This document shows positions 1 to 64,000 of a DNA stretch of 64,000 nucleotides, one piece after another; the first letter of the stretch is position 1; each line of letters begins with the position of its first letter. The position numbers and the translations under genes were made by a program. The notes under the pieces are model-generated. The model was given only the letters and a program-made list of their open reading frames with translations, did not search any database and was not told the DNA's origin. The stretch spans positions 1-64,000 of the forward strand of contig LBUS01000005.1 of NCBI GenBank assembly GCA_000992695.1, in the 5' to 3' direction. Source of the stretch: Candidatus Peregrinibacteria bacterium GW2011_GWF2_38_29 (GTDB lineage Bacteria; Patescibacteriota; Gracilibacteria; UBA1369; UBA12463).

Positions 1-114
1 GAAAGGCTTAACTCCGGCTCAAAAGATACTCTACACTTCATTCTTAAAGCCCATGCAACCCCATTTAAAAAATGTGACTGGAACTCTGCAACTAAACAAC
101 TCTTGACAGATTAG
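1..114 (+). CDS. 3' end of a truncated coding region
   Basis: The first 37 codons of the window are open in frame 1 and stop at TAG (112-114). The residues (ERLNSGSK at the edge, ending TKQLLTD) look like ordinary protein, with no low complexity. The gene begins outside the window, so I cannot name it. A near-consensus promoter for the next gene (TTGACA at 103-108) sits on top of its last codons. Confidence 0.4.
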   Translation, partial: ERLNSGSKDTLHFILKAHATPFKKCDWNSATKQLLTD

Positions 115-131
115 CTTCAATTTGTTACTCT
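103..131 (+). promoter_or_regulatory. Sigma70-type promoter for the gene at 151
   Basis: TTGACA (103-108), a 17-nt spacer, then TACTCT (126-131). The start codon follows 19 nt after the -10. There is no Shine-Dalgarno in the leader. Confidence 0.55.
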
Positions 132-150
132 TTTATCTTAATTAAAAGAT

Positions 151-882
151 ATGTCAAAAGGGTTGACCTTAGTAAATGATAGTGGAGAAGTTTTAACTCC
201 CGCTGAATTAATAATGCGAGATGAAATAATGCATGTAATTGAAAACGTCGCATTTCATACAGACGATGCGGGACGTCTCGGGCAGACGGGTATCTCAGTG
301 ATCCCGGGCAGTTTTAACCCAAACGTTTTAGATGGCGTTTATAGCAGAGGAAATATAGGGAAAAAAAGCGAAAAAGAACTGGATGAATTAGCGGCAGAGG
401 CTCTTGCGTTATTGGAGAGAGCATCTGCCTCAGCAATGAAGGATGAATCAGTTGAGATAGAGGGAGATTTGATTGTGTCATTTGTAAAATACAATGGTCT
501 TTGGCGACTCAACGTACGATGGAAGAATGGTTATCCATTTTCATGGGAAGGAGAAAGGGTTTTTGTATTTAATTCGAAGACTTTTACAGAAGGCAACCCA
601 TACAAAGGGAAATTCCATGAAGATATTTATGCGATGTTTGTTGAACAGCATGGTCCTGAATCACAAGAAGCGATGGACGTAAGAAGGATTATTGAAATTT
701 GCAGAGGAGTATTATATGGGAAATTATCTGAAGATGAAGAGCGATCGATCTTAGACGAACTGAGAAGATTGAGATTGAGGTATGGGGATGCTTGTGCGGC
801 TATTATTAGTGATTTTGATGGAGATCATGCTGATAATGGATGGGACGATATCTCAGAGGCAGAGGTTGAAGACTTAGGCTGA
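151..882 (+). CDS. Hypothetical protein, 243 aa
   Basis: I do not recognise this acidic soluble protein. There is no signal peptide or membrane segment. The N-terminal third is mixed alpha/beta and the middle (about residues 105-145) has beta-like aromatic runs such as VSFVKYNGLWRLNVRWKNG. The tail is strongly acidic (SDFDGDHADNGWDDISEAEVED), which might bind Ca2+ but matches no EF-hand I can align. The ATG at 151 fits the promoter at 103-131. It is the first of several lone accessory genes here that have their own strong promoter. Confidence 0.75.
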   Translation: MSKGLTLVNDSGEVLTPAELIMRDEIMHVIENVAFHTDDAGRLGQTGISVIPGSFNPNVLDGVYSRGNIGKKSEKELDELAAEALALLERASASAMKDESVEIEGDLIVSFVKYNGLWRLNVRWKNGYPFSWEGERVFVFNSKTFTEGNPYKGKFHEDIYAMFVEQHGPESQEAMDVRRIIEICRGVLYGKLSEDEERSILDELRRLRLRYGDACAAIISDFDGDHADNGWDDISEAEVEDLG

Positions 883-913
883 GAATATTTCAGTTTGCAC
901 GTTGTGTACGCTT

Positions 914-946
914 GTAGCGTAGCGAAAGGCGGCATTCGTTTAGGCT
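914..946 (+). repeat. Short dispersed repeat, copy 1
   Basis: Contains GCGTAGCGAAAGGCGGCATT (918-937) between two genes. A near-identical copy lies at 1494-1526, and a weaker one (GCGCAGCGAAGGGTGGTATT) at 24166-24185. All three lie just after or between accessory genes. Confidence 0.5.
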
Positions 947-955
947 TTGACGTGT

Positions 956-961
956 TACAAT
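956..961 (+). promoter_or_regulatory. -10 box of a probable leaderless promoter
   Basis: TACAAT, then TTAGCC, then ATG at 968. This is the same TATAAT-N6-ATG layout seen at 3973, 6804, 12104, 25649 and other starts in this window. Confidence 0.5.
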
Positions 962-967
962 TTAGCC

Positions 968-1489
968 ATGCAAATCAAAGGCGATAAAATAATTCTTAGT
1001 GCGATCACAAGCTCCGATAAGGACTATTTCTATACAATTGCTACAAAATCATATGGAGCAAAATTTTGGTATGATGATATCAAAAGAGAAAAGAGATCTA
1101 AAATAGCATTTTTTAATGATTGGACGGAAGGGTATTTTGACCCTAAAAAGCCAAAAGAGGGCCAATGCTTTTGGATAATGGTTCAAGGGAAGAAAATTGG
1201 CGTTATCGCATATAATAAAATCGATGAGCACAATAACGCCGAAATAGACATAATCATTGCTGACGAAGAAGACATGAATAAAGGCTACGGGACTGACGCA
1301 ATAAAAACTCTGTGCGAATTTCTTTTGAAAAAACTTAAAGTGAATAAAGCTTGGATTGAGGCGCGAATGAATAATCCGCGTGCGATTAAGGCGTATCAAA
1401 AAGCCGGATTCAAAAAAGAAAAGATTTTAGAGAAAAAAGATTTCTTCCAAGGGGAATTTGTGGATTGTATAAGGCTGGAAATGCATTAA
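968..1489 (+). CDS. GNAT family N-acetyltransferase (RimJ/RimL-like)
   Basis: This predicted acetyl-CoA-dependent N-acetyltransferase has 173 residues. The acetyl-CoA loop is seen as DMNKGYGTDAIKTL, followed by the family-typical EARMNNPRAIKAYQKAGFKK. The length fits a single GNAT domain, and the style resembles the RimJ/RimL and aminoglycoside 6'-acetyltransferase-like groups; the substrate cannot be read from sequence. An upstream in-frame TTG (947) exists, but the ATG at 968 is preceded exactly 6 nt earlier by TACAAT (956-961). That makes 968 the likely start of a leaderless message. Confidence 0.8.
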   Translation: MQIKGDKIILSAITSSDKDYFYTIATKSYGAKFWYDDIKREKRSKIAFFNDWTEGYFDPKKPKEGQCFWIMVQGKKIGVIAYNKIDEHNNAEIDIIIADEEDMNKGYGTDAIKTLCEFLLKKLKVNKAWIEARMNNPRAIKAYQKAGFKKEKILEKKDFFQGEFVDCIRLEMH

Positions 1490-1493
1490 TGTA

Positions 1494-1526
1494 TAGCGCA
1501 GCGAAAGGCGGCATTCATTCAGGGTT
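1494..1526 (+). repeat. Short dispersed repeat, copy 2
   Basis: AGCGCAGCGAAAGGCGGCAT and flanking bases repeat the 914-946 element with a few changes. The rest of the 1490-1773 gap is very AT-rich. It holds a TATAAT (1739-1744) that probably serves the next gene, and nothing else I can support. Confidence 0.5.
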
Positions 1527-1773
1527 TCTTTTTCTAAAACCGTGTGCGCATTATATAATTTATATATAAGTTTCATATTAAGAAATATATAAGATTTATA
1601 TAACTCGTATACGAATATAAAAAGCACCCAGTAAAGACAAAACCTTAAAGGGCTCTTTTTGTGGTGATTCTGCTTATAGGATATCACGGCTTAAGATACG
1701 AGTCAAATTTTGTTAAGTTGAAATAAGGATCAATAAATTATAATATATATGCATAAAATAACAAACCCAACCC

Positions 1774-2271
1774 ATGGTTGATCCAAACATCGTTTACGAA
1801 AAATTAATCAATTTGCTCGACAACAACCACGTCGAATATAAACTTTTTTCGCATCGCGAAGCTTTAACATGGGAAGATCTTGCCGCAGTGCAAAAAGAAA
1901 CCGGATTTTTTGGCACAGAGATGAAATGCATGGTTTTGAAAGCCGGCGAAGAATTAATCGTTTATATGACGCTTCAGGGTAAGCGGGTCAATTTCGATGC
2001 AATCAAAGAAAAACTCGGTGTAAATAAGGTTAGACTTTCCACGCCCGAAGAATTAAATGAATATTTCGGCGCAAAGCCGGGTTGTGCTTATCCGTTTGGT
2101 TTTGACGCGCAGTATAGGATTTTCGTTGATCCCGAAATTTATAAACAAGAATGGATGCTTTTTAGCCCAGTTGTTCCTACAAAAACCGTGCAAGCAAAAG
2201 CGTCTGATTTGAAAAAGGTCTTTGATTCGCTGGGAAATAGGGTGCAAGAAGTGACGAATTTTAACCAGTAG
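1774..2271 (+). CDS. YbaK/EbsC-type aminoacyl-tRNA deacylase
   Basis: A 165-residue single-domain protein of the YbaK/ProX editing family, which hydrolyses misacylated tRNA (for example Cys-tRNA(Pro) or Ala-tRNA(Pro)) in trans. Visible family features are the opening helix with a VEYKLFSHREALT segment, the core KCMVLKAGEELIVY carrying the conserved lysine, the RLSTPEELNEYFGAKPGCAYPFG region, and a final strand. The length is normal. The ATG at 1774 lies about 30 nt behind a TATAAT, in a leader lacking a Shine-Dalgarno. Which aminoacyl-tRNA it edits is unknown. Confidence 0.8.
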   Translation: MVDPNIVYEKLINLLDNNHVEYKLFSHREALTWEDLAAVQKETGFFGTEMKCMVLKAGEELIVYMTLQGKRVNFDAIKEKLGVNKVRLSTPEELNEYFGAKPGCAYPFGFDAQYRIFVDPEIYKQEWMLFSPVVPTKTVQAKASDLKKVFDSLGNRVQEVTNFNQ

Positions 2272-2364
2272 TAAGGTATTTGCAAAACAATTTCCAATTT
2301 TAGCCATAACATAATATTGCAAAAATACACATAGTGTTAAAATTGAATTGTAATATTTTTATTT

Positions 2365-2541
2365 ATGAAAACTAAATCACAATTAGGATCAGTAACTTTA
2401 TCAAGAAAAGCATTCGCTAAATTGGAGAAAATGTTAAAAGAGAATGACTCAAGAAATTATCTTAACAAACAGGAGAAAGAATTATTGGAAGGTTCCAAGA
2501 AATTTGATAAATACGTTGCATCTATAGCTAATGGAAAATAA
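2365..2541 (+). CDS. 58-aa putative antitoxin of a TacA/TacT-like pair
   Basis: This small basic, helix-rich protein (begins MKTKSQLGSVTLSRKAFAKL) ends 11 nt inside the following GNAT gene, so the two are translationally coupled. Small gene first, overlap, GNAT second is the layout of type II TacA-TacT (DUF1778-GNAT) modules. A beta strand followed by helices (SVTLSRKAFAKLEKML) could be a ribbon-helix-helix, but the protein is shorter than the usual 80-95 residues of TacA antitoxins. I do not recognise the family. The antitoxin role is inferred from context alone. Confidence 0.6.
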   Translation: MKTKSQLGSVTLSRKAFAKLEKMLKENDSRNYLNKQEKELLEGSKKFDKYVASIANGK

Positions 2542-3028
2542 AAAGATATTAGGATTTTTGCCTTTTAATGATGAAACAGCGGTTGGCGTTGATTTTAAAT
2601 ATAAGCAAGAAGATGAAGAAATTCTTAATTTTTTCAAAAATAAAGCATTAAAATGTCAGAGGGAACATGTTTCAAGGTGCTTTGAATTAAAAGAGAGCGA
2701 AGGGATCGTCGGATATTTGGCACTTTCTTTATGCAGTATAAATGCAAGAAAATTAAAAAATCCAAAGAATATAGGGCTTTTTGAAAGGCCGGCTATAAGA
2801 ATAGGGCAATTGATAATAGATGAAACAAAGCGTGGCCAAGGATATGGTAAATGTGCAATTAATTTTGTGATCTCAATAGTTCGCATGATGAAGTGGTATT
2901 TGCCTTGCAGGTTGTTGGTCGTTGACGCGCTTAATGAAAAAGCGCAAACTTTTTATGAGAAGGCAGGATTTCAGATGATGGAGGATAGGACTTTAGTTTT
3001 TGATTTGGCGCCAATGTTAAAGCAATAA
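2531..3028 (+). CDS. GNAT acetyltransferase resembling TacT toxins
   Basis: A 165-residue GNAT protein. Its motif order fits the TacT/AtaT toxin branch, which acetylates the amino group of charged tRNA and blocks translation: a REHVSRCFELKE segment, GYLALSLCS, the strand IGQLIIDETKRGQGYGK (acetyl-CoA loop), then LLVVDALNEKAQTFYEKAGF with the Tyr expected near the active site. It overlaps the 58-aa gene by 11 nt. Toxicity and substrate are inference from the family and operon; a plain metabolic GNAT cannot be excluded. Confidence 0.72.
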   Translation: MENKKILGFLPFNDETAVGVDFKYKQEDEEILNFFKNKALKCQREHVSRCFELKESEGIVGYLALSLCSINARKLKNPKNIGLFERPAIRIGQLIIDETKRGQGYGKCAINFVISIVRMMKWYLPCRLLVVDALNEKAQTFYEKAGFQMMEDRTLVFDLAPMLKQ

Positions 3029-3053
3029 GATTAGCAAGTGTGCCGCACAAAAC

Positions 3054-3082
3054 TTGACATATCCATCCAAATCTGTTATTCT
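3054..3082 (+). promoter_or_regulatory. Sigma70-type promoter for the gene at 3111
   Basis: TTGACA (3054-3059), 17-nt spacer, TATTCT (3077-3082). The leader to the ATG is 28 nt, A/T-rich, and contains only one G. Confidence 0.65.
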
Positions 3083-3110
3083 ATCTTCCTATTTTGTTTT
3101 ATAAATAAAA

Positions 3111-3965
3111 ATGGCTACACCAACAAGGTACATGGAAGGCATTGAAGAAGCCGAGAAAAGAGGCTGTGTTGTTCAGCATGGTGCAATTTGCGAATGGGGA
3201 GAGGATTATGGGCATTTGCATCAACAAGGGCTGTCTCTTTTTAACAGCAGATATCTAATTAAATTGGCTGCAAGAATTTTATCAACAAGGCAAGAGATTA
3301 AAACAATTCTTGAATTTGGACCTGGATCAGGTACAGGGACTTCGCAGATGAGTCATTTGGCTCCACAAGCAAAAATAACAACAGCATTCGGACTTCAACC
3401 GGTAAATCCTTATTTGAGATTTGTAAAAGATTTATTTGGGGAAGGCTGTTTGGCGCAACATACGTCTTTAAGCGGTAGCGTAGAAGATTTGATCAGGAGA
3501 AAGTCTTCAGTATTAGACGGGCGTAAAAGCGAGCCTTATGGCGGATCGTGCAGAATGGACGCTATGCTATTTTTGCAAAGAGAATTTGGTATAGAAATAT
3601 TTGAAGCTCTTGATTTTGATCATCCATTTATAGAAAAACAATATGTGGGGCGTTATTCAGATGAAATTGCGAGAGAATTATATGGGCGTTTCGATTTTGT
3701 ATACGAAAGGCAGGGCCCGTGCCATAGGCATGCGGAATACGACGCTTTTGTGCAAACGGAAAGGGTTTATAACGCATATAAAGCGATGAGTCCAACCGGA
3801 GCAATGCTTATAGACGGCAGAGGAATCGAAGAGATTCTTAGAGAAAAAGGAGCTGCTGACGTGAAAACGTCGCTAACAAATCCGGAAAATGGCTTTGGCA
3901 CGCTCGTTGTAAAAAGAGATAACCCACATTGTGACGAACTAATTGAATTGGCGCGCGCCGCATAA
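3111..3965 (+). CDS. Hypothetical protein with a SAM-methyltransferase-like motif
   Basis: 284 residues, cytoplasmic. ILEFGPGSGTGTSQMS (about residues 66-81) resembles motif I of class I SAM-dependent methyltransferases, and YERQGPCHRHAEYDAF followed by MSPTGAMLIDGRGIEEIL (about 202-246) could be the later motifs. The acidic residue expected at the end of strand 2 is not clear, so methyltransferase activity is a guess. Substrate unknown. It has its own strong promoter and no functional link to its neighbours. Its end lies 19 nt before the next start, which has its own promoter. Confidence 0.6.
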   Translation: MATPTRYMEGIEEAEKRGCVVQHGAICEWGEDYGHLHQQGLSLFNSRYLIKLAARILSTRQEIKTILEFGPGSGTGTSQMSHLAPQAKITTAFGLQPVNPYLRFVKDLFGEGCLAQHTSLSGSVEDLIRRKSSVLDGRKSEPYGGSCRMDAMLFLQREFGIEIFEALDFDHPFIEKQYVGRYSDEIARELYGRFDFVYERQGPCHRHAEYDAFVQTERVYNAYKAMSPTGAMLIDGRGIEEILREKGAADVKTSLTNPENGFGTLVVKRDNPHCDELIELARAA

Positions 3966-3972
3966 GATTTGC

Positions 3973-3978
3973 TATAAT
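3973..3978 (+). promoter_or_regulatory. -10 box of a probable leaderless promoter
   Basis: TATAAT preceded by TGC, then CTCCTC and ATG at 3985. The box is six bases from the start codon, so transcription probably begins at or beside the A of the ATG. Confidence 0.6.
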
Positions 3979-3984
3979 CTCCTC

Positions 3985-5616
3985 ATGCAATGCGCCCAAT
4001 GCAAAGAAAATTTTGACCACAGTACAGCCGAAATCGAAGCTTATAAAATGTTCGATGCGGTTTTGTCAGATGCGTGCCCGGATTGTAGACACCGAAGGCA
4101 TTTGATTTTTCGAAATGAGCGAAATTTGTTTAATACAAAAAGTTTTCTTTCGGGGAAAAATATAATTTCGCTTTATCCAAAAACAACAAAACACAGAATC
4201 ATCGATTCGGAGGAGTGGTGGAGTGATCGATTTGATGCGACAATGTACGGTCATGAATTTGATTTTAACAGACCATTTTTTGATCAAATTAAAGAATTGA
4301 AAAAAGAAGTTCCGCGTTGGTCAAAAATTTGCCTCAATGTGGAAAACAGCGAATTTTCCAATAACAGTGCGAATGTGAAAGACAGTTATTTGGCTTTCTC
4401 TTCATGTGATGGCGAGCAAATGCATTATTGCATGCGCGTTATAAAATCGAGCTTTTGCATTGATTGTATGAACGTAAATGACAGTCAATATTGCTCAAAT
4501 TCTCTTGATATCAAAAAGTGTTATGGTGTTCATTACTCGCAGTCTTCTGAATCCTGCAATGATTCTTATTTTGTTTTTGATTGTAAGAATTGCGCCGATT
4601 GCATCCTTTGCGCGCAACTTCGAAATAAAAAATATTGCATTTTGAATAAAGAACTTTCAAAAGAAGAATATGAAAAGCAGAAGAAAGAGTTTTTGGCCAA
4701 TCTTGGGCAAAATATGAATGTAGCAAAGCAGAAATTTGAAGAAATAAAGCGTTTGGTTTTATACAAAAATCTTCGCATCACAAAGAGCGAAGATTCAGTT
4801 GGTGACTTTATATCAAGTTCAAAAAATGCGATAAATTGTTTTAGCGTTTCGGATTTGCAGGATTGCACAAATTTATACGATTGTTATGCATGTAAAAATT
4901 GCCACGATAATCTTGCGAACGATAAATCGGAATTGTGTCTTGAAGTTGATACGGCTTATGACATGTATAACTGCAAACTTTGCACATATTCGGTTTCAGA
5001 AAGAGATTGTACATATACGGATCAGTGTATGATAAATAAAAATCTTTTCGGCTGTGTTGGGCTTAAGCATCAGCAATATTGCATTTTAAATAAAAAATAT
5101 TCAAAAGAGGATTACGAAGAAATGCTTAAAAAAATAAAGGTTTATATGCAAAAAACAGGCGAATGGGGCAAACCATTTCCAGCTACTTTAACCCCATTTC
5201 CATATAACATAACCGTTGCGCAGGAATATTATCCGCTAACGAAGGATCAAGCACTTGCGCAAGGCTTTGAATGGTATGAAGAAGAGGAGCAAATTGCACC
5301 GGCGGAAAAATATAAAATTCCATACAACATAGAAGAAGCGGATGAATCGATTTGCAAAAAAGTGCTTGTTTGTGAGGAAACCGGCAAACTATATAACATT
5401 ATTCCGCAAGAACTCCGTTTTTATAAACAAATGAAATTGCCGCTTCCGCGTATTTCCCCACATCAAAGATACATGGGGTTGCTCAAAATGTTGCCTCCAA
5501 AACGCCTTCGCGATACGGTTTGCAGCGCTTGCGCCGCGCAAATCAAAACCGTTTATCCGGCCGACAGTTGGCGCAAGATTGTTTGCAACGAATGCTATCT
5601 GAAGAAGGTGTATTGA
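3985..5616 (+). CDS. Large Cys-rich protein of a CPR-associated family
   Basis: 543 residues with about 50 cysteines. It opens with a zinc-ribbon-like CAQC...CPDC and closes with a second one (CSACAAQ...CNEC). Between them are repeated Cys-x2-Cys and Cys-x5-Cys blocks (for example CKNCADCILC and CYACKNC). A module occurs twice: KKYCILNKELSKEEYEKQ (about residue 215) and QQYCILNKKYSKEDYEEM (about 365), which implies internal duplication. From memory, similar proteins occur in many CPR genomes under unhelpful names; the function is unknown. Multiple structural zinc or iron-sulfur sites are the likely use of the cysteines. Start chosen at MQCAQC because the upstream TATAAT rules out the earlier ATG (3943). 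Confidence 0.75.
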   Translation: MQCAQCKENFDHSTAEIEAYKMFDAVLSDACPDCRHRRHLIFRNERNLFNTKSFLSGKNIISLYPKTTKHRIIDSEEWWSDRFDATMYGHEFDFNRPFFDQIKELKKEVPRWSKICLNVENSEFSNNSANVKDSYLAFSSCDGEQMHYCMRVIKSSFCIDCMNVNDSQYCSNSLDIKKCYGVHYSQSSESCNDSYFVFDCKNCADCILCAQLRNKKYCILNKELSKEEYEKQKKEFLANLGQNMNVAKQKFEEIKRLVLYKNLRITKSEDSVGDFISSSKNAINCFSVSDLQDCTNLYDCYACKNCHDNLANDKSELCLEVDTAYDMYNCKLCTYSVSERDCTYTDQCMINKNLFGCVGLKHQQYCILNKKYSKEDYEEMLKKIKVYMQKTGEWGKPFPATLTPFPYNITVAQEYYPLTKDQALAQGFEWYEEEEQIAPAEKYKIPYNIEEADESICKKVLVCEETGKLYNIIPQELRFYKQMKLPLPRISPHQRYMGLLKMLPPKRLRDTVCSACAAQIKTVYPADSWRKIVCNECYLKKVY

Positions 5617-5634
5617 TTGGCTTCCACAAGCCAA
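5617..5634 (+). terminator. Small hairpin after the Cys-rich gene
   Basis: TTGGCTT, loop CCAC, AAGCCAA, directly behind the TGA. The stem is perfect (7 bp) but no U-tract follows. It may be a processing or weak termination hairpin. Confidence 0.3.
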
Positions 5635-5761
5635 ACGATAAATCGACAGAATTATTAAACTGCGCCAGTCATTTGCGTTGCTTTTCGACATGAAAAGTCC
5701 GATAATTTATTATTGATGATAATATAATTTCATCAAAATTATCACTTAACAAAAATCCCCC

Positions 5762-6763
5762 ATGGAAGTGAAAATTTTTACAAAAGAGATGTCAGCGCAA
5801 GAGGTGAAAAAGGTTAAGGAGTATTCGATGACAAAAGTCCCGGCGATTGAGAGTTTGCTGCAGCATTTTGCTCCGGATGCGGCGAATCTGCGCATTAACG
5901 CGGAAAAGTTGGGGAGGAGAAGTGCTTATAAAGTCGAATTTGTTTTGCATCTTCCGTCAAAAATTATTATTGGGGAAGAGGCGAGTCATGAAATCACAAA
6001 AGCCGTTGATTTGGCAAAGGATAGGATTGTCCGTCAGCTCAAAAAACATGAAGAGCTTTTGAGGTCAAAACATGGCAAAAAGCACAAGCTGAATATTAAG
6101 GAAATTGATTTTGATAAAATACCGGCCTTTGCTGAGCTTAAGCCAAAAAATAAAGATATTTTCGCGGACATTCTACAGCCGCACTTGGTCAAATTAAACA
6201 AATTTATTAAGAGGGAAATTTTTCACAACGAATCGCTCGATATCATTCCGCAAGACGTAGTTGAAAGTGAGTCGATTTTGAATGATGTGATTCTTGATTT
6301 TTATGCAAATTACAATCCGCAAATGAAAGGCAAGGCTCTTGAACAATGGCTTTATACAGTCGCAATAAGTAAGATCCGCACTGCAATCGATGAATATAAA
6401 GAAGAAGATATGAAAGAAATTCCGATTGAAGAAGAAGCGGTTCCAAGAACGTCCGAAATTGAAGATTATTTTGAGGAGAAAGAAATTGAAAATGTAGTGA
6501 ATGAAGTCCCAATGGAAAGCGATGATGAAACGCCGGAAAATATTTCTTCCAAAAAAGAATTATTCAGATTTTTGATGGCAGAGCTTTCCAAAGTTGACGC
6601 CAAAAAACGCGAAGCATTTATTTTGAATAAGATGGAAGGTTTTGTTGCCGCGCAAATCAGCGAAATGCAACACAGACCCCTCAAATCCGTGACAATGGAT
6701 ATTGAATTTGTGCAGAAAGTGCTTGCGGAGAAGGCGAAAGCGGAGTTTGGAGAGGAAGTGTAG
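5762..6763 (+). CDS. HPF/RaiA-like domain fused to sigma-factor-like segments
   Basis: 333 residues. Residues 1-105 look like a ribosome hibernation factor (HPF/RaiA/S30AE) fold: an opening strand with helix, then RRSAYKVEFVLHLPSKIIIGEEAS and the family-style helix DLAKDRIVRQLKKHEELLRSK. Residues about 140-215 resemble sigma70 region 2 (a helix leading to QDVVESESILNDVIL, then ALEQWLYTVAISKIRTAIDEY). After an acidic linker, residues about 275-320 resemble region 4 (LSKVDAKKREAFILNKMEGF, then a helix-turn-helix-like stretch). It could couple ribosome dormancy to transcription, or the sigma-like part may only bind nucleic acid. The domain calls are by eye. It stands alone upstream of cdaA. Confidence 0.65.
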   Translation: MEVKIFTKEMSAQEVKKVKEYSMTKVPAIESLLQHFAPDAANLRINAEKLGRRSAYKVEFVLHLPSKIIIGEEASHEITKAVDLAKDRIVRQLKKHEELLRSKHGKKHKLNIKEIDFDKIPAFAELKPKNKDIFADILQPHLVKLNKFIKREIFHNESLDIIPQDVVESESILNDVILDFYANYNPQMKGKALEQWLYTVAISKIRTAIDEYKEEDMKEIPIEEEAVPRTSEIEDYFEEKEIENVVNEVPMESDDETPENISSKKELFRFLMAELSKVDAKKREAFILNKMEGFVAAQISEMQHRPLKSVTMDIEFVQKVLAEKAKAEFGEEV

Positions 6764-6803
6764 AAAATGACAATTTGAGTTTTGCGTTTTGACTTTTATA
6801 TTA

Positions 6804-6809
6804 TATTAT
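6804..6809 (+). promoter_or_regulatory. -10 box of a probable leaderless promoter for cdaA
   Basis: TATTAT, then TTAGCC, then ATG at 6816. The hexamer-to-ATG spacer is identical in length and sequence to that of the GNAT gene at 968. Confidence 0.45.
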
Positions 6810-6815
6810 TTAGCC

Positions 6816-7679
6816 ATGTTTGAAGCCGTAAATAATTTAATAGCGAACTCCATTTTGTTCGTGCAGAAATCCGCACAAGGATTTGTCGAAAACGTGAATT
6901 ATCTCAACTTCACTTGGTTGCAAATCGCTGCCGACATTTTTCTAGTTACGATTTTTATTTATTATTTGGTTTTGATTTTAAAAGGAACACGCGCCCTCAA
7001 CATTGTTTGGGGACTCATGATGCTTGGCATCATTTATCTCATCAGCAAGGTGTTTTCGCTCGTTGCCGTTAGTTGGCTTTTTGAAAAATTCTTAACACTT
7101 GTTATCATCGCAATCCCAATTATTTTTCAGCAAGAGTTGCGTCGTGCACTCGAGAAACTTGGTAAAACAAAGCTATTTATGAGTCACATAATAATCAAAG
7201 CCGACATTTTGATCAGCCAAGTTGTTTCCGCTTCCGCTGATTTGGTTGAAAGAAAACGCGGTGCATTAATCGTTTTTGAAAGAGACACCTCTTTAAAAGA
7301 ATATATTGATACAGGCGTTGCGCTTGATTCGGATGTCTCAAAAGAGCTTATCGTAAGCATTTTTAACGATAGATCTCCACTTCACGATGGCGCAATAATC
7401 ATCAAAGATAATAAGATAAAAGCCGCTTCTTGCATTTTGCCACACTCGTTTAAAGCATATAGCAAAACGCTTGGAACAAGGCACAGAGCCGCACTTGCTC
7501 TTTCCGAATCCACGGACGCAAAAATCATCGCGATTTCAGAAGAGCGCAATTCGATTTCATTTATAGAAGACGGTTCAATTGAGCAGAACGTAACGCCTCA
7601 AAAACTTGAATTAATGCTCGAATTCCTTAAGCCAAAAGAGAAAAAACATTATTTTAAAAGCAAAAAAGTTCAAAAATGA
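6816..7679 (+). CDS. cdaA: Diadenylate cyclase CdaA
   Basis: Membrane-bound synthase that condenses two ATP into c-di-AMP. Three N-terminal membrane helices (about residues 20-100) precede the DAC domain. The catalytic signatures are present: PLHDGAIII (DGA) and GTRHRAALALSE (RHR). The 287-residue length fits CdaA (DacA). The in-frame start at 6789 is rejected because the ATG at 6816 follows a -10 box at the usual 6-nt distance. The stop overlaps the cdaR start by 4 nt (ATGA), the conserved cdaA-cdaR arrangement. C-di-AMP usually governs K+ and osmolyte uptake and wall homeostasis. Confidence 0.92.
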   Translation: MFEAVNNLIANSILFVQKSAQGFVENVNYLNFTWLQIAADIFLVTIFIYYLVLILKGTRALNIVWGLMMLGIIYLISKVFSLVAVSWLFEKFLTLVIIAIPIIFQQELRRALEKLGKTKLFMSHIIIKADILISQVVSASADLVERKRGALIVFERDTSLKEYIDTGVALDSDVSKELIVSIFNDRSPLHDGAIIIKDNKIKAASCILPHSFKAYSKTLGTRHRAALALSESTDAKIIAISEERNSISFIEDGSIEQNVTPQKLELMLEFLKPKEKKHYFKSKKVQK

Positions 7680-8611
7680 TAAGTATTTTTTACAAAAATT
7701 TGCCAACAAAAATATTCTCGCTAGCAATCGCGATTATTGTTTGGATTGTGATTATTGCATCACAACAAACGCCATATCAATTCACGGATGAAATTGAGGT
7801 TAAGGCCTTTAATATGCCGGAAAACATGAGTCTGATTTCTTCGTTGCCAAAAGTAAAAATCAAAATCGTCACAACAAAAGATATTTTACAGACATTAACA
7901 AAAGCTGATTTTGAAGCTTATATCGATACAAAAAACATCAAAGAAGGGATGCACACTCTTGATGTTTTAGTTACGCCAAAAATACAAAACGTAACGGTTG
8001 TGGCCGCAGAGCCCTCCAGAGTTTCTTTTGAAGTCGAAAATATGATGCAAAGGCAAGTCGCGATAAAGGCTATAACAAGTGGAAATTTGAATGCCGGATA
8101 TAAATCAGAAAAACCGGTTTTAGCCCTAGATAAGGCTCAAGTCGAAGGCGCGGAAAGTTTGATAAAAAAAGTCAGTGAACTTCGAGCTGAAATAAAATTT
8201 GATGGCAGTGAAAATATATCATTGGAAAAAGAAATAAAATTAAAAGCGTTTGATCAAAGCGGCGTTGAAATCAAAGAAGTAAAAATAACACCGGAAAACG
8301 TTAAAGTTAATATCACTATAACGCAGGTAACTAAGCAGAAAACAGTCGGCGTTAAGGTGTCCGTGAAAGGTTCTACAAAAACCGGCTGGATTGGAAAAAT
8401 CACAGTTGAGCCTTCGGCTATTGAAGTAAAAGGTGATGCAAAATACATTGATGCCTTGGACTATATTGATACCGAAGACTTTGACATTTCAGAAATGACA
8501 AAAACAACCGAAAAATATTTACTCTTAAATATTTCAAAAAACATTTCTCTAGTGAATGAAAACGCAAATCGTGTTAAAGTAACGGTCGAATTTAAATCTT
8601 ACAACAACTAA
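7676..8611 (+). CDS. cdaR: YbbR-domain regulator of CdaA
   Basis: An N-terminal membrane anchor (about residues 12-30, IFSLAIAIIVWIVIIAS) is followed by an extracytoplasmic region of about 280 residues made of three YbbR-type repeats (start regions near residues 35, 120 and 215, each beginning with a KVKIKIVTT-like or VAIKAITSG-like strand). CdaR proteins bind CdaA and modulate c-di-AMP output. The ATGA overlap with cdaA implies coupled translation. In Firmicutes glmM follows; here ychF follows instead. Confidence 0.88.
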   Translation: MISIFYKNLPTKIFSLAIAIIVWIVIIASQQTPYQFTDEIEVKAFNMPENMSLISSLPKVKIKIVTTKDILQTLTKADFEAYIDTKNIKEGMHTLDVLVTPKIQNVTVVAAEPSRVSFEVENMMQRQVAIKAITSGNLNAGYKSEKPVLALDKAQVEGAESLIKKVSELRAEIKFDGSENISLEKEIKLKAFDQSGVEIKEVKITPENVKVNITITQVTKQKTVGVKVSVKGSTKTGWIGKITVEPSAIEVKGDAKYIDALDYIDTEDFDISEMTKTTEKYLLLNISKNISLVNENANRVKVTVEFKSYNN

Positions 8612-8612
8612 A

Positions 8613-9710
8613 ATGGCTCTGAATATTGGAATCGTCGGACTACCAAACGTCGGTAAATCAACTTTGTTTAACGCAATGATTCGTTCAAGAATGGCTTCTG
8701 TTGCGCCATATCCATTTTGCACAATCGATCCGAATATTGGTGTCGTTGAAGTTCCAGATGAACGTATCAAGCGCATTGTTGAAATTGCAAAACCCGCAAA
8801 AACGATTCCTGCAACAGTCGAATTTAAAGATATCGCAGGCATTATTAAGGGCGCTTCGGAAGGTGAAGGTCTTGGAAATAAATTTCTTTCACATATTCGT
8901 GAAAGCCACGCAATAATTCAGATTGTTAGATTTTTCGGAGATGATGGTGTTGTCCCGCATGTTCACGGTTCAGTCGACCCAAAACGAGATAAAGAAATCA
9001 TCAATACAGAGCTTATTCTTGCGGATATTCAGACTCTTGAAAAGCGCCTTGAAAAAGCGAGCACAGAAGCAAGAACAGGAAAACCGGAGGCGAAAATTTA
9101 TTTGGAACTTTTGCAAAATATTCAAAAAGCTTTATCAGAAGGCAAAACCGTTCGAGATATGAATTTATCGGAAGAAGATTCTGAAAGAATTCGCGACCTT
9201 CATTTCATAACGCAAAAACCGATAATGTATATTGCGAATATTGATGAAAGTGAAATAAAAAACATTACGCCGGAATTTATTAGAGAAAAAATGGATTTGG
9301 CAGCAGATGTTCCAGCTATTCCAATTTGTGCAAAAATCGAAGAAGAGGTTTCGGATTTATCTCCGGAAGAAGGAAAAGCATATTTACAAGAACTGGGCTT
9401 AAAAGATACAGGGTTGAATGAAGTTATTCGTGCGTCCTACGCATTGCTTGGCCTTGCAACGTATTTTACGCAGGGAACTGATGAAGTCCGCGCATGGACG
9501 ATCCACAAAGGCGATACGGCCCCAAAAGCGGCCGCCGTAATTCACACGGATTTTGAAAAGCATTTCATCAGGGCGGAAGTTATTAGCTATGAAGACTTTA
9601 TTTCATGCGGGGGAGAAGTTCAGGCAAAGGAAAAAGGCCTCATGAGGCTCGAAGGTAAAGAATATATCGTCAAAGACGGCGATATCATTTTCTTTAGAGT
9701 TAGCGTTTAA
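8613..9710 (+). CDS. ychF: Redox-regulated P-loop ATPase YchF
   Basis: Obg-related P-loop NTPase that binds ribosomes and prefers ATP. G1 GLPNVGKST (residues 8-16), DIAGIIKGASEGEGLGNKFL as the G3/switch II region, the altered specificity motif NIDE, and a C-terminal TGS domain ending with the typical DGDIIFFRVSV. 365 residues, normal length. It begins one base after the cdaR stop and so is probably in the same transcript. Its last four bases overlap the convergent RSH gene. Confidence 0.95.
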   Translation: MALNIGIVGLPNVGKSTLFNAMIRSRMASVAPYPFCTIDPNIGVVEVPDERIKRIVEIAKPAKTIPATVEFKDIAGIIKGASEGEGLGNKFLSHIRESHAIIQIVRFFGDDGVVPHVHGSVDPKRDKEIINTELILADIQTLEKRLEKASTEARTGKPEAKIYLELLQNIQKALSEGKTVRDMNLSEEDSERIRDLHFITQKPIMYIANIDESEIKNITPEFIREKMDLAADVPAIPICAKIEEEVSDLSPEEGKAYLQELGLKDTGLNEVIRASYALLGLATYFTQGTDEVRAWTIHKGDTAPKAAAVIHTDFEKHFIRAEVISYEDFISCGGEVQAKEKGLMRLEGKEYIVKDGDIIFFRVSV

Positions 9711-12043
9711 TTCTTTGGAAGCTGAACTTTTCGATGCTCGATGTAATTGGCGAGCATATAAAATATAATCAATGCGATCAATATGCCGATAACCATTGGA
9801 TCAAGCGGTATTTTGTAAAAGTAGAATTCGGCATATGTCATTGCGGCAACAAAGGATACAACGAATAAAGTTAGCGCAAAGCCTATAGAACCCTTGCGAG
9901 TTCCCGGGAAATTTTTTTCCATAAGCTTTTTTAAATAAAAAGACAAAGCAAATATAACGAAAAGTCCAACGTAAATTGACACTCCAACGATAGTTTTCGC
10001 ATTGGAAAACCCGCTTTCAACAAATATCCCAACAATAAAAGGGTGCAATGCCCATCCAATGATATTTAATATGGCAAATGTGACAAATAGACCCATCTGT
10101 CCTGCAAATTTTCTTGTTATTTTTACGCATCCCGGAATTTGCTCAAGCCGTTTTATAATTTCAGTAAACATTCGTAAATCTTTCATCTCAAAATCGATAA
10201 TAAGACTTGCTTTTCTACCAAAAGATCTGTCGCCTGCGCCCCATATACTTAATAAATTGACATTATATTGTCGTATAACGTCTGTCACATCCATGACAAA
10301 GCCGGGCCTGTCTTTGCCGGTAATTTCAAGCTTGATAGTTTTTTTTGAAAAAGGGATTGAGTTGTCGATGACATCAGCGTCTCTACCGTGTGAACTTCTT
10401 TCGAGATATATCAATTGTATGACATCAAAAGGCGAGATTGTTCCTTCGCCAACAGCAACGTAAAAATCATAAGCTGAATTGTAGTCGGCGTTTAAGCGTT
10501 CTTTTAGGACTTTTTGAAGCTTTTTAAATTTCATATCTTCGATAAATCCAAGTCCGGCAATGTTGAAAGCGCTTTGTAAAAGCTTTTTACCGATTGACGT
10601 TTTTTCAGCTCTGGTTTTTGATTTAAAAATCTCTTTTATTCTGCCGCGCGCGCTACTGGTTTTAGTATAAGGAAGCCATTCGAGCCTTGGCTCGTGTGCG
10701 GTATGCGTTATAAGAATTTTTATTTTGTCATTCGAATTAAGCATTGTCGTGAGCGGCATAATAATATCATTTATTCGCGCCTCATAAGCGTAGGATATTT
10801 TTTTTGGTTCAGTCGCATAAATAAAATCAATAACACTAGAACCGGCAGGCAGATAAAAAGGTTCTCCATTTTGATTAAAAACCGTGATCCTATCGCTAAA
10901 AATTTCTTCTTTTAAATCACGCATAAAATAATCATCATCAGAATCTTGTTTTTCCAGTTCAAGAATTTGCTCCATCCATTTTAAATATTTTGCAGGCATG
11001 GATTTTGTTGTGACAAGATTAATACCAAGCTCAGAATCATCATGCATTTTTTGTGTACGAATTTGAAATTCAATTCTGGCTTCTTTTGGACCAAGAACTA
11101 TTGTGTGTATGGATTGATAACCGTTTATTTTTGGAACAGCAATGTAGTCTTTTAATTTTCCAGCATCGGGCTTATACATTGAATGCGCAACGCCAAGGGC
11201 TTTATAGCAATCATCAGGGGTGTCTGTGATGATTCTTATTGTGATTAAATCCAGAACATTTTTTGCGCCCGGATCATCAAAAGATTTAATCTTTTTGAAA
11301 ATATGAAAGATTGATTTTGGCCTTAAATAAACCTTTGCATTGATTTTCTTCTTATCAAGAATGGCTGACATTTCAGTTATAGTTTTTTGCGCAATATCGT
11401 CATGTTTTTTATTGTATTTTTTTAGTCGATCAATAAAAGCCCGATATTCTTTTTGATATAAATGCTTAAAGCACAAGTCCTCAAGTTCATATTTTATGCC
11501 TTGTATGCCCATTAAATTCGAGATTGGAATATAGACTTCAAGAGTTTCTTTTGCGATTCTGGTCTGCTTATCCGGCCTCACAAAATGCAGAGTTCGCATG
11601 TTGTGAAGGCGATCTGCGAGTTTAATAAAAATCACGCGCGGATCTTTTGAAGTATGGAGGAGAAGCTTTTTAAGTGACTCAATTTGACGCTTTTCCATGG
11701 CGTTTTTGTAGTAAACCTTCGACAATTTCGTGACACCATTAACAAGGAAAGCAACGTGTTCCCCAAATTCTTTTTGAATATCATTTATTGAATATGAAGT
11801 ATCTTCGGAAACATCGTGAAGCACTGCCGCAATCAAAGTATTTTCATCAACGCGCAAATTCGACAAAATTTTAACAGTCTCAATAAGGTGGGTTATATAA
11901 GGCGTTCCTTCGTAGCGCATTTGGCCTTTATGCGCATTATCTGCGAAATGATACGCTTTTAAAAAGCGATTGGAATCAAAGCCGGGAATTCTCGACTTTA
12001 CCTTTTCGATTATCGCTTTTATATCGTTCAAAATATATGCCAT
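9707..12043 (-). CDS. RelA/SpoT homologue with C-terminal membrane domain
   Basis: Bifunctional-type (p)ppGpp hydrolase/synthetase, about 778 residues. The HD hydrolase (motif HDVSED near residue 76) is followed by the synthetase region (KLKDYIAVPKINGYQSIHT, then EFQIRTQKMH). Next come TGS (DRITVFNQNGEPFYLPAGSS) and a C-terminal ACT domain (KLEITGKDRPGFVMDVTDVI). The usual AExGIAAHWxYK after the RTxxMH motif is replaced by SELGINLVTTKSM. Four hydrophobic helices follow the ACT domain (about residues 685-770), a non-standard tail suggesting a membrane-tethered RSH. Start set at ATG 12043; a TTG nine bases upstream is less likely. Confidence 0.9.
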   Translation of the reverse strand: MAYILNDIKAIIEKVKSRIPGFDSNRFLKAYHFADNAHKGQMRYEGTPYITHLIETVKILSNLRVDENTLIAAVLHDVSEDTSYSINDIQKEFGEHVAFLVNGVTKLSKVYYKNAMEKRQIESLKKLLLHTSKDPRVIFIKLADRLHNMRTLHFVRPDKQTRIAKETLEVYIPISNLMGIQGIKYELEDLCFKHLYQKEYRAFIDRLKKYNKKHDDIAQKTITEMSAILDKKKINAKVYLRPKSIFHIFKKIKSFDDPGAKNVLDLITIRIITDTPDDCYKALGVAHSMYKPDAGKLKDYIAVPKINGYQSIHTIVLGPKEARIEFQIRTQKMHDDSELGINLVTTKSMPAKYLKWMEQILELEKQDSDDDYFMRDLKEEIFSDRITVFNQNGEPFYLPAGSSVIDFIYATEPKKISYAYEARINDIIMPLTTMLNSNDKIKILITHTAHEPRLEWLPYTKTSSARGRIKEIFKSKTRAEKTSIGKKLLQSAFNIAGLGFIEDMKFKKLQKVLKERLNADYNSAYDFYVAVGEGTISPFDVIQLIYLERSSHGRDADVIDNSIPFSKKTIKLEITGKDRPGFVMDVTDVIRQYNVNLLSIWGAGDRSFGRKASLIIDFEMKDLRMFTEIIKRLEQIPGCVKITRKFAGQMGLFVTFAILNIIGWALHPFIVGIFVESGFSNAKTIVGVSIYVGLFVIFALSFYLKKLMEKNFPGTRKGSIGFALTLFVVSFVAAMTYAEFYFYKIPLDPMVIGILIALIIFYMLANYIEHRKVQLPKN

Positions 12044-12103
12044 ATACAACAATCAATCTTCTCATAACACGCATAAACAAGTCAACGAAAATGACGAAAA
12101 TGC

Positions 12104-12109
12104 TATAAT
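12104..12109 (+). promoter_or_regulatory. Extended -10 of a probable leaderless mnmA promoter
   Basis: TGCTATAAT, then CTCATC and ATG at 12116. It is almost identical to the signal at 3971-3987. Confidence 0.6.
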
Positions 12110-12115
12110 CTCATC

Positions 12116-13204
12116 ATGCGAAAAGTAAAAGATAAAAAAGTTGTGGTCGCGATGTCAGGAGGAGTGGATTCTTCGGTTACCGCGCTATTGCTCAAACAGC
12201 AGGGCTATAAGTGTATCGGGATACACTTGAAATTTTGGAACGATCCTTCATGCCCGACTTCCGCAAAAACTCAGGAAAACAAATGTTGCTCAACGGAAAG
12301 CATGGTGATTGCGCGCGAAAATGCAAAAATGTTGAATATTCCTTTTAGCGTTATCGATGTTTCGGATAAATTTAAAACGAAAATTGTTGATTATTTTATT
12401 GATGAATATTTGGCCGGCAGAACGCCAAATCCATGCGTTGAATGCAATCGAAATATAAAATTTGGCGAACTTTTAAAAATTGCAAAAAGTTTGGGAGCGG
12501 ATTTTGTTGCGACAGGTCATTATGCAAAAATTTCTAGCAAGGGCGGAATTTATAGTCTCAAAACACCAAAAGATAAAGAAAAAGATCAAACATATTTTTT
12601 ATATACGCTTATGCAAGAAAAATTAAAGCATGTTATGTTCCCGCTTGCAGATCTGAAAAAATCACAAGTTAAAGAAATTGCACAAAAATTTGGAATTAAA
12701 GAATCCGCATCAAAAAAAGAAAGTCAGAATCTATGTTTTTTTCCTGATAAAAAATATACGGATTTTTTAAAAAGATATTTGAGCAAGGCTCAGCTTAAAT
12801 CAGGCCCGATTAAAGATATGAAAGGTAAAATTCTCGGCACACACAACGGAATTGCGCTTTATACGATCGGTCAGCGAAAAAACGTTATCAGCGGACAAAA
12901 AACTCCAATTTACGTCATTGATATCGATAAAAAATCAAATACGATTTTTGTTGGCGATGAAAAGCATCTGTTTTCCAAGAAAATCAAAATAAAGAATATA
13001 AGCTTTATTTCAGGGAAGTTGCCAAAAACGCGCAATATTAAGGCTAAAATTCGATATGGAAGCAAATTTGTACCGGCAAAATTGAGCTTAAAAGGCTCTT
13101 CCGCAGAGATGACTTTCAAAAAACCGGTCAGAGCGGTCACGCGCGGCCAATCTGCCGTATTTTACGATAAAAATACGGTTTTGGGCGGCGGGGTAATTAT
13201 ATAG
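12116..13204 (+). CDS. mnmA: tRNA-specific 2-thiouridylase MnmA
   Basis: Adds the 2-thio group to U34 of tRNA(Lys/Glu/Gln), using ATP and a relayed persulfide. The PP-loop AMSGGVDSSVTALLL lies near the N-terminus. The catalytic cysteines are in NPCVECNRNIKFG and ESQNLCFFPDKKY, with the FLYTLMQEKLKHVMFPL region typical of MnmA between them. 362 residues, full length. It is divergent from RSH. Confidence 0.95.
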   Translation: MRKVKDKKVVVAMSGGVDSSVTALLLKQQGYKCIGIHLKFWNDPSCPTSAKTQENKCCSTESMVIARENAKMLNIPFSVIDVSDKFKTKIVDYFIDEYLAGRTPNPCVECNRNIKFGELLKIAKSLGADFVATGHYAKISSKGGIYSLKTPKDKEKDQTYFLYTLMQEKLKHVMFPLADLKKSQVKEIAQKFGIKESASKKESQNLCFFPDKKYTDFLKRYLSKAQLKSGPIKDMKGKILGTHNGIALYTIGQRKNVISGQKTPIYVIDIDKKSNTIFVGDEKHLFSKKIKIKNISFISGKLPKTRNIKAKIRYGSKFVPAKLSLKGSSAEMTFKKPVRAVTRGQSAVFYDKNTVLGGGVII

Positions 13205-13258
13205 GACAAATATTCCAAACACGTCAAGTGGTATAAGGGGCAAAATGAGTCTTAAGTC

Positions 13259-13287
13259 TTGTCTGTAAGCCAAAAATGCTGTATAAT
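13259..13287 (+). promoter_or_regulatory. Promoter for the sortase gene
   Basis: TTGTCT (13259-13264), 17-nt spacer ending TG, TATAAT (13282-13287). A 47-nt A-rich leader runs to the ATG at 13335. Confidence 0.6.
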
Positions 13288-13334
13288 TATAAGAAATACG
13301 AAATTAGAAAAACGAAAACAAAAACAAATAAAAA

Positions 13335-14327
13335 ATGAGCGACGAGATATACAAAATCGAAAGAAAGATTTTCGGTGGTCCGAAAAGCAAAGACGTTTTC
13401 ACGTTTTTAAAGCCGCTTAATGAAAAAGGTGGAATAGAGATTTTTTATGTTAAAGAGACTTCTGTGTCCGCTAAAGAAAAACTTCAGAAGGAGGCTATCT
13501 TGGCGATTGGCCCAATTGAAGCGAAACAATTTGACGCTAAAAAAACGCCACAAAACAGGAAGATGCAAAATTTTCAAATTAATGAAAGTTTTTTCTCAAG
13601 CACGGTCTTCAAAAAAGGCTTTGAAATAACAAAACAGCTCACTCTTTCAGCCGCTATTTTCGGAGTTCTTTTCTTGGCTTTAAACTGGTCCGCATATGTG
13701 AAGATTTTCGAAACAAAATATAATCAAGTTGCGAACATATCTCAGGCGAATACAATGCAGGAGTTTATTGCGCCTAAAAAGCCTATTAAGCAAACGCTTT
13801 TAAAAGTTGGCGCAACGCCGGCTGAAGAAAAAAAGAATATTCCGGCGCTTTCAATCGCAGTCGCGCCACCGGATACAAGAATAATTATTCCAAGTATAAA
13901 TAAAAATATTCCCGTCATTCAAATCAGCGATGAAAAATTAATCAAAAAAGATTTTAAAGCGCTTGAGGCGGATATCCAAAAAGGGCTTGAGGATGGCGTA
14001 ATCAACTATCCGGGAACGTCAAAACCCGGCGAGCACGGTAACATCGTTATCACCGGTCACAGTTCTTATTTTCCATGGCAATCGGGCAGATTCAAAGACG
14101 TTTTTGCAATTTTAAGTGAGGTCAAAGATAAAGATAAGATAGCGATTTTTTATAATCAGAAAAAATACATTTATACGGTTTTTGAAATCACGGAAGTTTC
14201 TCCAAAAGACATCGGGCCTCTTCAGCAAACAAAAGACGATATCCTGACTCTTATAACCTGTACGCCTGTTGGAACAGACCTTCGCAGGCTTATAGTTAAA
14301 GCAAAATTGACTTCGGTGGAAATTTAA
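13335..14327 (+). CDS. Membrane-anchored sortase
   Basis: Cysteine transpeptidase of the sortase family, 330 residues. A cytoplasmic N-terminal region of about 100 residues is followed by one membrane helix (about residues 99-120) and the sortase barrel. The catalytic triad is visible: His242 in VITGHSSYF, Cys309 in LITCTPVGT, Arg317/318 in DLRRLIV. IPSINKNIPVI is the usual first barrel strand. Class D or E is most likely. No LPxTG protein is obvious in the window, so the substrates are unknown. It converges on the next gene with a 4-nt overlap. Confidence 0.88.
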   Translation: MSDEIYKIERKIFGGPKSKDVFTFLKPLNEKGGIEIFYVKETSVSAKEKLQKEAILAIGPIEAKQFDAKKTPQNRKMQNFQINESFFSSTVFKKGFEITKQLTLSAAIFGVLFLALNWSAYVKIFETKYNQVANISQANTMQEFIAPKKPIKQTLLKVGATPAEEKKNIPALSIAVAPPDTRIIIPSINKNIPVIQISDEKLIKKDFKALEADIQKGLEDGVINYPGTSKPGEHGNIVITGHSSYFPWQSGRFKDVFAILSEVKDKDKIAIFYNQKKYIYTVFEITEVSPKDIGPLQQTKDDILTLITCTPVGTDLRRLIVKAKLTSVEI

Positions 14328-14833
14328 GGGTTTTGCAGCTTATCAAGCTCTTCAAGGAGTTTTTTCTCGTGTTCGGCTTCAGTTTCATCAGTTGCTTTCT
14401 CGGCTTCAATCATTTTTTGTCTTTTTTGTTTTCGCTCAAAGTCTTGCCATTCAGACATATGTTTATCATTCAGAGACTTGAGGTCTTGATTATATTCTTC
14501 ATCAAGCTTTGTGAGTTGTTCTTTTTCATTAACAAGGATGTTCCTGAGTTTTACAATCTGGTCATCGGTCATCACGGGCATAATTTGATACCAATATTCA
14601 CGTTCGGAATCGTCCATGGATTCAGTTTGAATTGCGAGTGCGATTAAATCCGGATATTTCGAAGTGACAGACGTAGGGATGCTATATTTTGCGACAATTT
14701 CGTCAATTTTCTTTTGATCCGCGTTTATAAAAAAACGACCGCGCGTGCCTTGAATAAGCATTTTTCCGTCTCTAATGACACTGACCGCTCCCGTTGATTG
14801 CTGTGAGGCTTGTTGTGTGTTTGTATCAGCCAT
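14324..14833 (-). CDS. Hypothetical coiled-coil protein, paralogous to the tail of the 30063 protein
   Basis: 169 residues. The N-terminal half carries a short beta-like segment (SVIRDGKMLIQGTRGRFFI). The C-terminal 90 residues are a charged coiled coil. The stretch IVKLRNILVNEKEQLTKLDE and the following NDKHMSEWQDFERK align with LIKIFEDEKKKFAELSKKYT and QKHFEDWMDLENSY in the protein at 30063-30932, so the two share a domain. Function unknown. No signal peptide. Confidence 0.72.
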   Translation of the reverse strand: MADTNTQQASQQSTGAVSVIRDGKMLIQGTRGRFFINADQKKIDEIVAKYSIPTSVTSKYPDLIALAIQTESMDDSEREYWYQIMPVMTDDQIVKLRNILVNEKEQLTKLDEEYNQDLKSLNDKHMSEWQDFERKQKRQKMIEAEKATDETEAEHEKKLLEELDKLQNP

Positions 14834-14875
14834 ATTTGTTATATATAATATATCAGAATTTAAAGCATTTTCAAA

Positions 14876-16903
14876 TTGGATAAAGAATCGGCTAGAACCA
14901 GGATTGAGAAATTAAAAGAAAAGATAAAAGAGCTTAATTATCAGTATTTTGTGCTGGATGAGAGTCCGGTTTCCGAAGATGTTCGAGATTCGCTTAAAAA
15001 GGAGCTTCGCGCGCTTGAGGCTGAATTTCCGGAATTCATAACGTCTGATTCGCCAACGCAAAGAGTGGGGAGCGTTTTATCAGGAAAGTTTGAAAAAATC
15101 ACACACATTTCACCAAAGAAAAGTTTGCAAGATGTGTTTTCTGCGCAGGAATTAATTGATTGGGTTGAGCGAATTCAAAAACTTGTTCCGGATCAGGAAA
15201 TAAATTTTATTTGCGAATTGAAAATCGACGGACTCAATATAACTTTGCATTATAAAAAAGGAAAATTCATTCAGGCGATCACGCGTGGTGATGGAGAAAA
15301 AGGCGAGGATGTGACACACACAGTGAAGACGATTGAAAGCGTGCCAATGGAATTGAATGAGCCGATTGACATTGAAGTTTCAGGCGAGGTTTATATTTCA
15401 AAAAAGGCTTTTGAAAAAACTAATAAAGAACAAATTGCAGCGGGTCTTGATGCATTTGCAAATCCAAGAAATGCGGCTGCCGGAGCCATTCGCCAGCTTG
15501 ATCCAAAGGTTGCGGCAGATCGTGAGCTTGAAGCGTTTTTTTATGAAATCGGTGCGAACATGATTTTTCCAAAAATAGCATCGCAGGAAAAAGCTTTGAA
15601 TAAATTGCAGGCATTGGGCCTTAAAGTAAATAAAAAATTTCATCTCTGCAAAAATATAAAAGAAGTTATTGAATATATTGAAAATATTCCAAATATTCGT
15701 GAAAAATTGCCATATGAAATTGATGGCGTCGTTGTGAAGGTGAATAGTAAATCGCACTGGGAGCAAATGGGTTTTACGGCTAAAGCTCCACGTTATGCGG
15801 TTGCTTTCAAATTTCAACCAAAGCAAGTTACAACAAAAATTTTAGATATTATTGTTCAAGTTGGTCGAACTGGTGCGATCACTCCGGTTGCAGTTCTTGA
15901 GCCGGTTTTGGTTTCCGGAAGCACGGTCGCGCGCGCGACTCTTCACAACGAAGATGAGATGGAGAAAAAAGACGTTCGAATAGGCGACACTGTGATTATT
16001 CAAAAAGCCGGCGATGTTATTCCTGAAATTGTTTCCGTCATTACTGATCTTCGAACAGGCGCGGAAAAGAAATTTATTTTCCCAAAAGTTTGTCCGGTTT
16101 GCGGTTCGGAAATAATTCGTGAAGAGGGGATGGCGGCTTATAGATGCACAAATCCGGATTGTTTCGGCATGAAAAAAGAATCAATGATTCACTTTGTTTC
16201 CAAGGACGCAATGAACATTGAAGGGCTTGGTGAAAAAGTTGTTATTCAATTTTTGGACGAAGGGATGATTGCAGCTCCACCCGATATTTTTAGATTAAAA
16301 AAAGAAGATCTGCTTTCTTTGCCTTTGTTTAAAGATAAAAAAGCGGATAACATTTTGGAATCGATTGAAAAATCAAAGAAAGTTGCGCTTGATAAATTTA
16401 TTTATGCGCTTGGAATTCGTTATCTTGGTGAGCAAAATAGCAGTGACTTTGCAAAGTATATTTTGCAAAAAGAAATCCATCCTGAAGATTTTCAAATTCC
16501 GGATTTTATAGAGATTCTTAAAAATTTAACTATCGACGAGCTTCATTCGATCGAAGGTGTAGGCGAAAAAGTTGGTCAAAGTATTTTTGATTATTCGAGA
16601 AATGATAAAAATTTGGAAATTTTGCACGAATTATATGAGCTCGGAATTCGCTTTACATTTGGTCCCGCAAAAACAAACGCGAATATAACAGGCAAAAGTT
16701 TTGTTTTAACCGGCGCGCTTGAAAGCATGTCTCGCGATGTCGCAAAAGCAAAAATCAAAGAGCTTGGTGGCAAAGTTTTAAGCGCCATAACTCAAGAAAC
16801 TGACTTTTTGGTCGTTGGCGCAGAAGCGGGGAGCAAGCTTGAGAAAGCGAAAGAAATGGGCGTGAAGATTTTGAATGAGGAGGAATTTTTAAAGATGCTA
16901 TAA
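14876..16903 (+). CDS. ligA: NAD+-dependent DNA ligase LigA
   Basis: Seals nicks in replication and repair. 675 residues with the full domain order: Ia, adenylation (Lys116 in CELKIDGLN), OB fold, Cys4 zinc finger (CPVCGS...RCTNPDC), HhH repeats, and a C-terminal BRCT (GKSFVLTGALESMSRDVAKA). The start is TTG; no ATG precedes domain Ia. In Ia, E. coli His23, Asp32 and Tyr35 align with Phe25, Glu34 and Arg37, so residues that hold the NMN half of NAD+ are changed, while the equivalents of Tyr22 and Asp36 remain. The end lies one base from dnaX (convergent). Confidence 0.95.
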   Translation: MDKESARTRIEKLKEKIKELNYQYFVLDESPVSEDVRDSLKKELRALEAEFPEFITSDSPTQRVGSVLSGKFEKITHISPKKSLQDVFSAQELIDWVERIQKLVPDQEINFICELKIDGLNITLHYKKGKFIQAITRGDGEKGEDVTHTVKTIESVPMELNEPIDIEVSGEVYISKKAFEKTNKEQIAAGLDAFANPRNAAAGAIRQLDPKVAADRELEAFFYEIGANMIFPKIASQEKALNKLQALGLKVNKKFHLCKNIKEVIEYIENIPNIREKLPYEIDGVVVKVNSKSHWEQMGFTAKAPRYAVAFKFQPKQVTTKILDIIVQVGRTGAITPVAVLEPVLVSGSTVARATLHNEDEMEKKDVRIGDTVIIQKAGDVIPEIVSVITDLRTGAEKKFIFPKVCPVCGSEIIREEGMAAYRCTNPDCFGMKKESMIHFVSKDAMNIEGLGEKVVIQFLDEGMIAAPPDIFRLKKEDLLSLPLFKDKKADNILESIEKSKKVALDKFIYALGIRYLGEQNSSDFAKYILQKEIHPEDFQIPDFIEILKNLTIDELHSIEGVGEKVGQSIFDYSRNDKNLEILHELYELGIRFTFGPAKTNANITGKSFVLTGALESMSRDVAKAKIKELGGKVLSAITQETDFLVVGAEAGSKLEKAKEMGVKILNEEEFLKML

Positions 16904-16904
16904 T

Positions 16905-18494
16905 TTATTCCAACACCTCTCCTCCAAAAAAGTCAGCGATATCATTTGCGTTGGAAGATTTTTTTTGCGCAGCAGTGTTGGTCTGCGCACCTGAATTACC
17001 TGTAGGTGCCATCGCCATATCCATAACATCCGCAACCGTAGTTTCCGCCCCAGCTATCACCGGCTCAAGCTCAATTCTTTTCAAAACTCCCTTAACGCGA
17101 ATTTTGTTATTAAATACATCAAAAAGGGCTTTTTCAAGTTCCGCTAAATGAGTTGTCTCGGAAACTTTTTCAAGATAAAAAGTCGTCTTAAATTCAAGAG
17201 TCAAAGTATCGCCTTGCAAATCGCTTGGTTGCGAATTTTTAACACCCTGCCTAAGCATTGGAGTCTTAATTCTTTCAATAACTCTTGGCCATGTGCTGAT
17301 TATATTTTGCATCGTTACGTCAATTGGATCCATTGGAGAAACGGGCGCAGGTTCAGAAGTTTCAGAAGGCGGCGCACTGGAGTCGGCCGTCTGCTTAGTT
17401 GCTTGTTTAGATGCCATGACCGTACCACCGGTTTTTGCAAAAACTTTTGCTTCCGGTGTCTTCGCCCTCTGATATCCGCATATCTCAATAATGGCTATTT
17501 CAAGAGGCAATTGAGGTATCGCAGCGCTTTTAAATTTCTCAAGAGCGCCTTGAAAAGAATCAGTCATAAGCATCAATCTTGGCACAGCATCCTTTTCTTC
17601 ACTTTGCACGGCCGCAATCAATTTCGAGCGCAAAACTTCAAGAATTTCACGCGTGAATTGCGATAAATCCGCACCTTCTTTATATAAATTTTGCACAAAC
17701 AAAAGTGCAGAGTTTGCATCACAACTTTCAAGCATTTTATAAAACGCATCAAGGTTTTCAATTCCGCTTAAGCTCAGCATTTCCTTCACGCGGTCATATG
17801 TTAACTTTCCATCAACAACCAGCTGTTCCATAACTCCAATCGCATCACGAAGCCCTCCTTCGGCATTATTCGCAATCGCCTCAATCGCTTTATCTTCAGC
17901 CACAATATTTTCAAGTTGGGCAATATAGCTCAATCTTGCCATAATCGTCCTCGGATCAATGCGTTTAAAATCAAATCTCTGGCATCTTGAAATAATCGTT
18001 TCCGGGATTTTGTGCGCTTCAGTTGTACAAAGAATAAAATAAACATAGCTCGGCGGTTCTTCCAAAGTTTTCAAAAGCGCATTAAACGCCTCTTTTGTGA
18101 GCATATGAGCCTCATCAACGATATAAATCTTATTTTTCGCACGAGTTGGAGCATAGTTAATTTTCTCAATCAAATCACGAATTTCATCAATTCCGCGGTT
18201 ACTTGCCGCATCAATCTCAATCAAATCAATCAATCTGCCTTCATTTAAGCTCACGCACATCTCACATTTTCCGCATGGCTCCATATCCGCATCCATATTC
18301 AAGCAATTCAAAGATTTAGCGATCAAACGCGCGGTTGAAGTCTTTCCGGTACCACGTGGTCCTGTGAAAAGATAAGCGTGTACCATGCGGTTTTCTCGCA
18401 AGCCATTAAGCAAAGTCTGCCTAACATGATCCTGTCCGACAAGATAAGTGAAGCCTTGTGGCCTATATTTTCTGTAAAATGCGATTTTTTCCAT
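16905..18494 (-). CDS. dnaX: DNA polymerase III subunit gamma/tau
   Basis: Clamp-loader ATPase. Walker A GPRGTGKTSTARLIAK, zinc-binding CGKCEMC region, Walker B VDEAHMLTKEAFNALLKTLE, sensor 1 FILCTTEAHKIPETIISRCQ. 529 residues; AAA+ and collar domains fill about residues 1-350. A low-complexity Ser/Thr/Pro/Ala linker (about 360-390) leads to a tau-like C-terminal domain. A minus-strand TATAAG-like box lies about 20 nt before the ATG. Confidence 0.95.
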   Translation of the reverse strand: MEKIAFYRKYRPQGFTYLVGQDHVRQTLLNGLRENRMVHAYLFTGPRGTGKTSTARLIAKSLNCLNMDADMEPCGKCEMCVSLNEGRLIDLIEIDAASNRGIDEIRDLIEKINYAPTRAKNKIYIVDEAHMLTKEAFNALLKTLEEPPSYVYFILCTTEAHKIPETIISRCQRFDFKRIDPRTIMARLSYIAQLENIVAEDKAIEAIANNAEGGLRDAIGVMEQLVVDGKLTYDRVKEMLSLSGIENLDAFYKMLESCDANSALLFVQNLYKEGADLSQFTREILEVLRSKLIAAVQSEEKDAVPRLMLMTDSFQGALEKFKSAAIPQLPLEIAIIEICGYQRAKTPEAKVFAKTGGTVMASKQATKQTADSSAPPSETSEPAPVSPMDPIDVTMQNIISTWPRVIERIKTPMLRQGVKNSQPSDLQGDTLTLEFKTTFYLEKVSETTHLAELEKALFDVFNNKIRVKGVLKRIELEPVIAGAETTVADVMDMAMAPTGNSGAQTNTAAQKKSSNANDIADFFGGEVLE

Positions 18495-18518
18495 AAAAAA
18501 TGCTTTGAGGAACTTATA

Positions 18519-19610
18519 CTAGCATTTTTTGGTTTTCGCGACAAATTTCTTAAAACTCTCCTTAAACTCCTCCACGGAAAACTTCATCGCTTGTTCTCGA
18601 ATCTTGCTAGTGTGATATTTCTTTTCGTTCGCGACCATTTTTTCAAATCCTTCTTCCATTGATTTCAAAGTTTGTTCATCAAAGAATTCGCCGGTCACGC
18701 CTTCGATCATGGTTTCAGTTAATCCACCGCTTCTGTATGCCAAAATTGGTTTCCCTGCGGCCATGGCTTCAACAGGCGTAATTCCAAAATCTTCTTCGGA
18801 CGGGAAAATAAAGCCGCGGCAGTTTTCGATATATTCATGAACGACTTCATCCGGTTTGCGACCAAGAACGTCAACGGTTGGACCTGCAATTTCCTTCAAA
18901 TAATTCAGCATTTTTCCGCCACCAATAATAACGAGGCGCTTTTCAAGCTTATTAAACAGCTCAATCGCCAAATCAATCTTTTTATAAGGCGTTAAAGTCG
19001 AAACTATCAAATAAAAATCCTCATTCTTTTTTTGCGATTTGAATTTTTCCGTATCAACCGGCGGATAGATAATCGTTGAATCGCGCCTATAATATTTTTT
19101 TATTCTCGCCGCAACCGTCTTTGAATTCGCAACATAAAAATCCGGACGATTGCTCGCAACCTTATCCCAAAGCCGAATTTGAGATAATTTATGTTCAATA
19201 TAAAGCTTTAAAACCGGTCCCAAATTTTGCTCTTCCAAATATTGGTGCGCATAATCCCAAACATATCGCATCGGTGTGTGGCAGTAGCAAATATGCGTTG
19301 TGTGAAGCGGAACAAGAATTCCATGTGCATAAGCGCTCGATGAACTTATCACCAAATCAAATTCAGAGAAATCCCATTGCTCAACAGCTTGCGGCATTTT
19401 TGGGAAAAGAGCTCTATGTCCAAAAACTTTCGCCCATTTATCCAAATTTGAAACCCGAACGCGCTCTTTTGGGAAAACACTTCCAACTTTTTTTTCGTCA
19501 TATACAAGCGTATAAATCGGCGCATGTGGATACATATCACTCAAAACCTTGAGAACTCTTTCCGCGCCTCCAAGCCTAATTAAAAAATCGTGAACAAGGG
19601 CAACTTTCAT
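18519..19610 (-). CDS. Family 4 glycosyltransferase (WbaZ-like)
   Basis: 363-residue retaining GT-B enzyme of the GT4 type. The N-terminal VALVHDFLIRLGGAERVL and ICYCHTPMRYVWDYAHQYLE are typical of mannosyl/galactosyltransferases near WbaZ. The C-terminal donor-binding EEDFGITPVEAMAAGKPILA is complete. It probably builds surface polysaccharide. TATAAT lies exactly 6 nt before the ATG on this strand (19617-19622), so the message is probably leaderless. dnaX follows 24 nt downstream, possibly co-transcribed. Confidence 0.88.
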   Translation of the reverse strand: MKVALVHDFLIRLGGAERVLKVLSDMYPHAPIYTLVYDEKKVGSVFPKERVRVSNLDKWAKVFGHRALFPKMPQAVEQWDFSEFDLVISSSSAYAHGILVPLHTTHICYCHTPMRYVWDYAHQYLEEQNLGPVLKLYIEHKLSQIRLWDKVASNRPDFYVANSKTVAARIKKYYRRDSTIIYPPVDTEKFKSQKKNEDFYLIVSTLTPYKKIDLAIELFNKLEKRLVIIGGGKMLNYLKEIAGPTVDVLGRKPDEVVHEYIENCRGFIFPSEEDFGITPVEAMAAGKPILAYRSGGLTETMIEGVTGEFFDEQTLKSMEEGFEKMVANEKKYHTSKIREQAMKFSVEEFKESFKKFVAKTKKC

Positions 19611-19616
19611 AAAATT

Positions 19617-19622
19617 ATTATA
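19617..19622 (-). promoter_or_regulatory. -10 box of a probable leaderless promoter (minus strand)
   Basis: Read on the minus strand: TATAAT, AATTTT, ATG (19610). Confidence 0.55.
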
Positions 19623-19661
19623 TCATATGAAGTGCAGGAAGCTTTAAAAATAATATCGCCA

Positions 19662-19690
19662 TTGACAAAAGGGTAATATATAACTAAAAT
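19662..19690 (+). promoter_or_regulatory. Promoter for the gene at 19725
   Basis: TTGACA (19662-19667), 17 nt, TAAAAT (19685-19690). The 34-nt leader contains one G and no Shine-Dalgarno. Confidence 0.6.
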
Positions 19691-19724
19691 TCATATCCAG
19701 ATTTAAAATTTAATTAAAAATTAT

Positions 19725-20105
19725 ATGGCTACAAGAGCGGAATTAGAAATGGGCGAACCAAGAGCGGAAATTGATTTGCAAGCAGCTCAACGTATATTCA
19801 GAACAGACGGAACGGTTTTTGCAGAACCGGGAGATGGATTAAAAATGTCAATTTTACTTAGTGCTATGGAGGCAGCGGCTTTTGAAAAAGGCTTATTATC
19901 AGCTAGAGCTTTAGTTACGAGGAGCGGCGCATTTCAAGTGGCCAAGGCTGGCGCTCAAATCGATGGTCAAACCCAAGTAAAACCTGAAAAAATAAGGGTG
20001 ACAATGGCTCAAGTTAGATTGGTTGAACCGGAAATAGTTCGCGACTATAAAGTTGCTCCGTTAAAGGATCTTACAAAACCGGGCACGCCAAGAATTAAGA
20101 AATAG
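19725..20105 (+). CDS. Hypothetical protein, 126 aa
   Basis: I do not recognise this small soluble protein. It opens MATRAELEMGEPRAEIDLQ, has a central helix (GLKMSILLSAMEAAAFEKG) and a basic C-terminus ([11 protein letters not shown]). No signal peptide. A strong promoter of its own supports it as a gene. Its last 11 bases overlap the convergent polX gene. Confidence 0.68.
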   Translation: MATRAELEMGEPRAEIDLQAAQRIFRTDGTVFAEPGDGLKMSILLSAMEAAAFEKGLLSARALVTRSGAFQVAKAGAQIDGQTQVKPEKIRVTMAQVRLVEPEIVRDYKVAPLKDLTKPGTPRIKK

Positions 20106-21837
20106 GCATTGTATTTATAACATTCTTCGCTTCCAGCCATCCTTTTCTGGCAACAAAAACGCCAAACTTCAAATATTCCATATGGCTTGAATGATGCGAA
20201 TCGCTGTTTATTGCGAACTTTGCGCCAAGTTCTTTTGCACGCTTAACATAAATATCCTGCAAATCCATTCGTGAAGGGGAGCTATTTATTTCCAAAGCAA
20301 CATCGTTTTCAACCGCGGTTTTTATTATCGCATCCATATCAACCTTATAAGCGGGCCTTTTATTTATTAATCTTCCGCTTGGATGCGCTAAAATTTTCAC
20401 ATAAGGATTTTTTAAAGCCTTGATTATTCGTGCGGTTTGTTCGGGTTCTGGAAGCGTAAAAGCGCTATGAACAGCCACAATTACAATATCTAATTTTTTC
20501 AAAATTTCATCCGGCAAAGCGAGTGTACCATCTTTATGAATATCAACTTCGCATCCTTTTAAAATCTTAAACGGTGCGAGTTTTTTATTTAATTTATCAA
20601 TTTCTTTCCACTGTTGTTTAATTCGATTTTCATCCATTCCATGCGTAATTCCGATAAAAGCCGAATGGTCCGTCATCGCAATATAATCAAATCCGGCTTT
20701 TTTATAAGCCATCGCGACAGTTTCAATGTCTTGTGACGCATCGCTCCAATCGCTATGAACATGCAAATCTCCGCGCAAATCTTTAAGTTCAATTAATTTT
20801 GGCATATTTTTTTCACCTTTGACTCCGAGTTTTTCCGCGAGCTCAATCTCTCCGCGATTTTCTCTCATTTCCGGTGGAATAAAAGGCAAGCCAATTGCGT
20901 TATAAACTTCTTTTTCGGTTTTTCCGGCAATCATTTTATCATTATCAAAAACGCCATATTCGCTGAGCTTTAAGCCCTTTCTTTTCGCGATATCACGCGT
21001 GCGGACATTGTGCTCTTTTGAACCCGTGAAATATTGCAAAGCCGCCCCAAAAGATTCTTTATCAATAACGCGCAAATCAACTTGAATTCCGGACTTTAAA
21101 ACAACAGAAGATTTTGTACTGCCTTGGCTTAAGATTTTTGCAATTTCCGGATAGCTCACGTATCTTTCCATTATTTTTTCCGGATTTTTGCTCGCGCACA
21201 AAATATCAATATCTCCAACAGTCTCCGCGCGCCTTCTAAGGCTTCCACAAGGCTCAATCGCCTCAATCAGTTTGGACGTCGCGCTATTTTTTCCGCCGCT
21301 ACCTCCGTCCCCCAAATGCGCAACAAATTCATCCGCTTGTTGCATTGCATCAAAAAGTAATCTTCTATCATGCGATGTCGACAAATATTCATTTATTGCC
21401 GCCAAAATTTCGCTTTCACTTTTTTCACCCATGCCGGGAAGCGTTTGAAGCAAGCGTTTTTCTGCGGCCTCTTTTAATTCCACGATATTTTTCACAGCCA
21501 ATTCCGTATAAAACAATTTTACTTTTTTTGGTCCAACTCCGCGAATATCCAGCATGTTTAAAAATCCTTCAGGCAGAGTTTTAACGAGCGCATCATGTCC
21601 GCGACTTTTCCCGGTTTCCAGAATCTCGATGATCGTATCAGCAAGCGCGCGACCTATTCCGGGAATTTTTGTTAAACCATTTTTATCCGCTTTATAGATT
21701 TCACTTAATTCTTGTGACAAGTTTTCAATCGTCTGCGCGGCTCTATAATAAGCCTTAAAGCGAAATGGATTTTGATTCTGGATTTCCAAAATATTTCCAA
21801 TTTCTTCAAAAATTTTTGCGATGCTTTGGTTGTCCAT
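20095..21837 (-). CDS. polX: DNA polymerase X with PHP domain
   Basis: Family X polymerase, 580 residues, as in B. subtilis PolX: gap filling, with Mn2+-dependent 3'-5' exonuclease and AP-endonuclease activity from the PHP domain. Helix-hairpin-helix segments ([15 protein letters not shown] and [15 protein letters not shown]) lead to the palm motif [10 protein letters not shown] with a second carboxylate in IQVDLRVI. The PHP domain begins [20 protein letters not shown] and includes AHPSGR and [12 protein letters not shown]. Its ATG is 2 nt after the stop of the glycosyltransferase upstream, suggesting one operon. Confidence 0.93.
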
Positions 21838-21839
21838 TT

Positions 21840-22964
21840 TTAACTCAATAAAACTTTTAATGTTTTTTCAGCGGCTTTTTTCCATGTAAATTTCTTCAAT
21901 CTTTCAGTTCCTTTTTTAATCAATTCTTCGCAATTTTTAATTTTCTTAAGTCCATCCGCAATGTTTTTTTCATTATAAGGATCAACAAAAACAACCGCAT
22001 CTTCTGCGATTTCACGCAAAGCCGGGATATCCGAAACAACAATTGGCTTTTTATAATAAAACGCTTCCAAAACTGGAAATCCAAATCCTTCTTGCAGTGA
22101 CGGGAACGCAACAGAATCACAATTTTTCATCAAAATATTTTTCTCTTCCTCAGTGATATATCCTGGCATCAAAACTTTGCTCCACAAATTATTTTTTTCA
22201 ACAGCACGCCAAATTTTCTTAAATTTCAGCCCGCGTTTTCCACATAAAAGCAATTTATAATCCTTATTTTTTTTGGAAAATTCCGCAAAAGCATTAATCA
22301 ATCGAACGAGGTTTTTCTTTTCCTCAAGCCGTCCAACAAAGAATATATATTTTTGATCTTTTCCGATTCCAAATTGCGCAAGAATTTTTTTTTCATCTGC
22401 GATCATCACGTTTTTAGGCACATCCGGCGTCTCAAATCCATGATGCACAACAACAATTTTTTTCGGATTGCAGTTGTAAAATTTTATTAAATCTTGTTTC
22501 ACGGCTTCTGTTGGCGTAAAAATTTTATAAGCGAATTTGCACGCAAACATCGCTCCAAAATTTAAGTAATGATACGAGGCAAAAGAATATGCCTTTTTTG
22601 TGTATTTAAAAGCCACATCGTGAATCATTGTCACGGTTTTTTTCGGATGAAAAATCGGAATAACATGCGACGGTACAAACAAAACATCCGGCGGATTTAC
22701 AAACATTTCATATCCAAGTCGAGCCTGTGTCCAAAGCCTCGGGCAGGGGATAACGCGCTCCTCGTGTTTATAAAATTCATTTTCCGGAAAAATAATATCA
22801 AGTTTTTTTGGCGAATATAAAACGACTTCCACGCTGCCGCTCTTTTCGTCGTCATTTTCATCCTTCAGAATCTTCAAAATAGCCGCAATAATATGCTTCG
22901 AATAAAACTCAACGCCCGTTGAGGCTTCAAAACTCATTCGCGATGCATCAATGCCAAGAATCAT
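21840..22964 (-). CDS. Family 4 glycosyltransferase
   Basis: GT-B fold glycosyltransferase of about 374 residues. The start MILGIDASRMSFEASTGVEF is typical of GT4 enzymes that begin with a GIDAR-like strand. The donor site EEKNLVRLINAF is followed by FPSLQEGFGFPVLEAFYYKK. The longer frame (to 23021) is rejected: on the minus strand TATAAT is followed by CAAATC and ATG at 22964, the leaderless layout. That promoter lies inside the end of comF. Sugar and acceptor unknown. Confidence 0.87.
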   Translation of the reverse strand: MILGIDASRMSFEASTGVEFYSKHIIAAILKILKDENDDEKSGSVEVVLYSPKKLDIIFPENEFYKHEERVIPCPRLWTQARLGYEMFVNPPDVLFVPSHVIPIFHPKKTVTMIHDVAFKYTKKAYSFASYHYLNFGAMFACKFAYKIFTPTEAVKQDLIKFYNCNPKKIVVVHHGFETPDVPKNVMIADEKKILAQFGIGKDQKYIFFVGRLEEKKNLVRLINAFAEFSKKNKDYKLLLCGKRGLKFKKIWRAVEKNNLWSKVLMPGYITEEEKNILMKNCDSVAFPSLQEGFGFPVLEAFYYKKPIVVSDIPALREIAEDAVVFVDPYNEKNIADGLKKIKNCEELIKKGTERLKKFTWKKAAEKTLKVLLS

Positions 22965-22970
22965 GATTTG

Positions 22971-22976
22971 ATTATA
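22971..22976 (-). promoter_or_regulatory. -10 box of a leaderless promoter inside the comF 3' end
   Basis: Minus strand TATAAT, six bases, then ATG (22964). It covers the last comF codons and stop region. Confidence 0.55.
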
Positions 22977-23697
22977 CCCGTTTAGATAAAACCATTCCAT
23001 AAACTTTTTCCGCTCCGGCACGCTTTAAAGCTTTTGCGCATTCATTCAATGTTGCCCCCGTTGTTAGAACGTCATCAATTAAAATCACATTTTTACTGAT
23101 TGACTTTTTTCGCCCATCCGACGCCGACTCAACGTTACGAATCGATCTAAACTCATTTGCCACGCAAAACGCACCTCTCAAATTTATAATTCTTCCAATG
23201 CTGTCCAGTCCAACTTGCGTCGCAGTATTTTTCGTTTTTATCAAATATCGATACATCGGAATACGGCTTTTATATGTGATAATTCGCGCTATTAATTCCG
23301 CCTGATTAAATCCGCGCCACAAAAATCTTTTTTTATAAATCGGCACAAAAGTTATCGCCCAATTTTGTGATTTTTGGATTTCAATCAAGATGTCTTCAAA
23401 ATGTGCATACAAAAACTCACTCAAAATTTCCGCAATTTCTTCTGAAAAAGTATATTTTAATTTTTGGATCAGTTTTAAAACGGCACTATTTTTTTCATAT
23501 TCAAAAACAAAAAAGCTTCCATCAATATGAATTCCGCCGTTTGTGCTTATTCTATATTTGCATCGTTTGTTCCAGATTTTCGGCAAACAATTTTTGCACA
23601 AATATCCGCCCTCTTTTCCACACGCAACACACAAAACAGGGAATAAGATTCCCAGACAAAATGTCAGAAATTTGTTAAGAAAATTTAATATGAGCAT
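22972..23697 (-). CDS. comF: ComF family phosphoribosyltransferase-like protein
   Basis: 241 residues. The N-terminal zinc-finger region with FPVLCVACGKEGGYLCKNC is characteristic of ComF/GntX. The C-terminal type I PRTase fold carries the PRPP loop VILIDDVLTTGATLNECAKA. ComF proteins are needed for DNA uptake in competent bacteria, fitting the type IV pilus genes elsewhere in the window. A TATAAT on this strand (23721-23726) lies 24 nt upstream of the ATG. Confidence 0.87.
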   Translation of the reverse strand: MLILNFLNKFLTFCLGILFPVLCVACGKEGGYLCKNCLPKIWNKRCKYRISTNGGIHIDGSFFVFEYEKNSAVLKLIQKLKYTFSEEIAEILSEFLYAHFEDILIEIQKSQNWAITFVPIYKKRFLWRGFNQAELIARIITYKSRIPMYRYLIKTKNTATQVGLDSIGRIINLRGAFCVANEFRSIRNVESASDGRKKSISKNVILIDDVLTTGATLNECAKALKRAGAEKVYGMVLSKRV

Positions 23698-23698
23698 G

Positions 23699-23728
23699 TT
23701 GACTTTTGAAAATCTTTCGTATTATAAT
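23699..23728 (+). promoter_or_regulatory. Promoter for a predicted small RNA
   Basis: TTGACT (23699-23704), 18 nt, TATAAT (23723-23728). The ATTATAAT core is self-complementary enough to serve comF on the other strand as well. Confidence 0.5.
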
Positions 23729-23734
23729 TGAACC

Positions 23735-23795
23735 AATTACGACGAGAGGTTAGGGGCGAAGGTTCTGTCCTCGCTTACGATACCTCTCATTTTTG
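23735..23795 (+). ncRNA. Predicted small structured RNA ending in an intrinsic terminator
   Basis: Starting about 7 nt after the -10 box, the sequence folds by eye into a two-tier hairpin: GAGAGGT (23744-23750) with ACCTCTC (23782-23788), and inside it GCGAAGG (23756-23762) with CCTCGC (23769-23774) with one bulged A. ATTTTTG follows at once. No open reading frame fits. I do not recognise the family. It could also be a long attenuator, but no gene follows for 220 bases except the tRNA. Confidence 0.45.
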
Positions 23796-24017
23796 TATTC
23801 CAGTTTTTCTGATCGCAAGGTTCAAATTTTGGCTATCTATAAAGGCATAATTGTTTAAGCGGCTGTCCATATCCGCCATTCAATCACATCCGCATTAAAT
23901 CCTTTTAAACCAAATTTAACTTTTTTATTAAATTTTTATTAACAAACTTGATTTTTAGCAAAAAACTTAATAAACTAATCCCGCGCAGTTGAATATTGAT
24001 CTTGCGCAACGTTTTTT
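23796..24017. other. Non-coding gap between the small RNA and tRNA-Val
   Basis: No reading frame worth calling. The last part is very AT-rich and has TTGATT (23949-23954) with TAAACT about 17 nt later, a plausible tRNA promoter. A motif near 23879-23893 (CCATTCAATCAC) recurs at 42744-42755. Confidence 0.4.
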
Positions 24018-24093
24018 GGACGGTTAGCTCAGCTGGTAGAGCATCTCGTTGACGTCGAGAGGGTCAGTGGTTCGAACCCACTACCGTCCACCA
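24018..24093 (+). tRNA. tRNA-Val (anticodon GAC), CCA encoded
   Basis: Complete cloverleaf. Acceptor GGACGGT (24018-24024) pairs with ACCGTCC (24083-24089), discriminator A, then CCA. D-stem GCTC/GAGC, anticodon stem TCTCG/CGAGA with loop TTGACGT giving GAC, T-arm with GGTTCGAACCC. No intron. It reads Val GUC/GUU codons. Confidence 0.95.
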
Positions 24094-24095
24094 CA

Positions 24096-24123
24096 TGCGC
24101 GGATCCTTATGTCTGTCCGCGCA
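24096..24123 (+). terminator. GC-rich hairpin after tRNA-Val
   Basis: TGCGCGGA (24096-24103) pairs perfectly with TCCGCGCA (24116-24123). The A/T-rich CTATAAATAAAA follows rather than a U-tract. A second tiny hairpin TGTCA-CGAAA-TGACA lies at 24136-24150. It may act in tRNA 3' processing or termination. Confidence 0.5.
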
Positions 24124-24164
24124 CTATAAATAAAATGTCACGAAATGACAACATGCACACCCGC

Positions 24165-24185
24165 AGCGCAGCGAAGGGTGGTATT
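24165..24185 (+). repeat. Short dispersed repeat, copy 3 (diverged)
   Basis: AGCGCAGCGAAGGGTGGTAT matches the elements at 914 and 1494 with a few substitutions. Confidence 0.4.
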
Positions 24186-24197
24186 TTGCGTTTGCGC

Positions 24198-24470
24198 TTA
24201 TGGTTGCTTCGAATGCATTTCTATATGATTTCGCCTTAGTTCGGCAAAGCAAAACGTGCAGTATGGCGTTATGTTTGCAAATTTCAAAGCTTTTTCGGTC
24301 CATTCACCCTCTTCTAAAAGAACTTTATTACATTCATCACACCAAGCTTCATTATCTTCTATGCTATAGGGAAAATTTAAATTCAGATGGCGATTCACCA
24401 GCAGATGCTGACATATAAAAGCCGGCTCATTGAGTTTTTTTAATCTTGCGATGGTTTTATTTTCGCTCAT
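24198..24470 (-). CDS. Small zinc-ribbon-like protein, 90 aa
   Basis: Two Cys pairs (CDEC and CTFC, about 25 residues apart) and an extra Cys-Gln-His (ICQHLL) indicate a structural zinc site. The AWCDECNKVLLEEGEWTEKA stretch resembles a widespread uncharacterised bacterial family of about 100 residues. Function unknown. It begins 12 nt after the HNH gene on the same strand, so the two are probably co-transcribed. Confidence 0.72.
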   Translation of the reverse strand: MSENKTIARLKKLNEPAFICQHLLVNRHLNLNFPYSIEDNEAWCDECNKVLLEEGEWTEKALKFANITPYCTFCFAELRRNHIEMHSKQP

Positions 24471-24482
24471 GGTGGATCTGGG

Positions 24483-25514
24483 TTAGGTTATAAGCTGTTG
24501 CGAATTGTAATTTCGTCTAAAGTCAAAAATCTTTTTATTGATGGCGTTTTTTATATCATAACTTGGTAATTTTTGAACTCGTTGCCATAAGGAGATTTTT
24601 TGATTCGTAGAGTTTGTTGCCATTTTAGGGACAATACAACCATCATCGATATATCCAAGATGAATTATTTGATGGTGCTCTGTACAAAGGTGAACTAATT
24701 TATCAGGATCGTGCTTCTTTTTTAGCGCAAAAGGCTCAAGATGATGGATGTGTTTCGCAGGTTTATTGCAATTTGGATGTTCACATATTCCGCCAGAGCG
24801 CTTTATAATATAGTTTTCGATGGCTGTTGTTACTGTATGAGCATTTGCTTTAACGGCTTCAGGTTTTTCTTTCTTCAGCTCTTCGTGAAGTTGTTTTTCT
24901 TTTATTTCGAGAATTTTTTGTTCAGCTTCAATTCCACTTTGACTGTATTTAAGCAATTTTTTCATAACCCGATTCCAGTCGCCATCTCCTTTTATTTTTT
25001 TCAACATATCAACGATTTCAGGAGAAAGTTTCATTGATATTTGAATTTTTTCTTTTTCAAAAATGTTTGGCTTATATGAGCCAAGATTTATCGGACTTCC
25101 CGCCCCGGGGCGGTCTAAAATCTGTTCTTTTTTATAATCTTTAACGAAAGTTTCAAGCGTACTTTTTGTCATCTCAGACGCTCTTTTCGCCCAAAATTGA
25201 TCGGTGTCTTTGGTTGCGATGTTGGCTATTGGTTTTACTGCAAAAACGCCTTTTATTTCTATTACTTTTTGTATTTCCGGTAAATTTTCAGTTTTCTTAA
25301 GTATTCTTAGCCCTTCATTGACTTTGTTTCGACTCATTCCTGCAATTTTTGCCGCGTATTCGTAGATGCTTTCAAAGCCTTTTTTCTGCCAAATCTGATT
25401 CTTTTCAATCTTCGGCAAAAGCAGAACACATTTGTTCATCCATTCTTTTGCGTTTTTGCCATACGCGGAAAATTGGTCGTGAATTATTTTGTCTTTCGGA
25501 GATATTTTTTCCAT
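24483..25514 (-). CDS. HNH endonuclease-domain protein with an inserted palindromic element
   Basis: 343 residues. The N-terminal region is helical (YEYAAKIAGMSRNKVNEGLR, helix-turn-helix-like). A central coiled coil (about 185-225) leads to a C-terminal HNH nuclease: ICEHPNCNKPAKHIHHLEPF followed by LVHLCTEHHQIIHLG, with zinc cysteines and catalytic His present. This resembles free-standing HNH proteins with a DUF222-like front. Residues 132-149 (DRPGAGSPINLGS and flanks) are encoded by the dispersed palindromic repeat found three more times elsewhere. DNA target and role unknown; mobile or defence use is possible. Confidence 0.82.
   Translation of the reverse strand: MEKISPKDKIIHDQFSAYGKNAKEWMNKCVLLLPKIEKNQIWQKKGFESIYEYAAKIAGMSRNKVNEGLRILKKTENLPEIQKVIEIKGVFAVKPIANIATKDTDQFWAKRASEMTKSTLETFVKDYKKEQILDRPGAGSPINLGSYKPNIFEKEKIQISMKLSPEIVDMLKKIKGDGDWNRVMKKLLKYSQSGIEAEQKILEIKEKQLHEELKKEKPEAVKANAHTVTTAIENYIIKRSGGICEHPNCNKPAKHIHHLEPFALKKKHDPDKLVHLCTEHHQIIHLGYIDDGCIVPKMATNSTNQKISLWQRVQKLPSYDIKNAINKKIFDFRRNYNSQQLIT
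25069..25119. repeat. Double-palindrome element, copy inside the HNH gene
   Basis: First hairpin-like half GGCTTATATGAGCC (25069-25082), then TCGGACTTCC leading into CCGCCCCGGGGCGG (25100-25113) and TCTAAA. From CGGACTT through TCTAAA it is identical to the copy at 31116-31170. It is in frame and uninterrupted in the HNH coding sequence. Confidence 0.85.
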
Positions 25515-25648
25515 ATTATTTAGAGTTATGAATGTCTATATTTTAGCTTAAAACAAAGGAAAATCCAGCAAATAGGCTTGAAGTTTTTTTGAATTATGAT
25601 ACGGTGAGCATATGCTCACCTTTGGCTTTTGAATAAAGGCGTATAGTG

Positions 25649-25654
25649 TATAAT
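25649..25654 (+). promoter_or_regulatory. Extended -10 of a probable leaderless promoter
   Basis: TGTATAAT, CTTTTT, ATG at 25661. Confidence 0.6.
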
Positions 25655-25660
25655 CTTTTT

Positions 25661-26421
25661 ATGCACCTCGACCTCCTCAACATTGCAATAATTATCCTCG
25701 CAAACCTATTTGCAGGTTTTATCGGCGGGCGAGTTGGAGGATCCGGAATGATTACGCTACCGGTTTTGTTATTTCTTGGACTTTCGCCTTCAAGCGCAAT
25801 CGCGACTATGAAATTCAGCGATGTTTTTACAAATCTTGCGGCCGCAATTCCATATATTTTCGCAAAAAGAAATTCCAACTAAAAAACGCAATTATTTTTG
25901 GCATAATTTGTGCAATCGGCGGTGTAATTGGCGCATATATAACAGTAACAATCGATGAAACTCTTTTAAAGCAAATAATAATCGGCGCAATCCTCGCACT
26001 CCTCATTTTTACAATTTTTAAAAAAGAAGCGGGATTAAAAGACAGCGAATATAAAATAAAAAATAAGCATTTATTTTTACTGATTCCAATAATGTTCGTG
26101 CTCGGAATTTACGGCGGCGCAATCGGAATGGCAACGCCAACATTTCTCGCATTTTTCTTCGTTCTTCAAGGGCAAAGCTTTACGCAATCAATGGGCATGG
26201 CCGTATTTCTTGGATTTTTGATATCACTCGGCTCGGCTATCATATTTTTAATTCACGGCGCGATAATTTTTACCTACGCAATTCCGCAAGCAATCGCAAG
26301 TGCACTTGGCGCATATCTCGGCTCCCATTACGCAATAAAACGCGGCAACGCATGGGTGAAAGTTTTGTTTATAGTTGTTGCGTCGGTGTTTTTGATAAAG
26401 CTGATATTAGAGGCTTTTTAA
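25661..26421 (+). pseudogene. TSUP (TauE/SafE) family permease with a frameshift
   Basis: Putative sulfite/organosulfonate or other anion exporter of the TSUP family. The first frame (25661-25882) has the family start LANLFAGFIGGRVGGSGMIT and ends at TAA. The rest of the protein is open in the -1 frame from about 25866 to 26421, including the second TSUP repeat GIYGGAIGMATPTFLAFFFV. Joining the frames at the A5 run in CGCAAAAAGAAA (about 25860-25871) restores a continuous protein of about 253 residues. The cause may be a real single-A deletion, slippage on the run, or an assembly error. The start at 25661 fits the -10 box. Confidence 0.75.
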
Positions 26422-26446
26422 ACTTTATTCCAAGCAAAAAGTCCAT

Positions 26447-28246
26447 TCAATCCGTCCAGTCTTCCATTAAACAACTAATTAATCGATCCCTTGTGCTTTG
26501 AGGCGAATCAAAGAGCCTGTCAAATCCTGCAAGCACAGTAGAGGAGTAAGCATCCGCAATTGCAGAAACGTCAGTGCCTTTGGCGATAGTTTCATCCGCC
26601 AGTGCTTCTAAGCGATCTTCTTCTGCATTCAAAGCTTCATCAGTCATTGATATGTATGGGCCTATTTCATCGTCTCCGTATAAAATTTTATGAAAAAACG
26701 CTTTTTTAATTTCTTCTTTTATTCCAGAATGCATAACCGCATGCATCACATTGCCTGTTGTTAAAGGAAAGTATTGACCCAATGCAATTAAATTATAAAG
26801 ATTTACCAAGCTTTTCGCGGTAACATCAGGCCATCTCAAGTATTGTTGAATAATGGAAAATCCTGACAAATGATAACATTCTTTTAATTGTTCCGGCGAT
26901 AAAGACGCTAGCGCTAAAAGTTCAGGTGGCCAACTAGCCATTTGGTCTCTCGTTATACGGCCTTCTTGTATAAATTCTTGGACGTATCTGACGGAAGCAT
27001 ATAAACGAGTGTGATCTTCTTCCAAAAGAACTCTTGTATAAAAATCACGAATACCAATTCCATTAGCTCTAATCATGGCCAATGGATTTACTTCTGATAC
27101 GATATCCGCAACATGTAAAGTACCCTTTTCTATAATTCCCAAAGTTAAAATGTCATTAAAATTTCTGTTTAAAATAGCTTGATGGTCGTCTTTATAGATA
27201 GAAGACTCTATGTCGGGAGCGCTTGCATTAAGTATATTTATAGTTCCGTCGTAATGCATAACAAAATAAAATCCTTTTGACTTGCCATCCGGATGATAAG
27301 AAAGTGCATTATTGCCATGTCGCCAACGGGTTGTAAATTCATGGAAAGTAGCAAAATTTTTGTAAGCCACGTCTTTGCCTTCATCGGTGCCAAAATCAAA
27401 CTGGGTATCGGATTCGTATTCAAGTAAGTATTTAATTTTAAAACTATAGCCATCAGGAAGTGTTACGATTGTATGTTTTTCATCATCATTGCCATGGTCA
27501 ACACAGGAAACCGGGTTTAATCCACGAAGAAAATTTTGCACCGTATCGTCACCGACTACAGTACGAATCAGGAATTTGAAATTAGGGTCATTTATTCTTC
27601 GAAATTGATCTAGGGCGTTGTGCGCATAAGAAAACCCTTTACCTTTTGAGAGGCGTTCAAAATGGTGTCTGTCTAAACTTAATCTGTATGTAAAGACCGG
27701 CTTATTTGGATTTGCTTTTGCGCTTTCATAAAGTTCCATGATTATTCTTTCCGCGGACTCTGGAGAGGCGGCCCAAAAAGCGCTCGAATATACATCTAAT
27801 GATTTTACATTTAATCCTCGAACCAATCTGTTTACGCTGGCCTTGCTCGTCATAGGGTCGCCACCGCCGGATATATAAAAATTATCAATCTTTGTGTCAT
27901 GAGACATTTGAATCAATCGCTCAATGCCCTCGGGAGTTATTTGTGTATTTTCACCGGCTTTAGGCGATTTATAAAAACAAAAGGTACAGCCGACAGGACA
28001 ATTTTTATTTAGCCATATATAAAAATGATCACCTCCTTCATATCTGTTTAGAGGAGGAATGACAACGTGTTTTAAGATAAGATCGCGGTAATATAAAGGA
28101 TTTTGAAAGCACAATCTTGCAACTTCTTCAGGAGAAAGCGTAACGGTTTCATGATCAGCTGGCGTCAATGTATGCGCAGGACGAGACCCATTTTTAAATG
28201 AGTTAAAGGGGTGATCGTCCAATGCTATTGGCCAAGGAATCTCCAT
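26447..28246 (-). CDS. Large uncharacterised radical SAM protein
   Basis: 599 residues. The radical SAM cluster motif is CPVGCTFC (about residues 84-91, Cys-x3-Cys-x2-Cys). It sits after a lead-in NRYEGGDHFYIWLNKN and before the GGGDP motif (NFYISGGGDPMTS) that helps bind SAM. The core resembles lysine-2,3-aminomutase-like or viperin-like barrels, but the long C-terminal half (about 330-599, helical and acidic) matches nothing I know. It has a perfect-consensus promoter and is divergent from the 224-aa protein at 28375. Substrate unknown. Confidence 0.75.
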   Translation of the reverse strand: MEIPWPIALDDHPFNSFKNGSRPAHTLTPADHETVTLSPEEVARLCFQNPLYYRDLILKHVVIPPLNRYEGGDHFYIWLNKNCPVGCTFCFYKSPKAGENTQITPEGIERLIQMSHDTKIDNFYISGGGDPMTSKASVNRLVRGLNVKSLDVYSSAFWAASPESAERIIMELYESAKANPNKPVFTYRLSLDRHHFERLSKGKGFSYAHNALDQFRRINDPNFKFLIRTVVGDDTVQNFLRGLNPVSCVDHGNDDEKHTIVTLPDGYSFKIKYLLEYESDTQFDFGTDEGKDVAYKNFATFHEFTTRWRHGNNALSYHPDGKSKGFYFVMHYDGTINILNASAPDIESSIYKDDHQAILNRNFNDILTLGIIEKGTLHVADIVSEVNPLAMIRANGIGIRDFYTRVLLEEDHTRLYASVRYVQEFIQEGRITRDQMASWPPELLALASLSPEQLKECYHLSGFSIIQQYLRWPDVTAKSLVNLYNLIALGQYFPLTTGNVMHAVMHSGIKEEIKKAFFHKILYGDDEIGPYISMTDEALNAEEDRLEALADETIAKGTDVSAIADAYSSTVLAGFDRLFDSPQSTRDRLISCLMEDWTD

Positions 28247-28266
28247 GATAATTTTTAAAGGATGGT

Positions 28267-28295
28267 ATTATACAAAAAACAAGCACTATTGTCAA
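28267..28295 (-). promoter_or_regulatory. Perfect-consensus sigma70 promoter for the radical SAM gene
   Basis: On the minus strand TTGACA (28290-28295), exactly 17 nt, TATAAT (28267-28272). The leader of about 20 nt holds ATCCTTTAA. Confidence 0.8.
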
Positions 28296-28322
28296 ATAGA
28301 TGCATTGGAATTATATAATTTT

Positions 28323-28352
28323 TTGACAAATCTTAAACACCCGTATTACAAT
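28323..28352 (+). promoter_or_regulatory. Divergent promoter for the gene at 28375
   Basis: TTGACA (28323-28328), 18 nt, TACAAT (28347-28352). The G-free leader contains ACCTCCTTTAA. Confidence 0.7.
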
Positions 28353-28374
28353 TACCTCCTTTAACAACAACCAT

Positions 28375-29049
28375 ATGCCATTATCAGAAGGGCCACGACA
28401 GATCGATGAAGATAAAATGCATGCATTTTTCAAAGCAAATTCAAGAGCTAAGGACGCATTTGCAAATCTTGTGCAATATCCGCCTTGCAAGTTTGACGCT
28501 CATCATGGATCAAAACCCCATGAAATATTGGCGTACCTTAAAGAAAGAAATGCCGGAATGGAGACGGGATTCAGGGAGCTTGTTGAGATGTTTAAACCCG
28601 ATCAAGAAACGGCAGAAGCAATTTGGGAGACATTAATCTTGATTGATGGCGCAATTTCACAAGCTTCGCTAAACATGCAGCTGGAAGCGGCTAATAAGTT
28701 TAAGCCAGGTAATTTTGACGAAAGTAAATTACAGGGCGCGTCACAAATGAGAAGAATTTTTGAATTAACCGGCGGTATGCCTTATTGGATGCATGGAAGA
28801 GGAATACCGCAACGAGATCAGCTTGATAATGAATATGGACCTTTTATGGCAGGAACAATTGCTGAGGAAGTTAGGAATTTAGTGGAAGGACTTTTAGAAA
28901 ACGGACAGGTTGATACATTTGGTCCCGACGGTAGTTATGATACGGGCGAACCCGCAACTTTAGACAACTTGCTGGAGAATCCGGATTGGATTCCAGGGAT
29001 ATTGAAAGATGAAGCAATTGCGAGTGACGAGTATTATGGTGGAAATTAG
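28375..29049 (+). CDS. Hypothetical acidic protein, 224 aa
   Basis: I do not recognise it. Soluble, mostly helical, with HHGSKPHEILAYLKERNAG and ELTGGMPYWMHGRGIPQRDQ as distinctive stretches and an acidic tail (DEAIASDEYYGGN). It shares an intergenic region with the radical SAM gene, with back-to-back strong promoters and similar leaders, so joint function or regulation is plausible but unproven. No cofactor motif is seen. Confidence 0.7.
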   Translation: MPLSEGPRQIDEDKMHAFFKANSRAKDAFANLVQYPPCKFDAHHGSKPHEILAYLKERNAGMETGFRELVEMFKPDQETAEAIWETLILIDGAISQASLNMQLEAANKFKPGNFDESKLQGASQMRRIFELTGGMPYWMHGRGIPQRDQLDNEYGPFMAGTIAEEVRNLVEGLLENGQVDTFGPDGSYDTGEPATLDNLLENPDWIPGILKDEAIASDEYYGGN

Positions 29050-29133
29050 AGTGAGTATGTTGAATTTTCTCTATTTTTCTGCTTTAATTAAACGCGCCCA
29101 TATGTTGCCCTTCACATTCCTATCATTTCATGT

Positions 29134-29144
29134 TATAATATAAT
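29134..29144 (+). promoter_or_regulatory. Overlapping -10 boxes of a probable leaderless promoter
   Basis: TGTTATAATATAATC holds two TATAAT hexamers (29134-29139, 29139-29144) just before ATG 29148. Confidence 0.5.
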
Positions 29145-29147
29145 CAA

Positions 29148-29615
29148 ATGAATACAGTTTCACACGCACTTATAGGCTTTGCCGCATCGTCCATCATATT
29201 TGGGCCGGAAATCGCTCGAGATAATGTTATGCCTATTATTTTGGCATCAACGGCAATGGACGTTGACCATATTTTCTATTTTATAAAGCACATTAAGCCG
29301 GTTATTAAACAGGCTAAAACCGGTCATACAACTCCAAATTTGCAGGGGATTTTTCACAGAGTTCATTCGCAATTAATTTTTATGTTGCTAATGATGGTTT
29401 TGTCTTTTTTTATAGATACAACGCTTGTGAGAATAATTTGTTTTAATGTGTTTTTGCACATGGGAATGGATGCGCTCATCGATTGTTATTATCACGCGTT
29501 TAAGCCATTTTCGCCTAATTTGCTTTCAATAAGAATTTTTGGTGATAAAAAAATGAGAATTATTGCGGATATCATTTCCGTGCCGGTATTAACATTTATT
29601 TTATGGGTCATTTAA
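29148..29615 (+). CDS. Membrane-bound metal-dependent hydrolase-like protein
   Basis: 155 residues with 3-4 membrane helices. MNTVSHALIGFAA, DVDHIFYFIKH, FHRVHSQLIF and FLHMGMDALID give the repeated His/Asp pairs of the YdjM/DUF457-like integral membrane hydrolase group. Role unknown, possibly lipid or phosphoester cleavage. The stop overlaps the next start (TAATG), so the pair is coupled. Confidence 0.65.
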   Translation: MNTVSHALIGFAASSIIFGPEIARDNVMPIILASTAMDVDHIFYFIKHIKPVIKQAKTGHTTPNLQGIFHRVHSQLIFMLLMMVLSFFIDTTLVRIICFNVFLHMGMDALIDCYYHAFKPFSPNLLSIRIFGDKKMRIIADIISVPVLTFILWVI

Positions 29616-30025
29616 TGCAAAAATCAGCACACATGCTTGCGATCGCGGTCGATCTGAAAAAGCATAAAGAAAGAGCCATTAGGGCCGGTGCGATTCCGCG
29701 CATGCTTTCTGCTGCTACAATTATTTTTGGGATAATTTTTGCGGTTACTACGAAATCGTATTTTGCGGCTTCAATTCAGGCTTTAATCATGTTAAATATA
29801 GCGGACTTCGCAGGATTTATACTTTTGAAAAATAAGAATCAAACAAAGCTTTATGCGGATAGATTAACCGAGGCGATTATGTTTTCCGTTATGCCGTTTC
29901 CGTGGTATGGGCTTGTCGCAATAAATTTTATGCTTACAATTATGAAGGTTGAGGCATTCAAAAAAGTGCCAATCATCCCTTTGAAATTGGTTTTTCTTAT
30001 TTACATAATCTTTACATTAATATAA
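29615..30025 (+). CDS. Small membrane protein, degenerate CDP-alcohol phosphatidyltransferase-like
   Basis: About 136 residues with four hydrophobic helices. The segment ADFAGFILLKNKNQTKLYADRL sits where CDP-alcohol phosphatidyltransferases have DGxxAR...GxxxDxxxD, but the Gly/Ala-Arg part is missing and only two Asp residues survive. It is either a very diverged member or unrelated. It starts at the ATG overlapping the upstream stop; an in-frame ATG four codons earlier (29603) is also possible. Confidence 0.5.
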   Translation: MQKSAHMLAIAVDLKKHKERAIRAGAIPRMLSAATIIFGIIFAVTTKSYFAASIQALIMLNIADFAGFILLKNKNQTKLYADRLTEAIMFSVMPFPWYGLVAINFMLTIMKVEAFKKVPIIPLKLVFLIYIIFTLI

Positions 30026-30062
30026 ATTCGTGTTAAATTAATCACGCTTTAAACAAACAATT

Positions 30063-30932
30063 ATGGCAGATCAATCATACAATCCGGCAAATCCACAAGG
30101 ACAAAATCCACAATGGCAAAACCCACAAGGTGGACAATTCCAAGGGCAACCTCAGGGCGGGCAGCCAGTTGGCGGTCAACCACAAGGCGGTCAGCCAATT
30201 CCGCAGCAGCAAAGACCGGCGCAGCCAATGCCTCCAAGACCAATGAATCCACCTGCACAGCAAGCTCCAATGGGCGGACAATACGCGGCTCCACAACAAC
30301 CATATCCAGCTCAGCAATATCCCGCACAACCAGCTCCGGGTCAACCACCAATGGGCGGACAATACGCGGCACCAGTTGGCGGTCAGCCATATGGCGCATA
30401 TCCACCAGCGGGTATGTCTGGCGCAGGTATGCCACCAGCAGGCGCATTCGGCGGCGCGGCTCCAGCGGGCGCATTCCCACCGGCAGGTCAACCAATGGGC
30501 GGCCAATTTGGCGGACCAACTCCGCCACCTGCACAGCCTGAAGATAAAACTCCTGCAAATTTTCAACTTGGCGCAAAACTTCCAAAAGTTCTAAATATTC
30601 CGGTTCCAAAGCACGAATTAAAATTCGATGAACAATATTTCTTAAGACTTCTTGCGGGCTCAATTTCTCTTACGAAAGATGAGAAAAAAAGAATTGTTGA
30701 ATCGATTTCTAAATTAAGACAGGCTCAAGTCGATGAACTTATAAAGATTTTTGAAGACGAAAAAAAGAAATTTGCGGAACTCAGCAAAAAATATACGGAT
30801 CAGCTTGAAAAGCTTGCGCAAAAGCATTTTGAAGATTGGATGGATTTGGAAAATTCATATAAATTACAGAAAAAATCCGTCGAAGACGATCAAAAAGCCG
30901 AGGAAATTCGAAAGAAACTCGGACTTGCTTAG
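30063..30932 (+). CDS. Pro/Gln/Gly-rich protein with coiled-coil tail
   Basis: 289 residues. Residues 1-160 are low complexity, built from PQGGQ, QPxGGQ and PMGGQYA repeats, probably disordered. Residues 175-289 form a charged helical domain (FDEQYFLRLLAGSISLTKDE, then a coiled coil). That tail is paralogous to the C-terminal half of the protein at 14324-14833. No signal peptide, so cytoplasmic; the disordered N-terminus might phase-separate or bind a surface. The opposite strand also shows long open frames, but these are artefacts of the repeats. Confidence 0.8.
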   Translation: MADQSYNPANPQGQNPQWQNPQGGQFQGQPQGGQPVGGQPQGGQPIPQQQRPAQPMPPRPMNPPAQQAPMGGQYAAPQQPYPAQQYPAQPAPGQPPMGGQYAAPVGGQPYGAYPPAGMSGAGMPPAGAFGGAAPAGAFPPAGQPMGGQFGGPTPPPAQPEDKTPANFQLGAKLPKVLNIPVPKHELKFDEQYFLRLLAGSISLTKDEKKRIVESISKLRQAQVDELIKIFEDEKKKFAELSKKYTDQLEKLAQKHFEDWMDLENSYKLQKKSVEDDQKAEEIRKKLGLA

Positions 30933-30955
30933 TCTTCTTATTTAACCCTCATACA

Positions 30956-31081
30956 ATGAAAAAGCTGGTAGTAATTATTTTGATTGCAGTCATGATTTTT
31001 AGCGTTGTTGCTTTTGTCCCGGGCGTCATGACGCCTGTGCAAGGGGAACAGCAAGAGCAGGATCAAGATGTGGCTCAGTAA
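30956..31081 (+). CDS. 41-aa secreted or membrane miniprotein
   Basis: MKKLVVIILIAVMIFSVVAF is a lysine-led hydrophobic segment, followed by FVPGVMTPVQG and a Gln/Glu/Asp tail. It begins 24 nt after the previous gene and is likely co-transcribed. It looks like a signal-anchored small protein. No known family. Confidence 0.5.
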   Translation: MKKLVVIILIAVMIFSVVAFVPGVMTPVQGEQQEQDQDVAQ

Positions 31082-31115
31082 CAAGCGCAGTAGATTAAAT
31101 ATCCAGTACGCAACA

Positions 31116-31170
31116 ATGGCTTATTTATGCCAAAATTCATCGGACTTCCCGCCCCGGGGCGGTCTAAATT
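31116..31170. repeat. Double-palindrome element overlapping the mtaB 3' end
   Basis: GGCTTATTTATGCC (31118-31131), then CCGCCCCGGGGCGG (31149-31162) and TCTAAATT. The mtaB stop codon (TAG on the minus strand, 31164-31166) lies inside the element's conserved TCTAAA, so the insertion fixed the present end of the protein. Confidence 0.85.
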
Positions 31171-32426
31171 CCGGATTTTACAATTAGTGTTTCTGTAAGC
31201 TTGATCGGCTTGATTGAATTCACAAGTGATTTATACGGCGACGTGTGAACTTTTATATAATTTGGCGTCCATCCAACGCTTTTTTCTTCGAATAAAACAT
31301 CATAAGTTTTGCCGAGCTGAGATTTGATGAATTTTTTTGAAAGTTGTTCGCTCAAATTTCGAAGAGTTTTTGCACGAGATTTTTTTACGCGTTCATCAAT
31401 TTGATTTGGCATAATACTCGCAGGCGTATTTTTTCGCTTGGAGTAGGGGAAAACATGAATTTTTGAAAATCCGATTTTTTTGCAAAGATTAAAGGTTTCT
31501 TTAAAATCTTTTTCAGTTTCGCCGGGAAATCCGACAATAACATCGGTTGTGATTCCTGCATCAGGCGCAAATTTACGAATCATTTTGCACGCTTTTTCAA
31601 ATTTATTCGTGTCATATTTTCTGCGCATTAATTTTAGGATTTTATCCGATCCGGATTGCAGGGGCAGGTGAATATGCGAGCAAAAATGTTTGTTCTTTAG
31701 TAGTTTAGCAAATTTTTCATTGATGCTTTCGGGCTCCATGGAGCTGATACGCAAGCGGGGAACGTTTATTTTTTTAAGTATCTCATCGATCAGATCCGCA
31801 AAGTCAAAATTGCCTTCGCCGTCTTTTTTTCCGCCGCTTCCATTTTCACCGCGCCAGCTTGTGATATTTATTCCCGTTAAAACAATTTCCTTAAATCCAA
31901 GCGCAACTTTTTCTTTTATTTGTTCCAAAATTTCCTTCATTGGATAACTTTCCTCGCGTCCGCGCACAAGCCGAATCGCGCAGTACGAACACGAATTATT
32001 GCAACCATCTTGGATCTTTATGACAGCGCGCGTGCGAGAAAGCGCCACCTCCGTATTTAAGTTTTGAGCTTTAAGTTGTGGCTTTGATTTTTGACCTTTG
32101 AGCTTTGAGTTTATTTTGTCTATTTCGCCCGCAAATTCCACCTCTTCCATATTTTCATAAAACTTTTTATCCGCGCGGACGCTGCATCCAAAAACATAAA
32201 TCTTCGCTTTTGGATTTGCATTTTTTATAGCCCGAATTGCTTGTCTGGATTTTTTATCCGCGTCATTCGTCACGCTGCAAGTATTCACTATCACAATTTC
32301 CGCATCAGATTTTTTTACAACATCTTCTGTCTCGCATGAAAATCCGGCTTTAGTAAGCCGTTCCAGCAGTCTATCAGATTCCGCCCGATTCGCCCTGCAC
32401 CCTAATGTTTTAAACGCAATTTTCAT
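31164..32426 (-). CDS. mtaB: tRNA (t6A37) methylthiotransferase MtaB
   Basis: Radical SAM enzyme that converts t6A37 to ms2t6A37 in ANN-decoding tRNAs. 420 residues. The N-terminal UPF0004 domain has FKTLGCRANRAESD, NTCSVTNDADKKSRQAIR and VFGCSVRA, giving the second-cluster cysteines. The radical SAM motif is CNNSCSYCAIRLVRGRE. The HIHLPLQSGSDKIL stretch is family-typical. The TRAM-like C-terminus is short and ends ESLIVKSGI-like inside the palindromic repeat, so its last residues are probably not ancestral. Confidence 0.9.
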   Translation of the reverse strand: MKIAFKTLGCRANRAESDRLLERLTKAGFSCETEDVVKKSDAEIVIVNTCSVTNDADKKSRQAIRAIKNANPKAKIYVFGCSVRADKKFYENMEEVEFAGEIDKINSKLKGQKSKPQLKAQNLNTEVALSRTRAVIKIQDGCNNSCSYCAIRLVRGREESYPMKEILEQIKEKVALGFKEIVLTGINITSWRGENGSGGKKDGEGNFDFADLIDEILKKINVPRLRISSMEPESINEKFAKLLKNKHFCSHIHLPLQSGSDKILKLMRRKYDTNKFEKACKMIRKFAPDAGITTDVIVGFPGETEKDFKETFNLCKKIGFSKIHVFPYSKRKNTPASIMPNQIDERVKKSRAKTLRNLSEQLSKKFIKSQLGKTYDVLFEEKSVGWTPNYIKVHTSPYKSLVNSIKPIKLTETLIVKSGI

Positions 32427-32456
32427 AGTAATTTTCTATTTAAATACGTCTTCGCC

Positions 32457-32507
32457 TCAACCTCCGTCCCTGTTTTCACTGCCAACCATCGTTCAACCTC
32501 CGTCCCC
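32457..32507. repeat. Two copies of a CCTCCGTCCC motif
   Basis: TCAACCTCCGTCCC (32457-32470) and TTCAACCTCCGTCCCC (32492-32507) are 35 bases apart between mtaB and the lipoprotein gene. The reverse complement GGGGACGGAGGT recurs at 62455-62466. Such GGGGACGGAGGT motifs resemble REP-type extragenic repeats linked to REP-associated transposases (from memory). No such transposase is in this window. Confidence 0.5.
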
Positions 32508-32572
32508 CTTTTGCTTGCGATTATAGCATTTTGGAATTAATATATCATTTGAAATCATTTAAACCCTTCACA

Positions 32573-33049
32573 ATGAAAAACAAATTTCTATTTACAGCCT
32601 TAGTTTTCGCGCTCGTCGCAACTTTATCTTTAACCGGTTGCGCAAAAAGTTTGACTCCGGAAGAGATAGCGCAACAAGCGCTGGACGGACAAGCGCTTCA
32701 AAAGGCGATAAGCGCACGGAATTTAGATCTATGCGCAGCAATTCAAGATCAAAAAACAAAAGAGATTTGCGAAATGACTATAAGTGAGCAAAAGTTGAAA
32801 AATGAAATAGTAGTCGGGATGGATCTTTTAAAATGTGCACAATTAAAAAGTGAAGGTTTAAAAAAAGCTTGTGAAGTTGAAATAAACGCGGCTATAAAAG
32901 CGAAAGAGGAAGATAAAAGAAAGTATGACGAGGTTATGAGTTTCAATAGGCGAGTTAATGAAATTGTTGCCAGCGGAGATGGGGGTAAGTGCGCGACATT
33001 AGAAAAACAATATTGGGTTAATATATGTAAAGCTTCCTTTAAGAAGTAG
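32573..33049 (+). CDS. Lipoprotein, 158 aa
   Basis: MKNKFLFTALVFALVATLSLTGCAK is a clean lipoprotein signal with the lipobox LTGC at about residues 19-22. The mature part is helical, Lys/Glu-rich, with six spaced cysteines (LCAAI, ICEM, KCAQ, ACEV, KCAT, ICKA) that may pair as disulfides. No known family. Start chosen at the signal peptide rather than the in-frame ATG at 32531. Confidence 0.75.
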   Translation: MKNKFLFTALVFALVATLSLTGCAKSLTPEEIAQQALDGQALQKAISARNLDLCAAIQDQKTKEICEMTISEQKLKNEIVVGMDLLKCAQLKSEGLKKACEVEINAAIKAKEEDKRKYDEVMSFNRRVNEIVASGDGGKCATLEKQYWVNICKASFKK

Positions 33050-33056
33050 ACGTATA

Positions 33057-34481
33057 TTATTTTTTAATACAAGATAGTGCTCCTAGGACAGAGAGGTTGA
33101 CTCCTGATGTATTTTTAGCATTAGCCTTGCATCCATTTACATCACTAGATGGGTCAATAACTACTCTGCTAGGAATGGTTAATTTTGGTAAGCTGCTATA
33201 AAAATTACAATATACCGGGATTTCATCATCACCGCAGTGCATCTGTATTTCATGGAGCGAGCTATCTCCTTTAACCACGAGGTCATCTTCATATGAAACA
33301 GTTTTCATATAATCGTTTCCATTTCTTTTCAATATTCCGGTTTGTATGTCTAAATTTTTTACAGTTACGTCTCCCGCCTCTATGCTACCATCAACGATTA
33401 ATTTTTTTGGACCAACATTGTTATGTATAGTTACGTCTCCGTCGATATCCACAGGGCCTTGAAAAGTACTATCAGCATCATAAACATTAAATTTAATATG
33501 ATTGCCGGAGCTGCCTGATACATTAAAATTATCTCCATTATATGAAACGGATTTAAAGTCAGGGGTAAAGGCTCCGCCATCGCTACCATTAGCGAGAACA
33601 AATTTATTTGCATAAAAATAGATATTCTTTAAATCGTCGCTTTTACCAACGGTCAAATTACTTAACAGTTTGCCGGTAAGGTTTAAATCGTCATCAATTT
33701 TAACAGGCAACTGTGCGTGAAGGCCGTCTTCATAGGGATTGCTTATCGATCCGCTAATATCAACGTTGTCTGCGATTTTTAAGCTCACCGCATCCATATC
33801 GGTTCCATCGGAATTTGGAGTTGTCCCGGATGTATTAATTATTCCAGCTAATCGAATAACTTCACCAAATATACTAGATACGCCTTTACCGGTAGAAACG
33901 TACGTGTGCACAGAAGCTTTAGAATTACCTAAAAACGCGCCCTGGTCAGCTAAGGAGCTTAAAATGATAGTTCCTCTGGCAGGAGCATACGCAAAAGTGT
34001 CGAGGTTGATGATGTCGCTACCCGCTTGAAGAACTAAATGCTTGAGACCTGCGATAAGTCCGGTATCACTGCTTGCTGCGGTTCCACCTTTTAATATCAA
34101 ATCATCAGCAGCTGTGCCTGAGGAAACTCTTGCTCCACCGTTCAAAGTTGCCAAGCCCGTCACAGTTGCCGTTGTGCCAACAGTGAGCGCTTTCAAGGCG
34201 CTTAAAAGTTCATTAACCCTAAGATTGTCATTAACCGTTACGTCCCCTGTCGAATTTGATACATTGCCTTTTAGGTCCGAAGTCCCAGTGACAGTAAGCC
34301 CATTCACCGTGCATGCTCCTCCTATCGTCGTATCTCCCGCCACCTTCAGCGCTGAAAAATTTGGCACAACGTTACCGGATGGCGGGTTTGCGGCATAAAC
34401 AATTGTAAAGCCGGAAACGAGCATAATACAAAGGGTTCCCGCTGTGATTAAAGCGAAAACGCGAGGGGTTTTTGTTCTCAT
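33057..34481 (-). CDS. Secreted repeat-rich protein, 474 aa
   Basis: Signal peptide at residues 1-30 (ALITAGTLCIMLVSGFTIVYAA). The mature protein is rich in Gly/Thr/Asn/Asp/Val with short repeats such as GDTTIGGACTVNGLTVTG, DVTVNDNLRVNELL and GDVTIHNNVGPKKLIVDGSI, spaced as expected of a beta-helix or a trimeric fibre stalk. Four cysteines lie near the C-terminus. It probably acts as a surface or secreted adhesin-like fibre. It is divergent from the secreted protein at 34623; TATAAT on this strand lies about 40 nt before the ATG. Confidence 0.72.
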   Translation of the reverse strand: MRTKTPRVFALITAGTLCIMLVSGFTIVYAANPPSGNVVPNFSALKVAGDTTIGGACTVNGLTVTGTSDLKGNVSNSTGDVTVNDNLRVNELLSALKALTVGTTATVTGLATLNGGARVSSGTAADDLILKGGTAASSDTGLIAGLKHLVLQAGSDIINLDTFAYAPARGTIILSSLADQGAFLGNSKASVHTYVSTGKGVSSIFGEVIRLAGIINTSGTTPNSDGTDMDAVSLKIADNVDISGSISNPYEDGLHAQLPVKIDDDLNLTGKLLSNLTVGKSDDLKNIYFYANKFVLANGSDGGAFTPDFKSVSYNGDNFNVSGSSGNHIKFNVYDADSTFQGPVDIDGDVTIHNNVGPKKLIVDGSIEAGDVTVKNLDIQTGILKRNGNDYMKTVSYEDDLVVKGDSSLHEIQMHCGDDEIPVYCNFYSSLPKLTIPSRVVIDPSSDVNGCKANAKNTSGVNLSVLGALSCIKK

Positions 34482-34566
34482 TTTTAAGTTGTTAAAATTT
34501 ATTTTACGTGCTAATTGTTAATTATATCAGAAGAGTTTTTTACTCGCAAACCCCTCTCTATGCGAC

Positions 34567-34595
34567 TTGCAAAAATATCAAAATTGTGTTATAAT
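34567..34595 (+). promoter_or_regulatory. Promoter for the gene at 34623
   Basis: TTGCAA (34567-34572), 17 nt, TATAAT (34590-34595). A G-free leader of about 27 nt runs to ATG 34623. Confidence 0.7.
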
Positions 34596-34622
34596 TTATT
34601 AAACAACAATAAAAATAAAAAC

Positions 34623-36500
34623 ATGAGTAATTTTACAAAACGTAAGCTCGCTTTTACCTTTGTACTTTGTTCGATAATGGTTTCGATAGCGGTCGTTAGC
34701 TTTGTATATTCAAAAATCAATGTAGCTGAAGCTGCTGCGGCAAATCCATGCGTGCCCTTGAAAGGGAAAACAACAGCCGTGTTGACCGCGGGAATAGCCA
34801 ATGCCGGAATTATAGATTTCGACAATTCGATGGATATTAAAGACGTTACAGTCGGAAGCAAAACATATAAAACAGGTGTCGTTATTGGTGCGGGCCAAGG
34901 AGTTTGTGTAGAAAAAATATTAAAAGAAGATGGCACCCCAACGGGCGAATCTATACTTAAAGGTTGGGAATGGGACGATAACCTTGGAATGATAAGTTTT
35001 TATTGTAATGATACAAATCCTGCGCCGGGCGTAAAAGGAAATAACATGGGATGGGACTGTGATTATGAATATAAGGCGGTAATAAGAGCAAGTGGTGGGT
35101 TTTTATCATCATCAAGAATATATAGCTCTCAAGTTGGAGTTATTGATATAGGTGGTGCAACGCCTGTCCCTGGAATTGCTGTATGGGGCCCACTTCAAAG
35201 AGATAAAGATACAGGCGTTATTCCAAACGATTGGAAGAAAAAAGCGGGGTGGTCAAGCGCAGTTGGTTGGTTTGATTTTAATGGAGTAAATATTCCGGTC
35301 AACGGTGCAATCGCTCATGATATTGATGGCGATGGTTATTGCGCGATTGGAGACGGATCTTGCCCCGGCGATAAATTGCTGGGCGATTGTAATGATAATG
35401 ATGCGTCGATGAACCCGGGCGCAGCAGACGTTGTTATTGGCGGAGTTTGCGTCGATAAAAACTGTGACGGAAGATGTAATGTGGATGGTGGAGGGACTTG
35501 TGCCGGGGAAGGTGAGCTTTGTGCGGTTGGAACGCCTTATAGTGTATGTGAAAGACATGGTGTGAAAGTTTGCATTGATGGAGTGGCGACATGCAATGTC
35601 ACAGAAGGCGCGCAAACATATACAAAAGATCTTTGTGATAACGGTAAAGATGATGATTGTAATGGCGTAATTGACGATACTCCAAGGCCACCGTCCGTAG
35701 TTGCAAAATGTTGTTATCAAGGCGCTCCGGGTTGCTTGGCATATCCGGAATTCGCATGTACATCAGATGAAAAGAACAGCATTGTTATTGGTGGCAACAC
35801 GCAGGGCGAAGCTGTTGTTTCAGGAGGAGAATCGCAAAATAGAGAATTGATTATTAAAAATATTGAAAAGCTAAGAAATTATTACGGAAACGGCATGGGC
35901 AGTCCAAATGACCTTAGTACATCAGATGCGGTTTTGGTTGAAAATGGAGATGCAACTTTAAGTAGCGATTATGGGTTTAGTGCTGAATGGACAAAAAGCA
36001 AAACCCTCGTGGTTGTCGGCGGTGACGTATATATCGAAAGCGATTTTAAGAGTTCGGAAAATATTCAACTTGGAATAATTGCAATTAAAGAAAACACAAG
36101 AGGTGGAAATGTTTATATTGGGAGTAACGTGAAAAATCTTCAAATTCAGATTTTTGCAGACGGAGGAGTTTATAGTTATGACCCTGATGCCGAATCAATA
36201 TTCACAGGTCTCGAAGATAAATTATGGAGACAGCTTATGATTGAAGGTTCGATTAGTTCGAATGAAAATACATTTGGAGAGACAAATGAATATCAAAATG
36301 GGAGCATCTGGTGCTTGCGTGCAATGAAGCCGGATCCGGGCGCTGAGGGAGGACCAACGGAAATTACAGATGCTGATAGGCTTGCGGAAGGCGGTGATTC
36401 AGATCCATTCGCTTCGATATTTATTACATACAAGCCATCCTCAAAAGACTTGCCAATATTCAACGGAACAATGGGTTCGGGAATCAGCCAGGGAAATTAG
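34623..36500 (+). CDS. Secreted protein with putative metal-binding motifs, head of prepilin locus
   Basis: About 625 residues. An N-terminal membrane/signal segment (about 8-30) is followed by an extracellular region. In the middle, DIDGDGYCAIGDGSC, GDCNDNDASMNPGAAD and LCDNGKDDDCNGVIDD match the calcium-like 'putative metal-binding motif' repeats (DxDGDGY...DCDD...PGA and CxNGxDDDCxG) of bacterial surface proteins. The C-terminal part (about 440-590) is beta-rich with LVVVGGDVYIESDFKSSENI. It precedes the prepilin operon by 92 nt. Probably a large pilus- or surface-associated protein. The promoter shows that the in-frame ATG at 34515 is not the start. Confidence 0.75.
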   Translation: MSNFTKRKLAFTFVLCSIMVSIAVVSFVYSKINVAEAAAANPCVPLKGKTTAVLTAGIANAGIIDFDNSMDIKDVTVGSKTYKTGVVIGAGQGVCVEKILKEDGTPTGESILKGWEWDDNLGMISFYCNDTNPAPGVKGNNMGWDCDYEYKAVIRASGGFLSSSRIYSSQVGVIDIGGATPVPGIAVWGPLQRDKDTGVIPNDWKKKAGWSSAVGWFDFNGVNIPVNGAIAHDIDGDGYCAIGDGSCPGDKLLGDCNDNDASMNPGAADVVIGGVCVDKNCDGRCNVDGGGTCAGEGELCAVGTPYSVCERHGVKVCIDGVATCNVTEGAQTYTKDLCDNGKDDDCNGVIDDTPRPPSVVAKCCYQGAPGCLAYPEFACTSDEKNSIVIGGNTQGEAVVSGGESQNRELIIKNIEKLRNYYGNGMGSPNDLSTSDAVLVENGDATLSSDYGFSAEWTKSKTLVVVGGDVYIESDFKSSENIQLGIIAIKENTRGGNVYIGSNVKNLQIQIFADGGVYSYDPDAESIFTGLEDKLWRQLMIEGSISSNENTFGETNEYQNGSIWCLRAMKPDPGAEGGPTEITDADRLAEGGDSDPFASIFITYKPSSKDLPIFNGTMGSGISQGN

Positions 36501-36580
36501 AGGAAATAATCGATAATCAATTTGCTTACAATAATCAAATAATTTTTGAGTTTCAAATTTTCAATTTTCAGAATAAGTGT

Positions 36581-36586
36581 TAAAAT
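36581..36586 (+). promoter_or_regulatory. -10 box of a probable leaderless promoter for the prepilin operon
   Basis: TAAAAT, ATTTTC, ATG (36593). Confidence 0.45.
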
Positions 36587-36592
36587 ATTTTC

Positions 36593-37264
36593 ATGCAGAA
36601 GACTGCGCCCCTCAAAAGTTTTCAAAGACATGGATTTACGTTGATCGAAATCCTGATTGTTATTGTATTGATCGGCATTTTGGCAGTTAGCGGTGTTAAT
36701 GGAATTTCCGGAATGCAAAGAGTTGCGAAGCTGAACGAGGCGTATGCAAAAATTAGTAGCATGATTGAGCAGGCGCGTGGATTTGCGGTGAATGGCAAAC
36801 AGGTCACAGATTATACGGATGCAAATCACGATGGCAGTACAATAGATAAAACTACCGCAAATGCATATGGGGTTTACTTGCAAACGACTGCATACGATGG
36901 CAATAAGTTAGTGGTAGTGCTTTTTGCTGATTATAATAATGGGAGCAAAGATAGATACGATGCAGAACAAACAGCTTTAATAAATGATAATCTTCCTACG
37001 AGCGTCAACTCTTCGGATTACGTTCTTGAATATTACGAGATTCCGGATAATTATGTTTTAAAGTTGGATGGTTTTGATAATGCTACGTTTTTGTACTATC
37101 CGCCACTTGGAAGATTTAATCTACAGATGAATAAAACACCTGCTCCACCTGCGCCTGCGGATTTCGCCCTTATCTCAGTTTGCTATAAGGCATGCGACGG
37201 AACTAACCCTCAAAAACAAATTAAAATATATCGTAACTCATCCGGTTTGCCGGAAAAATCATGA
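36593..37264 (+). CDS. Type IV prepilin-like protein 1
   Basis: 223 residues. RHGFTLIEILIVIVLIGILA is a canonical class III (prepilin) signal: cleavage after Gly, Phe+1, Glu+5, then the hydrophobic helix. A helical stalk (NEAYAKISSMIEQARGFAVNG) and a beta C-terminal domain follow. GspH/FimT-like minor pseudopilin is the nearest type. It needs a PilD peptidase, which is not in this window. Its stop overlaps the next start by 4 nt. Confidence 0.88.
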   Translation: MQKTAPLKSFQRHGFTLIEILIVIVLIGILAVSGVNGISGMQRVAKLNEAYAKISSMIEQARGFAVNGKQVTDYTDANHDGSTIDKTTANAYGVYLQTTAYDGNKLVVVLFADYNNGSKDRYDAEQTALINDNLPTSVNSSDYVLEYYEIPDNYVLKLDGFDNATFLYYPPLGRFNLQMNKTPAPPAPADFALISVCYKACDGTNPQKQIKIYRNSSGLPEKS

Positions 37265-37917
37265 TGAATAAAAGGCGCGGCACAACATTGATTGAAGTTA
37301 TAGTTTCGCTTTTTGTAATCGAAACTGTGATTGTCGGTTCGATTTTTATTGTGTCTGTGGCATTCAAAACCGTGATGACAATTCGCGATACTTTGATTGC
37401 GCAAAATCTTTCTCGCGAGGGTGTTGAAGTTGTGCGAAAAGTTATTAATTCAAATTTGATTCGCTATAGCGATGCGGCATGTTGGAATTTTGAGCCAACC
37501 GCGACAGATCCGCTAACAAATTGCAGAATTCAGGATTTTCATTTGGGCGGAAACGGGCATAATAATTATATTTTGAATTTTAGTGAGCCGGCCGCAGGCG
37601 CACCAAAAGATTTTAAAATTGATTTGGTACGTTCCGGAGTGTGCGCATTGGATTTAAAAACGCCGGCAACATGTGACAGGAACGCCGATTATCAATTAAA
37701 ACTCGGCGAAGTTAATAACGGAAAATTTTATACATCAGATGCGGCGTATACAAGCACTACAAAATTTCATAGAATGATAAAGATTACGCCGGAATACGAT
37801 GTGGATGCGATAAAAGTGAAAAAAATGAAAGTAGATTCGATCGTTCAATGGGGCTCTAACGATAGCGCAAAAGAAATAAGTATGTCAGAAACTTTTTATA
37901 ATAACTATCAGAGATAA
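37261..37917 (+). CDS. Type IV prepilin-like protein 2
   Basis: 218 residues. RRGTTLIEVIVSLFVIETVI is a PilV/GspI-like prepilin N-terminus in which Phe+1 is replaced by Thr, as in some minor pilins, and Glu+5 is kept. The rest is a beta-rich pilin head with two Cys pairs. Coupled to its neighbours by ATGA (upstream) and TAATGA (downstream) overlaps. Confidence 0.82.
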   Translation: MMNKRRGTTLIEVIVSLFVIETVIVGSIFIVSVAFKTVMTIRDTLIAQNLSREGVEVVRKVINSNLIRYSDAACWNFEPTATDPLTNCRIQDFHLGGNGHNNYILNFSEPAAGAPKDFKIDLVRSGVCALDLKTPATCDRNADYQLKLGEVNNGKFYTSDAAYTSTTKFHRMIKITPEYDVDAIKVKKMKVDSIVQWGSNDSAKEISMSETFYNNYQR

Positions 37918-38783
37918 TGACTAATAAGCCAAAATTAGGCAAGAATAAAAAAGGGTTCACGCTCATCGAGATGATCATTGCGATTGGACTTGTTGGAATC
38001 GTGAGCGGTCTGACGGCGCAAGCTTTGGCGGATATTATGCGCACAAATAAATATATTTCCATGAATCAGGCAGTGACGGAAGACGCGCAGTTGGTCATGA
38101 ATTTGTTGGCAACAGAAGTTCAAAATAACGCGGTGGATTATGAGGGGTATTATGAAGGCAATTTGCATGGCTCGGTTGGTCTTGTATATGGCGAATATGC
38201 GGGCATGTTTGAACACGGAGATATCGGTGGCACGACGGCGCTTGGATATGGAGATGGAGCTACTACGGCATATTATGAAAATAAATTGGCATTGATTAGT
38301 CCGGATGGATTCACGAAAAAAGTTTATGGGACGGAGCTGAATACAGGGGAGAGTTCTGGCTGTGATACTGTTACGGGCTGTGAATATGTTTTATCAAACG
38401 TGCAAGTTTTGGGTTGTGACAGCGAGCCAAAGGATGGGATTCCCGATAGATTTAGAAGGGAAAGCGAAACGTGTGATAGTATAAATACTTTAACTTATTC
38501 CGGTGGTGATTGGAGCGATCCCGGATATCCGCATGGTGGCGATTTTTATCCGGTAAGTTCATCGCGCACAAATATCACAGATCTTCGCTTTTATATCACG
38601 CCATGGAACGATCCATATAAAGCTTATGCAATGGAGGAATATGTTTATCAGCCAAGCGTAACAATTGTGATGACAATCAAGCCATCAAAAATATATTTTG
38701 GAAGCGCAGCAGATAATTTTGCGGGAGTAACAATTCAAACAACTGCAACTCCAAGGCTTATGAATGAGGTAAAAAGCAATTAA
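37917..38783 (+). CDS. Type IV prepilin-like protein 3
   Basis: 288 residues. KKGFTLIEMIIAIGLVGIVS has Gly-1, Phe+1, Glu+5 and the hydrophobic helix; PilW/GspJ-like by size and position. The head contains several Cys (SGCDTVTGCEYV, LGCDSEP, ETCDS) and an aromatic C-terminal part. Starts at the TAATGA overlap with the gene before. Confidence 0.85.
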   Translation: MTNKPKLGKNKKGFTLIEMIIAIGLVGIVSGLTAQALADIMRTNKYISMNQAVTEDAQLVMNLLATEVQNNAVDYEGYYEGNLHGSVGLVYGEYAGMFEHGDIGGTTALGYGDGATTAYYENKLALISPDGFTKKVYGTELNTGESSGCDTVTGCEYVLSNVQVLGCDSEPKDGIPDRFRRESETCDSINTLTYSGGDWSDPGYPHGGDFYPVSSSRTNITDLRFYITPWNDPYKAYAMEEYVYQPSVTIVMTIKPSKIYFGSAADNFAGVTIQTTATPRLMNEVKSN

Positions 38784-38785
38784 AT

Positions 38786-40168
38786 ATGATGAAAGAAAAT
38801 AAAAATAGGAAATTGGCGCAGCGCTCGCAAATAAACAAGCCGCGCAAAGGAATAGCGGTCATCGTCGCACTTATTTTCATGATGGCAATGCTGACAATTT
38901 CAACAACCGTTGCAAATACTGCGACAAATATGGCAACAAGCACCGGCGGTTCGTATAAATCCACTCAAGCTTTTTATAACGCGGAAACGGCGATGGAGAC
39001 AGCGCTTTATAATTATAAACATCCGCATCCGGGAGGAGTTTTGTCCGGTGCACCGAGCGAAGACGAAGAAGGTGCGGGCGAAATGCAATGGAAGGTTCTT
39101 GGAGTTGGGAGCGAGGAAGGGCTGATAAATGAGATTACGGATAGTAAAAGTGAGGTTTGGAGCTCTTATCCATTTCCCGGTTCGGGTACAGCAGGAAAAG
39201 ATTGCGATGCGTATGATGCGCCAATAACCGTGGATAAATTTATATATTCACTGGCAAAATATGTGTCATCAACAAGCGGTGAAAGTACGAAAGATCTCGA
39301 AAAAGAAATAGGCTCATATGGCGAGCCTCAAGATCATCCTTGCAACTGGAATAAATTAAAATATAACGATTCTGCAATTGAAATCCCTTTATATGGAGTT
39401 GATGGAGAAGGTAATAAAACTCCAATCAAATTTACAGAGTTCAAAGTTAGGGTTCGAACAGCATGCAATGCGTCGGCGATAAGGGGGCCAAATGATGATT
39501 ATATTCCGGGGGGCGGAGCGAGTAATCCGCCAGGAGGCGCGAACGGACAAACTGGTCAAGGAAACGAGCCAACCACAGAAGAATTGATATATGAAGGGGC
39601 GGGCATGTGTGAAGCGGAGAAGAGGTATGGGATGTATGCGCTTGACAACGAAGCGGATACGATTGTGAACTGGGGTTTGTATACGGAGGTGGATGGAAGT
39701 TATATGATACCGATAAAGGAGGGGTCGCCAGAAGACGTTGATGCTTATAATATTACGACCCGCAATATAAATAATAAACAGGAAAGTGGTTTTGACGTGT
39801 TAGATATGAACGGTACACGGAAAATCGGTAAGTTGAAAATCAAAGACGCCATAGGGAGAAATGAGTTGTTATCAGCCGCGTTGTCTTTGCCACCAGATGG
39901 CATTGAAAACCCATACCTTCGACTCACCCTCGAATTTCCATTTTCGAACAAGCACTATTTTGTAGGTGAAAATGATACAAGCATCCCAAATCTTGAATAT
40001 CAAATTTTATATAAAACCAACGGAGGAGACCCAGCTGCAGGAACGAGTCAAATATCCGGCATCCCGGTTATCATAGGCGAAGGTTATTCGGGTGGATTCA
40101 GGCATATGATCAGAGCCAATATTTACGAAACCCCAACCGGCTTTGACTATATTTATCAAAAGCCTTGA
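38786..40168 (+). CDS. PilX/GspK-like minor pilin or pilus-assembly protein
   Basis: 460 residues. PRKGIAVIVALIFMMAMLTI begins a membrane helix without a full GFTLIE box, followed by YKSTQAFYNAETAMETALYN, the helix typical of PilX-type proteins. The long beta-rich body has a Gly/Pro/Asn-rich insert (GGGASNPPGGANGQ). It ends the four-gene cluster two bases after its neighbour begins it, so all four are one operon. Likely a tip complex or adhesin scaffold. Confidence 0.75.
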   Translation: MMKENKNRKLAQRSQINKPRKGIAVIVALIFMMAMLTISTTVANTATNMATSTGGSYKSTQAFYNAETAMETALYNYKHPHPGGVLSGAPSEDEEGAGEMQWKVLGVGSEEGLINEITDSKSEVWSSYPFPGSGTAGKDCDAYDAPITVDKFIYSLAKYVSSTSGESTKDLEKEIGSYGEPQDHPCNWNKLKYNDSAIEIPLYGVDGEGNKTPIKFTEFKVRVRTACNASAIRGPNDDYIPGGGASNPPGGANGQTGQGNEPTTEELIYEGAGMCEAEKRYGMYALDNEADTIVNWGLYTEVDGSYMIPIKEGSPEDVDAYNITTRNINNKQESGFDVLDMNGTRKIGKLKIKDAIGRNELLSAALSLPPDGIENPYLRLTLEFPFSNKHYFVGENDTSIPNLEYQILYKTNGGDPAAGTSQISGIPVIIGEGYSGGFRHMIRANIYETPTGFDYIYQKP

Positions 40169-40194
40169 CAAACAAGGTTGATATATAGTATTAT
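40165..40194 (+). promoter_or_regulatory. Promoter overlapping the previous stop codon
   Basis: TTGACA (40165-40170) contains the TGA of the preceding gene; 18 nt later TATTAT (40189-40194). The leader TCTCCTTTAATAAAATTAAAA is nearly G-free. A small CCTTG-ACAAA-CAAGG hairpin covers the -35. Confidence 0.65.
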
Positions 40195-40217
40195 CATCTC
40201 CTTTAATAAAATTAAAA

Positions 40218-42488
40218 ATGATTAATTCGCCAAACGTACCAAATAGAGAATCTAGCTTAGCCGAACAAGCTAAAAGACATTTAACAGTCGGTGGAGTGCC
40301 GGCTAAAGCATTTGATGCGATAAGTTCATCGGGATCAAAAAATGCAATCGGTGTTCTTATAACTCTTTTTACAGCAGGCGCAATCTCACGCGAGGTTTTA
40401 TCAAAAGAATTAGATAGAATTGCTGTTGCAGATGGTGGTGGAAAGATTAGGGTAATAACCGTTGAAGACAATGTTGTTACTCCGGGAACACCTGTATCTG
40501 CAAATGCGCATGAAGTTGCTTTTTCAAATGCAAGATTAGCAGCAGCATCAGGTGATGCCGATACGGGAAATGTTTCTTTTCGCGATCCAAAAACAGCTCA
40601 AGAAAATTCATCTGTGCCACTAGTTGCACCATGGCGTTTAACAGCAACAAGTAATGATGATACATTTGCGACAGCAGAATCCGATACGGCGAATGGAACA
40701 AAAGTAGTTGTACTATTCCCAGATGGGACGAGTCAAACTTTTAGACCAAATCCAAAAGCGGAAACTGGTGCGCAACCGACTGTTCAATCTTTAAACTTCG
40801 TACAAAACGGTGATTTATACGCAGGCACAGAAGCGGGTGGGCAATATTTACTTCAACGTTTTTCTCAAACAGCGCCAGGTAGTTATACTGAGTTAGAAAA
40901 AACACAGGGCGTTGTAGGACCGGTTGAATATACAACAACTTATAACGGTAAAGTCGTAGCAGCAGCAACTACTAAAATACATATTTTTGATGAAAATAAC
41001 CTTCAAGGTGTACCGCAATCTGTCGACATAGCGACATTGCAAACAGTGTTCGGCGTCCGCCCAGGAACAAGCGAACTTTGGTTTATGTCTGGCATGAACG
41101 ACAACATCTACTCCCTCGACATCTCCAATCCATCCGCCGGTGTCAAGGTTGCAGTTTCTGAAGACGTCCTCCACGCATTAGTTCCAAACTGCGGAACAAT
41201 GATTGGCGGCTTTTCAAGTGTTAATCCAAATGTTCTAGACATCGCACAAAAGGAAAATACAGGTGGAAAAACAAAAATGGTTCACTTTGTTTTCGATACA
41301 AACAATGGCGTTACAAGCTCAGTCGTCACAGGTATCAGCTATGATGGGATTGTTTCATTTACAAACACATCGGATACAGACAGTGATAAAATCAATGAAA
41401 TCGACGACAACTGCCCAGCCGTTCCAAACAACGATCAGCTCGATACGGACGGCAATGGAGTCGGAGATGCATGTGAAGCTGTTATTGACCAAGACGGAGA
41501 TGGTGTAATTGATTCTGTCGATAACTGCCCAACCGTCCCAAATCCTTCACAGTTTGATACAACCGGTACAGGCATCGGCGATGCATGCCAAGATTCAGCT
41601 GATGTTTCAGTTTCAACTCAAGAACTTTATGGCACTTCAGCCGATGTTCAGACAACTCCGGGTCATACGGTTTATGGAGACGCGGATGTGATTACCCAAG
41701 GCAACGAAACAACAGTTTCCGTTCCGGAAGAATCAGACGTTGTCATCACAAGCACAGGATCTGCATCTGAAAATATGACAGTTGTTATTCCCGCAGGAAC
41801 AGATTTCACAATCGAAATGGGCGAAGGTTCCGCGGATAATGCGGGTACAGCAGGAGTCGATTTTCCACAATCCGATGAGCCATATCAAGGGCAGACAGGC
41901 GATGAAGGTGTCGCACTTGCTATTTCCGGAACATGGATGAGAATTCATACACAAAAAACAGTAACAGTTGTTGATCAGGAGCCGGAACAGTTGCCTGAAA
42001 CTCCGGTTGAACTTCCTGCAGAGGTTATTGAAGCCGCTGATCCGGATGTCGTTGAAGAAGTGGTCGGAGAAGTTGTTGAAGGTGTTGATACGGTGGAAGG
42101 CGTTGACACAGCCGAAACAAAACCGGAGCCAAATCCAGAACAAAATCCGGAGCTCCCACCAGCCGAAGCGCAAGAAGTTATTCAAGAAGCTATCGAGGAG
42201 GCTGTTCAAGAAGTCGCTGGCGAAGGCAACGCAGAAGCAGACGTTTTAGGCGGCGATGAAGGGCTGGCGGGTGACGACGCAGAAGGCGACACATTCACGG
42301 TCGAACCAGCCGAAAAAGGCGGTGGCGGCGGTTGTGCGGTCAATACGCGCATTCACGCAGGCGACCTATCAAGCGCAGCTTTGATGCTTGCCATGGCCGG
42401 AGTTATTGCGGCAAAAAGATTCGGCGGACCAACATATTGGGCACACATGGCCAGGGTTGCAGTTCGAAGAGTGCTTGATGGTAAATAA
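40218..42488 (+). CDS. Surface protein with thrombospondin type 3 repeats and Gly-Cys C-terminal anchor
   Basis: 756 residues. There is no classical signal peptide; a hydrophobic stretch lies at about 47-62 (IGVLITLFTAGAI). Residues 100-380 are beta-rich, possibly a propeller (LWFMSGMNDNIYSLDISNP). Two Ca2+-binding TSP3 repeats follow (DTDSDKINEIDDNCPAVPN and DQDGDGVIDSVDNCPTVPN, each ending GDAC). A Val/Glu/Pro-rich region and a Glu-rich stalk come next. The end, GGGGGCAVN, a membrane segment and Arg-rich tail, resembles MYXO-CTERM/GlyGly-CTERM style sorting signals. Likely surface-displayed. Confidence 0.75.
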   Translation: MINSPNVPNRESSLAEQAKRHLTVGGVPAKAFDAISSSGSKNAIGVLITLFTAGAISREVLSKELDRIAVADGGGKIRVITVEDNVVTPGTPVSANAHEVAFSNARLAAASGDADTGNVSFRDPKTAQENSSVPLVAPWRLTATSNDDTFATAESDTANGTKVVVLFPDGTSQTFRPNPKAETGAQPTVQSLNFVQNGDLYAGTEAGGQYLLQRFSQTAPGSYTELEKTQGVVGPVEYTTTYNGKVVAAATTKIHIFDENNLQGVPQSVDIATLQTVFGVRPGTSELWFMSGMNDNIYSLDISNPSAGVKVAVSEDVLHALVPNCGTMIGGFSSVNPNVLDIAQKENTGGKTKMVHFVFDTNNGVTSSVVTGISYDGIVSFTNTSDTDSDKINEIDDNCPAVPNNDQLDTDGNGVGDACEAVIDQDGDGVIDSVDNCPTVPNPSQFDTTGTGIGDACQDSADVSVSTQELYGTSADVQTTPGHTVYGDADVITQGNETTVSVPEESDVVITSTGSASENMTVVIPAGTDFTIEMGEGSADNAGTAGVDFPQSDEPYQGQTGDEGVALAISGTWMRIHTQKTVTVVDQEPEQLPETPVELPAEVIEAADPDVVEEVVGEVVEGVDTVEGVDTAETKPEPNPEQNPELPPAEAQEVIQEAIEEAVQEVAGEGNAEADVLGGDEGLAGDDAEGDTFTVEPAEKGGGGGCAVNTRIHAGDLSSAALMLAMAGVIAAKRFGGPTYWAHMARVAVRRVLDGK

Positions 42489-42523
42489 ATCGCTAAATTC
42501 CGATCTTGCGAATTGATTTACGC

Positions 42524-42537
42524 TTGCCGCGCGGCAA
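42524..42537 (+). terminator. Palindromic hairpin after the TSP3-repeat gene
   Basis: TTGCCGCGCGGCAA followed by AAATTTA. A strong GC stem, but the loop is minimal and the U-run short. A weaker AAACATA/TATGTTT hairpin follows at about 42552-42569. Confidence 0.45.
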
Positions 42538-42596
42538 AAATTTATATCGAAACATAGCTATATGTTTGCGCAAATTTTCCTGAGCTCATTTCGAAA

Positions 42597-42717
42597 TGGA
42601 ATTCTTTATTATGTGATAAATCAGAAATTTCGTAATATTTTTTTGAAACATTACAAGAATTTTTTTAAAAATGGCTTATTTAAGCCAAAATTTGTCGGAC
42701 TTCCCGCCCCGGGGCGG
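42597..42717. repeat. Long form of the double-palindrome element, copy A
   Basis: From GGAATTCTTTATTATGTGATA through TTGAAACATTACAAG, a T-run, GGCTTATTTAAGCC and on to CCGCCCCGGGGCGG (42704-42717). It aligns over its whole length with 62492-62612. The first half is absent from the two short copies at 25069 and 31116. Confidence 0.85.
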
Positions 42718-42774
42718 CCTGGTTTGTTAGCGCGTTTGTCCGTCCATTCAATCACGTAGTCAGCACTCCCATTC

Positions 42775-42803
42775 TTGCATTTTCCGCATTTGTATGCTAT
42801 AAT
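42775..42803 (+). promoter_or_regulatory. Promoter for the CHASE2-cyclase gene
   Basis: TTGCAT (42775-42780), 17 nt ending TGC, TATAAT (42798-42803). The leader of about 80 nt is unusual here. It contains CGTGCG...CGCACG, which can pair, so a regulatory fold is possible. Confidence 0.65.
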
Positions 42804-42886
42804 TTCATGATATTGTTGTAAAAAACGTGCGATCGGGCGCGGCTAAAAGTTACGATAATAAGCGCACGATTCGCGCAATAATTATT

Positions 42887-45013
42887 ATGCAAAAAATAAA
42901 AACAAAAATTTTGGCGCTTGCCGGCATGCTTGTTTTGGTTTCCGTGCTCGTTTCTGCGGGGATTTTTTCCGGCGCACTTAAATCTTGGAACCTTAAACTT
43001 CAAAACGTTTTATATCAAAAAACTGCAGATTTAAGCCAAAATATTGTTATCGTCGAAATCGATAATAAAAGTCTTGATGACGCATCCGGCCTTGGCCGTT
43101 TTCAAAACTGGCGCAGAACTTTTTACGCAAAAGTGCTTAATGAAATCGAAAAAGGCACTCCAAAAGCCGTCGCTTTCGATATCTTGTTTTCCACACGCAC
43201 TCGCGGAATTCCGGAAGATGCGATGAAAGCGAAATTTAACGAAATCAAAAGTCTCACTCCCGAAAACGCAAAAGATTTTGTGGATTTTTTAAGTTCATTT
43301 ATATTTAAAGATGACCATCCGGATGACATCGAATTCGCAGATGAACTCGGAAAATATGACAATGTTTTTATCGCGCAAAATGCAGTTATTCAAACTGAAA
43401 AACCGCAAAATTATCTCACAGCAACGTCGATAATTAATCCGATTGAAATAATTCGCAAAAGTGCACAAAACGGCAACATAAGCGTTCTTCCCGATGCGGA
43501 TAATGTCGTCAGAAGAATTCCATTGGCAGTGATATATAAAGAAGATCCAAATCTTAATTTGCCGCTTGCTATAGCGCAATTTGCATATCCAAATATCGCG
43601 TATCCGACAGGCTCAACGCCGTCCGATAACGGCATGCTTATTAATTATAAAGGCGCGGCCGGCACCTCTCGCTTCAAAAAATTCTCTTTCACTGATGTCT
43701 ATAACGGCAAAGTCGATCCGTCCGAATTCAAAGATAAAATAGTCATGATTGGCGCAACGGCAAAGTCGCTTCAGGATTTGCAATATACGCCGATTTCAAC
43801 TTCAACTCCGATGCCGGGTGTAGAAATCCAGGCGCAGGCGATCGAAACAATTTTAAACAAAGATTATTTGCTTCCGCAAAGTAAGGTCATGACGCTCGCG
43901 ATTTGTTTTATTTTAGCCGCTATTACGATTTTATTCGCGACGAATTTTCACTTTGCTGCAGGAATTTTGATAATAATTATTCTTTCAGGCCTGCACTTTT
44001 TATATGCAAAATACCTGTTTGATAAAACAAATAATTCCGCCGAAATTGCAGACATGGTTTATCCATATTTATCTATTTTGCTCGCATATATTTCAAGTTT
44101 GATTTATCGATATTTTGCCGAGTATAAGGCGAAATCAGCGATCAAAAATGCATTCGGCCATTACGTTAATGAATCGGTTGTAAACGAAATAATCAAGCAT
44201 CCGGAAATGTTAAAACTTGGCGGAGAAAAGAAAGAACTTACAGTCTTTTTTACTGACATAGAAGGCTTCACTTCATACTCCGAACTTCTTCCACCGGAAA
44301 TGGTTACAAACATTTTGAATAAATATTTTTCCGCGATGTCGAAAGTTATTTTGGCGCATGGCGGCACTCTAGATAAATTTGAAGGTGACGCAATTATGGC
44401 TTTCTTTAACGCTCCAATCGATCAGGCAAATCACGCTGAACTTGCGTGCAGAACAATTTTAGAAATGCGTCGCGCTCTAGAAGAACTTAATAACAGCTTA
44501 AAAATCGGCAATTTTCAAATGATAAATTTTCGCACGGGGATCTCAACCGGCCAAGCAGTCGTGGGTAACCTTGGATCGGAAAACCGCTTTGATTACACGA
44601 TTATTGGCGATACGGTTAACACAGCAAGTCGCCTTGAATCCGCAAATAAACAATTTGGCACAAACATAATCGTTTCCGAATCAACATATGAACTTACAAA
44701 AGATAAATTTATTTTCCGTGAAATTGATTTGATTCGCGTTGTCGGAAAGCTCAAGCCAATTCATATTTACGAGCTTATGGCTGAGAAAAACAACTTTTCC
44801 GAAATCGGCACAAATTTAAAATCCGCATTTGAAAAAGCGCTCGCCTTATATCGTGAATGCAGATTCGAAGAAGCAAAAACCGCCTTTGAAGAAGCCCTAA
44901 AAGTCTATCCGGACGACGGCCCATCCAAAACCTATATTTCCCGCTGCGAGGCCTTTATCAAAAACCATCCGCCATGGAACTGGGACGGCGTTTGGCAATT
45001 AACCGTCAAGTAA
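42887..45013 (+). CDS. CHASE2-domain adenylate cyclase
   Basis: 708 residues. N-terminal membrane helix, extracytoplasmic CHASE2 sensor (about 35-330, with PKAVAFDILFSTRTRG and KDKIVMIGATAKSLQDLQYT), three membrane helices (about 340-420), then a class III cyclase. Metal-binding Asp457 is in VFFTDIEGFTSY and the second in EGDAIMAFF. LDKFEGD (Lys) with FDYTIIGDTVN fits ATP rather than GTP. The C-terminus is TPR-like (ALALYRECRFEEAKTAFEEA). Makes cAMP in response to an outside signal. Start at ATG 42887 rather than 42827. Confidence 0.92.
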   Translation: MQKIKTKILALAGMLVLVSVLVSAGIFSGALKSWNLKLQNVLYQKTADLSQNIVIVEIDNKSLDDASGLGRFQNWRRTFYAKVLNEIEKGTPKAVAFDILFSTRTRGIPEDAMKAKFNEIKSLTPENAKDFVDFLSSFIFKDDHPDDIEFADELGKYDNVFIAQNAVIQTEKPQNYLTATSIINPIEIIRKSAQNGNISVLPDADNVVRRIPLAVIYKEDPNLNLPLAIAQFAYPNIAYPTGSTPSDNGMLINYKGAAGTSRFKKFSFTDVYNGKVDPSEFKDKIVMIGATAKSLQDLQYTPISTSTPMPGVEIQAQAIETILNKDYLLPQSKVMTLAICFILAAITILFATNFHFAAGILIIIILSGLHFLYAKYLFDKTNNSAEIADMVYPYLSILLAYISSLIYRYFAEYKAKSAIKNAFGHYVNESVVNEIIKHPEMLKLGGEKKELTVFFTDIEGFTSYSELLPPEMVTNILNKYFSAMSKVILAHGGTLDKFEGDAIMAFFNAPIDQANHAELACRTILEMRRALEELNNSLKIGNFQMINFRTGISTGQAVVGNLGSENRFDYTIIGDTVNTASRLESANKQFGTNIIVSESTYELTKDKFIFREIDLIRVVGKLKPIHIYELMAEKNNFSEIGTNLKSAFEKALALYRECRFEEAKTAFEEALKVYPDDGPSKTYISRCEAFIKNHPPWNWDGVWQLTVK

Positions 45014-45029
45014 ATGGTGGGACAGGATT

Positions 45030-45207
45030 GATAGTTGGTAATTTCTTTGAGTGAAGACTATGAGGCTTTTGAGGTATCCATCTTGGCGAAGTTGAAGTAT
45101 CTGAAAGCTGAATTGCGTTAGGCGTAGCCGAATAGCAATTCGAACGAAACGAGCCAAAGATGGATCAAAAGCCGAATCGGATGAACGAAAAGAATTACCA
45201 ATTATCG
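45030..45207. repeat. Large imperfect inverted repeat (about 175 nt)
   Basis: Left arm from GATAGTTGGTAATTTCTTT (45030) through GGCTTTTGAGG and ATCCATCTTGGC (to about 45087). The right arm has their complements: GCCAAAGATGGAT, CAAAAGCC and AAAGAATTACCAATTATC (to about 45207). Inside is a perfect GAATTGC/GCAATTC stem (45110-45116, 45135-45141) around GGCGTAGCC. It fills the space between the cyclase and the convergent 45202 gene and includes that gene's stop. It could be a bidirectional terminator or a folded-back mobile element. Confidence 0.6.
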
Positions 45208-47010
45208 AATTATTTCCACCGTGATATTGTCGGGTATAGAAGGCACAGTCGGCGCCCAAGCCGGCCAACTTTTTGTTTCGACTTTTTCAACTTCAGGCAA
45301 ATTTCTCACAAAGTCTTTTGCATCATTAATCTTTTTGCCAGTTATATTTTCTTTTATTTTTCTCACCAATTGCGCGCCAAGTTCTTGAGAAGCGTCCAAA
45401 TCAAATTCTTCCGCAGCTTTAATTGTAGCCGTTATTTTGATGTGTCCAGTATTTTTATCAATATCAAAAACTCTATAGCTGAGTGATCCTTCATCGATTC
45501 TTGCGATTCTTTTTTGCGGACTTTGTTTTGTCTTTATTTCCGCTTTCAAGATTTCAAGAACCTCGGTTTTATTAAAGTAATAGCCCTTCAAATCAACTTC
45601 ACCATAAACATCAAATTGATCCTGGATTTTTTCTTCAAGAGATTCATCAACACTAACCCTTGGTTCGGAAATATCAATCGCGAATTTATTATTAACCAAG
45701 TCAAATTTCATTTTATCGGCAAGAGACGAATTTTTTTCACCAACCGCTTTTACAAGCTCATCCGCAGCGGTATTTATCAAAATCGTTTTCATATTTTTAG
45801 TCGCGGTTTTTAAATCTTCTTTGGAAACTTTTTTACTAAAATCGCTTTTTCCGCCGGTCATTGGAGTCGAACTTTCCCCATATAGCTGCTGTTGCGTGCT
45901 TCCCATGAGTGCCGGCAAAATAAATTTGGTTGGCCCAAGATTTCCGCGATCTCCAATCACATTTCCATTTGCATCAAATTCATCGGCAAAAACCGGAACC
46001 TCAAGTTTTCCGGGATTAACGCCATCGGATTTCGGCACAACAACAGGGGATTGAATTCGGAAAACAACGCCGTCCGCGTTTTGAAATCTTGTTTTTGCAA
46101 TAAGAGGTCTGGCGCTGGTCGTATTATTTATAATCGTGAGTTTTCCTGATGCATTAGACCCTTTAAAGATTTTTCCTGTTGCGGAAAATGAATTCGTTTT
46201 TTTCACAGCCAGTGTGATTTGATGCATTGCAAGAACGCGCGGCTGATGCGAATCGACTTCACCTTTATTTTTTGCATAATCAGAAAGTAAAACATTTGAA
46301 GACTGTTCAAGTACGCTCGATTTTGGCGTTATATAAATCGTAATTCCCGGCAAGGCGATATACGCAATTATCAAAAGCACAACGACGCTGATTGAAATAA
46401 GAGCAACGAGAGCTTGTTTATTTGGCGCAATCAAAACCAGTTTTCGATTAACAGGATCAGTCACCGGCACAACGTCTTCATGACTGCTTTTTCTTTTAAA
46501 AATATTAAATCCTTTTGGCATCATTGAAGGCTTTTCGCGTTTGCTTCCACGCCCAATCAAATCAACAATCGAAACTTTTTTGCTGGAGAGTCGCATTGGA
46601 GTTTCATCTTCCATTGTGTTCACAGACGCCTTTAAGGGACTTATCTTAATTTCTTTATCATCTTTATTTTTCCATTGTGAAAGAATTGGCAATCCTCCCA
46701 AATCAACGCGATTATAAACAGGCACGCCAATTTGTCCGCACAGATGAATCCCGTTTGTATCACTCGTTATAATTGACATTTTTTTGCCCAAATCTTCGAT
46801 CTTCTTTTTCAAGATTTTGAGATTTACAAGGCTTTGGAAGATCATTGCTTGTTTTGGCGCAACAATGTAAATATCATTCATTTTTGTCTCATGCGCACGA
46901 TCAAAAATAGTCGTGACTTCATCGTCTATTTCCGCATAAATAATTTTTTTTGCGGGAACGATTTTTTCTTCCGGTGCAAGATTTTCTGATTGTGAGGTTT
47001 TGTCTGTCAT
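45202..47010 (-). CDS. Membrane protein of the CPR 'baseplate J-like' type
   Basis: 602 residues. A cytoplasmic N-terminal domain of about 190 residues (IIYAEIDDEVTTIFDRAHET, DIYIVAPKQAMIF) is followed by one membrane helix (about 212-235, LISISVVVLLIIAYIALPG) and a long beta-rich external region (about 240-600). The external part includes GKIFKGSNASGKLTIINNTT and a C-terminal segment like the end of baseplate J/gp47-type proteins, as CPR homologues are often named. It directly follows the PilM/FtsA-like gene (3-nt gap), so it may act with it in a pilus or envelope-spanning machine. Function unproven. Confidence 0.72.
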   Translation of the reverse strand: MTDKTSQSENLAPEEKIVPAKKIIYAEIDDEVTTIFDRAHETKMNDIYIVAPKQAMIFQSLVNLKILKKKIEDLGKKMSIITSDTNGIHLCGQIGVPVYNRVDLGGLPILSQWKNKDDKEIKISPLKASVNTMEDETPMRLSSKKVSIVDLIGRGSKREKPSMMPKGFNIFKRKSSHEDVVPVTDPVNRKLVLIAPNKQALVALISISVVVLLIIAYIALPGITIYITPKSSVLEQSSNVLLSDYAKNKGEVDSHQPRVLAMHQITLAVKKTNSFSATGKIFKGSNASGKLTIINNTTSARPLIAKTRFQNADGVVFRIQSPVVVPKSDGVNPGKLEVPVFADEFDANGNVIGDRGNLGPTKFILPALMGSTQQQLYGESSTPMTGGKSDFSKKVSKEDLKTATKNMKTILINTAADELVKAVGEKNSSLADKMKFDLVNNKFAIDISEPRVSVDESLEEKIQDQFDVYGEVDLKGYYFNKTEVLEILKAEIKTKQSPQKRIARIDEGSLSYRVFDIDKNTGHIKITATIKAAEEFDLDASQELGAQLVRKIKENITGKKINDAKDFVRNLPEVEKVETKSWPAWAPTVPSIPDNITVEIIR

Positions 47011-47013
47011 GTT

Positions 47014-48264
47014 TTATATTTGCATAAGTCTTACAACTTTTTTGAGCAATTTTGAAAGCACATATTCTTCTCCTATAAATTCTAGCGCAATATTTGCTAA
47101 TGCCAAAGGCGTAACATCATTTGTTTCAGTCAAAAGTTTTGTATCGTCAGTCATATTTTCAACCATTTTTGGCGTCATGAAATTTACGATTGGCTTTCTT
47201 ACAAAAGGTAATGTTTTCACCCATTCGCGACCTTCCAGAATTTCTTTTATTTCAGGTAAAAGCGAGCCACCTCCGCATAGATATATTTTTGATGGGAGCA
47301 TGTCGATTTGTTCAAATTCACTAAGCGTTAAAATGACTCCTGTAAGCCAAACATCGCTATCGCCTTTCATTGCATCACGAACAAGTTTTTCTGAATGTTT
47401 TTCCAGTTTATCAGTGCTGTATGCGATTTTTATTCTTTCCGCATCCGTGAAAGAAACATTCAAACTTTGCGCGAGTCTTTTCGTGAAAGTCCTGCCACCA
47501 ATTGTGAACATTTTCGTTCCTTCAACTCTGCCGTTTCGAACAATCGCAATGTCAGTTGTTCCGCCTCCAATATCAATAAAAATTCCATTCAAATTTATGC
47601 TCTCGGTTTCGCCAAGGGATTTTGCAACCGCATAAGGTTCCGCGGAAATCGCCAAAAGTTCCATATTTAATTCCGACGCAATTGTTTGAAGTGCGCCAAA
47701 ATGCACAAGCGGCGCAAACGCATTAAATATGCTGATAATCACATCTTTTCCCTGAAATCCAATCGGGTTGCTAACGCGATATCCATCAATCGTCACGTCC
47801 GCAATCGCCGCATTAACAAGTTTAACGTCAATTTCATTATAACCTGTTTCAAAGGCCAATTGCGCACGCACCTGATCAAAAGCTTTCCACTGAATTTTAT
47901 GAACAATATTTTTTAATTCCGCCAAATCAATCTTCGTATCCGGCTCGCGCCTTGTATAATGCATACTTAAAGTCGCGCCTTTAACAAGCTCTCCGGCAAT
48001 CCCAATTACCATTTTATCCGGAATTACATTCGCAATTCTTTTCGCATCATTAATCGCACTATGACAATTTTGAATAACGCTCGCGATGTCCATTACAACG
48101 CCACTTTGCATGTCTCCAACTTTTTGATAGCACTTTCCAACACCAATAACGCGCCCTTTTGTGCCTTCACTACTGCAAATGAGCGCTTTTACGACATCGG
48201 TTCCGATATCAAGCGCCAAATAAAAATTCCCTCTTCTACGCAAAGACGACGAGAAAAATCCCAT
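47014..48264 (-). CDS. PilM/FtsA-like actin-fold ATPase
   Basis: 416 residues with actin-fold signatures: phosphate 1 ALDIGTDVVKALIC at the N-terminus, phosphate 2 GIFIDIGGGTTDIAIVRNG, and the adenosine motif IYLCGGGSLLPEI. A SHS2/1C-like insertion (DKMVIGIAGELVKGATLS) places it between FtsA and PilM. The neighbour and the prepilin cluster favour a PilM-like role in type IV pilus assembly, but FtsA-type division function cannot be excluded. ATG 48264. Confidence 0.82.
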   Translation of the reverse strand: MGFFSSSLRRRGNFYLALDIGTDVVKALICSSEGTKGRVIGVGKCYQKVGDMQSGVVMDIASVIQNCHSAINDAKRIANVIPDKMVIGIAGELVKGATLSMHYTRREPDTKIDLAELKNIVHKIQWKAFDQVRAQLAFETGYNEIDVKLVNAAIADVTIDGYRVSNPIGFQGKDVIISIFNAFAPLVHFGALQTIASELNMELLAISAEPYAVAKSLGETESINLNGIFIDIGGGTTDIAIVRNGRVEGTKMFTIGGRTFTKRLAQSLNVSFTDAERIKIAYSTDKLEKHSEKLVRDAMKGDSDVWLTGVILTLSEFEQIDMLPSKIYLCGGGSLLPEIKEILEGREWVKTLPFVRKPIVNFMTPKMVENMTDDTKLLTETNDVTPLALANIALEFIGEEYVLSKLLKKVVRLMQI

Positions 48265-48323
48265 GCATTTATATTATTCGTGCGCGTATATTTTCGCAAG
48301 CTGATTATGGCGAAAATTTATTA

Positions 48324-48734
48324 TTAAACGCTTGTGTTTTGCAGAACTTCACTCATAACATGTCTGCGCATAGCCGTCACATCAGCGCTTCTATTATGCA
48401 GTTCAACATAAACGTCTGCTATGAATGAAGCAAATAGTTCATCGACATTAACTTCCGCATATCTTTCATCAGAAGCGACCGCTTCTTTTAAAGCATCGCG
48501 AGCCCATTCTAATGCGGGAATCAATCCAACGGATTCGGCTTTTTGAATAACGTGATTTACGAGGCGTCCCAAGGCAGTTACGGCGCCACTATAGCCCCTC
48601 ACTTCACCGCCTTCTGTGTGACAATTCAAAAATGTCCGAAATTCTTCTAAGCAGACGTCTTTGTAAGCTACATCGACCTGTAAACCGGCATCGCGGCTTC
48701 CATCAGCAGTATTGAATGATCTAATTGCGTTCAT
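48324..48734 (-). CDS. Hypothetical protein, 136 aa, divergent from the radical SAM operon
   Basis: Helical soluble protein starting MNAIRSFNTADGSRDAG. It has two cysteines (VCLEEFRTFLNCHTEGGE), and helices such as LGRLVNHVIQKAESVG and VNVDELFASFIADVYVELHN. Not recognised. The start at 48734 rather than 48773 is set by a clear promoter that overlaps the longer reading. Sharing a control region with the aminotransferase/radical SAM operon makes a regulatory or substrate role worth testing. Confidence 0.7.
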   Translation of the reverse strand: MNAIRSFNTADGSRDAGLQVDVAYKDVCLEEFRTFLNCHTEGGEVRGYSGAVTALGRLVNHVIQKAESVGLIPALEWARDALKEAVASDERYAEVNVDELFASFIADVYVELHNRSADVTAMRRHVMSEVLQNTSV

Positions 48735-48756
48735 GTTGTTTTTATTAAAGGATACA

Positions 48757-48785
48757 ATTATAAACATGGACAAACATTAAGTCAA
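48757..48785 (-). promoter_or_regulatory. Promoter for the 48734 gene (minus strand)
   Basis: Minus strand TTGACT (48780-48785), 17 nt, TATAAT (48757-48762). The leader holds ATCCTTTAATAAAAACAAC before ATG. Confidence 0.72.
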
Positions 48786-48841
48786 AGGTATTTTACGTAT
48801 AGCCATCATAGTCAAAAAGTGATGTAACTCTATTTACAGGA

Positions 48842-48870
48842 TTGACTTATGCGCAATGGCTCAATATAGT
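48842..48870 (+). promoter_or_regulatory. Promoter for the aminotransferase/radical SAM operon
   Basis: TTGACT (48842-48847), 17 nt, TATAGT (48865-48870). It overlaps an in-frame ATG at 48856 and so argues for the downstream start at 48901. Confidence 0.55.
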
Positions 48871-48900
48871 GGTTTACCAATATTTAATTTTAGCGCGATT

Positions 48901-50415
48901 ATGGAAAACATAGATGGTGCTATATATCGATTAAAGGATTTAGGGAGATTGGCATTAGGCAGAGGTGAAATAGCCGTTGAGGAAATGGCATCTTTTATAA
49001 GTTGGCTTGTTCGGGATAGTCAAATTTCAGCGGACGAACTGGAAAAGATGGAGTCAGGAGGCGTGGTAAAAAACTATAATCCGCCAAATATATTCATTGA
49101 AAGGGCTGAGGGGGATTTTATTTACGGTAAGAACGGTCGCCAGTGGGCTGATTTTCAAAGCGCATATTCAGCGAATAATCTGGGAAATAGAAATGCAAGA
49201 ATAACAGGAGCGGCTAATTGGGCTCAGGCAATGTCATCAGTTTTATCAAGAGCAAGAAAAAGTCCGCAGCTGGCTTTGCTTGGAGGTGAAATCACAAGAC
49301 TGTTTGGTCCAAATTATAAAATGCTTCCAATGAATTCCGGATGCGAAGCAAGCGAAGGGGCGTGTATATTGGCTAAATTGGCATTCAATCGTCATCCTCG
49401 TTTTGAAGAGCGTAGAAATAAAATGAGAGAAAAAGGAGTGACTCCGAAAGTTATTTTTGCAAAAAGAAATTTTCACGGTAGAAGTTTTTGGGCAAAAGCC
49501 ACGTCATCGTCTCCGGAATATAAAGATCCATTCGCGCCATTAACAATGGAGCAAGAAATGAGAATGGTTGAATTTGGCAACATAGACGACATAAAAGAAG
49601 CATTAAAAGATGATGACGTTTATGCAATAATGCTTGAACCAATTCAAGGAGAAGGGGGAGTGAACGTTCCTCCGGAAAATTATTTAAAACAAGTTAGGCA
49701 ACTTTGCGATGAGCACAATGTGCTTTTGGTTTTGGATGAAGTTCAGTGTGGACTTGGAAGGGCCGGCGCTTTACTCGCACAGCATAATTTTGGAGTTGAA
49801 GCCGATTTTACGGCACTTGGAAAGTCTTTAAGCGGAGGAATTTTGCCGGCATCCATGGTTCTTATGAAGAAAGAATATGGAGATTTGATTAGACCGGGAG
49901 AGCATGGCTCAACATTTGGAGGGTCGCCAATAGCATGCGCAATCATGAGAGCATCTTTAAAGGAAATGGAGGATAGGCGGCTGCGTGATGCTTCCAGGGA
50001 AAATGGAGGATTTTTTATCGAGCAACTTCGAGAGGTCTGCAAAGACTTGCCTTATGTAAAAGAAGTTAGAGGGATGGGGCTTATGATAGGCATAGAAGTA
50101 ACAGCGCTGGATACGGAAAATATATGTCAAAAATTTAGAGAATCGAGTTTTGTATATAGGGGCAAAAAGATAGAAGGTGTATGGACAAACTCAACCCATT
50201 CCGGGAAAAACACCGTTATACGCGTTACTCCGCCTTTAACAATGGACAGAGGTCTTTTAAGGGCTTCTGTTTATGCGTTTGCGAAAGCGCTTGGACATAA
50301 GAATCCGGAAAAATTTAGAGCGTATGATTTGGAAAAGCCGGAAACGATTTCAGAGCGTATTTCGAGCGTGACTAAAGGGGTGCAATATTATGCAAGAAGA
50401 ATATTAAATCATTAA
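48901..50415 (+). CDS. Class III PLP aminotransferase
   Basis: About 504 residues. Fold-type I class III aminotransferase, ornithine/acetylornithine/GSA-aminomutase group. LPMNSGCEASEGACILAKLA is the cofactor phosphate site, VLLVLDEVQCGLGRAG the Asp that pairs with the PLP nitrogen, and ALGKSLSGGILPAS carries the PLP lysine (about residue 308). EHGSTFGGSPIACAIM is also typical. Substrate unknown; it is first in an operon with two radical SAM proteins and a racemase-like protein. The longer ATG at 48856 overlaps the promoter, so 48901 is preferred. Confidence 0.83.
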   Translation: MENIDGAIYRLKDLGRLALGRGEIAVEEMASFISWLVRDSQISADELEKMESGGVVKNYNPPNIFIERAEGDFIYGKNGRQWADFQSAYSANNLGNRNARITGAANWAQAMSSVLSRARKSPQLALLGGEITRLFGPNYKMLPMNSGCEASEGACILAKLAFNRHPRFEERRNKMREKGVTPKVIFAKRNFHGRSFWAKATSSSPEYKDPFAPLTMEQEMRMVEFGNIDDIKEALKDDDVYAIMLEPIQGEGGVNVPPENYLKQVRQLCDEHNVLLVLDEVQCGLGRAGALLAQHNFGVEADFTALGKSLSGGILPASMVLMKKEYGDLIRPGEHGSTFGGSPIACAIMRASLKEMEDRRLRDASRENGGFFIEQLREVCKDLPYVKEVRGMGLMIGIEVTALDTENICQKFRESSFVYRGKKIEGVWTNSTHSGKNTVIRVTPPLTMDRGLLRASVYAFAKALGHKNPEKFRAYDLEKPETISERISSVTKGVQYYARRILNH

Positions 50416-50426
50416 ATAATAAACAT

Positions 50427-51377
50427 ATGAGTACAACGGATAAAGTATTCACGGTTGAGGAAACCCAAAGCGATGTGTCTAAAGATGGTGAAAGAGATAT
50501 GGGTAAATATCCAAGTTGCCCATGCTACGTTGCGGCAGATCCATACAAGGGTTGTGCGCATGACTGTGCTTATTGCATATCTACGCATAATTCAGCGGAT
50601 GAGTCGAGGGTGATTGGAGCAAAAGTTGATTTTCCGGAAGTATTGAGGAAAAAGATAAGAGCATTGCCTAGAGCTGCGTATGGAATGCCTGTTTATCTTT
50701 CGCCATGGACGGATGCTTATCAGCCCGCAGAAGAAAGGCTTGGAATTACAAGAAGAACAATAGAGATGTTGATTCAAGAAAAAAGGCCTTTTTTCGTTAT
50801 TACAAAATCAGATCTTGTTACAAGAGACTTGGATTTAATGTCAGCTGAAGGAGTTGAATGCAATGTGTGCATGTCGATCGTTAGCGCGGATGATGATATT
50901 AGAAAAATGCTCGAACCGGGAGCTTCTCCTGTAGAGTCTAGATTTGCGGCACTTAGAGAGGTGTCGGATGCTCAAGTTAGAACTGTGTTAAAAATTGATC
51001 CGGTAATTCCGGGCATTACAAATACTGCCGATAACATGAGAAGAATAATAGAGTCTGCGGCAGAATCAAACGTTGATCACATAACGGCTGAGATATTAAG
51101 ATTGACTCCTGATTTATGGGCTTATATGCAAAAAGTATTGCCGGCAGCTGAGATTGAAAAAATACGCACAGCTTATTTTGGAGAAGATGGGTCACCGATC
51201 AATCAGGTGAGGGGAGATTTATATATAGAAAACGAAGAAAGAATAAGGTTTCTTAACATGGTGAGAACAATGGCTAAAGACAGGGGCATGACATTTTCAA
51301 CATGCTCATATAGAGGGAGCATGGTTAGAAACGATACAATGTGTTTAGGTGTTAGTTTTGGTACAAGAAAACAATGA
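50427..51377 (+). CDS. SPL-like radical SAM protein
   Basis: 316 residues. The cluster motif is DPYKGCAHDCAYCISTH (Cys-x3-Cys-x2-Cys) after YPSCPCYVAADP; the ADPYKGCAHxCxYC context is that of the spore-photoproduct-lyase-like/Rv2578c group. LSPWTDAYQPAEERLGITRR and VLKIDPVIPGI are also group-typical. A second small Cys set lies at the C-terminus (STCSYRGS, TMCLG). Reaction unknown. It starts 11 nt after the aminotransferase and its stop overlaps the next start by 4 nt. Confidence 0.8.
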   Translation: MSTTDKVFTVEETQSDVSKDGERDMGKYPSCPCYVAADPYKGCAHDCAYCISTHNSADESRVIGAKVDFPEVLRKKIRALPRAAYGMPVYLSPWTDAYQPAEERLGITRRTIEMLIQEKRPFFVITKSDLVTRDLDLMSAEGVECNVCMSIVSADDDIRKMLEPGASPVESRFAALREVSDAQVRTVLKIDPVIPGITNTADNMRRIIESAAESNVDHITAEILRLTPDLWAYMQKVLPAAEIEKIRTAYFGEDGSPINQVRGDLYIENEERIRFLNMVRTMAKDRGMTFSTCSYRGSMVRNDTMCLGVSFGTRKQ

Positions 51378-52210
51378 AAACTACAAATTCTTCACCATTA
51401 GCGGTTTTTGACACAGGGATGGGCGGATTGGCTCTCGTAAAAGAAATCCACGCAAAACATCCAGGCAGAGACGTGCATTTTTTTACAGATAATGGTCGTT
51501 TTCCATATGGCGTAAATCCAAGAGAAACAGCCGCAAAATGGCTTCTTCAAGTTGCGGAGTTTTTAAAAAAAAGAGGTGTTTCAGAAATAATATTGGGTTG
51601 CAATACGGTTACAGCAATGACAGAGGGTCTTTTGCCGGAAGATTCGGACATGTCTATAAAAGGGCCTATAATCGATACAATTCAAGCGGTAAGGGATAAT
51701 TTGAGTGATACGGCATTGGTAATTTTTGCTACAAATACGACTATAAATTCAGGTGCCTATCAAAGAGGTTTGAGCGATCATCAAGCGGGAGTTGCTCCAT
51801 TGGAAGGGAATGGGCTGGAAACGGTGATTGAAAGTGAAGGCGCGAGCGGAGCAAAAACAATTGTAGCGATTGAGGAGTCCGTCGATCGAATGAAAAAAGA
51901 AGTTGATAGAAGGGGTGTGCAGGTTGATGAATTGGCTATAGTGCTTGGTTGCACACATTTTGTTTTAGCGGAACAAGCGATAAGAGATGTTCTTAGAGAT
52001 CATCATCTCGGATGGAAAACATTTAATCCTTTGCCTTATGTGGTCCAAAGAATGTTGCAAGAAAAAGAAGATGGGAATGAGGATAATAAAGGCGGGCTAA
52101 CGGTTTTTCATACAGCTCCTTTTAACGATGCATGGTGGAATCGATGTCTTGAATTTATACCACAAGATATGTTGGCAAGGCCGGAGCACGTATTATTAAA
52201 CAGTAAATAA
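51374..52210 (+). CDS. Glutamate/aspartate racemase-like protein
   Basis: 278 residues. MurI-type fold with both catalytic cysteines: LGCNTVTAM and VLGCTHFVLAE. The N-terminal AVFDTGMGGLALVKEI and FFTDNGRFPYG replace the usual FDSGxGGLTV and the D...PYG context, and the first Cys motif has Gly rather than Ala before it, so substrate choice may differ from MurI. With ddl and alr nearby it may simply supply D-Glu for peptidoglycan. Alternatively it epimerises a product of the surrounding operon. Confidence 0.8.
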   Translation: MKTTNSSPLAVFDTGMGGLALVKEIHAKHPGRDVHFFTDNGRFPYGVNPRETAAKWLLQVAEFLKKRGVSEIILGCNTVTAMTEGLLPEDSDMSIKGPIIDTIQAVRDNLSDTALVIFATNTTINSGAYQRGLSDHQAGVAPLEGNGLETVIESEGASGAKTIVAIEESVDRMKKEVDRRGVQVDELAIVLGCTHFVLAEQAIRDVLRDHHLGWKTFNPLPYVVQRMLQEKEDGNEDNKGGLTVFHTAPFNDAWWNRCLEFIPQDMLARPEHVLLNSK

Positions 52211-52222
52211 CCAAATTAAAAT

Positions 52223-53716
52223 ATGCTTAAACAGTCTCAAAATTTGATGGAAGGTGTCTACAAAGAGGATGGCGTGCCGGTTTTAAGAGTTATTAACATG
52301 GAAAAGGGTGGACTTGTGGAATTAACGGAAGAGCAAGGAATAATATTCGAGATGTTAAAGGAGGAAAGAGATCGCATGGAGTTTATTGGGTTATTAGGCG
52401 AAGAATATGAAGAACAGGCGGAGAGAGTTGTTGACGAGCTTATAAGACTTGGACTGGTTGTCGACGATGAGCAAATGACTGAAAAAAAGCATCCGGAAAT
52501 ACCTGAGGGAATAGGGACTTTTAAGGCTCGAGCGCTTTATTTATTTACATCTGATGCATGTAATATGGATTGCGCGCATTGTTATGTCCCGGAGCATATA
52601 AGGCATGATAATAAAAGAACGATGTCTCCGGAAGTTATCAAAAAAACAATCGACGAATTTATTGAACAAGCACAGGCTGTTGGTATTAAAGAAATTGAAT
52701 TGCGCTTACTTGGAGGAGAGCCATTTTTTGACAGAAAATTGCTTTTAGATGCGCTCAAGTACGCTGACGAAAAAACCAAGGAAAAAGGAATGGATGTGAA
52801 GTTTGTAATAAATACAAATGCCACTTTGTGTAACGAAAAAACGGTTGAAGCTCTCAAACCATTTGCTGAAAAATTATTTATGATAGTGAGTCTTGATGGT
52901 GATGAAGACGCTCATAATGCACAAAGGCCTTTACGCGGAGGAAAGCCAACTTATAAACTCGTAATAGAAGGCATGAAACGTTTAAAAGAAGCGGGAATTT
53001 ATGTATGTCCTCATACGGTTATATCTTCAAGAAATAATGATCAAATTGCAGAGCTTATGGAATATATAAAAAATGAATTGGGAATAAATCAGCTGAGTTA
53101 TAGTTTTATGCACGTGCCCGATTTTGCCGGAGATATTGGCATTAGAGATTTAACTTCGGCTGAAAAAATGGATATCGTAAGATTAACTCACGAAAAAGCA
53201 AAAGAACTTGATATGGAGCTAACAGGGCATTGGAAGTTTTCAATCGCACAATCCGTGACAAATTCACCATCTCTTTGTGAGGGAGGGATTTCAACGATTT
53301 GTGTAACTTCAAACGGAGATATGTTTGCATGCCAGCGCCACGTTGGTGATTCGAATAAAAGACTTGGAAATATCATGGATGGATTGGTGGAAAATCTTAC
53401 GTTGTTCAGGAATCAAAGACTTAGGCAGTGGTTGTCTCAAATGTGTTCGAGCGGAGGAAAGGGATGTGTAAGTTGTTTGGTGACAGGCGAATGTGGATCA
53501 AAAGAAGGTCAAGGCGCAGGCGAAGAAGGAGATGCAAGTGTGGCGACAATAGAGCTCCAAGCTTATGCAAATCAAGGCGGTAAAAAAGGCGCAGAAGAAC
53601 AAGTTGATGATAATTTTCATGCAGAACTTTTAAGATATTATTTGGAAAATTGTCCAACAAATGTTATAAGAACAACGGAGTTTGATACAATAGTGAACGG
53701 GATGCAACCTCGCTAA
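52223..53716 (+). CDS. PqqD-like/SPASM radical SAM maturase
   Basis: 497 residues. Residues about 10-85 form a PqqD-like RiPP recognition element (VELTEEQGIIFEMLKEERDR, then VVDELIRLGLVVDD). The radical SAM motif is SDACNMDCAHCYVP, with LLGGEPFFD downstream. A SPASM domain at about 350-430 has CEGGISTICVTSNGDMFACQ, CSSGGKGCVSC and GECG cysteines for auxiliary clusters. This architecture usually modifies a peptide (sactipeptide, anSME-like or quinone-cofactor types). No precursor peptide is obvious nearby. Gap to the previous gene 12 nt. Confidence 0.85.
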   Translation: MLKQSQNLMEGVYKEDGVPVLRVINMEKGGLVELTEEQGIIFEMLKEERDRMEFIGLLGEEYEEQAERVVDELIRLGLVVDDEQMTEKKHPEIPEGIGTFKARALYLFTSDACNMDCAHCYVPEHIRHDNKRTMSPEVIKKTIDEFIEQAQAVGIKEIELRLLGGEPFFDRKLLLDALKYADEKTKEKGMDVKFVINTNATLCNEKTVEALKPFAEKLFMIVSLDGDEDAHNAQRPLRGGKPTYKLVIEGMKRLKEAGIYVCPHTVISSRNNDQIAELMEYIKNELGINQLSYSFMHVPDFAGDIGIRDLTSAEKMDIVRLTHEKAKELDMELTGHWKFSIAQSVTNSPSLCEGGISTICVTSNGDMFACQRHVGDSNKRLGNIMDGLVENLTLFRNQRLRQWLSQMCSSGGKGCVSCLVTGECGSKEGQGAGEEGDASVATIELQAYANQGGKKGAEEQVDDNFHAELLRYYLENCPTNVIRTTEFDTIVNGMQPR

Positions 53717-53720
53717 AAAT

Positions 53721-54140
53721 ATGCAGAGAAAAAACTTTAAATCATATGCTGCCGAGCTTCTTGCGCAAGACTATAATTGCGGCGAAACGGTTTTCAGAGT
53801 TTTGCTGAAAGAGCTTGGCATAAAAGAGAGTAAAGAACTGTTAAAAGCTTCGTCTTTCATGAACGGAGGAGGTCGCGCGGGCGCACAATGCGGAATCCTC
53901 GACGCAGGGCTAATGGTGCTTTCTTTAATGTATGGGCGCGATACTTACAAAAAATCCCGTGAACCACTTCAGGGGCTTGCATATAAGCTTACAAAGGAAT
54001 TTGAAAAGAAATATAAGAGCTTTTTATGTAGAGATATTAGACCGGAAGGATTCTCGCATATACAGCCGGAGGATATTTGCAATAAACGTATAATTGAAGG
54101 TATAGAATTTTTATTAGATTTTTTCAAAAAAATAGATTAA
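53721..54140 (+). CDS. C_GCAxxG_C_C family protein
   Basis: 139 residues. YNCGETVFRVLL, GGGRAGAQCGILDAGLMVLS, FLCRDI and DICNKRII give the spaced cysteines of the C_GCAxxG_C_C family (often redox-associated, function unknown). The canonical GCAxxG is here QCGILDAG. It follows the SPASM gene by 4 nt, so it is the operon's last member before pyrG, and could handle electrons or a metallocofactor for the radical SAM enzymes. Confidence 0.8.
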   Translation: MQRKNFKSYAAELLAQDYNCGETVFRVLLKELGIKESKELLKASSFMNGGGRAGAQCGILDAGLMVLSLMYGRDTYKKSREPLQGLAYKLTKEFEKKYKSFLCRDIRPEGFSHIQPEDICNKRIIEGIEFLLDFFKKID

Positions 54141-54167
54141 AATACACCCCTATATAAAAATTAGTCA

Positions 54168-55847
54168 ATGGAAACAGGGGGTTTACATGAAGGAGGTGCT
54201 TCAAGAGTTGTATCTGTCGATGAGGCAAAAAGAAGAAAATACATTTTTGTTATTGGAGGGGTTTGCTCGTCTATAGGAAAAGGTATAACGGCTGCATCTA
54301 TAGGGAGAATAATGAAATCAGCGGGATTAAAGCCGGTAATAGAAAAAATAGATCCGTATCTCAATATTGACCCCGGAACAATGAGCCCACTTCAGCATGG
54401 CGAGGTTTTTGTAACTGACGATGGAGCGGAAACAGATCTTGACCTGGGTCATTATGAAAGGTTTATAGACGAAAATTTACCAAAGGAATCGTCTGTTTCA
54501 ATGGGTCAAGTTTATGATGAGGTCTTGGGAGGCGAGAGAAAAGGCAACTATCTCGGTCGTACAATTCAGGTTATCCCGCATATAACAGATGAAATAAAAA
54601 GAAGGATTAGAGAGGTTGGGGAAAAATCAGATGCGGATTGCGTTATTGTGGAAATTGGCGGAACGATTGGAGACATAGAAGCGGCGCCGATTTTGGAAGC
54701 AATAAGACAATTTAGATGTGAGATGCCGGAAAAAGATACTGCGGTTGCGATGGTGACATATGTGCCATATTTGCAAGCGCCAAGGGAATTAAAGACAAAG
54801 CCAACTCAAGTTGCGACAAGAATGCTTCAGCAAAGCGGCATAAGCCCAGACATGATTTTTGCTAGAGCAGATGTTCCAATTGGGCAAGACAGTCTTGATA
54901 AGATAGCTCAATTTGCAAATATTAATCCGGAAAATGTTATACCGGTGCCGAACATGGAAGCTGTTTATGAAACTCCACTACATCTCGAAAAATTTGGAAT
55001 TTCAAGGATTTTAAGAGAGAAATTAGGTTTGCCACTTGAGAATGTTGACCTTAAACAATGGGCAAAAGTTGTAGGGGTGTTGTTAAAAGCCAGAAGAAAA
55101 GTGGAGGTTGCGATTGTTGGAAAATATACCGATGTTGGTGATAGCTATTTGTCTGTTACAGAGGCTTTGAAGGCGGGTGGAGCGGCAATCGGCAGAAAGG
55201 TCGTCGTAAATTATGTGGATTCAGAGCTTTTGGAAAAAGGAGATGATGCCCAATGGAAAATGGTTGAAAATGCAGGTGGAATTTTAGTGCCGGGAGGATT
55301 TGGCGTACGAGGCACAGAAGGTAAGATATCGGTTGCCGAATATGCGCGAATGAGAGGCAAGCCGTATCTTGGAATTTGTCTTGGCATGCACGTTATGGCG
55401 ATAGAAATGGGCAGAAAAGCTCGCGGTGATTCAAGCGTGACGTCAGAGGAATTTGACGTTAAAGGATTGGTTCCAAGGGATAAATATATAATTCATTATT
55501 TGCCGGGACAGCTGGATGCTATTAAAGGCGGATCCATGAGACTTGGAGGTTATCCATGCAAGGTAATGCCGGGAACGAGGTACGCACAAGCATATGGGAT
55601 GCCGGAAGGCGGCATGATCAGAGAAAGACATAGGCATAGATTGGAGTTCAATAATGCATTTTCCGGAGATTTGGAAAAAGCAGGTGCGGTTATCGCAGGC
55701 GTATATGAAGACAAATCATTGGTTGAAGCCATTGAAGTAACAGATCATAAGTTTATGGTCGGAGTTCAATATCATCCGGAATTTTTATCAAGGCCAACAG
55801 AGCCACATCCTCTTTTCGCAGGTTTTATGAAATCGATTATTTCTTAA
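54168..55847 (+). CDS. pyrG: CTP synthase
   Basis: Makes CTP from UTP, ATP and glutamine. 559 residues. Synthase domain: KYIFVIGGVCSSIGKGITAA, EKIDPYLNIDPGTMSPLQHG. Class I glutamine amidotransferase: GILVPGGFGVRG, catalytic Cys in YLGICLGMHVM, and the terminal HPEF. A 22-residue N-terminal extension precedes the normal start; no later start codon is available. GGAGGT at 54192-54197, the only perfect Shine-Dalgarno I saw, lies inside this extension and precedes no start codon. The end overlaps convergent ddl by 11 nt. Confidence 0.95.
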   Translation: METGGLHEGGASRVVSVDEAKRRKYIFVIGGVCSSIGKGITAASIGRIMKSAGLKPVIEKIDPYLNIDPGTMSPLQHGEVFVTDDGAETDLDLGHYERFIDENLPKESSVSMGQVYDEVLGGERKGNYLGRTIQVIPHITDEIKRRIREVGEKSDADCVIVEIGGTIGDIEAAPILEAIRQFRCEMPEKDTAVAMVTYVPYLQAPRELKTKPTQVATRMLQQSGISPDMIFARADVPIGQDSLDKIAQFANINPENVIPVPNMEAVYETPLHLEKFGISRILREKLGLPLENVDLKQWAKVVGVLLKARRKVEVAIVGKYTDVGDSYLSVTEALKAGGAAIGRKVVVNYVDSELLEKGDDAQWKMVENAGGILVPGGFGVRGTEGKISVAEYARMRGKPYLGICLGMHVMAIEMGRKARGDSSVTSEEFDVKGLVPRDKYIIHYLPGQLDAIKGGSMRLGGYPCKVMPGTRYAQAYGMPEGGMIRERHRHRLEFNNAFSGDLEKAGAVIAGVYEDKSLVEAIEVTDHKFMVGVQYHPEFLSRPTEPHPLFAGFMKSIIS

Positions 55848-56919
55848 ACCAATCCGACTTCGAGCTGAAATTTACTTTATTCTTGTTTTTTTCTTTATGC
55901 GCATCAAAAGCCAGCGCAATCAAATCCTCAATCAATTTTTCATAAGGAATTCCCGCATGAGCCCACATTTTTGGATACATGCTGATTGAAGTGAAGCCGG
56001 GGATTGTATTAATTTCATTTATATAAAGCGCGTTATCATCTTTTGATAGAAATCCGTCAACGCGCGCCATTCCAGCGCAATCAAGCGTGCGATAAGTTTT
56101 TAAACACATCAATTGGAATTCTTCACTTAATCTTGGAGAAATTTTTGCAGGAATTTCGCCGCGCGATTTTCCATTCACATATTTATCATAAAAATCATAA
56201 AATTCTCCACCAAGAATAATTTCGCCCACAGTCGAAGCCTTTGGATTGCTGTTACCAAGAACCGCACATTCAATTTCATGACCGTTTATATGTTTTTCGA
56301 CTAAAATTCTGCTGTCATATTCGCATGCAAGTTTTATTGCTTTTTCAAGATCACGTTCGTGTTTAACTTTTGAAATTCCAACAGAGGATCCCATTCTTGA
56401 AGGTTTAACAAAGCATGGAATACGAATTTCATGAATAATATTTTTCATAACCGCCGCGGAATTTTTTGCAAAATATTCACGCGTAAACCACATGTATTTT
56501 GAATTTGGAACACCGGCTTTATCTAGCAATTTTTTAGTTGTGATCTTATCCATTGCAACGCTGGAAGCCATAACTCCGCATCCAACATAAGGCACGTTTG
56601 CCATCTCAAAAAGCCCTTGAATCGTGCCATCTTCTCCAAAAGGTCCGTGCAAAACAGGAAAAACAACGTCAAGGTCGCAAAGTGATTTACCGCTTTTGTC
56701 AGCCAAAATAAGTTTTCCTTTTTCAGGCGCAAGATTTATAAGAACCGGTATAGATTTTTTATCTTCCAAAAACCATTTTCCATCCTGCGTTATCTTAATT
56801 TTAAAAATATTATATTTTTTTGCATCAACGTGCGAAATAATCGATTTTGAAGAAACAAGCGAAACCTCATGCTCGCCACTACGACCACCAAAGATGATTC
56901 CAAGGTTTAATTTTTTCAT
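55837..56919 (-). CDS. ddl: D-alanine--D-alanine ligase
   Basis: ATP-grasp enzyme making D-Ala-D-Ala for peptidoglycan. 360 residues. IIFGGRSGEHEVSLVSS at the N-terminus, VFPVLHGPFGEDGTIQGLFE, CFVKPSRMGSSVGISKV, and the Mg-binding INEINTIPGFTSISMYPKMW. Complete. TAAAAT then six bases then ATG on the minus strand suggests a leaderless transcript, divergent from the 57007 gene. Confidence 0.95.
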   Translation of the reverse strand: MKKLNLGIIFGGRSGEHEVSLVSSKSIISHVDAKKYNIFKIKITQDGKWFLEDKKSIPVLINLAPEKGKLILADKSGKSLCDLDVVFPVLHGPFGEDGTIQGLFEMANVPYVGCGVMASSVAMDKITTKKLLDKAGVPNSKYMWFTREYFAKNSAAVMKNIIHEIRIPCFVKPSRMGSSVGISKVKHERDLEKAIKLACEYDSRILVEKHINGHEIECAVLGNSNPKASTVGEIILGGEFYDFYDKYVNGKSRGEIPAKISPRLSEEFQLMCLKTYRTLDCAGMARVDGFLSKDDNALYINEINTIPGFTSISMYPKMWAHAGIPYEKLIEDLIALAFDAHKEKNKNKVNFSSKSDWFKK

Positions 56920-56955
56920 ATCTAAATTTTAGTCGCGACTTTGTCAAAACACCAT

Positions 56956-56984
56956 TGACAAAATAACCAAAATGACGTATAATT
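56956..56984 (+). promoter_or_regulatory. Perfect-consensus promoter for the gene at 57007
   Basis: TTGACA (56956-56961), 17 nt, TATAAT (56979-56984). A leader of 22 nt without G (TTATATATATAACCAAAATA). Confidence 0.85.
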
Positions 56985-57006
56985 TATATATATAACCAAA
57001 ATAAAA

Positions 57007-58470
57007 ATGAAAAACCAAAAACTCGCGAGTTTAACCGTGGCAGTTGTCATCATATCAACATTGACGCTGTCTGTTCCTGTTGGAGCTTATATCCAGACGT
57101 TTATGTTTGGGCCTTTTTTAGCTCAAGAGTCGGATAACGCGCCTCCATCGGGCGGAGAAGGCGGCGGCTTTGGTAATCAAGGCCCAAGAATGGATCAAAG
57201 CCCAAGGCAAGATCAGGGTTCAATGCAAGGTTCGGGCAATAACTTTATGCCGGGCAACGATGGTAAAAAGTTTGAGCCAATGCAAGGAGAATTTGATTCA
57301 AATAATCAAGGTCCAAACAACATGAAATATGAAAATCGTCCAATGCAAGGTCAAGATGGAAATTTTCAACCACAGCCGTATAAGCCAATGATGCAGCAAG
57401 GGCAAGATGATAAGCAAAATCAAGGATATCAGCCTCAAAATCAACAGCAAGGCTCTACGGATAAACCATGCAACGGAAAGTGGGTTCAAGACGATAAAGG
57501 TGGTTACTGTGAGTCATGGGGAATGAAGCCTGCGCCGATGAACGACTCAACTCAAACTTCTGATCAAAGCCAGAATTTCAATCAAAGCAATCAAGGCGAA
57601 AACCGGGAAGATTTTGATAAACAACAATATCAGATGGATGAAAAGCAAGTTAAAATGGAAGTGAAAAATATTCAACGTGAAGCAAAAAATTTCCTCAATG
57701 AAATCGTAAGAATGAAGAGAGAGGTCGATAAAATGGCAAAAAAAGTAAAGGGCGTAGCGTGCCCGGTTATAGATGAGGCAAAAACTCTTATTGACGGGGC
57801 AAAAGCAACTTTAACAGAGCTCCAGAAGGCAAAGGCAACAACTGAAGAAGAATTGGATGCTCTTCGCACAAAGCTCGAAAACCTTAGAGGTGGCCCAAAT
57901 TCAGAGGAAGATGAATCATTGATGGATAAAATGAGCCAAGTTATGCCAAAGATGGGGACTTGTGAAGGGCTTATGAAATTCACAAAAGAAGTTAAGAAAT
58001 TTAATAAAGAAGTTGCAAGAGAAATAACAAAAGCTAAGAAAAACAAAATGCCTGACGATATTGTTAATTCAATGCAGGACGTTTTAAATCAACTTTTGGC
58101 TCTTGAAAAAAATCCAACAGAAGGATTGTCAGAAGAGGATATGGAAGGCGGTGATTTTATGCAAAGTTTATTTGAAGATACTTTGCAGCCACTTCGCGAT
58201 TCAATGGATGAAATTCGAGAAAGTATGAATGATGTATATGACAAGATTGGTATGTGTAAAGGTCTTAAAAGTAATAAAAAATCAGTAGACGCGCTTCCAA
58301 AAAAGGTTAGCAAAATGGGCGAAGAAGCTGTTGCGGCAGCCGAAGAAATGAAAGTTTTGTTCGCAGAAGGTGTTAGCGCTTGTGATGCGAAAAACTACGA
58401 CGCCTTGGATGAAATAATGCCAAAAATTGAAGAGTTGAAAAACGCTTTCGAAGAATTATATAGGAAATAA
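57007..58470 (+). CDS. Secreted Gln/Asn-rich protein with helical C-terminus
   Basis: 487 residues. Signal peptide 1-30 (LTVAVVIISTLTLSVPVGAY). Residues 45-200 are low complexity (QGPNNM, PMQGQDGNF, QNQGYQPQNQQQ). They carry one Cys-flanked motif, CNGKWVQDDKGGYCESWGMK (about 155-175), which looks like a small folded knot. Residues 205-487 are Lys/Glu helices with six cysteines spaced in KMGTCEGLMKF-like repeats. Probably a secreted or surface scaffold. Its strong promoter suggests high expression. A terminator follows. Confidence 0.78.
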   Translation: MKNQKLASLTVAVVIISTLTLSVPVGAYIQTFMFGPFLAQESDNAPPSGGEGGGFGNQGPRMDQSPRQDQGSMQGSGNNFMPGNDGKKFEPMQGEFDSNNQGPNNMKYENRPMQGQDGNFQPQPYKPMMQQGQDDKQNQGYQPQNQQQGSTDKPCNGKWVQDDKGGYCESWGMKPAPMNDSTQTSDQSQNFNQSNQGENREDFDKQQYQMDEKQVKMEVKNIQREAKNFLNEIVRMKREVDKMAKKVKGVACPVIDEAKTLIDGAKATLTELQKAKATTEEELDALRTKLENLRGGPNSEEDESLMDKMSQVMPKMGTCEGLMKFTKEVKKFNKEVAREITKAKKNKMPDDIVNSMQDVLNQLLALEKNPTEGLSEEDMEGGDFMQSLFEDTLQPLRDSMDEIRESMNDVYDKIGMCKGLKSNKKSVDALPKKVSKMGEEAVAAAEEMKVLFAEGVSACDAKNYDALDEIMPKIEELKNAFEELYRK

Positions 58471-58497
58471 GCGGGCGAATATTTATAAAATCAATAT

Positions 58498-58528
58498 AAG
58501 GGCTGGATCTCGTATTCGGCCCTTTTTT
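58498..58528 (+). terminator. Intrinsic terminator
   Basis: AAGGGC (58498-58503), loop, GCCCTT (58519-58524) then further T (to 58528), 28 nt after the preceding stop. It is the clearest rho-independent terminator in the window. Confidence 0.75.
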
Positions 58529-58567
58529 AGAAATTAGATATTAGAATTTTCATAGAAATTAGCGCAC

Positions 58568-59773
58568 TTAGAGCTTAGAAATTTCCCTCGGTATCCGCTC
58601 ATTAATCCTCGCCACAACTTCATAATTAATCGTATTAAACCATCCGGCCATTTGTTCCGCGGAAATGGTTTCGGCGTGCGATTTTGCGCCGTTTTTGCCG
58701 CCACCAACTTTCTGCGTTCCAAGTAAAACAACTTCATCTTCCAATTTCACATCGCGAATATCCGTCACATCAACCATAATGATATTCATGCAAACGCGTC
58801 CGCAAATTGGCGCGCGTTTTCCGTGAATCAAAACGTAAGAATTATTTGAAAGTCTGCGATCATAGCCGTCATAATAACCAACCGGAATTATCGCGATTTT
58901 CGTTTTTGCAGTCGTTTTATATGTGCATCCATAGCCAATATATGAACCTTCCGGAATTATTTTTATCTGCGCGATTTTTGTTTTCCAAGTCAAAACAGGT
59001 TCAAGATTTATTTTTCCGCGACCTTTTTGGAGCGCCGAAACATAAGTTTCTTTTGAAGGCCACATCCCATAAAGTCCGATTCCAACGCGCACCATTGTCA
59101 TGTGCGTTTCCGGAAAAAGGATTGTTGCCGCTGTATTTGCGCAATGTTTATATTTAATTTTTATTCCGGTTGCTTCAATTTTCGCGATTGTTTTTTTAAA
59201 ATTTTCGAGTTGGAAGCTAGCAAATTCATGCTCAGTCGTATCTTCAATATTCGCGAAGTGCGTGCTTAACCCTTCCAGTTCCAGATTTTTATTTGCGATA
59301 ATATATTTTGCAAATTTAACAGCATCTTCCGGCATAATGCCCTGCCTGTTATTTCCGGTTTCTATTTTCAAATGCAGTCGCGCTTTTTTGCCAAACTTTT
59401 TTGCAGCTTTCGCAGCGGTGTCAACCGTTTCTTTATTATAAACAACAAATCGCACGTCCATTTTTACGGCCGCTTCAATCTGGTCCAGCGGCACATATCC
59501 AAGAATATAAATCGGATTTTTGATTCCGGCATTTCTCAGGATTTCCGCTTCAAATGCAGCATTAACGCCCAGCCAAATAGACGACCCACTATCTTTATAT
59601 TCGGAAATTATTTTCGAAACTTGAGCGAGCCCGTGCCCATATGCATTCGCCTTAACACAAAAACAAAGTGTCGTATTTTTACCAATCAAAGATTTAAAAG
59701 CCGCAATATTATGCTCCAGCGCTTTTTTGCTTATTTCAACTTTGCTAATTGGCTCAGTTTTGACTTTTGACAT
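58568..59773 (-). CDS. alr: Alanine racemase
   Basis: PLP enzyme making D-Ala. 401 residues. PLP lysine 41 in FCVKANAYGHGLAQV, catalytic Tyr in GSYIGYGCTYKTTAKT, and PLP-phosphate region TGNNRQGIMPED plus MTMVRVGIGLYGMWPS. Start at MSKVKTEP. A TATAAT box lies about 27 nt upstream on this strand. With ddl it forms the D-Ala branch of wall synthesis. Confidence 0.94.
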   Translation of the reverse strand: MSKVKTEPISKVEISKKALEHNIAAFKSLIGKNTTLCFCVKANAYGHGLAQVSKIISEYKDSGSSIWLGVNAAFEAEILRNAGIKNPIYILGYVPLDQIEAAVKMDVRFVVYNKETVDTAAKAAKKFGKKARLHLKIETGNNRQGIMPEDAVKFAKYIIANKNLELEGLSTHFANIEDTTEHEFASFQLENFKKTIAKIEATGIKIKYKHCANTAATILFPETHMTMVRVGIGLYGMWPSKETYVSALQKGRGKINLEPVLTWKTKIAQIKIIPEGSYIGYGCTYKTTAKTKIAIIPVGYYDGYDRRLSNNSYVLIHGKRAPICGRVCMNIIMVDVTDIRDVKLEDEVVLLGTQKVGGGKNGAKSHAETISAEQMAGWFNTINYEVVARINERIPREISKL

Positions 59774-59825
59774 AAAGTTTTGAGTTTTGGCTTCTTGTAT
59801 ATTATATTAACTTTATACGATTTTT

Positions 59826-59831
59826 TACAAT
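59826..59831 (+). promoter_or_regulatory. -10 box of a probable leaderless promoter
   Basis: TACAAT, ACACA, ATG (59837). Confidence 0.4.
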
Positions 59832-59836
59832 ACACA

Positions 59837-59941
59837 ATGAAAATTCTCCGCAAAACATTCGGATTCCTCGCGCTTTTAATCCTGCTCCCAGTCGCAATAT
59901 TCAAACTCTGGGCGGTTGTAAAAATGTTTAAAAAGAAGTGA
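59837..59941 (+). CDS. 34-aa membrane miniprotein
   Basis: MKILRKTFGFLALLILLPVA and so on: basic start, one hydrophobic helix, then KLWAVVKMFKKK. It is a single-pass, positively charged small protein in the gap between alr and the 60469 gene, with a -10 box 5 nt before its ATG. The short length keeps confidence low; toxin-like or regulatory membrane peptides look like this. Confidence 0.45.
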   Translation: MKILRKTFGFLALLILLPVAIFKLWAVVKMFKKK

Positions 59942-59959
59942 TTATTCTGTGAAGACTTT

Positions 59960-60469
59960 TTACGCACGTGTTCTTTTTTCGAAAACGCCACTACCATGGC
60001 TTTGATCCTTTGGCATTGCTGCAAGAGCCTGTTCTCGGATACGCTTCATTGCTTTTTTAAGTTCTACCTCCCATGCGGCTTTTATTAATTCCGTAACACC
60101 GTTTTCTAGAGGAATAACAAGATTTACCATAGCAAAACTGTTTTCAGAAACAACTTTAGCGTAAGGCATTTTAGATTTCACGTAATCTGCGAATTGTTTT
60201 ACGATCGTCGCATTAGTGCGAATTCCATCTTCGTTTTGTAATACGAGGGACCCGACATATGCATCAGAGTCAAACCTACCTGACATAGGATTTATTGAAA
60301 TTGCACCATTCGGCGCTTGAAAGTCGGATACTAGGGAAAGAACAGCCATTTGGACATTAGATCCAAGCTGATTCATGTCGCTTAATTTGTAATGGGCTAA
60401 AAGACCTTGAACCAGATCAGGGACAATCATTGCCCTTTCTGTGGATGGTGCAGCGGGTGTTGCATTCAT
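59960..60469 (-). CDS. Hypothetical protein, 169 aa
   Basis: Not recognised. Soluble alpha/beta, MNATPAAPSTERAMIVPDLV at the start, a strand-rich centre (SGRFDSDAYVGSLVLQNEDG) and a basic helix near the end (KKAMKRIREQALAAM). No signal peptide. Own near-consensus promoter, back to back with that of the next gene. Confidence 0.68.
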   Translation of the reverse strand: MNATPAAPSTERAMIVPDLVQGLLAHYKLSDMNQLGSNVQMAVLSLVSDFQAPNGAISINPMSGRFDSDAYVGSLVLQNEDGIRTNATIVKQFADYVKSKMPYAKVVSENSFAMVNLVIPLENGVTELIKAAWEVELKKAMKRIREQALAAMPKDQSHGSGVFEKRTRA

Positions 60470-60497
60470 AATGATATTTTTTTAAATTCAGGTTTCG

Positions 60498-60527
60498 ATT
60501 ATAAATAACAGGTACGGCATTTGTCAA
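60498..60527 (-). promoter_or_regulatory. Promoter for the 60469 gene (minus strand)
   Basis: Minus strand TTGACA (60522-60527), 18 nt, TATAAT (60498-60503). Confidence 0.7.
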
Positions 60528-60535
60528 ATTATAAA

Positions 60536-60564
60536 TTGACATAACGAAAAATATATTTTACAAT
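60536..60564 (+). promoter_or_regulatory. Promoter for the 60587 gene
   Basis: TTGACA (60536-60541), 17 nt, TACAAT (60559-60564). The -35 lies 8 nt from the divergent -35, so the two polymerases would compete. Confidence 0.7.
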
Positions 60565-60586
60565 TTAAATGCTTACATATTATTTT

Positions 60587-61414
60587 ATGGCTCTAAGTAT
60601 AAAACAAAGAGGCGATGCTGTCGACGATATGGCAGAGAAACTTTTCAGGATGAGGCCCGGTGAATTAGGTGTGGCAAGAGCAATCCGCGAAGTTTTTTTA
60701 GGGGAAGATCATAGGATAAGTGCTGCGGTTAGACGCGCAGTAAGAGAAGTAGGGCGTGAAGATTGTTTGGAAATTTTATCACTGATTAATCGCGGATGGG
60801 CAAATTTGATGATGGGTCATGAAGGTGGTTTTTTGCATATTGCAAATGCTGTTACTGTAGACAGGGCAACCGTGGAATTGCGTCCAATAGCGGAAGTACG
60901 TTTGGCTCATGGAAGAGATGCGATGCAAGCGGTGGAGCCTTTACCGGCGAGATCTGGATTGCCGACTGCAAGAGCGCCAAGAAAGCAAAGGCCAGCATTA
61001 GATGTACGCCAAGCCGTAGACGGAGACGCGCCAAAATTTAAACTCATTTCAGAAAGAGGAATTGACGCGGCAGAGCTGGAGGAGCTAAAGCGGACTTTGC
61101 ATGGGGATGATTTAGAGTCTATAAAAAAGGCGATTTTACGTTGTCCGGGGCTTATTTTGGAAGAATTTAATACGATTTTGGAATCAAAAATTGCAAAAGA
61201 AATTTTACTGTTTATAGCGCAAGAATATCCGAACGTTATAATAATTTATTCGCCAAGATTTTTAGACAAGCCTTTTGCTTATGAGGTTATTATGGAAGCG
61301 GCAAGAAGAGACCCTAAATTGGCAATTAAATTGTATGCAAAATATGAACCCCTCAACGGTTCTGCAAAAATTCTCGCAGAAGCTAAAATTCTCGCAAAAT
61401 CAATCAATGATTGA
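60587..61414 (+). CDS. Hypothetical protein, 275 aa
   Basis: Helical, basic front (MALSIKQRGDAVDDMAEKLF, AVRRAVREVGREDCLEILS), a flexible Arg/Pro/Ala linker (SGLPTARAPRKQRPALD, about 125-145), and a C-terminal helical domain (FLDKPFAYEVIMEAARRDPK) resembling ARM/HEAT-like repeats in pattern only. No known family. An ATG six codons upstream (60569) is possible, but it lies only 4 nt after the -10 box. Confidence 0.68.
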   Translation: MALSIKQRGDAVDDMAEKLFRMRPGELGVARAIREVFLGEDHRISAAVRRAVREVGREDCLEILSLINRGWANLMMGHEGGFLHIANAVTVDRATVELRPIAEVRLAHGRDAMQAVEPLPARSGLPTARAPRKQRPALDVRQAVDGDAPKFKLISERGIDAAELEELKRTLHGDDLESIKKAILRCPGLILEEFNTILESKIAKEILLFIAQEYPNVIIIYSPRFLDKPFAYEVIMEAARRDPKLAIKLYAKYEPLNGSAKILAEAKILAKSIND

Positions 61415-61479
61415 AAATCGAATCTTGTAAACTGAAAATTGCTTGATTATTGATTATCGATAATCGATAATTGGCCCAC

Positions 61480-62454
61480 ATGCTTCGTTATCTAAAAAAG
61501 ATTTTTTACGTAATTCCAAAAACACCAATGAAGGTGCAGTTTGAGATTACAAACGCTTGCAACCTTGCTTGTCCGATGTGCCCGAGAACAACGCTAAAAA
61601 CAGGAGAGGCGCACATGGATTACGATCTTTATTTGCGAATTTTAAAAAAACTGAAAGGCGTTCAAAGGATTTACCTCACAGGTTGGGGCGAGCCGCTTGT
61701 TTATCCGCAGATTTTTAATGCAATAAAAGAGGCAAAAAAACGTGGTCACTTCGTCAGTATCACGACAAACGGCATTATTTTAACCGAAGAAATTCAAAAA
61801 AAACTTATAAGAACCGGAATTGATCAGGTTGTTTTTTCCGTTGATTCAATCACGGATTATAGCGGCGATGGCCACAGGAATTCATCATCTCTAAAAAACA
61901 TTATCGACTTCACGAAACGCGCAAAAGAATCAGGGAGTCCGGACATTTCGCTTCAAGCATGCAACCAAAAAAATCGTGAAAATGACTTGTTTGATGTTAT
62001 AAATTTTGCCGCCAGAAATCACATCAGAAATGTAGAGATTTTGCGTTTGGATACAAGATTTTTATCAAATCTCTCGCGTCCAAACTTTAGAGAAGAGCAA
62101 AGTTCTCTCAAAAAAGCATTCAAGCTCGGTCGCATTCTTGGCGTTGAAGTTAATAGCATTCAAAATTCAATTGGCTCGGGACTCCGCGGATTTTTATTTC
62201 GCAGATTCAAAAGGCAATTTCACGGGCTCAATACACTCATGCAAAAGCCATGTTTAAAGGTTCAAGATTATCTTTATATAAACGTAAAAGGGCAGGGCAC
62301 GCCTTGTTGTATGTTGCCGCATTTTAATATTGGAGATCTTGGTTCGGAAGATTTGCAAGCCGTTTGGCATAGCAAAAAATTTCAAGATTTCCGCAAAAAA
62401 GAATGGAAAAAGATTTGTGGAAAATGCGACATCATGAATTTGAAGCAGAAATAG
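61480..62454 (+). CDS. Radical SAM/SPASM-like protein
   Basis: 324 residues. QFEITNACNLACPMCPRTTL is the cluster motif (Cys-x3-Cys-x2-Cys), TGWGEPLVYP the second radical SAM motif. The C-terminus has a SPASM-like Cys set: KPCLKVQDYLYINVKGQGTP, CCMLPHFNIGDLG and KICGKCDIM. This type is common next to polysaccharide or peptide modification genes, but no such partner is adjacent. Start at ATG 61480; a TTG at 61471 is in frame. TTATCGATAATCGATAA direct repeats lie just upstream. Confidence 0.82.
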   Translation: MLRYLKKIFYVIPKTPMKVQFEITNACNLACPMCPRTTLKTGEAHMDYDLYLRILKKLKGVQRIYLTGWGEPLVYPQIFNAIKEAKKRGHFVSITTNGIILTEEIQKKLIRTGIDQVVFSVDSITDYSGDGHRNSSSLKNIIDFTKRAKESGSPDISLQACNQKNRENDLFDVINFAARNHIRNVEILRLDTRFLSNLSRPNFREEQSSLKKAFKLGRILGVEVNSIQNSIGSGLRGFLFRRFKRQFHGLNTLMQKPCLKVQDYLYINVKGQGTPCCMLPHFNIGDLGSEDLQAVWHSKKFQDFRKKEWKKICGKCDIMNLKQK

Positions 62455-62491
62455 GGGGACGGAGGTGGGTTTTCCACGCTTGTCACGTGAC
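62455..62491. repeat. GGGGACGGAGGT motif and a GTCACGTGAC palindrome
   Basis: GGGGACGGAGGT (62455-62466) is the reverse complement of the pair at 32457-32507. GTCACGTGAC (62482-62491) is a perfect 10-nt palindrome directly at the edge of the long repeat. Confidence 0.5.
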
Positions 62492-62612
62492 GGAATTCTA
62501 TGCGATAAAATAATTTTTAAATTGCGTAAATATTTTCTTGAAACATTACAAGGAATTTTTTTAAAACGGCTGATTTAAGCCAAAATTCGTCGGACTTCCC
62601 GTCCCGGGGCGG
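62492..62612. repeat. Long form of the double-palindrome element, copy B
   Basis: Aligns end to end with 42597-42717: GGAATTCTATGCGATAAA, CTTGAAACATTACAAGGA, T-run, GGCTGATTTAAGCC, then CGGACTTCCCGTCCCGGGGC and GG. The second palindrome has one change (CCGTCCCGGGGCGG). Confidence 0.85.
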
Positions 62613-62652
62613 AATTTTTTATTAAAAAATAAAACGTAAAATCGTACAGATG

Positions 62653-62680
62653 CCGTACTAGTACGGAAAATGGACATTTT
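62653..62680. promoter_or_regulatory. Two adjacent perfect palindromes
   Basis: CCGTACTAGTACGG (62653-62666) abuts AAAATG-GA-CATTTT (62667-62680). They lie about 110 bases upstream of the next start. The first is like an operator for a dimeric repressor; no cognate regulator is seen. The remainder of the 62455-62788 gap shows no gene. Confidence 0.4.
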
Positions 62681-62788
62681 AAAAATCTATTCTCTGGAAT
62701 AGGGTTAAATTGCGTCTTGCTTCACTTGCTATGCTTTCCACGTTTTTTCTGCTATGCTTCCAATACGTATTCAATTAACAATAACAAT

Positions 62789-63448
62789 ATGCAAATCGCA
62801 AATTTACAATATACGGGAGCCAAAATTGCTCCAACGTTTTTTGGAAAAGTTATGTTCTATTTCGCGCTAGCGGTCTTGATGTCCGCGGTTGGCGCATACG
62901 CAGGATTTTTCTATTTTCTGCCAATGATCGTCGCATCTCGCGGCCTCATTTACGGGATCTTTGCACTTGAATTAATACTCATTTTCACGTCACGAATGTG
63001 GATGCGCAAACGTCCGATAAATTACATTCTTTTTTCCGCATTTACGTTTATAACCGGCGTAACGATTGCACCTCTTTTAGCTGTAACTGTAGCGGAATTC
63101 GGAGGCTTATTTATCATCAAAGCACTCGCCGCAACCGCATTAATGTTCACAGCATCGGCAATAATCGGCTATACCGCAAAAGTTGATTTCACGGGAATTC
63201 GCGGCTGGCTTTTTATGTTTTTAATTGGAATGATCGTCGTTTCTGTAATCGGAATTTTTGTTCCATGGAGCAATACGTTTGAAATGATATTTTCCGGCTT
63301 TGGAGTTGCGCTTTTCAGCATCTATACGGCCGTGGATTTTCAGCTCATGCTCAAAAGAAATACGTCTCACGAATTCGCGATGGACGTGGCTTTAATGCTT
63401 TATCTGGACATTTTCAATCTTTTTATATATATTCTTCGCCTGATGTAA
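62789..63448 (+). CDS. Bax inhibitor-1/YccA family membrane protein
   Basis: 219 residues with seven membrane helices (TMBIM/BI-1 family, bacterial BsYetJ/YccA type; pH-sensitive Ca2+ leak in BsYetJ). The C-terminal half has FGVALFSIYTAVDFQLMLKR and FAMDVALMLYLDIFNLFIYI, the conserved Asp-bearing end of the family. Start at MQIANLQYTG; the longer frame from 62717 runs through non-coding sequence. Confidence 0.88.
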   Translation: MQIANLQYTGAKIAPTFFGKVMFYFALAVLMSAVGAYAGFFYFLPMIVASRGLIYGIFALELILIFTSRMWMRKRPINYILFSAFTFITGVTIAPLLAVTVAEFGGLFIIKALAATALMFTASAIIGYTAKVDFTGIRGWLFMFLIGMIVVSVIGIFVPWSNTFEMIFSGFGVALFSIYTAVDFQLMLKRNTSHEFAMDVALMLYLDIFNLFIYILRLM

Positions 63449-63459
63449 AAAACATATTT

Positions 63460-64000
63460 ATGCGTAAAAATAAATTTAAACTTAATATTGGCTCGATTTT
63501 GGAAGCCGAAGAGGGCGCGCACGTTGAATTTGATATTGATGCGTCACTTAAATTGGACGACAAAAATGAAATTCCATTAACAGCTGCAGTGCAAGTTATG
63601 AAGCTCCAGCACGAAGTGAACGTTACCGCAAAGAAATTTACCGCAGAAACAAGCGTTATTTGCTCACGATGCATTAAGAAATTTAAGCAAAAGATTTCGA
63701 TCAAACTCATCGAAAGACAGTTCTTGTTTGAACGACCGCGCGTTGTTGAAGACGCCGATGATCTGTATCTTGTTGATATGAAAAATGCGACAATTGACAT
63801 CGCCGAGCTGTTCCGACAAGAATTGCTATTGCATTTTCCGCTTATTCCGCTATGCTCTTTAAAGTGTAAGGGTCTATGTGCGGTATGCGGTAAGAATCTG
63901 AATCTTGGCGACTGCGGACATAATCACGACGTCGATATTTCATCTATCGAGACCCAAAAACCTTTACTCAAATTAAAAGAATTGTTTAAACAATCACAAA
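63460..64000 (+). CDS. yceD: YceD (DUF177) family protein, 3' truncated
   Basis: At least 180 residues, cut by the window edge. SVICSRCIKKFKQKISIKLI gives the first Cys pair and IPLCSLKCKGLCAVCGKNLN the second, the YceD zinc-like arrangement. VDMKNATIDIAELFRQELLL is family-typical (D...DL...EELLLxLP). YceD acts in 23S rRNA accumulation, and rpmF usually follows, probably just past the window. It starts 11 nt after the BI-1 gene. Confidence 0.85.
   Translation, partial: MRKNKFKLNIGSILEAEEGAHVEFDIDASLKLDDKNEIPLTAAVQVMKLQHEVNVTAKKFTAETSVICSRCIKKFKQKISIKLIERQFLFERPRVVEDADDLYLVDMKNATIDIAELFRQELLLHFPLIPLCSLKCKGLCAVCGKNLNLGDCGHNHDVDISSIETQKPLLKLKELFKQSQ

Follow-up and report, generated by a model that had tools for sequence, protein, structure and literature searches.

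A 333-aa protein encoded in the 64,000-nucleotide window that we analyzed, the first stretch of a Candidatus Peregrinibacteria bacterium GW2011_GWF2_38_29 contig, joins an HPF/RaiA fold to ECF-type sigma regions 2 and 4. Its C-terminal half appears, from its residues, to be a pseudo-sigma, and promoter choice by the protein is unlikely. We propose that the protein may be a hibernation-type factor whose C-terminal half, as a sigma mimic, engages a partner of sigma factors and in this way ties stress transcription to the idling of ribosomes, a reading that we consider plausible, if a little short of probable.

An Intact HPF/Pseudo-Sigma Fusion Gene in Peregrinibacteria

The fusion gene occupies positions 5762 to 6763 (+ strand), starts with ATG and, as the initial annotation stated, forms one uninterrupted frame. 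The closest named record to its product, at 97% identity, is from Candidatus Peregrinibacteria GW2011_GWC2_39_14. Full-length, intact fusions were found in all three genomes of the genus (g1), namely the present one (G000), G001 (97% identity), and G002 (63%; orthologue L004), and conservation at the genus level rests on these three sequences. Two separate genes, or read-through between them, were ruled out by the single ORF in the three genomes. Comparison of G000 with G001 gave a dN of 0.015 and a dS of 0.48 for the HPF half, and a dN of 0.020 and a dS of 0.73 for the C-terminal half, a dN/dS of ~0.03 in each case. Both the HPF half and the sigma half are thus under strong purifying selection. 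In the rest of the order, HPF genes occur without the fusion: a match was obtained in 52 of 89 genomes, and only three of these matches extend through the sigma half. This restriction to a single genus within the order is what might be expected of a gene-call or assembly artefact, or of a decaying remnant. However, because the fusion is intact as one ORF in three independent genomes it is not an assembly artefact, and the low dN relative to dS of its C-terminal half, together with full-length homologs in Proteobacteria, also stands against such a reading, which the sequence data already refute and to which we give virtually no chance.

Assignment of residues 1 to 105 (positions 5762 to 6076, + strand) to HPF/RaiA, as first annotated, was upheld by profile, sequence, and structure searches. 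Residues 17 to 98 match Pfam Ribosomal_S30AE (PF02482) at 26.6 bits, passing the cut-off of 23.7, and L004 scores 34.1 against the same cut-off. The best sequence match to this half in the PDB was Listeria HPF (phmmer, E 5.8e-6). Structure prediction, the check initially suggested for the N terminus, returned an HPF fold: the AlphaFold (AF2) model has the beta-alpha-beta3-alpha topology of HPF with a pLDDT of ~80 to 89, and in Foldseek it matched HPF/YfiA structures (E 6e-6; TM(target) 0.84 to 8uu7_w). The half is basic (pI 9.8, residues 1 to 112). While the domain shares its Pfam family and fold with HPF/RaiA (YfiA), the protein differs from that family in its sigma-like C-terminal half, in its score of 31.3 against the NCBIfam equivalog TIGR00741, which misses the cut-off of 40.9, and in S30AE_C (PF16321) not being detected in it.

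S30AE_C is instead encoded in a separate gene (L084). Every g1 genome carries another S30AE gene with the length of a long HPF, and the copies in G000 and G002 are canonical long HPFs with S30AE_C, which rules out the fusion as the sole HPF of its genome. The main alternative to our proposal is a ribosome-only factor, in which the pseudo-sigma half would dimerize ribosomes or wrap rRNA in place of S30AE_C, with no link to transcription. Long HPF and the archaeal HPF-CBS fusion HibA (PMC13324472) show that a module added to HPF can have its target on the ribosome, and both the missing S30AE_C and the strong loss of DNA-contact residues described below, which fits any non-DNA use, agree with this alternative. 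HibA resembles the fusion in joining an HPF domain to a second module, but its second module is CBS, not sigma-like, and binds the large ribosomal subunit (PMC13324472). Against a ribosome-only role, a canonical long HPF is already present in the same genome, the C-terminal half is very acidic, unlike an rRNA binder, and the two-domain sigma layout with its linker is kept across distant phyla; we therefore consider it unlikely.

A Sigma-Like Half Lacking Promoter-Contact Residues

A basic linker (residues 106 to 127, positions 6077 to 6142, + strand), of low confidence in the AF2 model and with its counterpart in the basic RHEDxxKRKARR of proteobacterial relatives, leads into pseudo-sigma region 2 (residues 128 to 217, positions 6143 to 6412, + strand), where sigma matches were obtained and the model places helices at residues 128 to 159, 169 to 182, and 190 to 217. 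Pseudo-sigma region 4 (residues 263 to 329, positions 6548 to 6748, + strand) follows an intervening linker of residues 218 to 262 (positions 6413 to 6547, + strand), which is disordered in the models and lines up with the relatives' linker, FE(F/Y)xQPDExLxLED. The initial annotation had described region-2-like and region-4-like stretches separated by an acidic linker; the same stretches align with ECF factors, and the linker is indeed acidic.

NCBIfam ECF models matched residues 135 to 314 with E values from 1e-6 to 3e-5, all below their cut-offs; TIGR02937 (sigma70-ECF) gave 23.6 bits (E 3e-5) for the fusion protein and 35.1 for L004, against a cut-off of 42.9. Sigma70_r4_2 (PF08281) scored 14.8 in the fusion protein and 26.6 in L004, on either side of the 25.7 cut-off. 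Of the above-threshold sigma hits initially named as support, one was obtained for region 4 in the orthologue; the fusion protein itself stayed below the cut-offs of these sigma models. A profile of ECF factors (21 from related genomes plus E. coli RpoE) gave 24 to 34 bits over both sigma regions. When the model was built without ECF rows in the alignment, sigma chains were among the first Foldseek matches after the HPF structures, with weak E values of 0.07 to 0.2; the first of these was 9m9d_F, and 5uxx_C (RpoE-NepR) was also among them, again weakly. When ECF rows were included, nearly all of the top 30 matches were sigma factors (SigW 5wur, E 3e-4, probability 1.00), SigW-RsiW (5wur), RpoE-NepR (5uxx), and PhyR being among the matches, and the C-terminal half reached a pLDDT of 73 only with these rows in the alignment.

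Residues Arg176 and Asn80 of E. coli RpoE, which we take to contact the -35 and -10 DNA, respectively, have equivalents in all 22 ordinary ECF factors (HMM alignment). The R176-equivalent Arg was absent from 15 of 15 fusion-family members, the R176 column of the Klebsiella-type rows, a Gln, being taken from the family alignment because the HMM alignment truncates these rows at that point. Among family members aligning at the N80 column, only L004 keeps the Asn. The fusion protein itself has Ser at the Asn80-equivalent position, and the recognition helix of its region 4, SVTMDIEFVQKVL, is acidic and has no Arg at the R176 position. The sigma half as a whole is acidic (net -17, pI 4.7). With the contact residues lost and the half acidic, promoter recognition by the fusion is unlikely and sigma mimicry is the likelier role. 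Of the two uses first suggested for the C-terminal half, directing promoter choice is therefore disfavored, and holding a partner through the sigma-like helices stands as plausible where that partner is a protein.

In summary of its relation to ECF (group IV) sigma-70 factors, the fusion shares with them the sigma2/sigma4 homology and fold, but differs in its sub-cut-off score, the lost -10 Asn and -35 Arg contacts, its acidity, and the N-terminal HPF. A functional ECF-type sigma factor that uses HPF as its sensor, which idle ribosomes would hold and whose release would switch on stress genes, is given some credence by the significance of the sigma2 and sigma4 homology, by the annotation of some relatives as sigma factors, and by Sigma70_r4_2 scores over the cut-off in some members. 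Yet the R176 equivalent is missing throughout the family, the N80 equivalent is lost in all aligning members but one, the recognition helix of the fusion protein is acidic, and the branch leading to the sigma half is very long (see below), leaving this reading only a slim chance.

Kinship with orf11 of Heat-Resistance Islands

Proteins of Burkholderia and Paraburkholderia match residues 33 to 323 of the fusion with E values down to 8e-9 (tblastn against plasmids). With one of these proteins as the query, 295 plasmid records were retrieved, 273 of them with at least 80% coverage, mostly from Klebsiella, Enterobacter, Acinetobacter, and Escherichia. Aligned with hhalign, the Peregrinibacteria fusions and 13 proteobacterial proteins gave a probability of 99.4% and an E value of 7.5e-22 over 279 columns that span HPF, sigma2, linker, and sigma4. 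Judged by these alignments, the fusion is a distant relative of orf11 from the heat-resistance islands of Klebsiella, Enterobacter, and E. coli. In those islands, and in those of Acinetobacter, orf11, which encodes a hypothetical protein, lies between hdeD-GI and trx-GI. Of 5426 complete E. coli genomes, 144 contain tLST orf11 over at least 80% of its length. Proteins of the orf11 type also occur in Burkholderia, Cupriavidus, Roseomonas, Sphingobium, Agrobacterium, and Paracoccus. In the records examined for context, orf11-type genes sit with genes for Hsp20, ClpK, GroEL/DnaK, FtsH, HdeD, YfdX, and Trx, and the relatives from other bacteria adjoin Hsp20, GroEL/DnaK, FtsH, AAA ATPase, HdeD, or YfdX genes. 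In Burkholderia and Paraburkholderia (L112, 5299 to 8507; L111, 5379 to 8900), the relative is directly upstream of groES-groEL-dnaK in a variant stress island. A strongly conserved FE(F/Y)xQPD(E/D)xLxLED motif marks the sigma2-sigma4 linker of the proteobacterial relatives (plasmid records L113 to L123).

Like the fusion, tLST/LHR orf11 has the order HPF, linker, pseudo-sigma2, acidic linker, and pseudo-sigma4, and has lost the sigma DNA-contact residues. The two differ in that identity is only ~20 to 25%, the C-terminal tail of orf11 is longer, and the HPF half of the fusion groups with Peregrinibacteria short HPFs, unlike orf11 HPFs. Context also differs: orf11 is found with clpK/hsp20/hdeD/trx, whereas the fusion gene lies in cdaA-ybbR-ychF and not in a tLST-type stress island. 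In the literature that we found, orf11 appears only as a protein whose identity to proteins of known function stays below 30% (PMC8290217). Its deletion in E. coli MG1655 lacZ::LHR was not among the deletions for which reduced heat or chlorine resistance was reported (PMC8407380), so any role of orf11 would be subtle, condition-specific, or redundant. In LHR2, orf11 carries an insertion (PMC5383660). Our search of the open-access literature found no report of an HPF-sigma fusion, or of HPF within tLST.

Outside g1, no other full fusion was found in 380 Patescibacteria genomes searched with the fusion profile and a joint profile, and among the matches listed for an S30AE family search of the same number of genomes, frames were 105 to 234 aa, none of fusion length. 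Relatives were likewise absent from the viral contigs and phages searched. Another Patescibacterium (G100) encodes a stand-alone pseudo-sigma (L125, positions 450 to 1256, - strand) with a QPD linker and no HPF domain; its gene adjoins a cytochrome b5-like gene. The fusion and its relatives may represent an undescribed family of hibernation factors, extending from Peregrinibacteria to enterobacterial mobile heat-resistance islands, in which a pseudo-sigma couples idle ribosomes to the transcription machinery and which would explain orf11. We advance this broader proposal as a conjecture, with the balance tilting against it; if true, it would provide a first concrete, testable reading of tLST orf11.

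In the sigma tree, all 21 ECFs stand on one side of a split with 99/96 support; on the other are L125, the fusions, and the 13 orf11-type proteins, the last two groups represented by their sigma halves. The fusion sigma half lies on a very long stem of the ECF tree (3.08 changes per column). In the HPF-half tree, the HPF of the fusion clusters with the unfused HPFs found in its order, with those of orf11 placed apart (90/91). Because the HPF halves break from the pattern of the sigma halves, two histories suggest themselves: an old fusion whose sigma half was lost on many occasions, or acquisition by the genus of a pseudo-sigma half next to the HPF of its own. The branches are too long for a firm decision between them. 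A divergent ECF gene in the sister genus (g2) was considered as the source of the fused sigma half and was not supported, as the two do not group in trees.

A Possible Link between Ribosome Idling and Transcription

The mechanism that we favor builds on a fusion architecture that is conserved and under selection, on the lost DNA-contact residues, on full-length homology to orf11, and on ECF/DUF5667 linkage of the unfused HPF in g2. By analogy with its family, the HPF domain would occupy the decoding/tRNA channel when 30S/70S ribosomes are idle. The C-terminal ECF sigma fold would no longer read promoters and might serve as a protein-binding module whose sigma-like surface is recognized by a customary partner of sigma factors, putatively core RNA polymerase or, as with PhyR, an anti-sigma. 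Partner binding could then couple ribosome idling to stress transcription. If true, one protein would tie ribosome dormancy directly to transcription control; to our knowledge, coordination of the two normally relies solely on signals such as ppGpp.

PhyR has a degenerate sigma fold that mimics an ECF factor toward NepR. The fusion shares with PhyR a degenerate sigma fold that probably does not bind promoters, and has weak, below-cut-off Pfam matches to the PhyR sigma-like models PF22233 and PF22029, which are expected because of shared ancestry. It differs in having HPF in place of the receiver domain. A specific form of our favored reading would be a PhyR-type partner switch, in which the pseudo-sigma sequesters an anti-sigma and frees a true ECF factor when ribosomes idle. 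The degenerate fold, the Foldseek matches to PhyR and to the anti-sigma-bound SigW-RsiW and RpoE-NepR, and ECF/DUF5667 gene pairs in g1 and g2 genomes are consistent with such a switch. Nevertheless, Pfam detected no receiver domain in the fusion, no NepR-like gene was found beside it, and adjacency of the DUF5667 pair is limited to g2, in which HPF carries no fusion, making this version distinctly unlikely.

In all four g2 genomes with the locus, the unfused HPF gene is divergent from an intact ECF sigma gene, behind which comes one for a DUF5667 protein, so an association of HPF with sigma exists there without fusion. The g2 HPF gene lies at the corresponding place, adjoining cdaA or ychF. 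ECF and DUF5667 genes divergent from the HPF gene were seen at L005, L006, and L009 (G005, G004, and G003, respectively). This pair beside HPF is possibly a sigma/anti-sigma pair controlling HPF.

Gene Neighborhood of the Fusion

The c-di-AMP and ppGpp genes noted nearby in the initial annotation were confirmed. Next downstream of the fusion is cdaA (positions 6819 to 7679, + strand; PF02457, E 1.3e-39, and PF19293), encoding a diadenylate cyclase (c-di-AMP); in each of the three g1 genomes this gene accompanies the fusion, and in G003 it accompanies the unfused HPF. Its end is overlapped by four bases by a ybbR-like gene (7676 to 8611, + strand; PF07949), after which comes a gene for a ychF-like GTPase (8613 to 9710, + strand), identified from its sequence; elsewhere in the order, several genomes show ychF linked to the short HPF gene. 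Immediately upstream of the fusion gene, positions 3943 to 5616 (+ strand) encode a protein of 557 aa that is rich in cysteine and has numerous CxxC-like motifs; it is kept in L001 and had no significant Pfam or NCBIfam match. Convergent with the cdaA-ybbR-ychF genes is a RelA/SpoT-type ppGpp enzyme (9707 to 12052, - strand, 781 aa) with PF13328, PF04607, ACT, and a partial RIS match; the ~120 C-terminal residues that follow ACT resemble several transmembrane helices, which is unusual for this enzyme.
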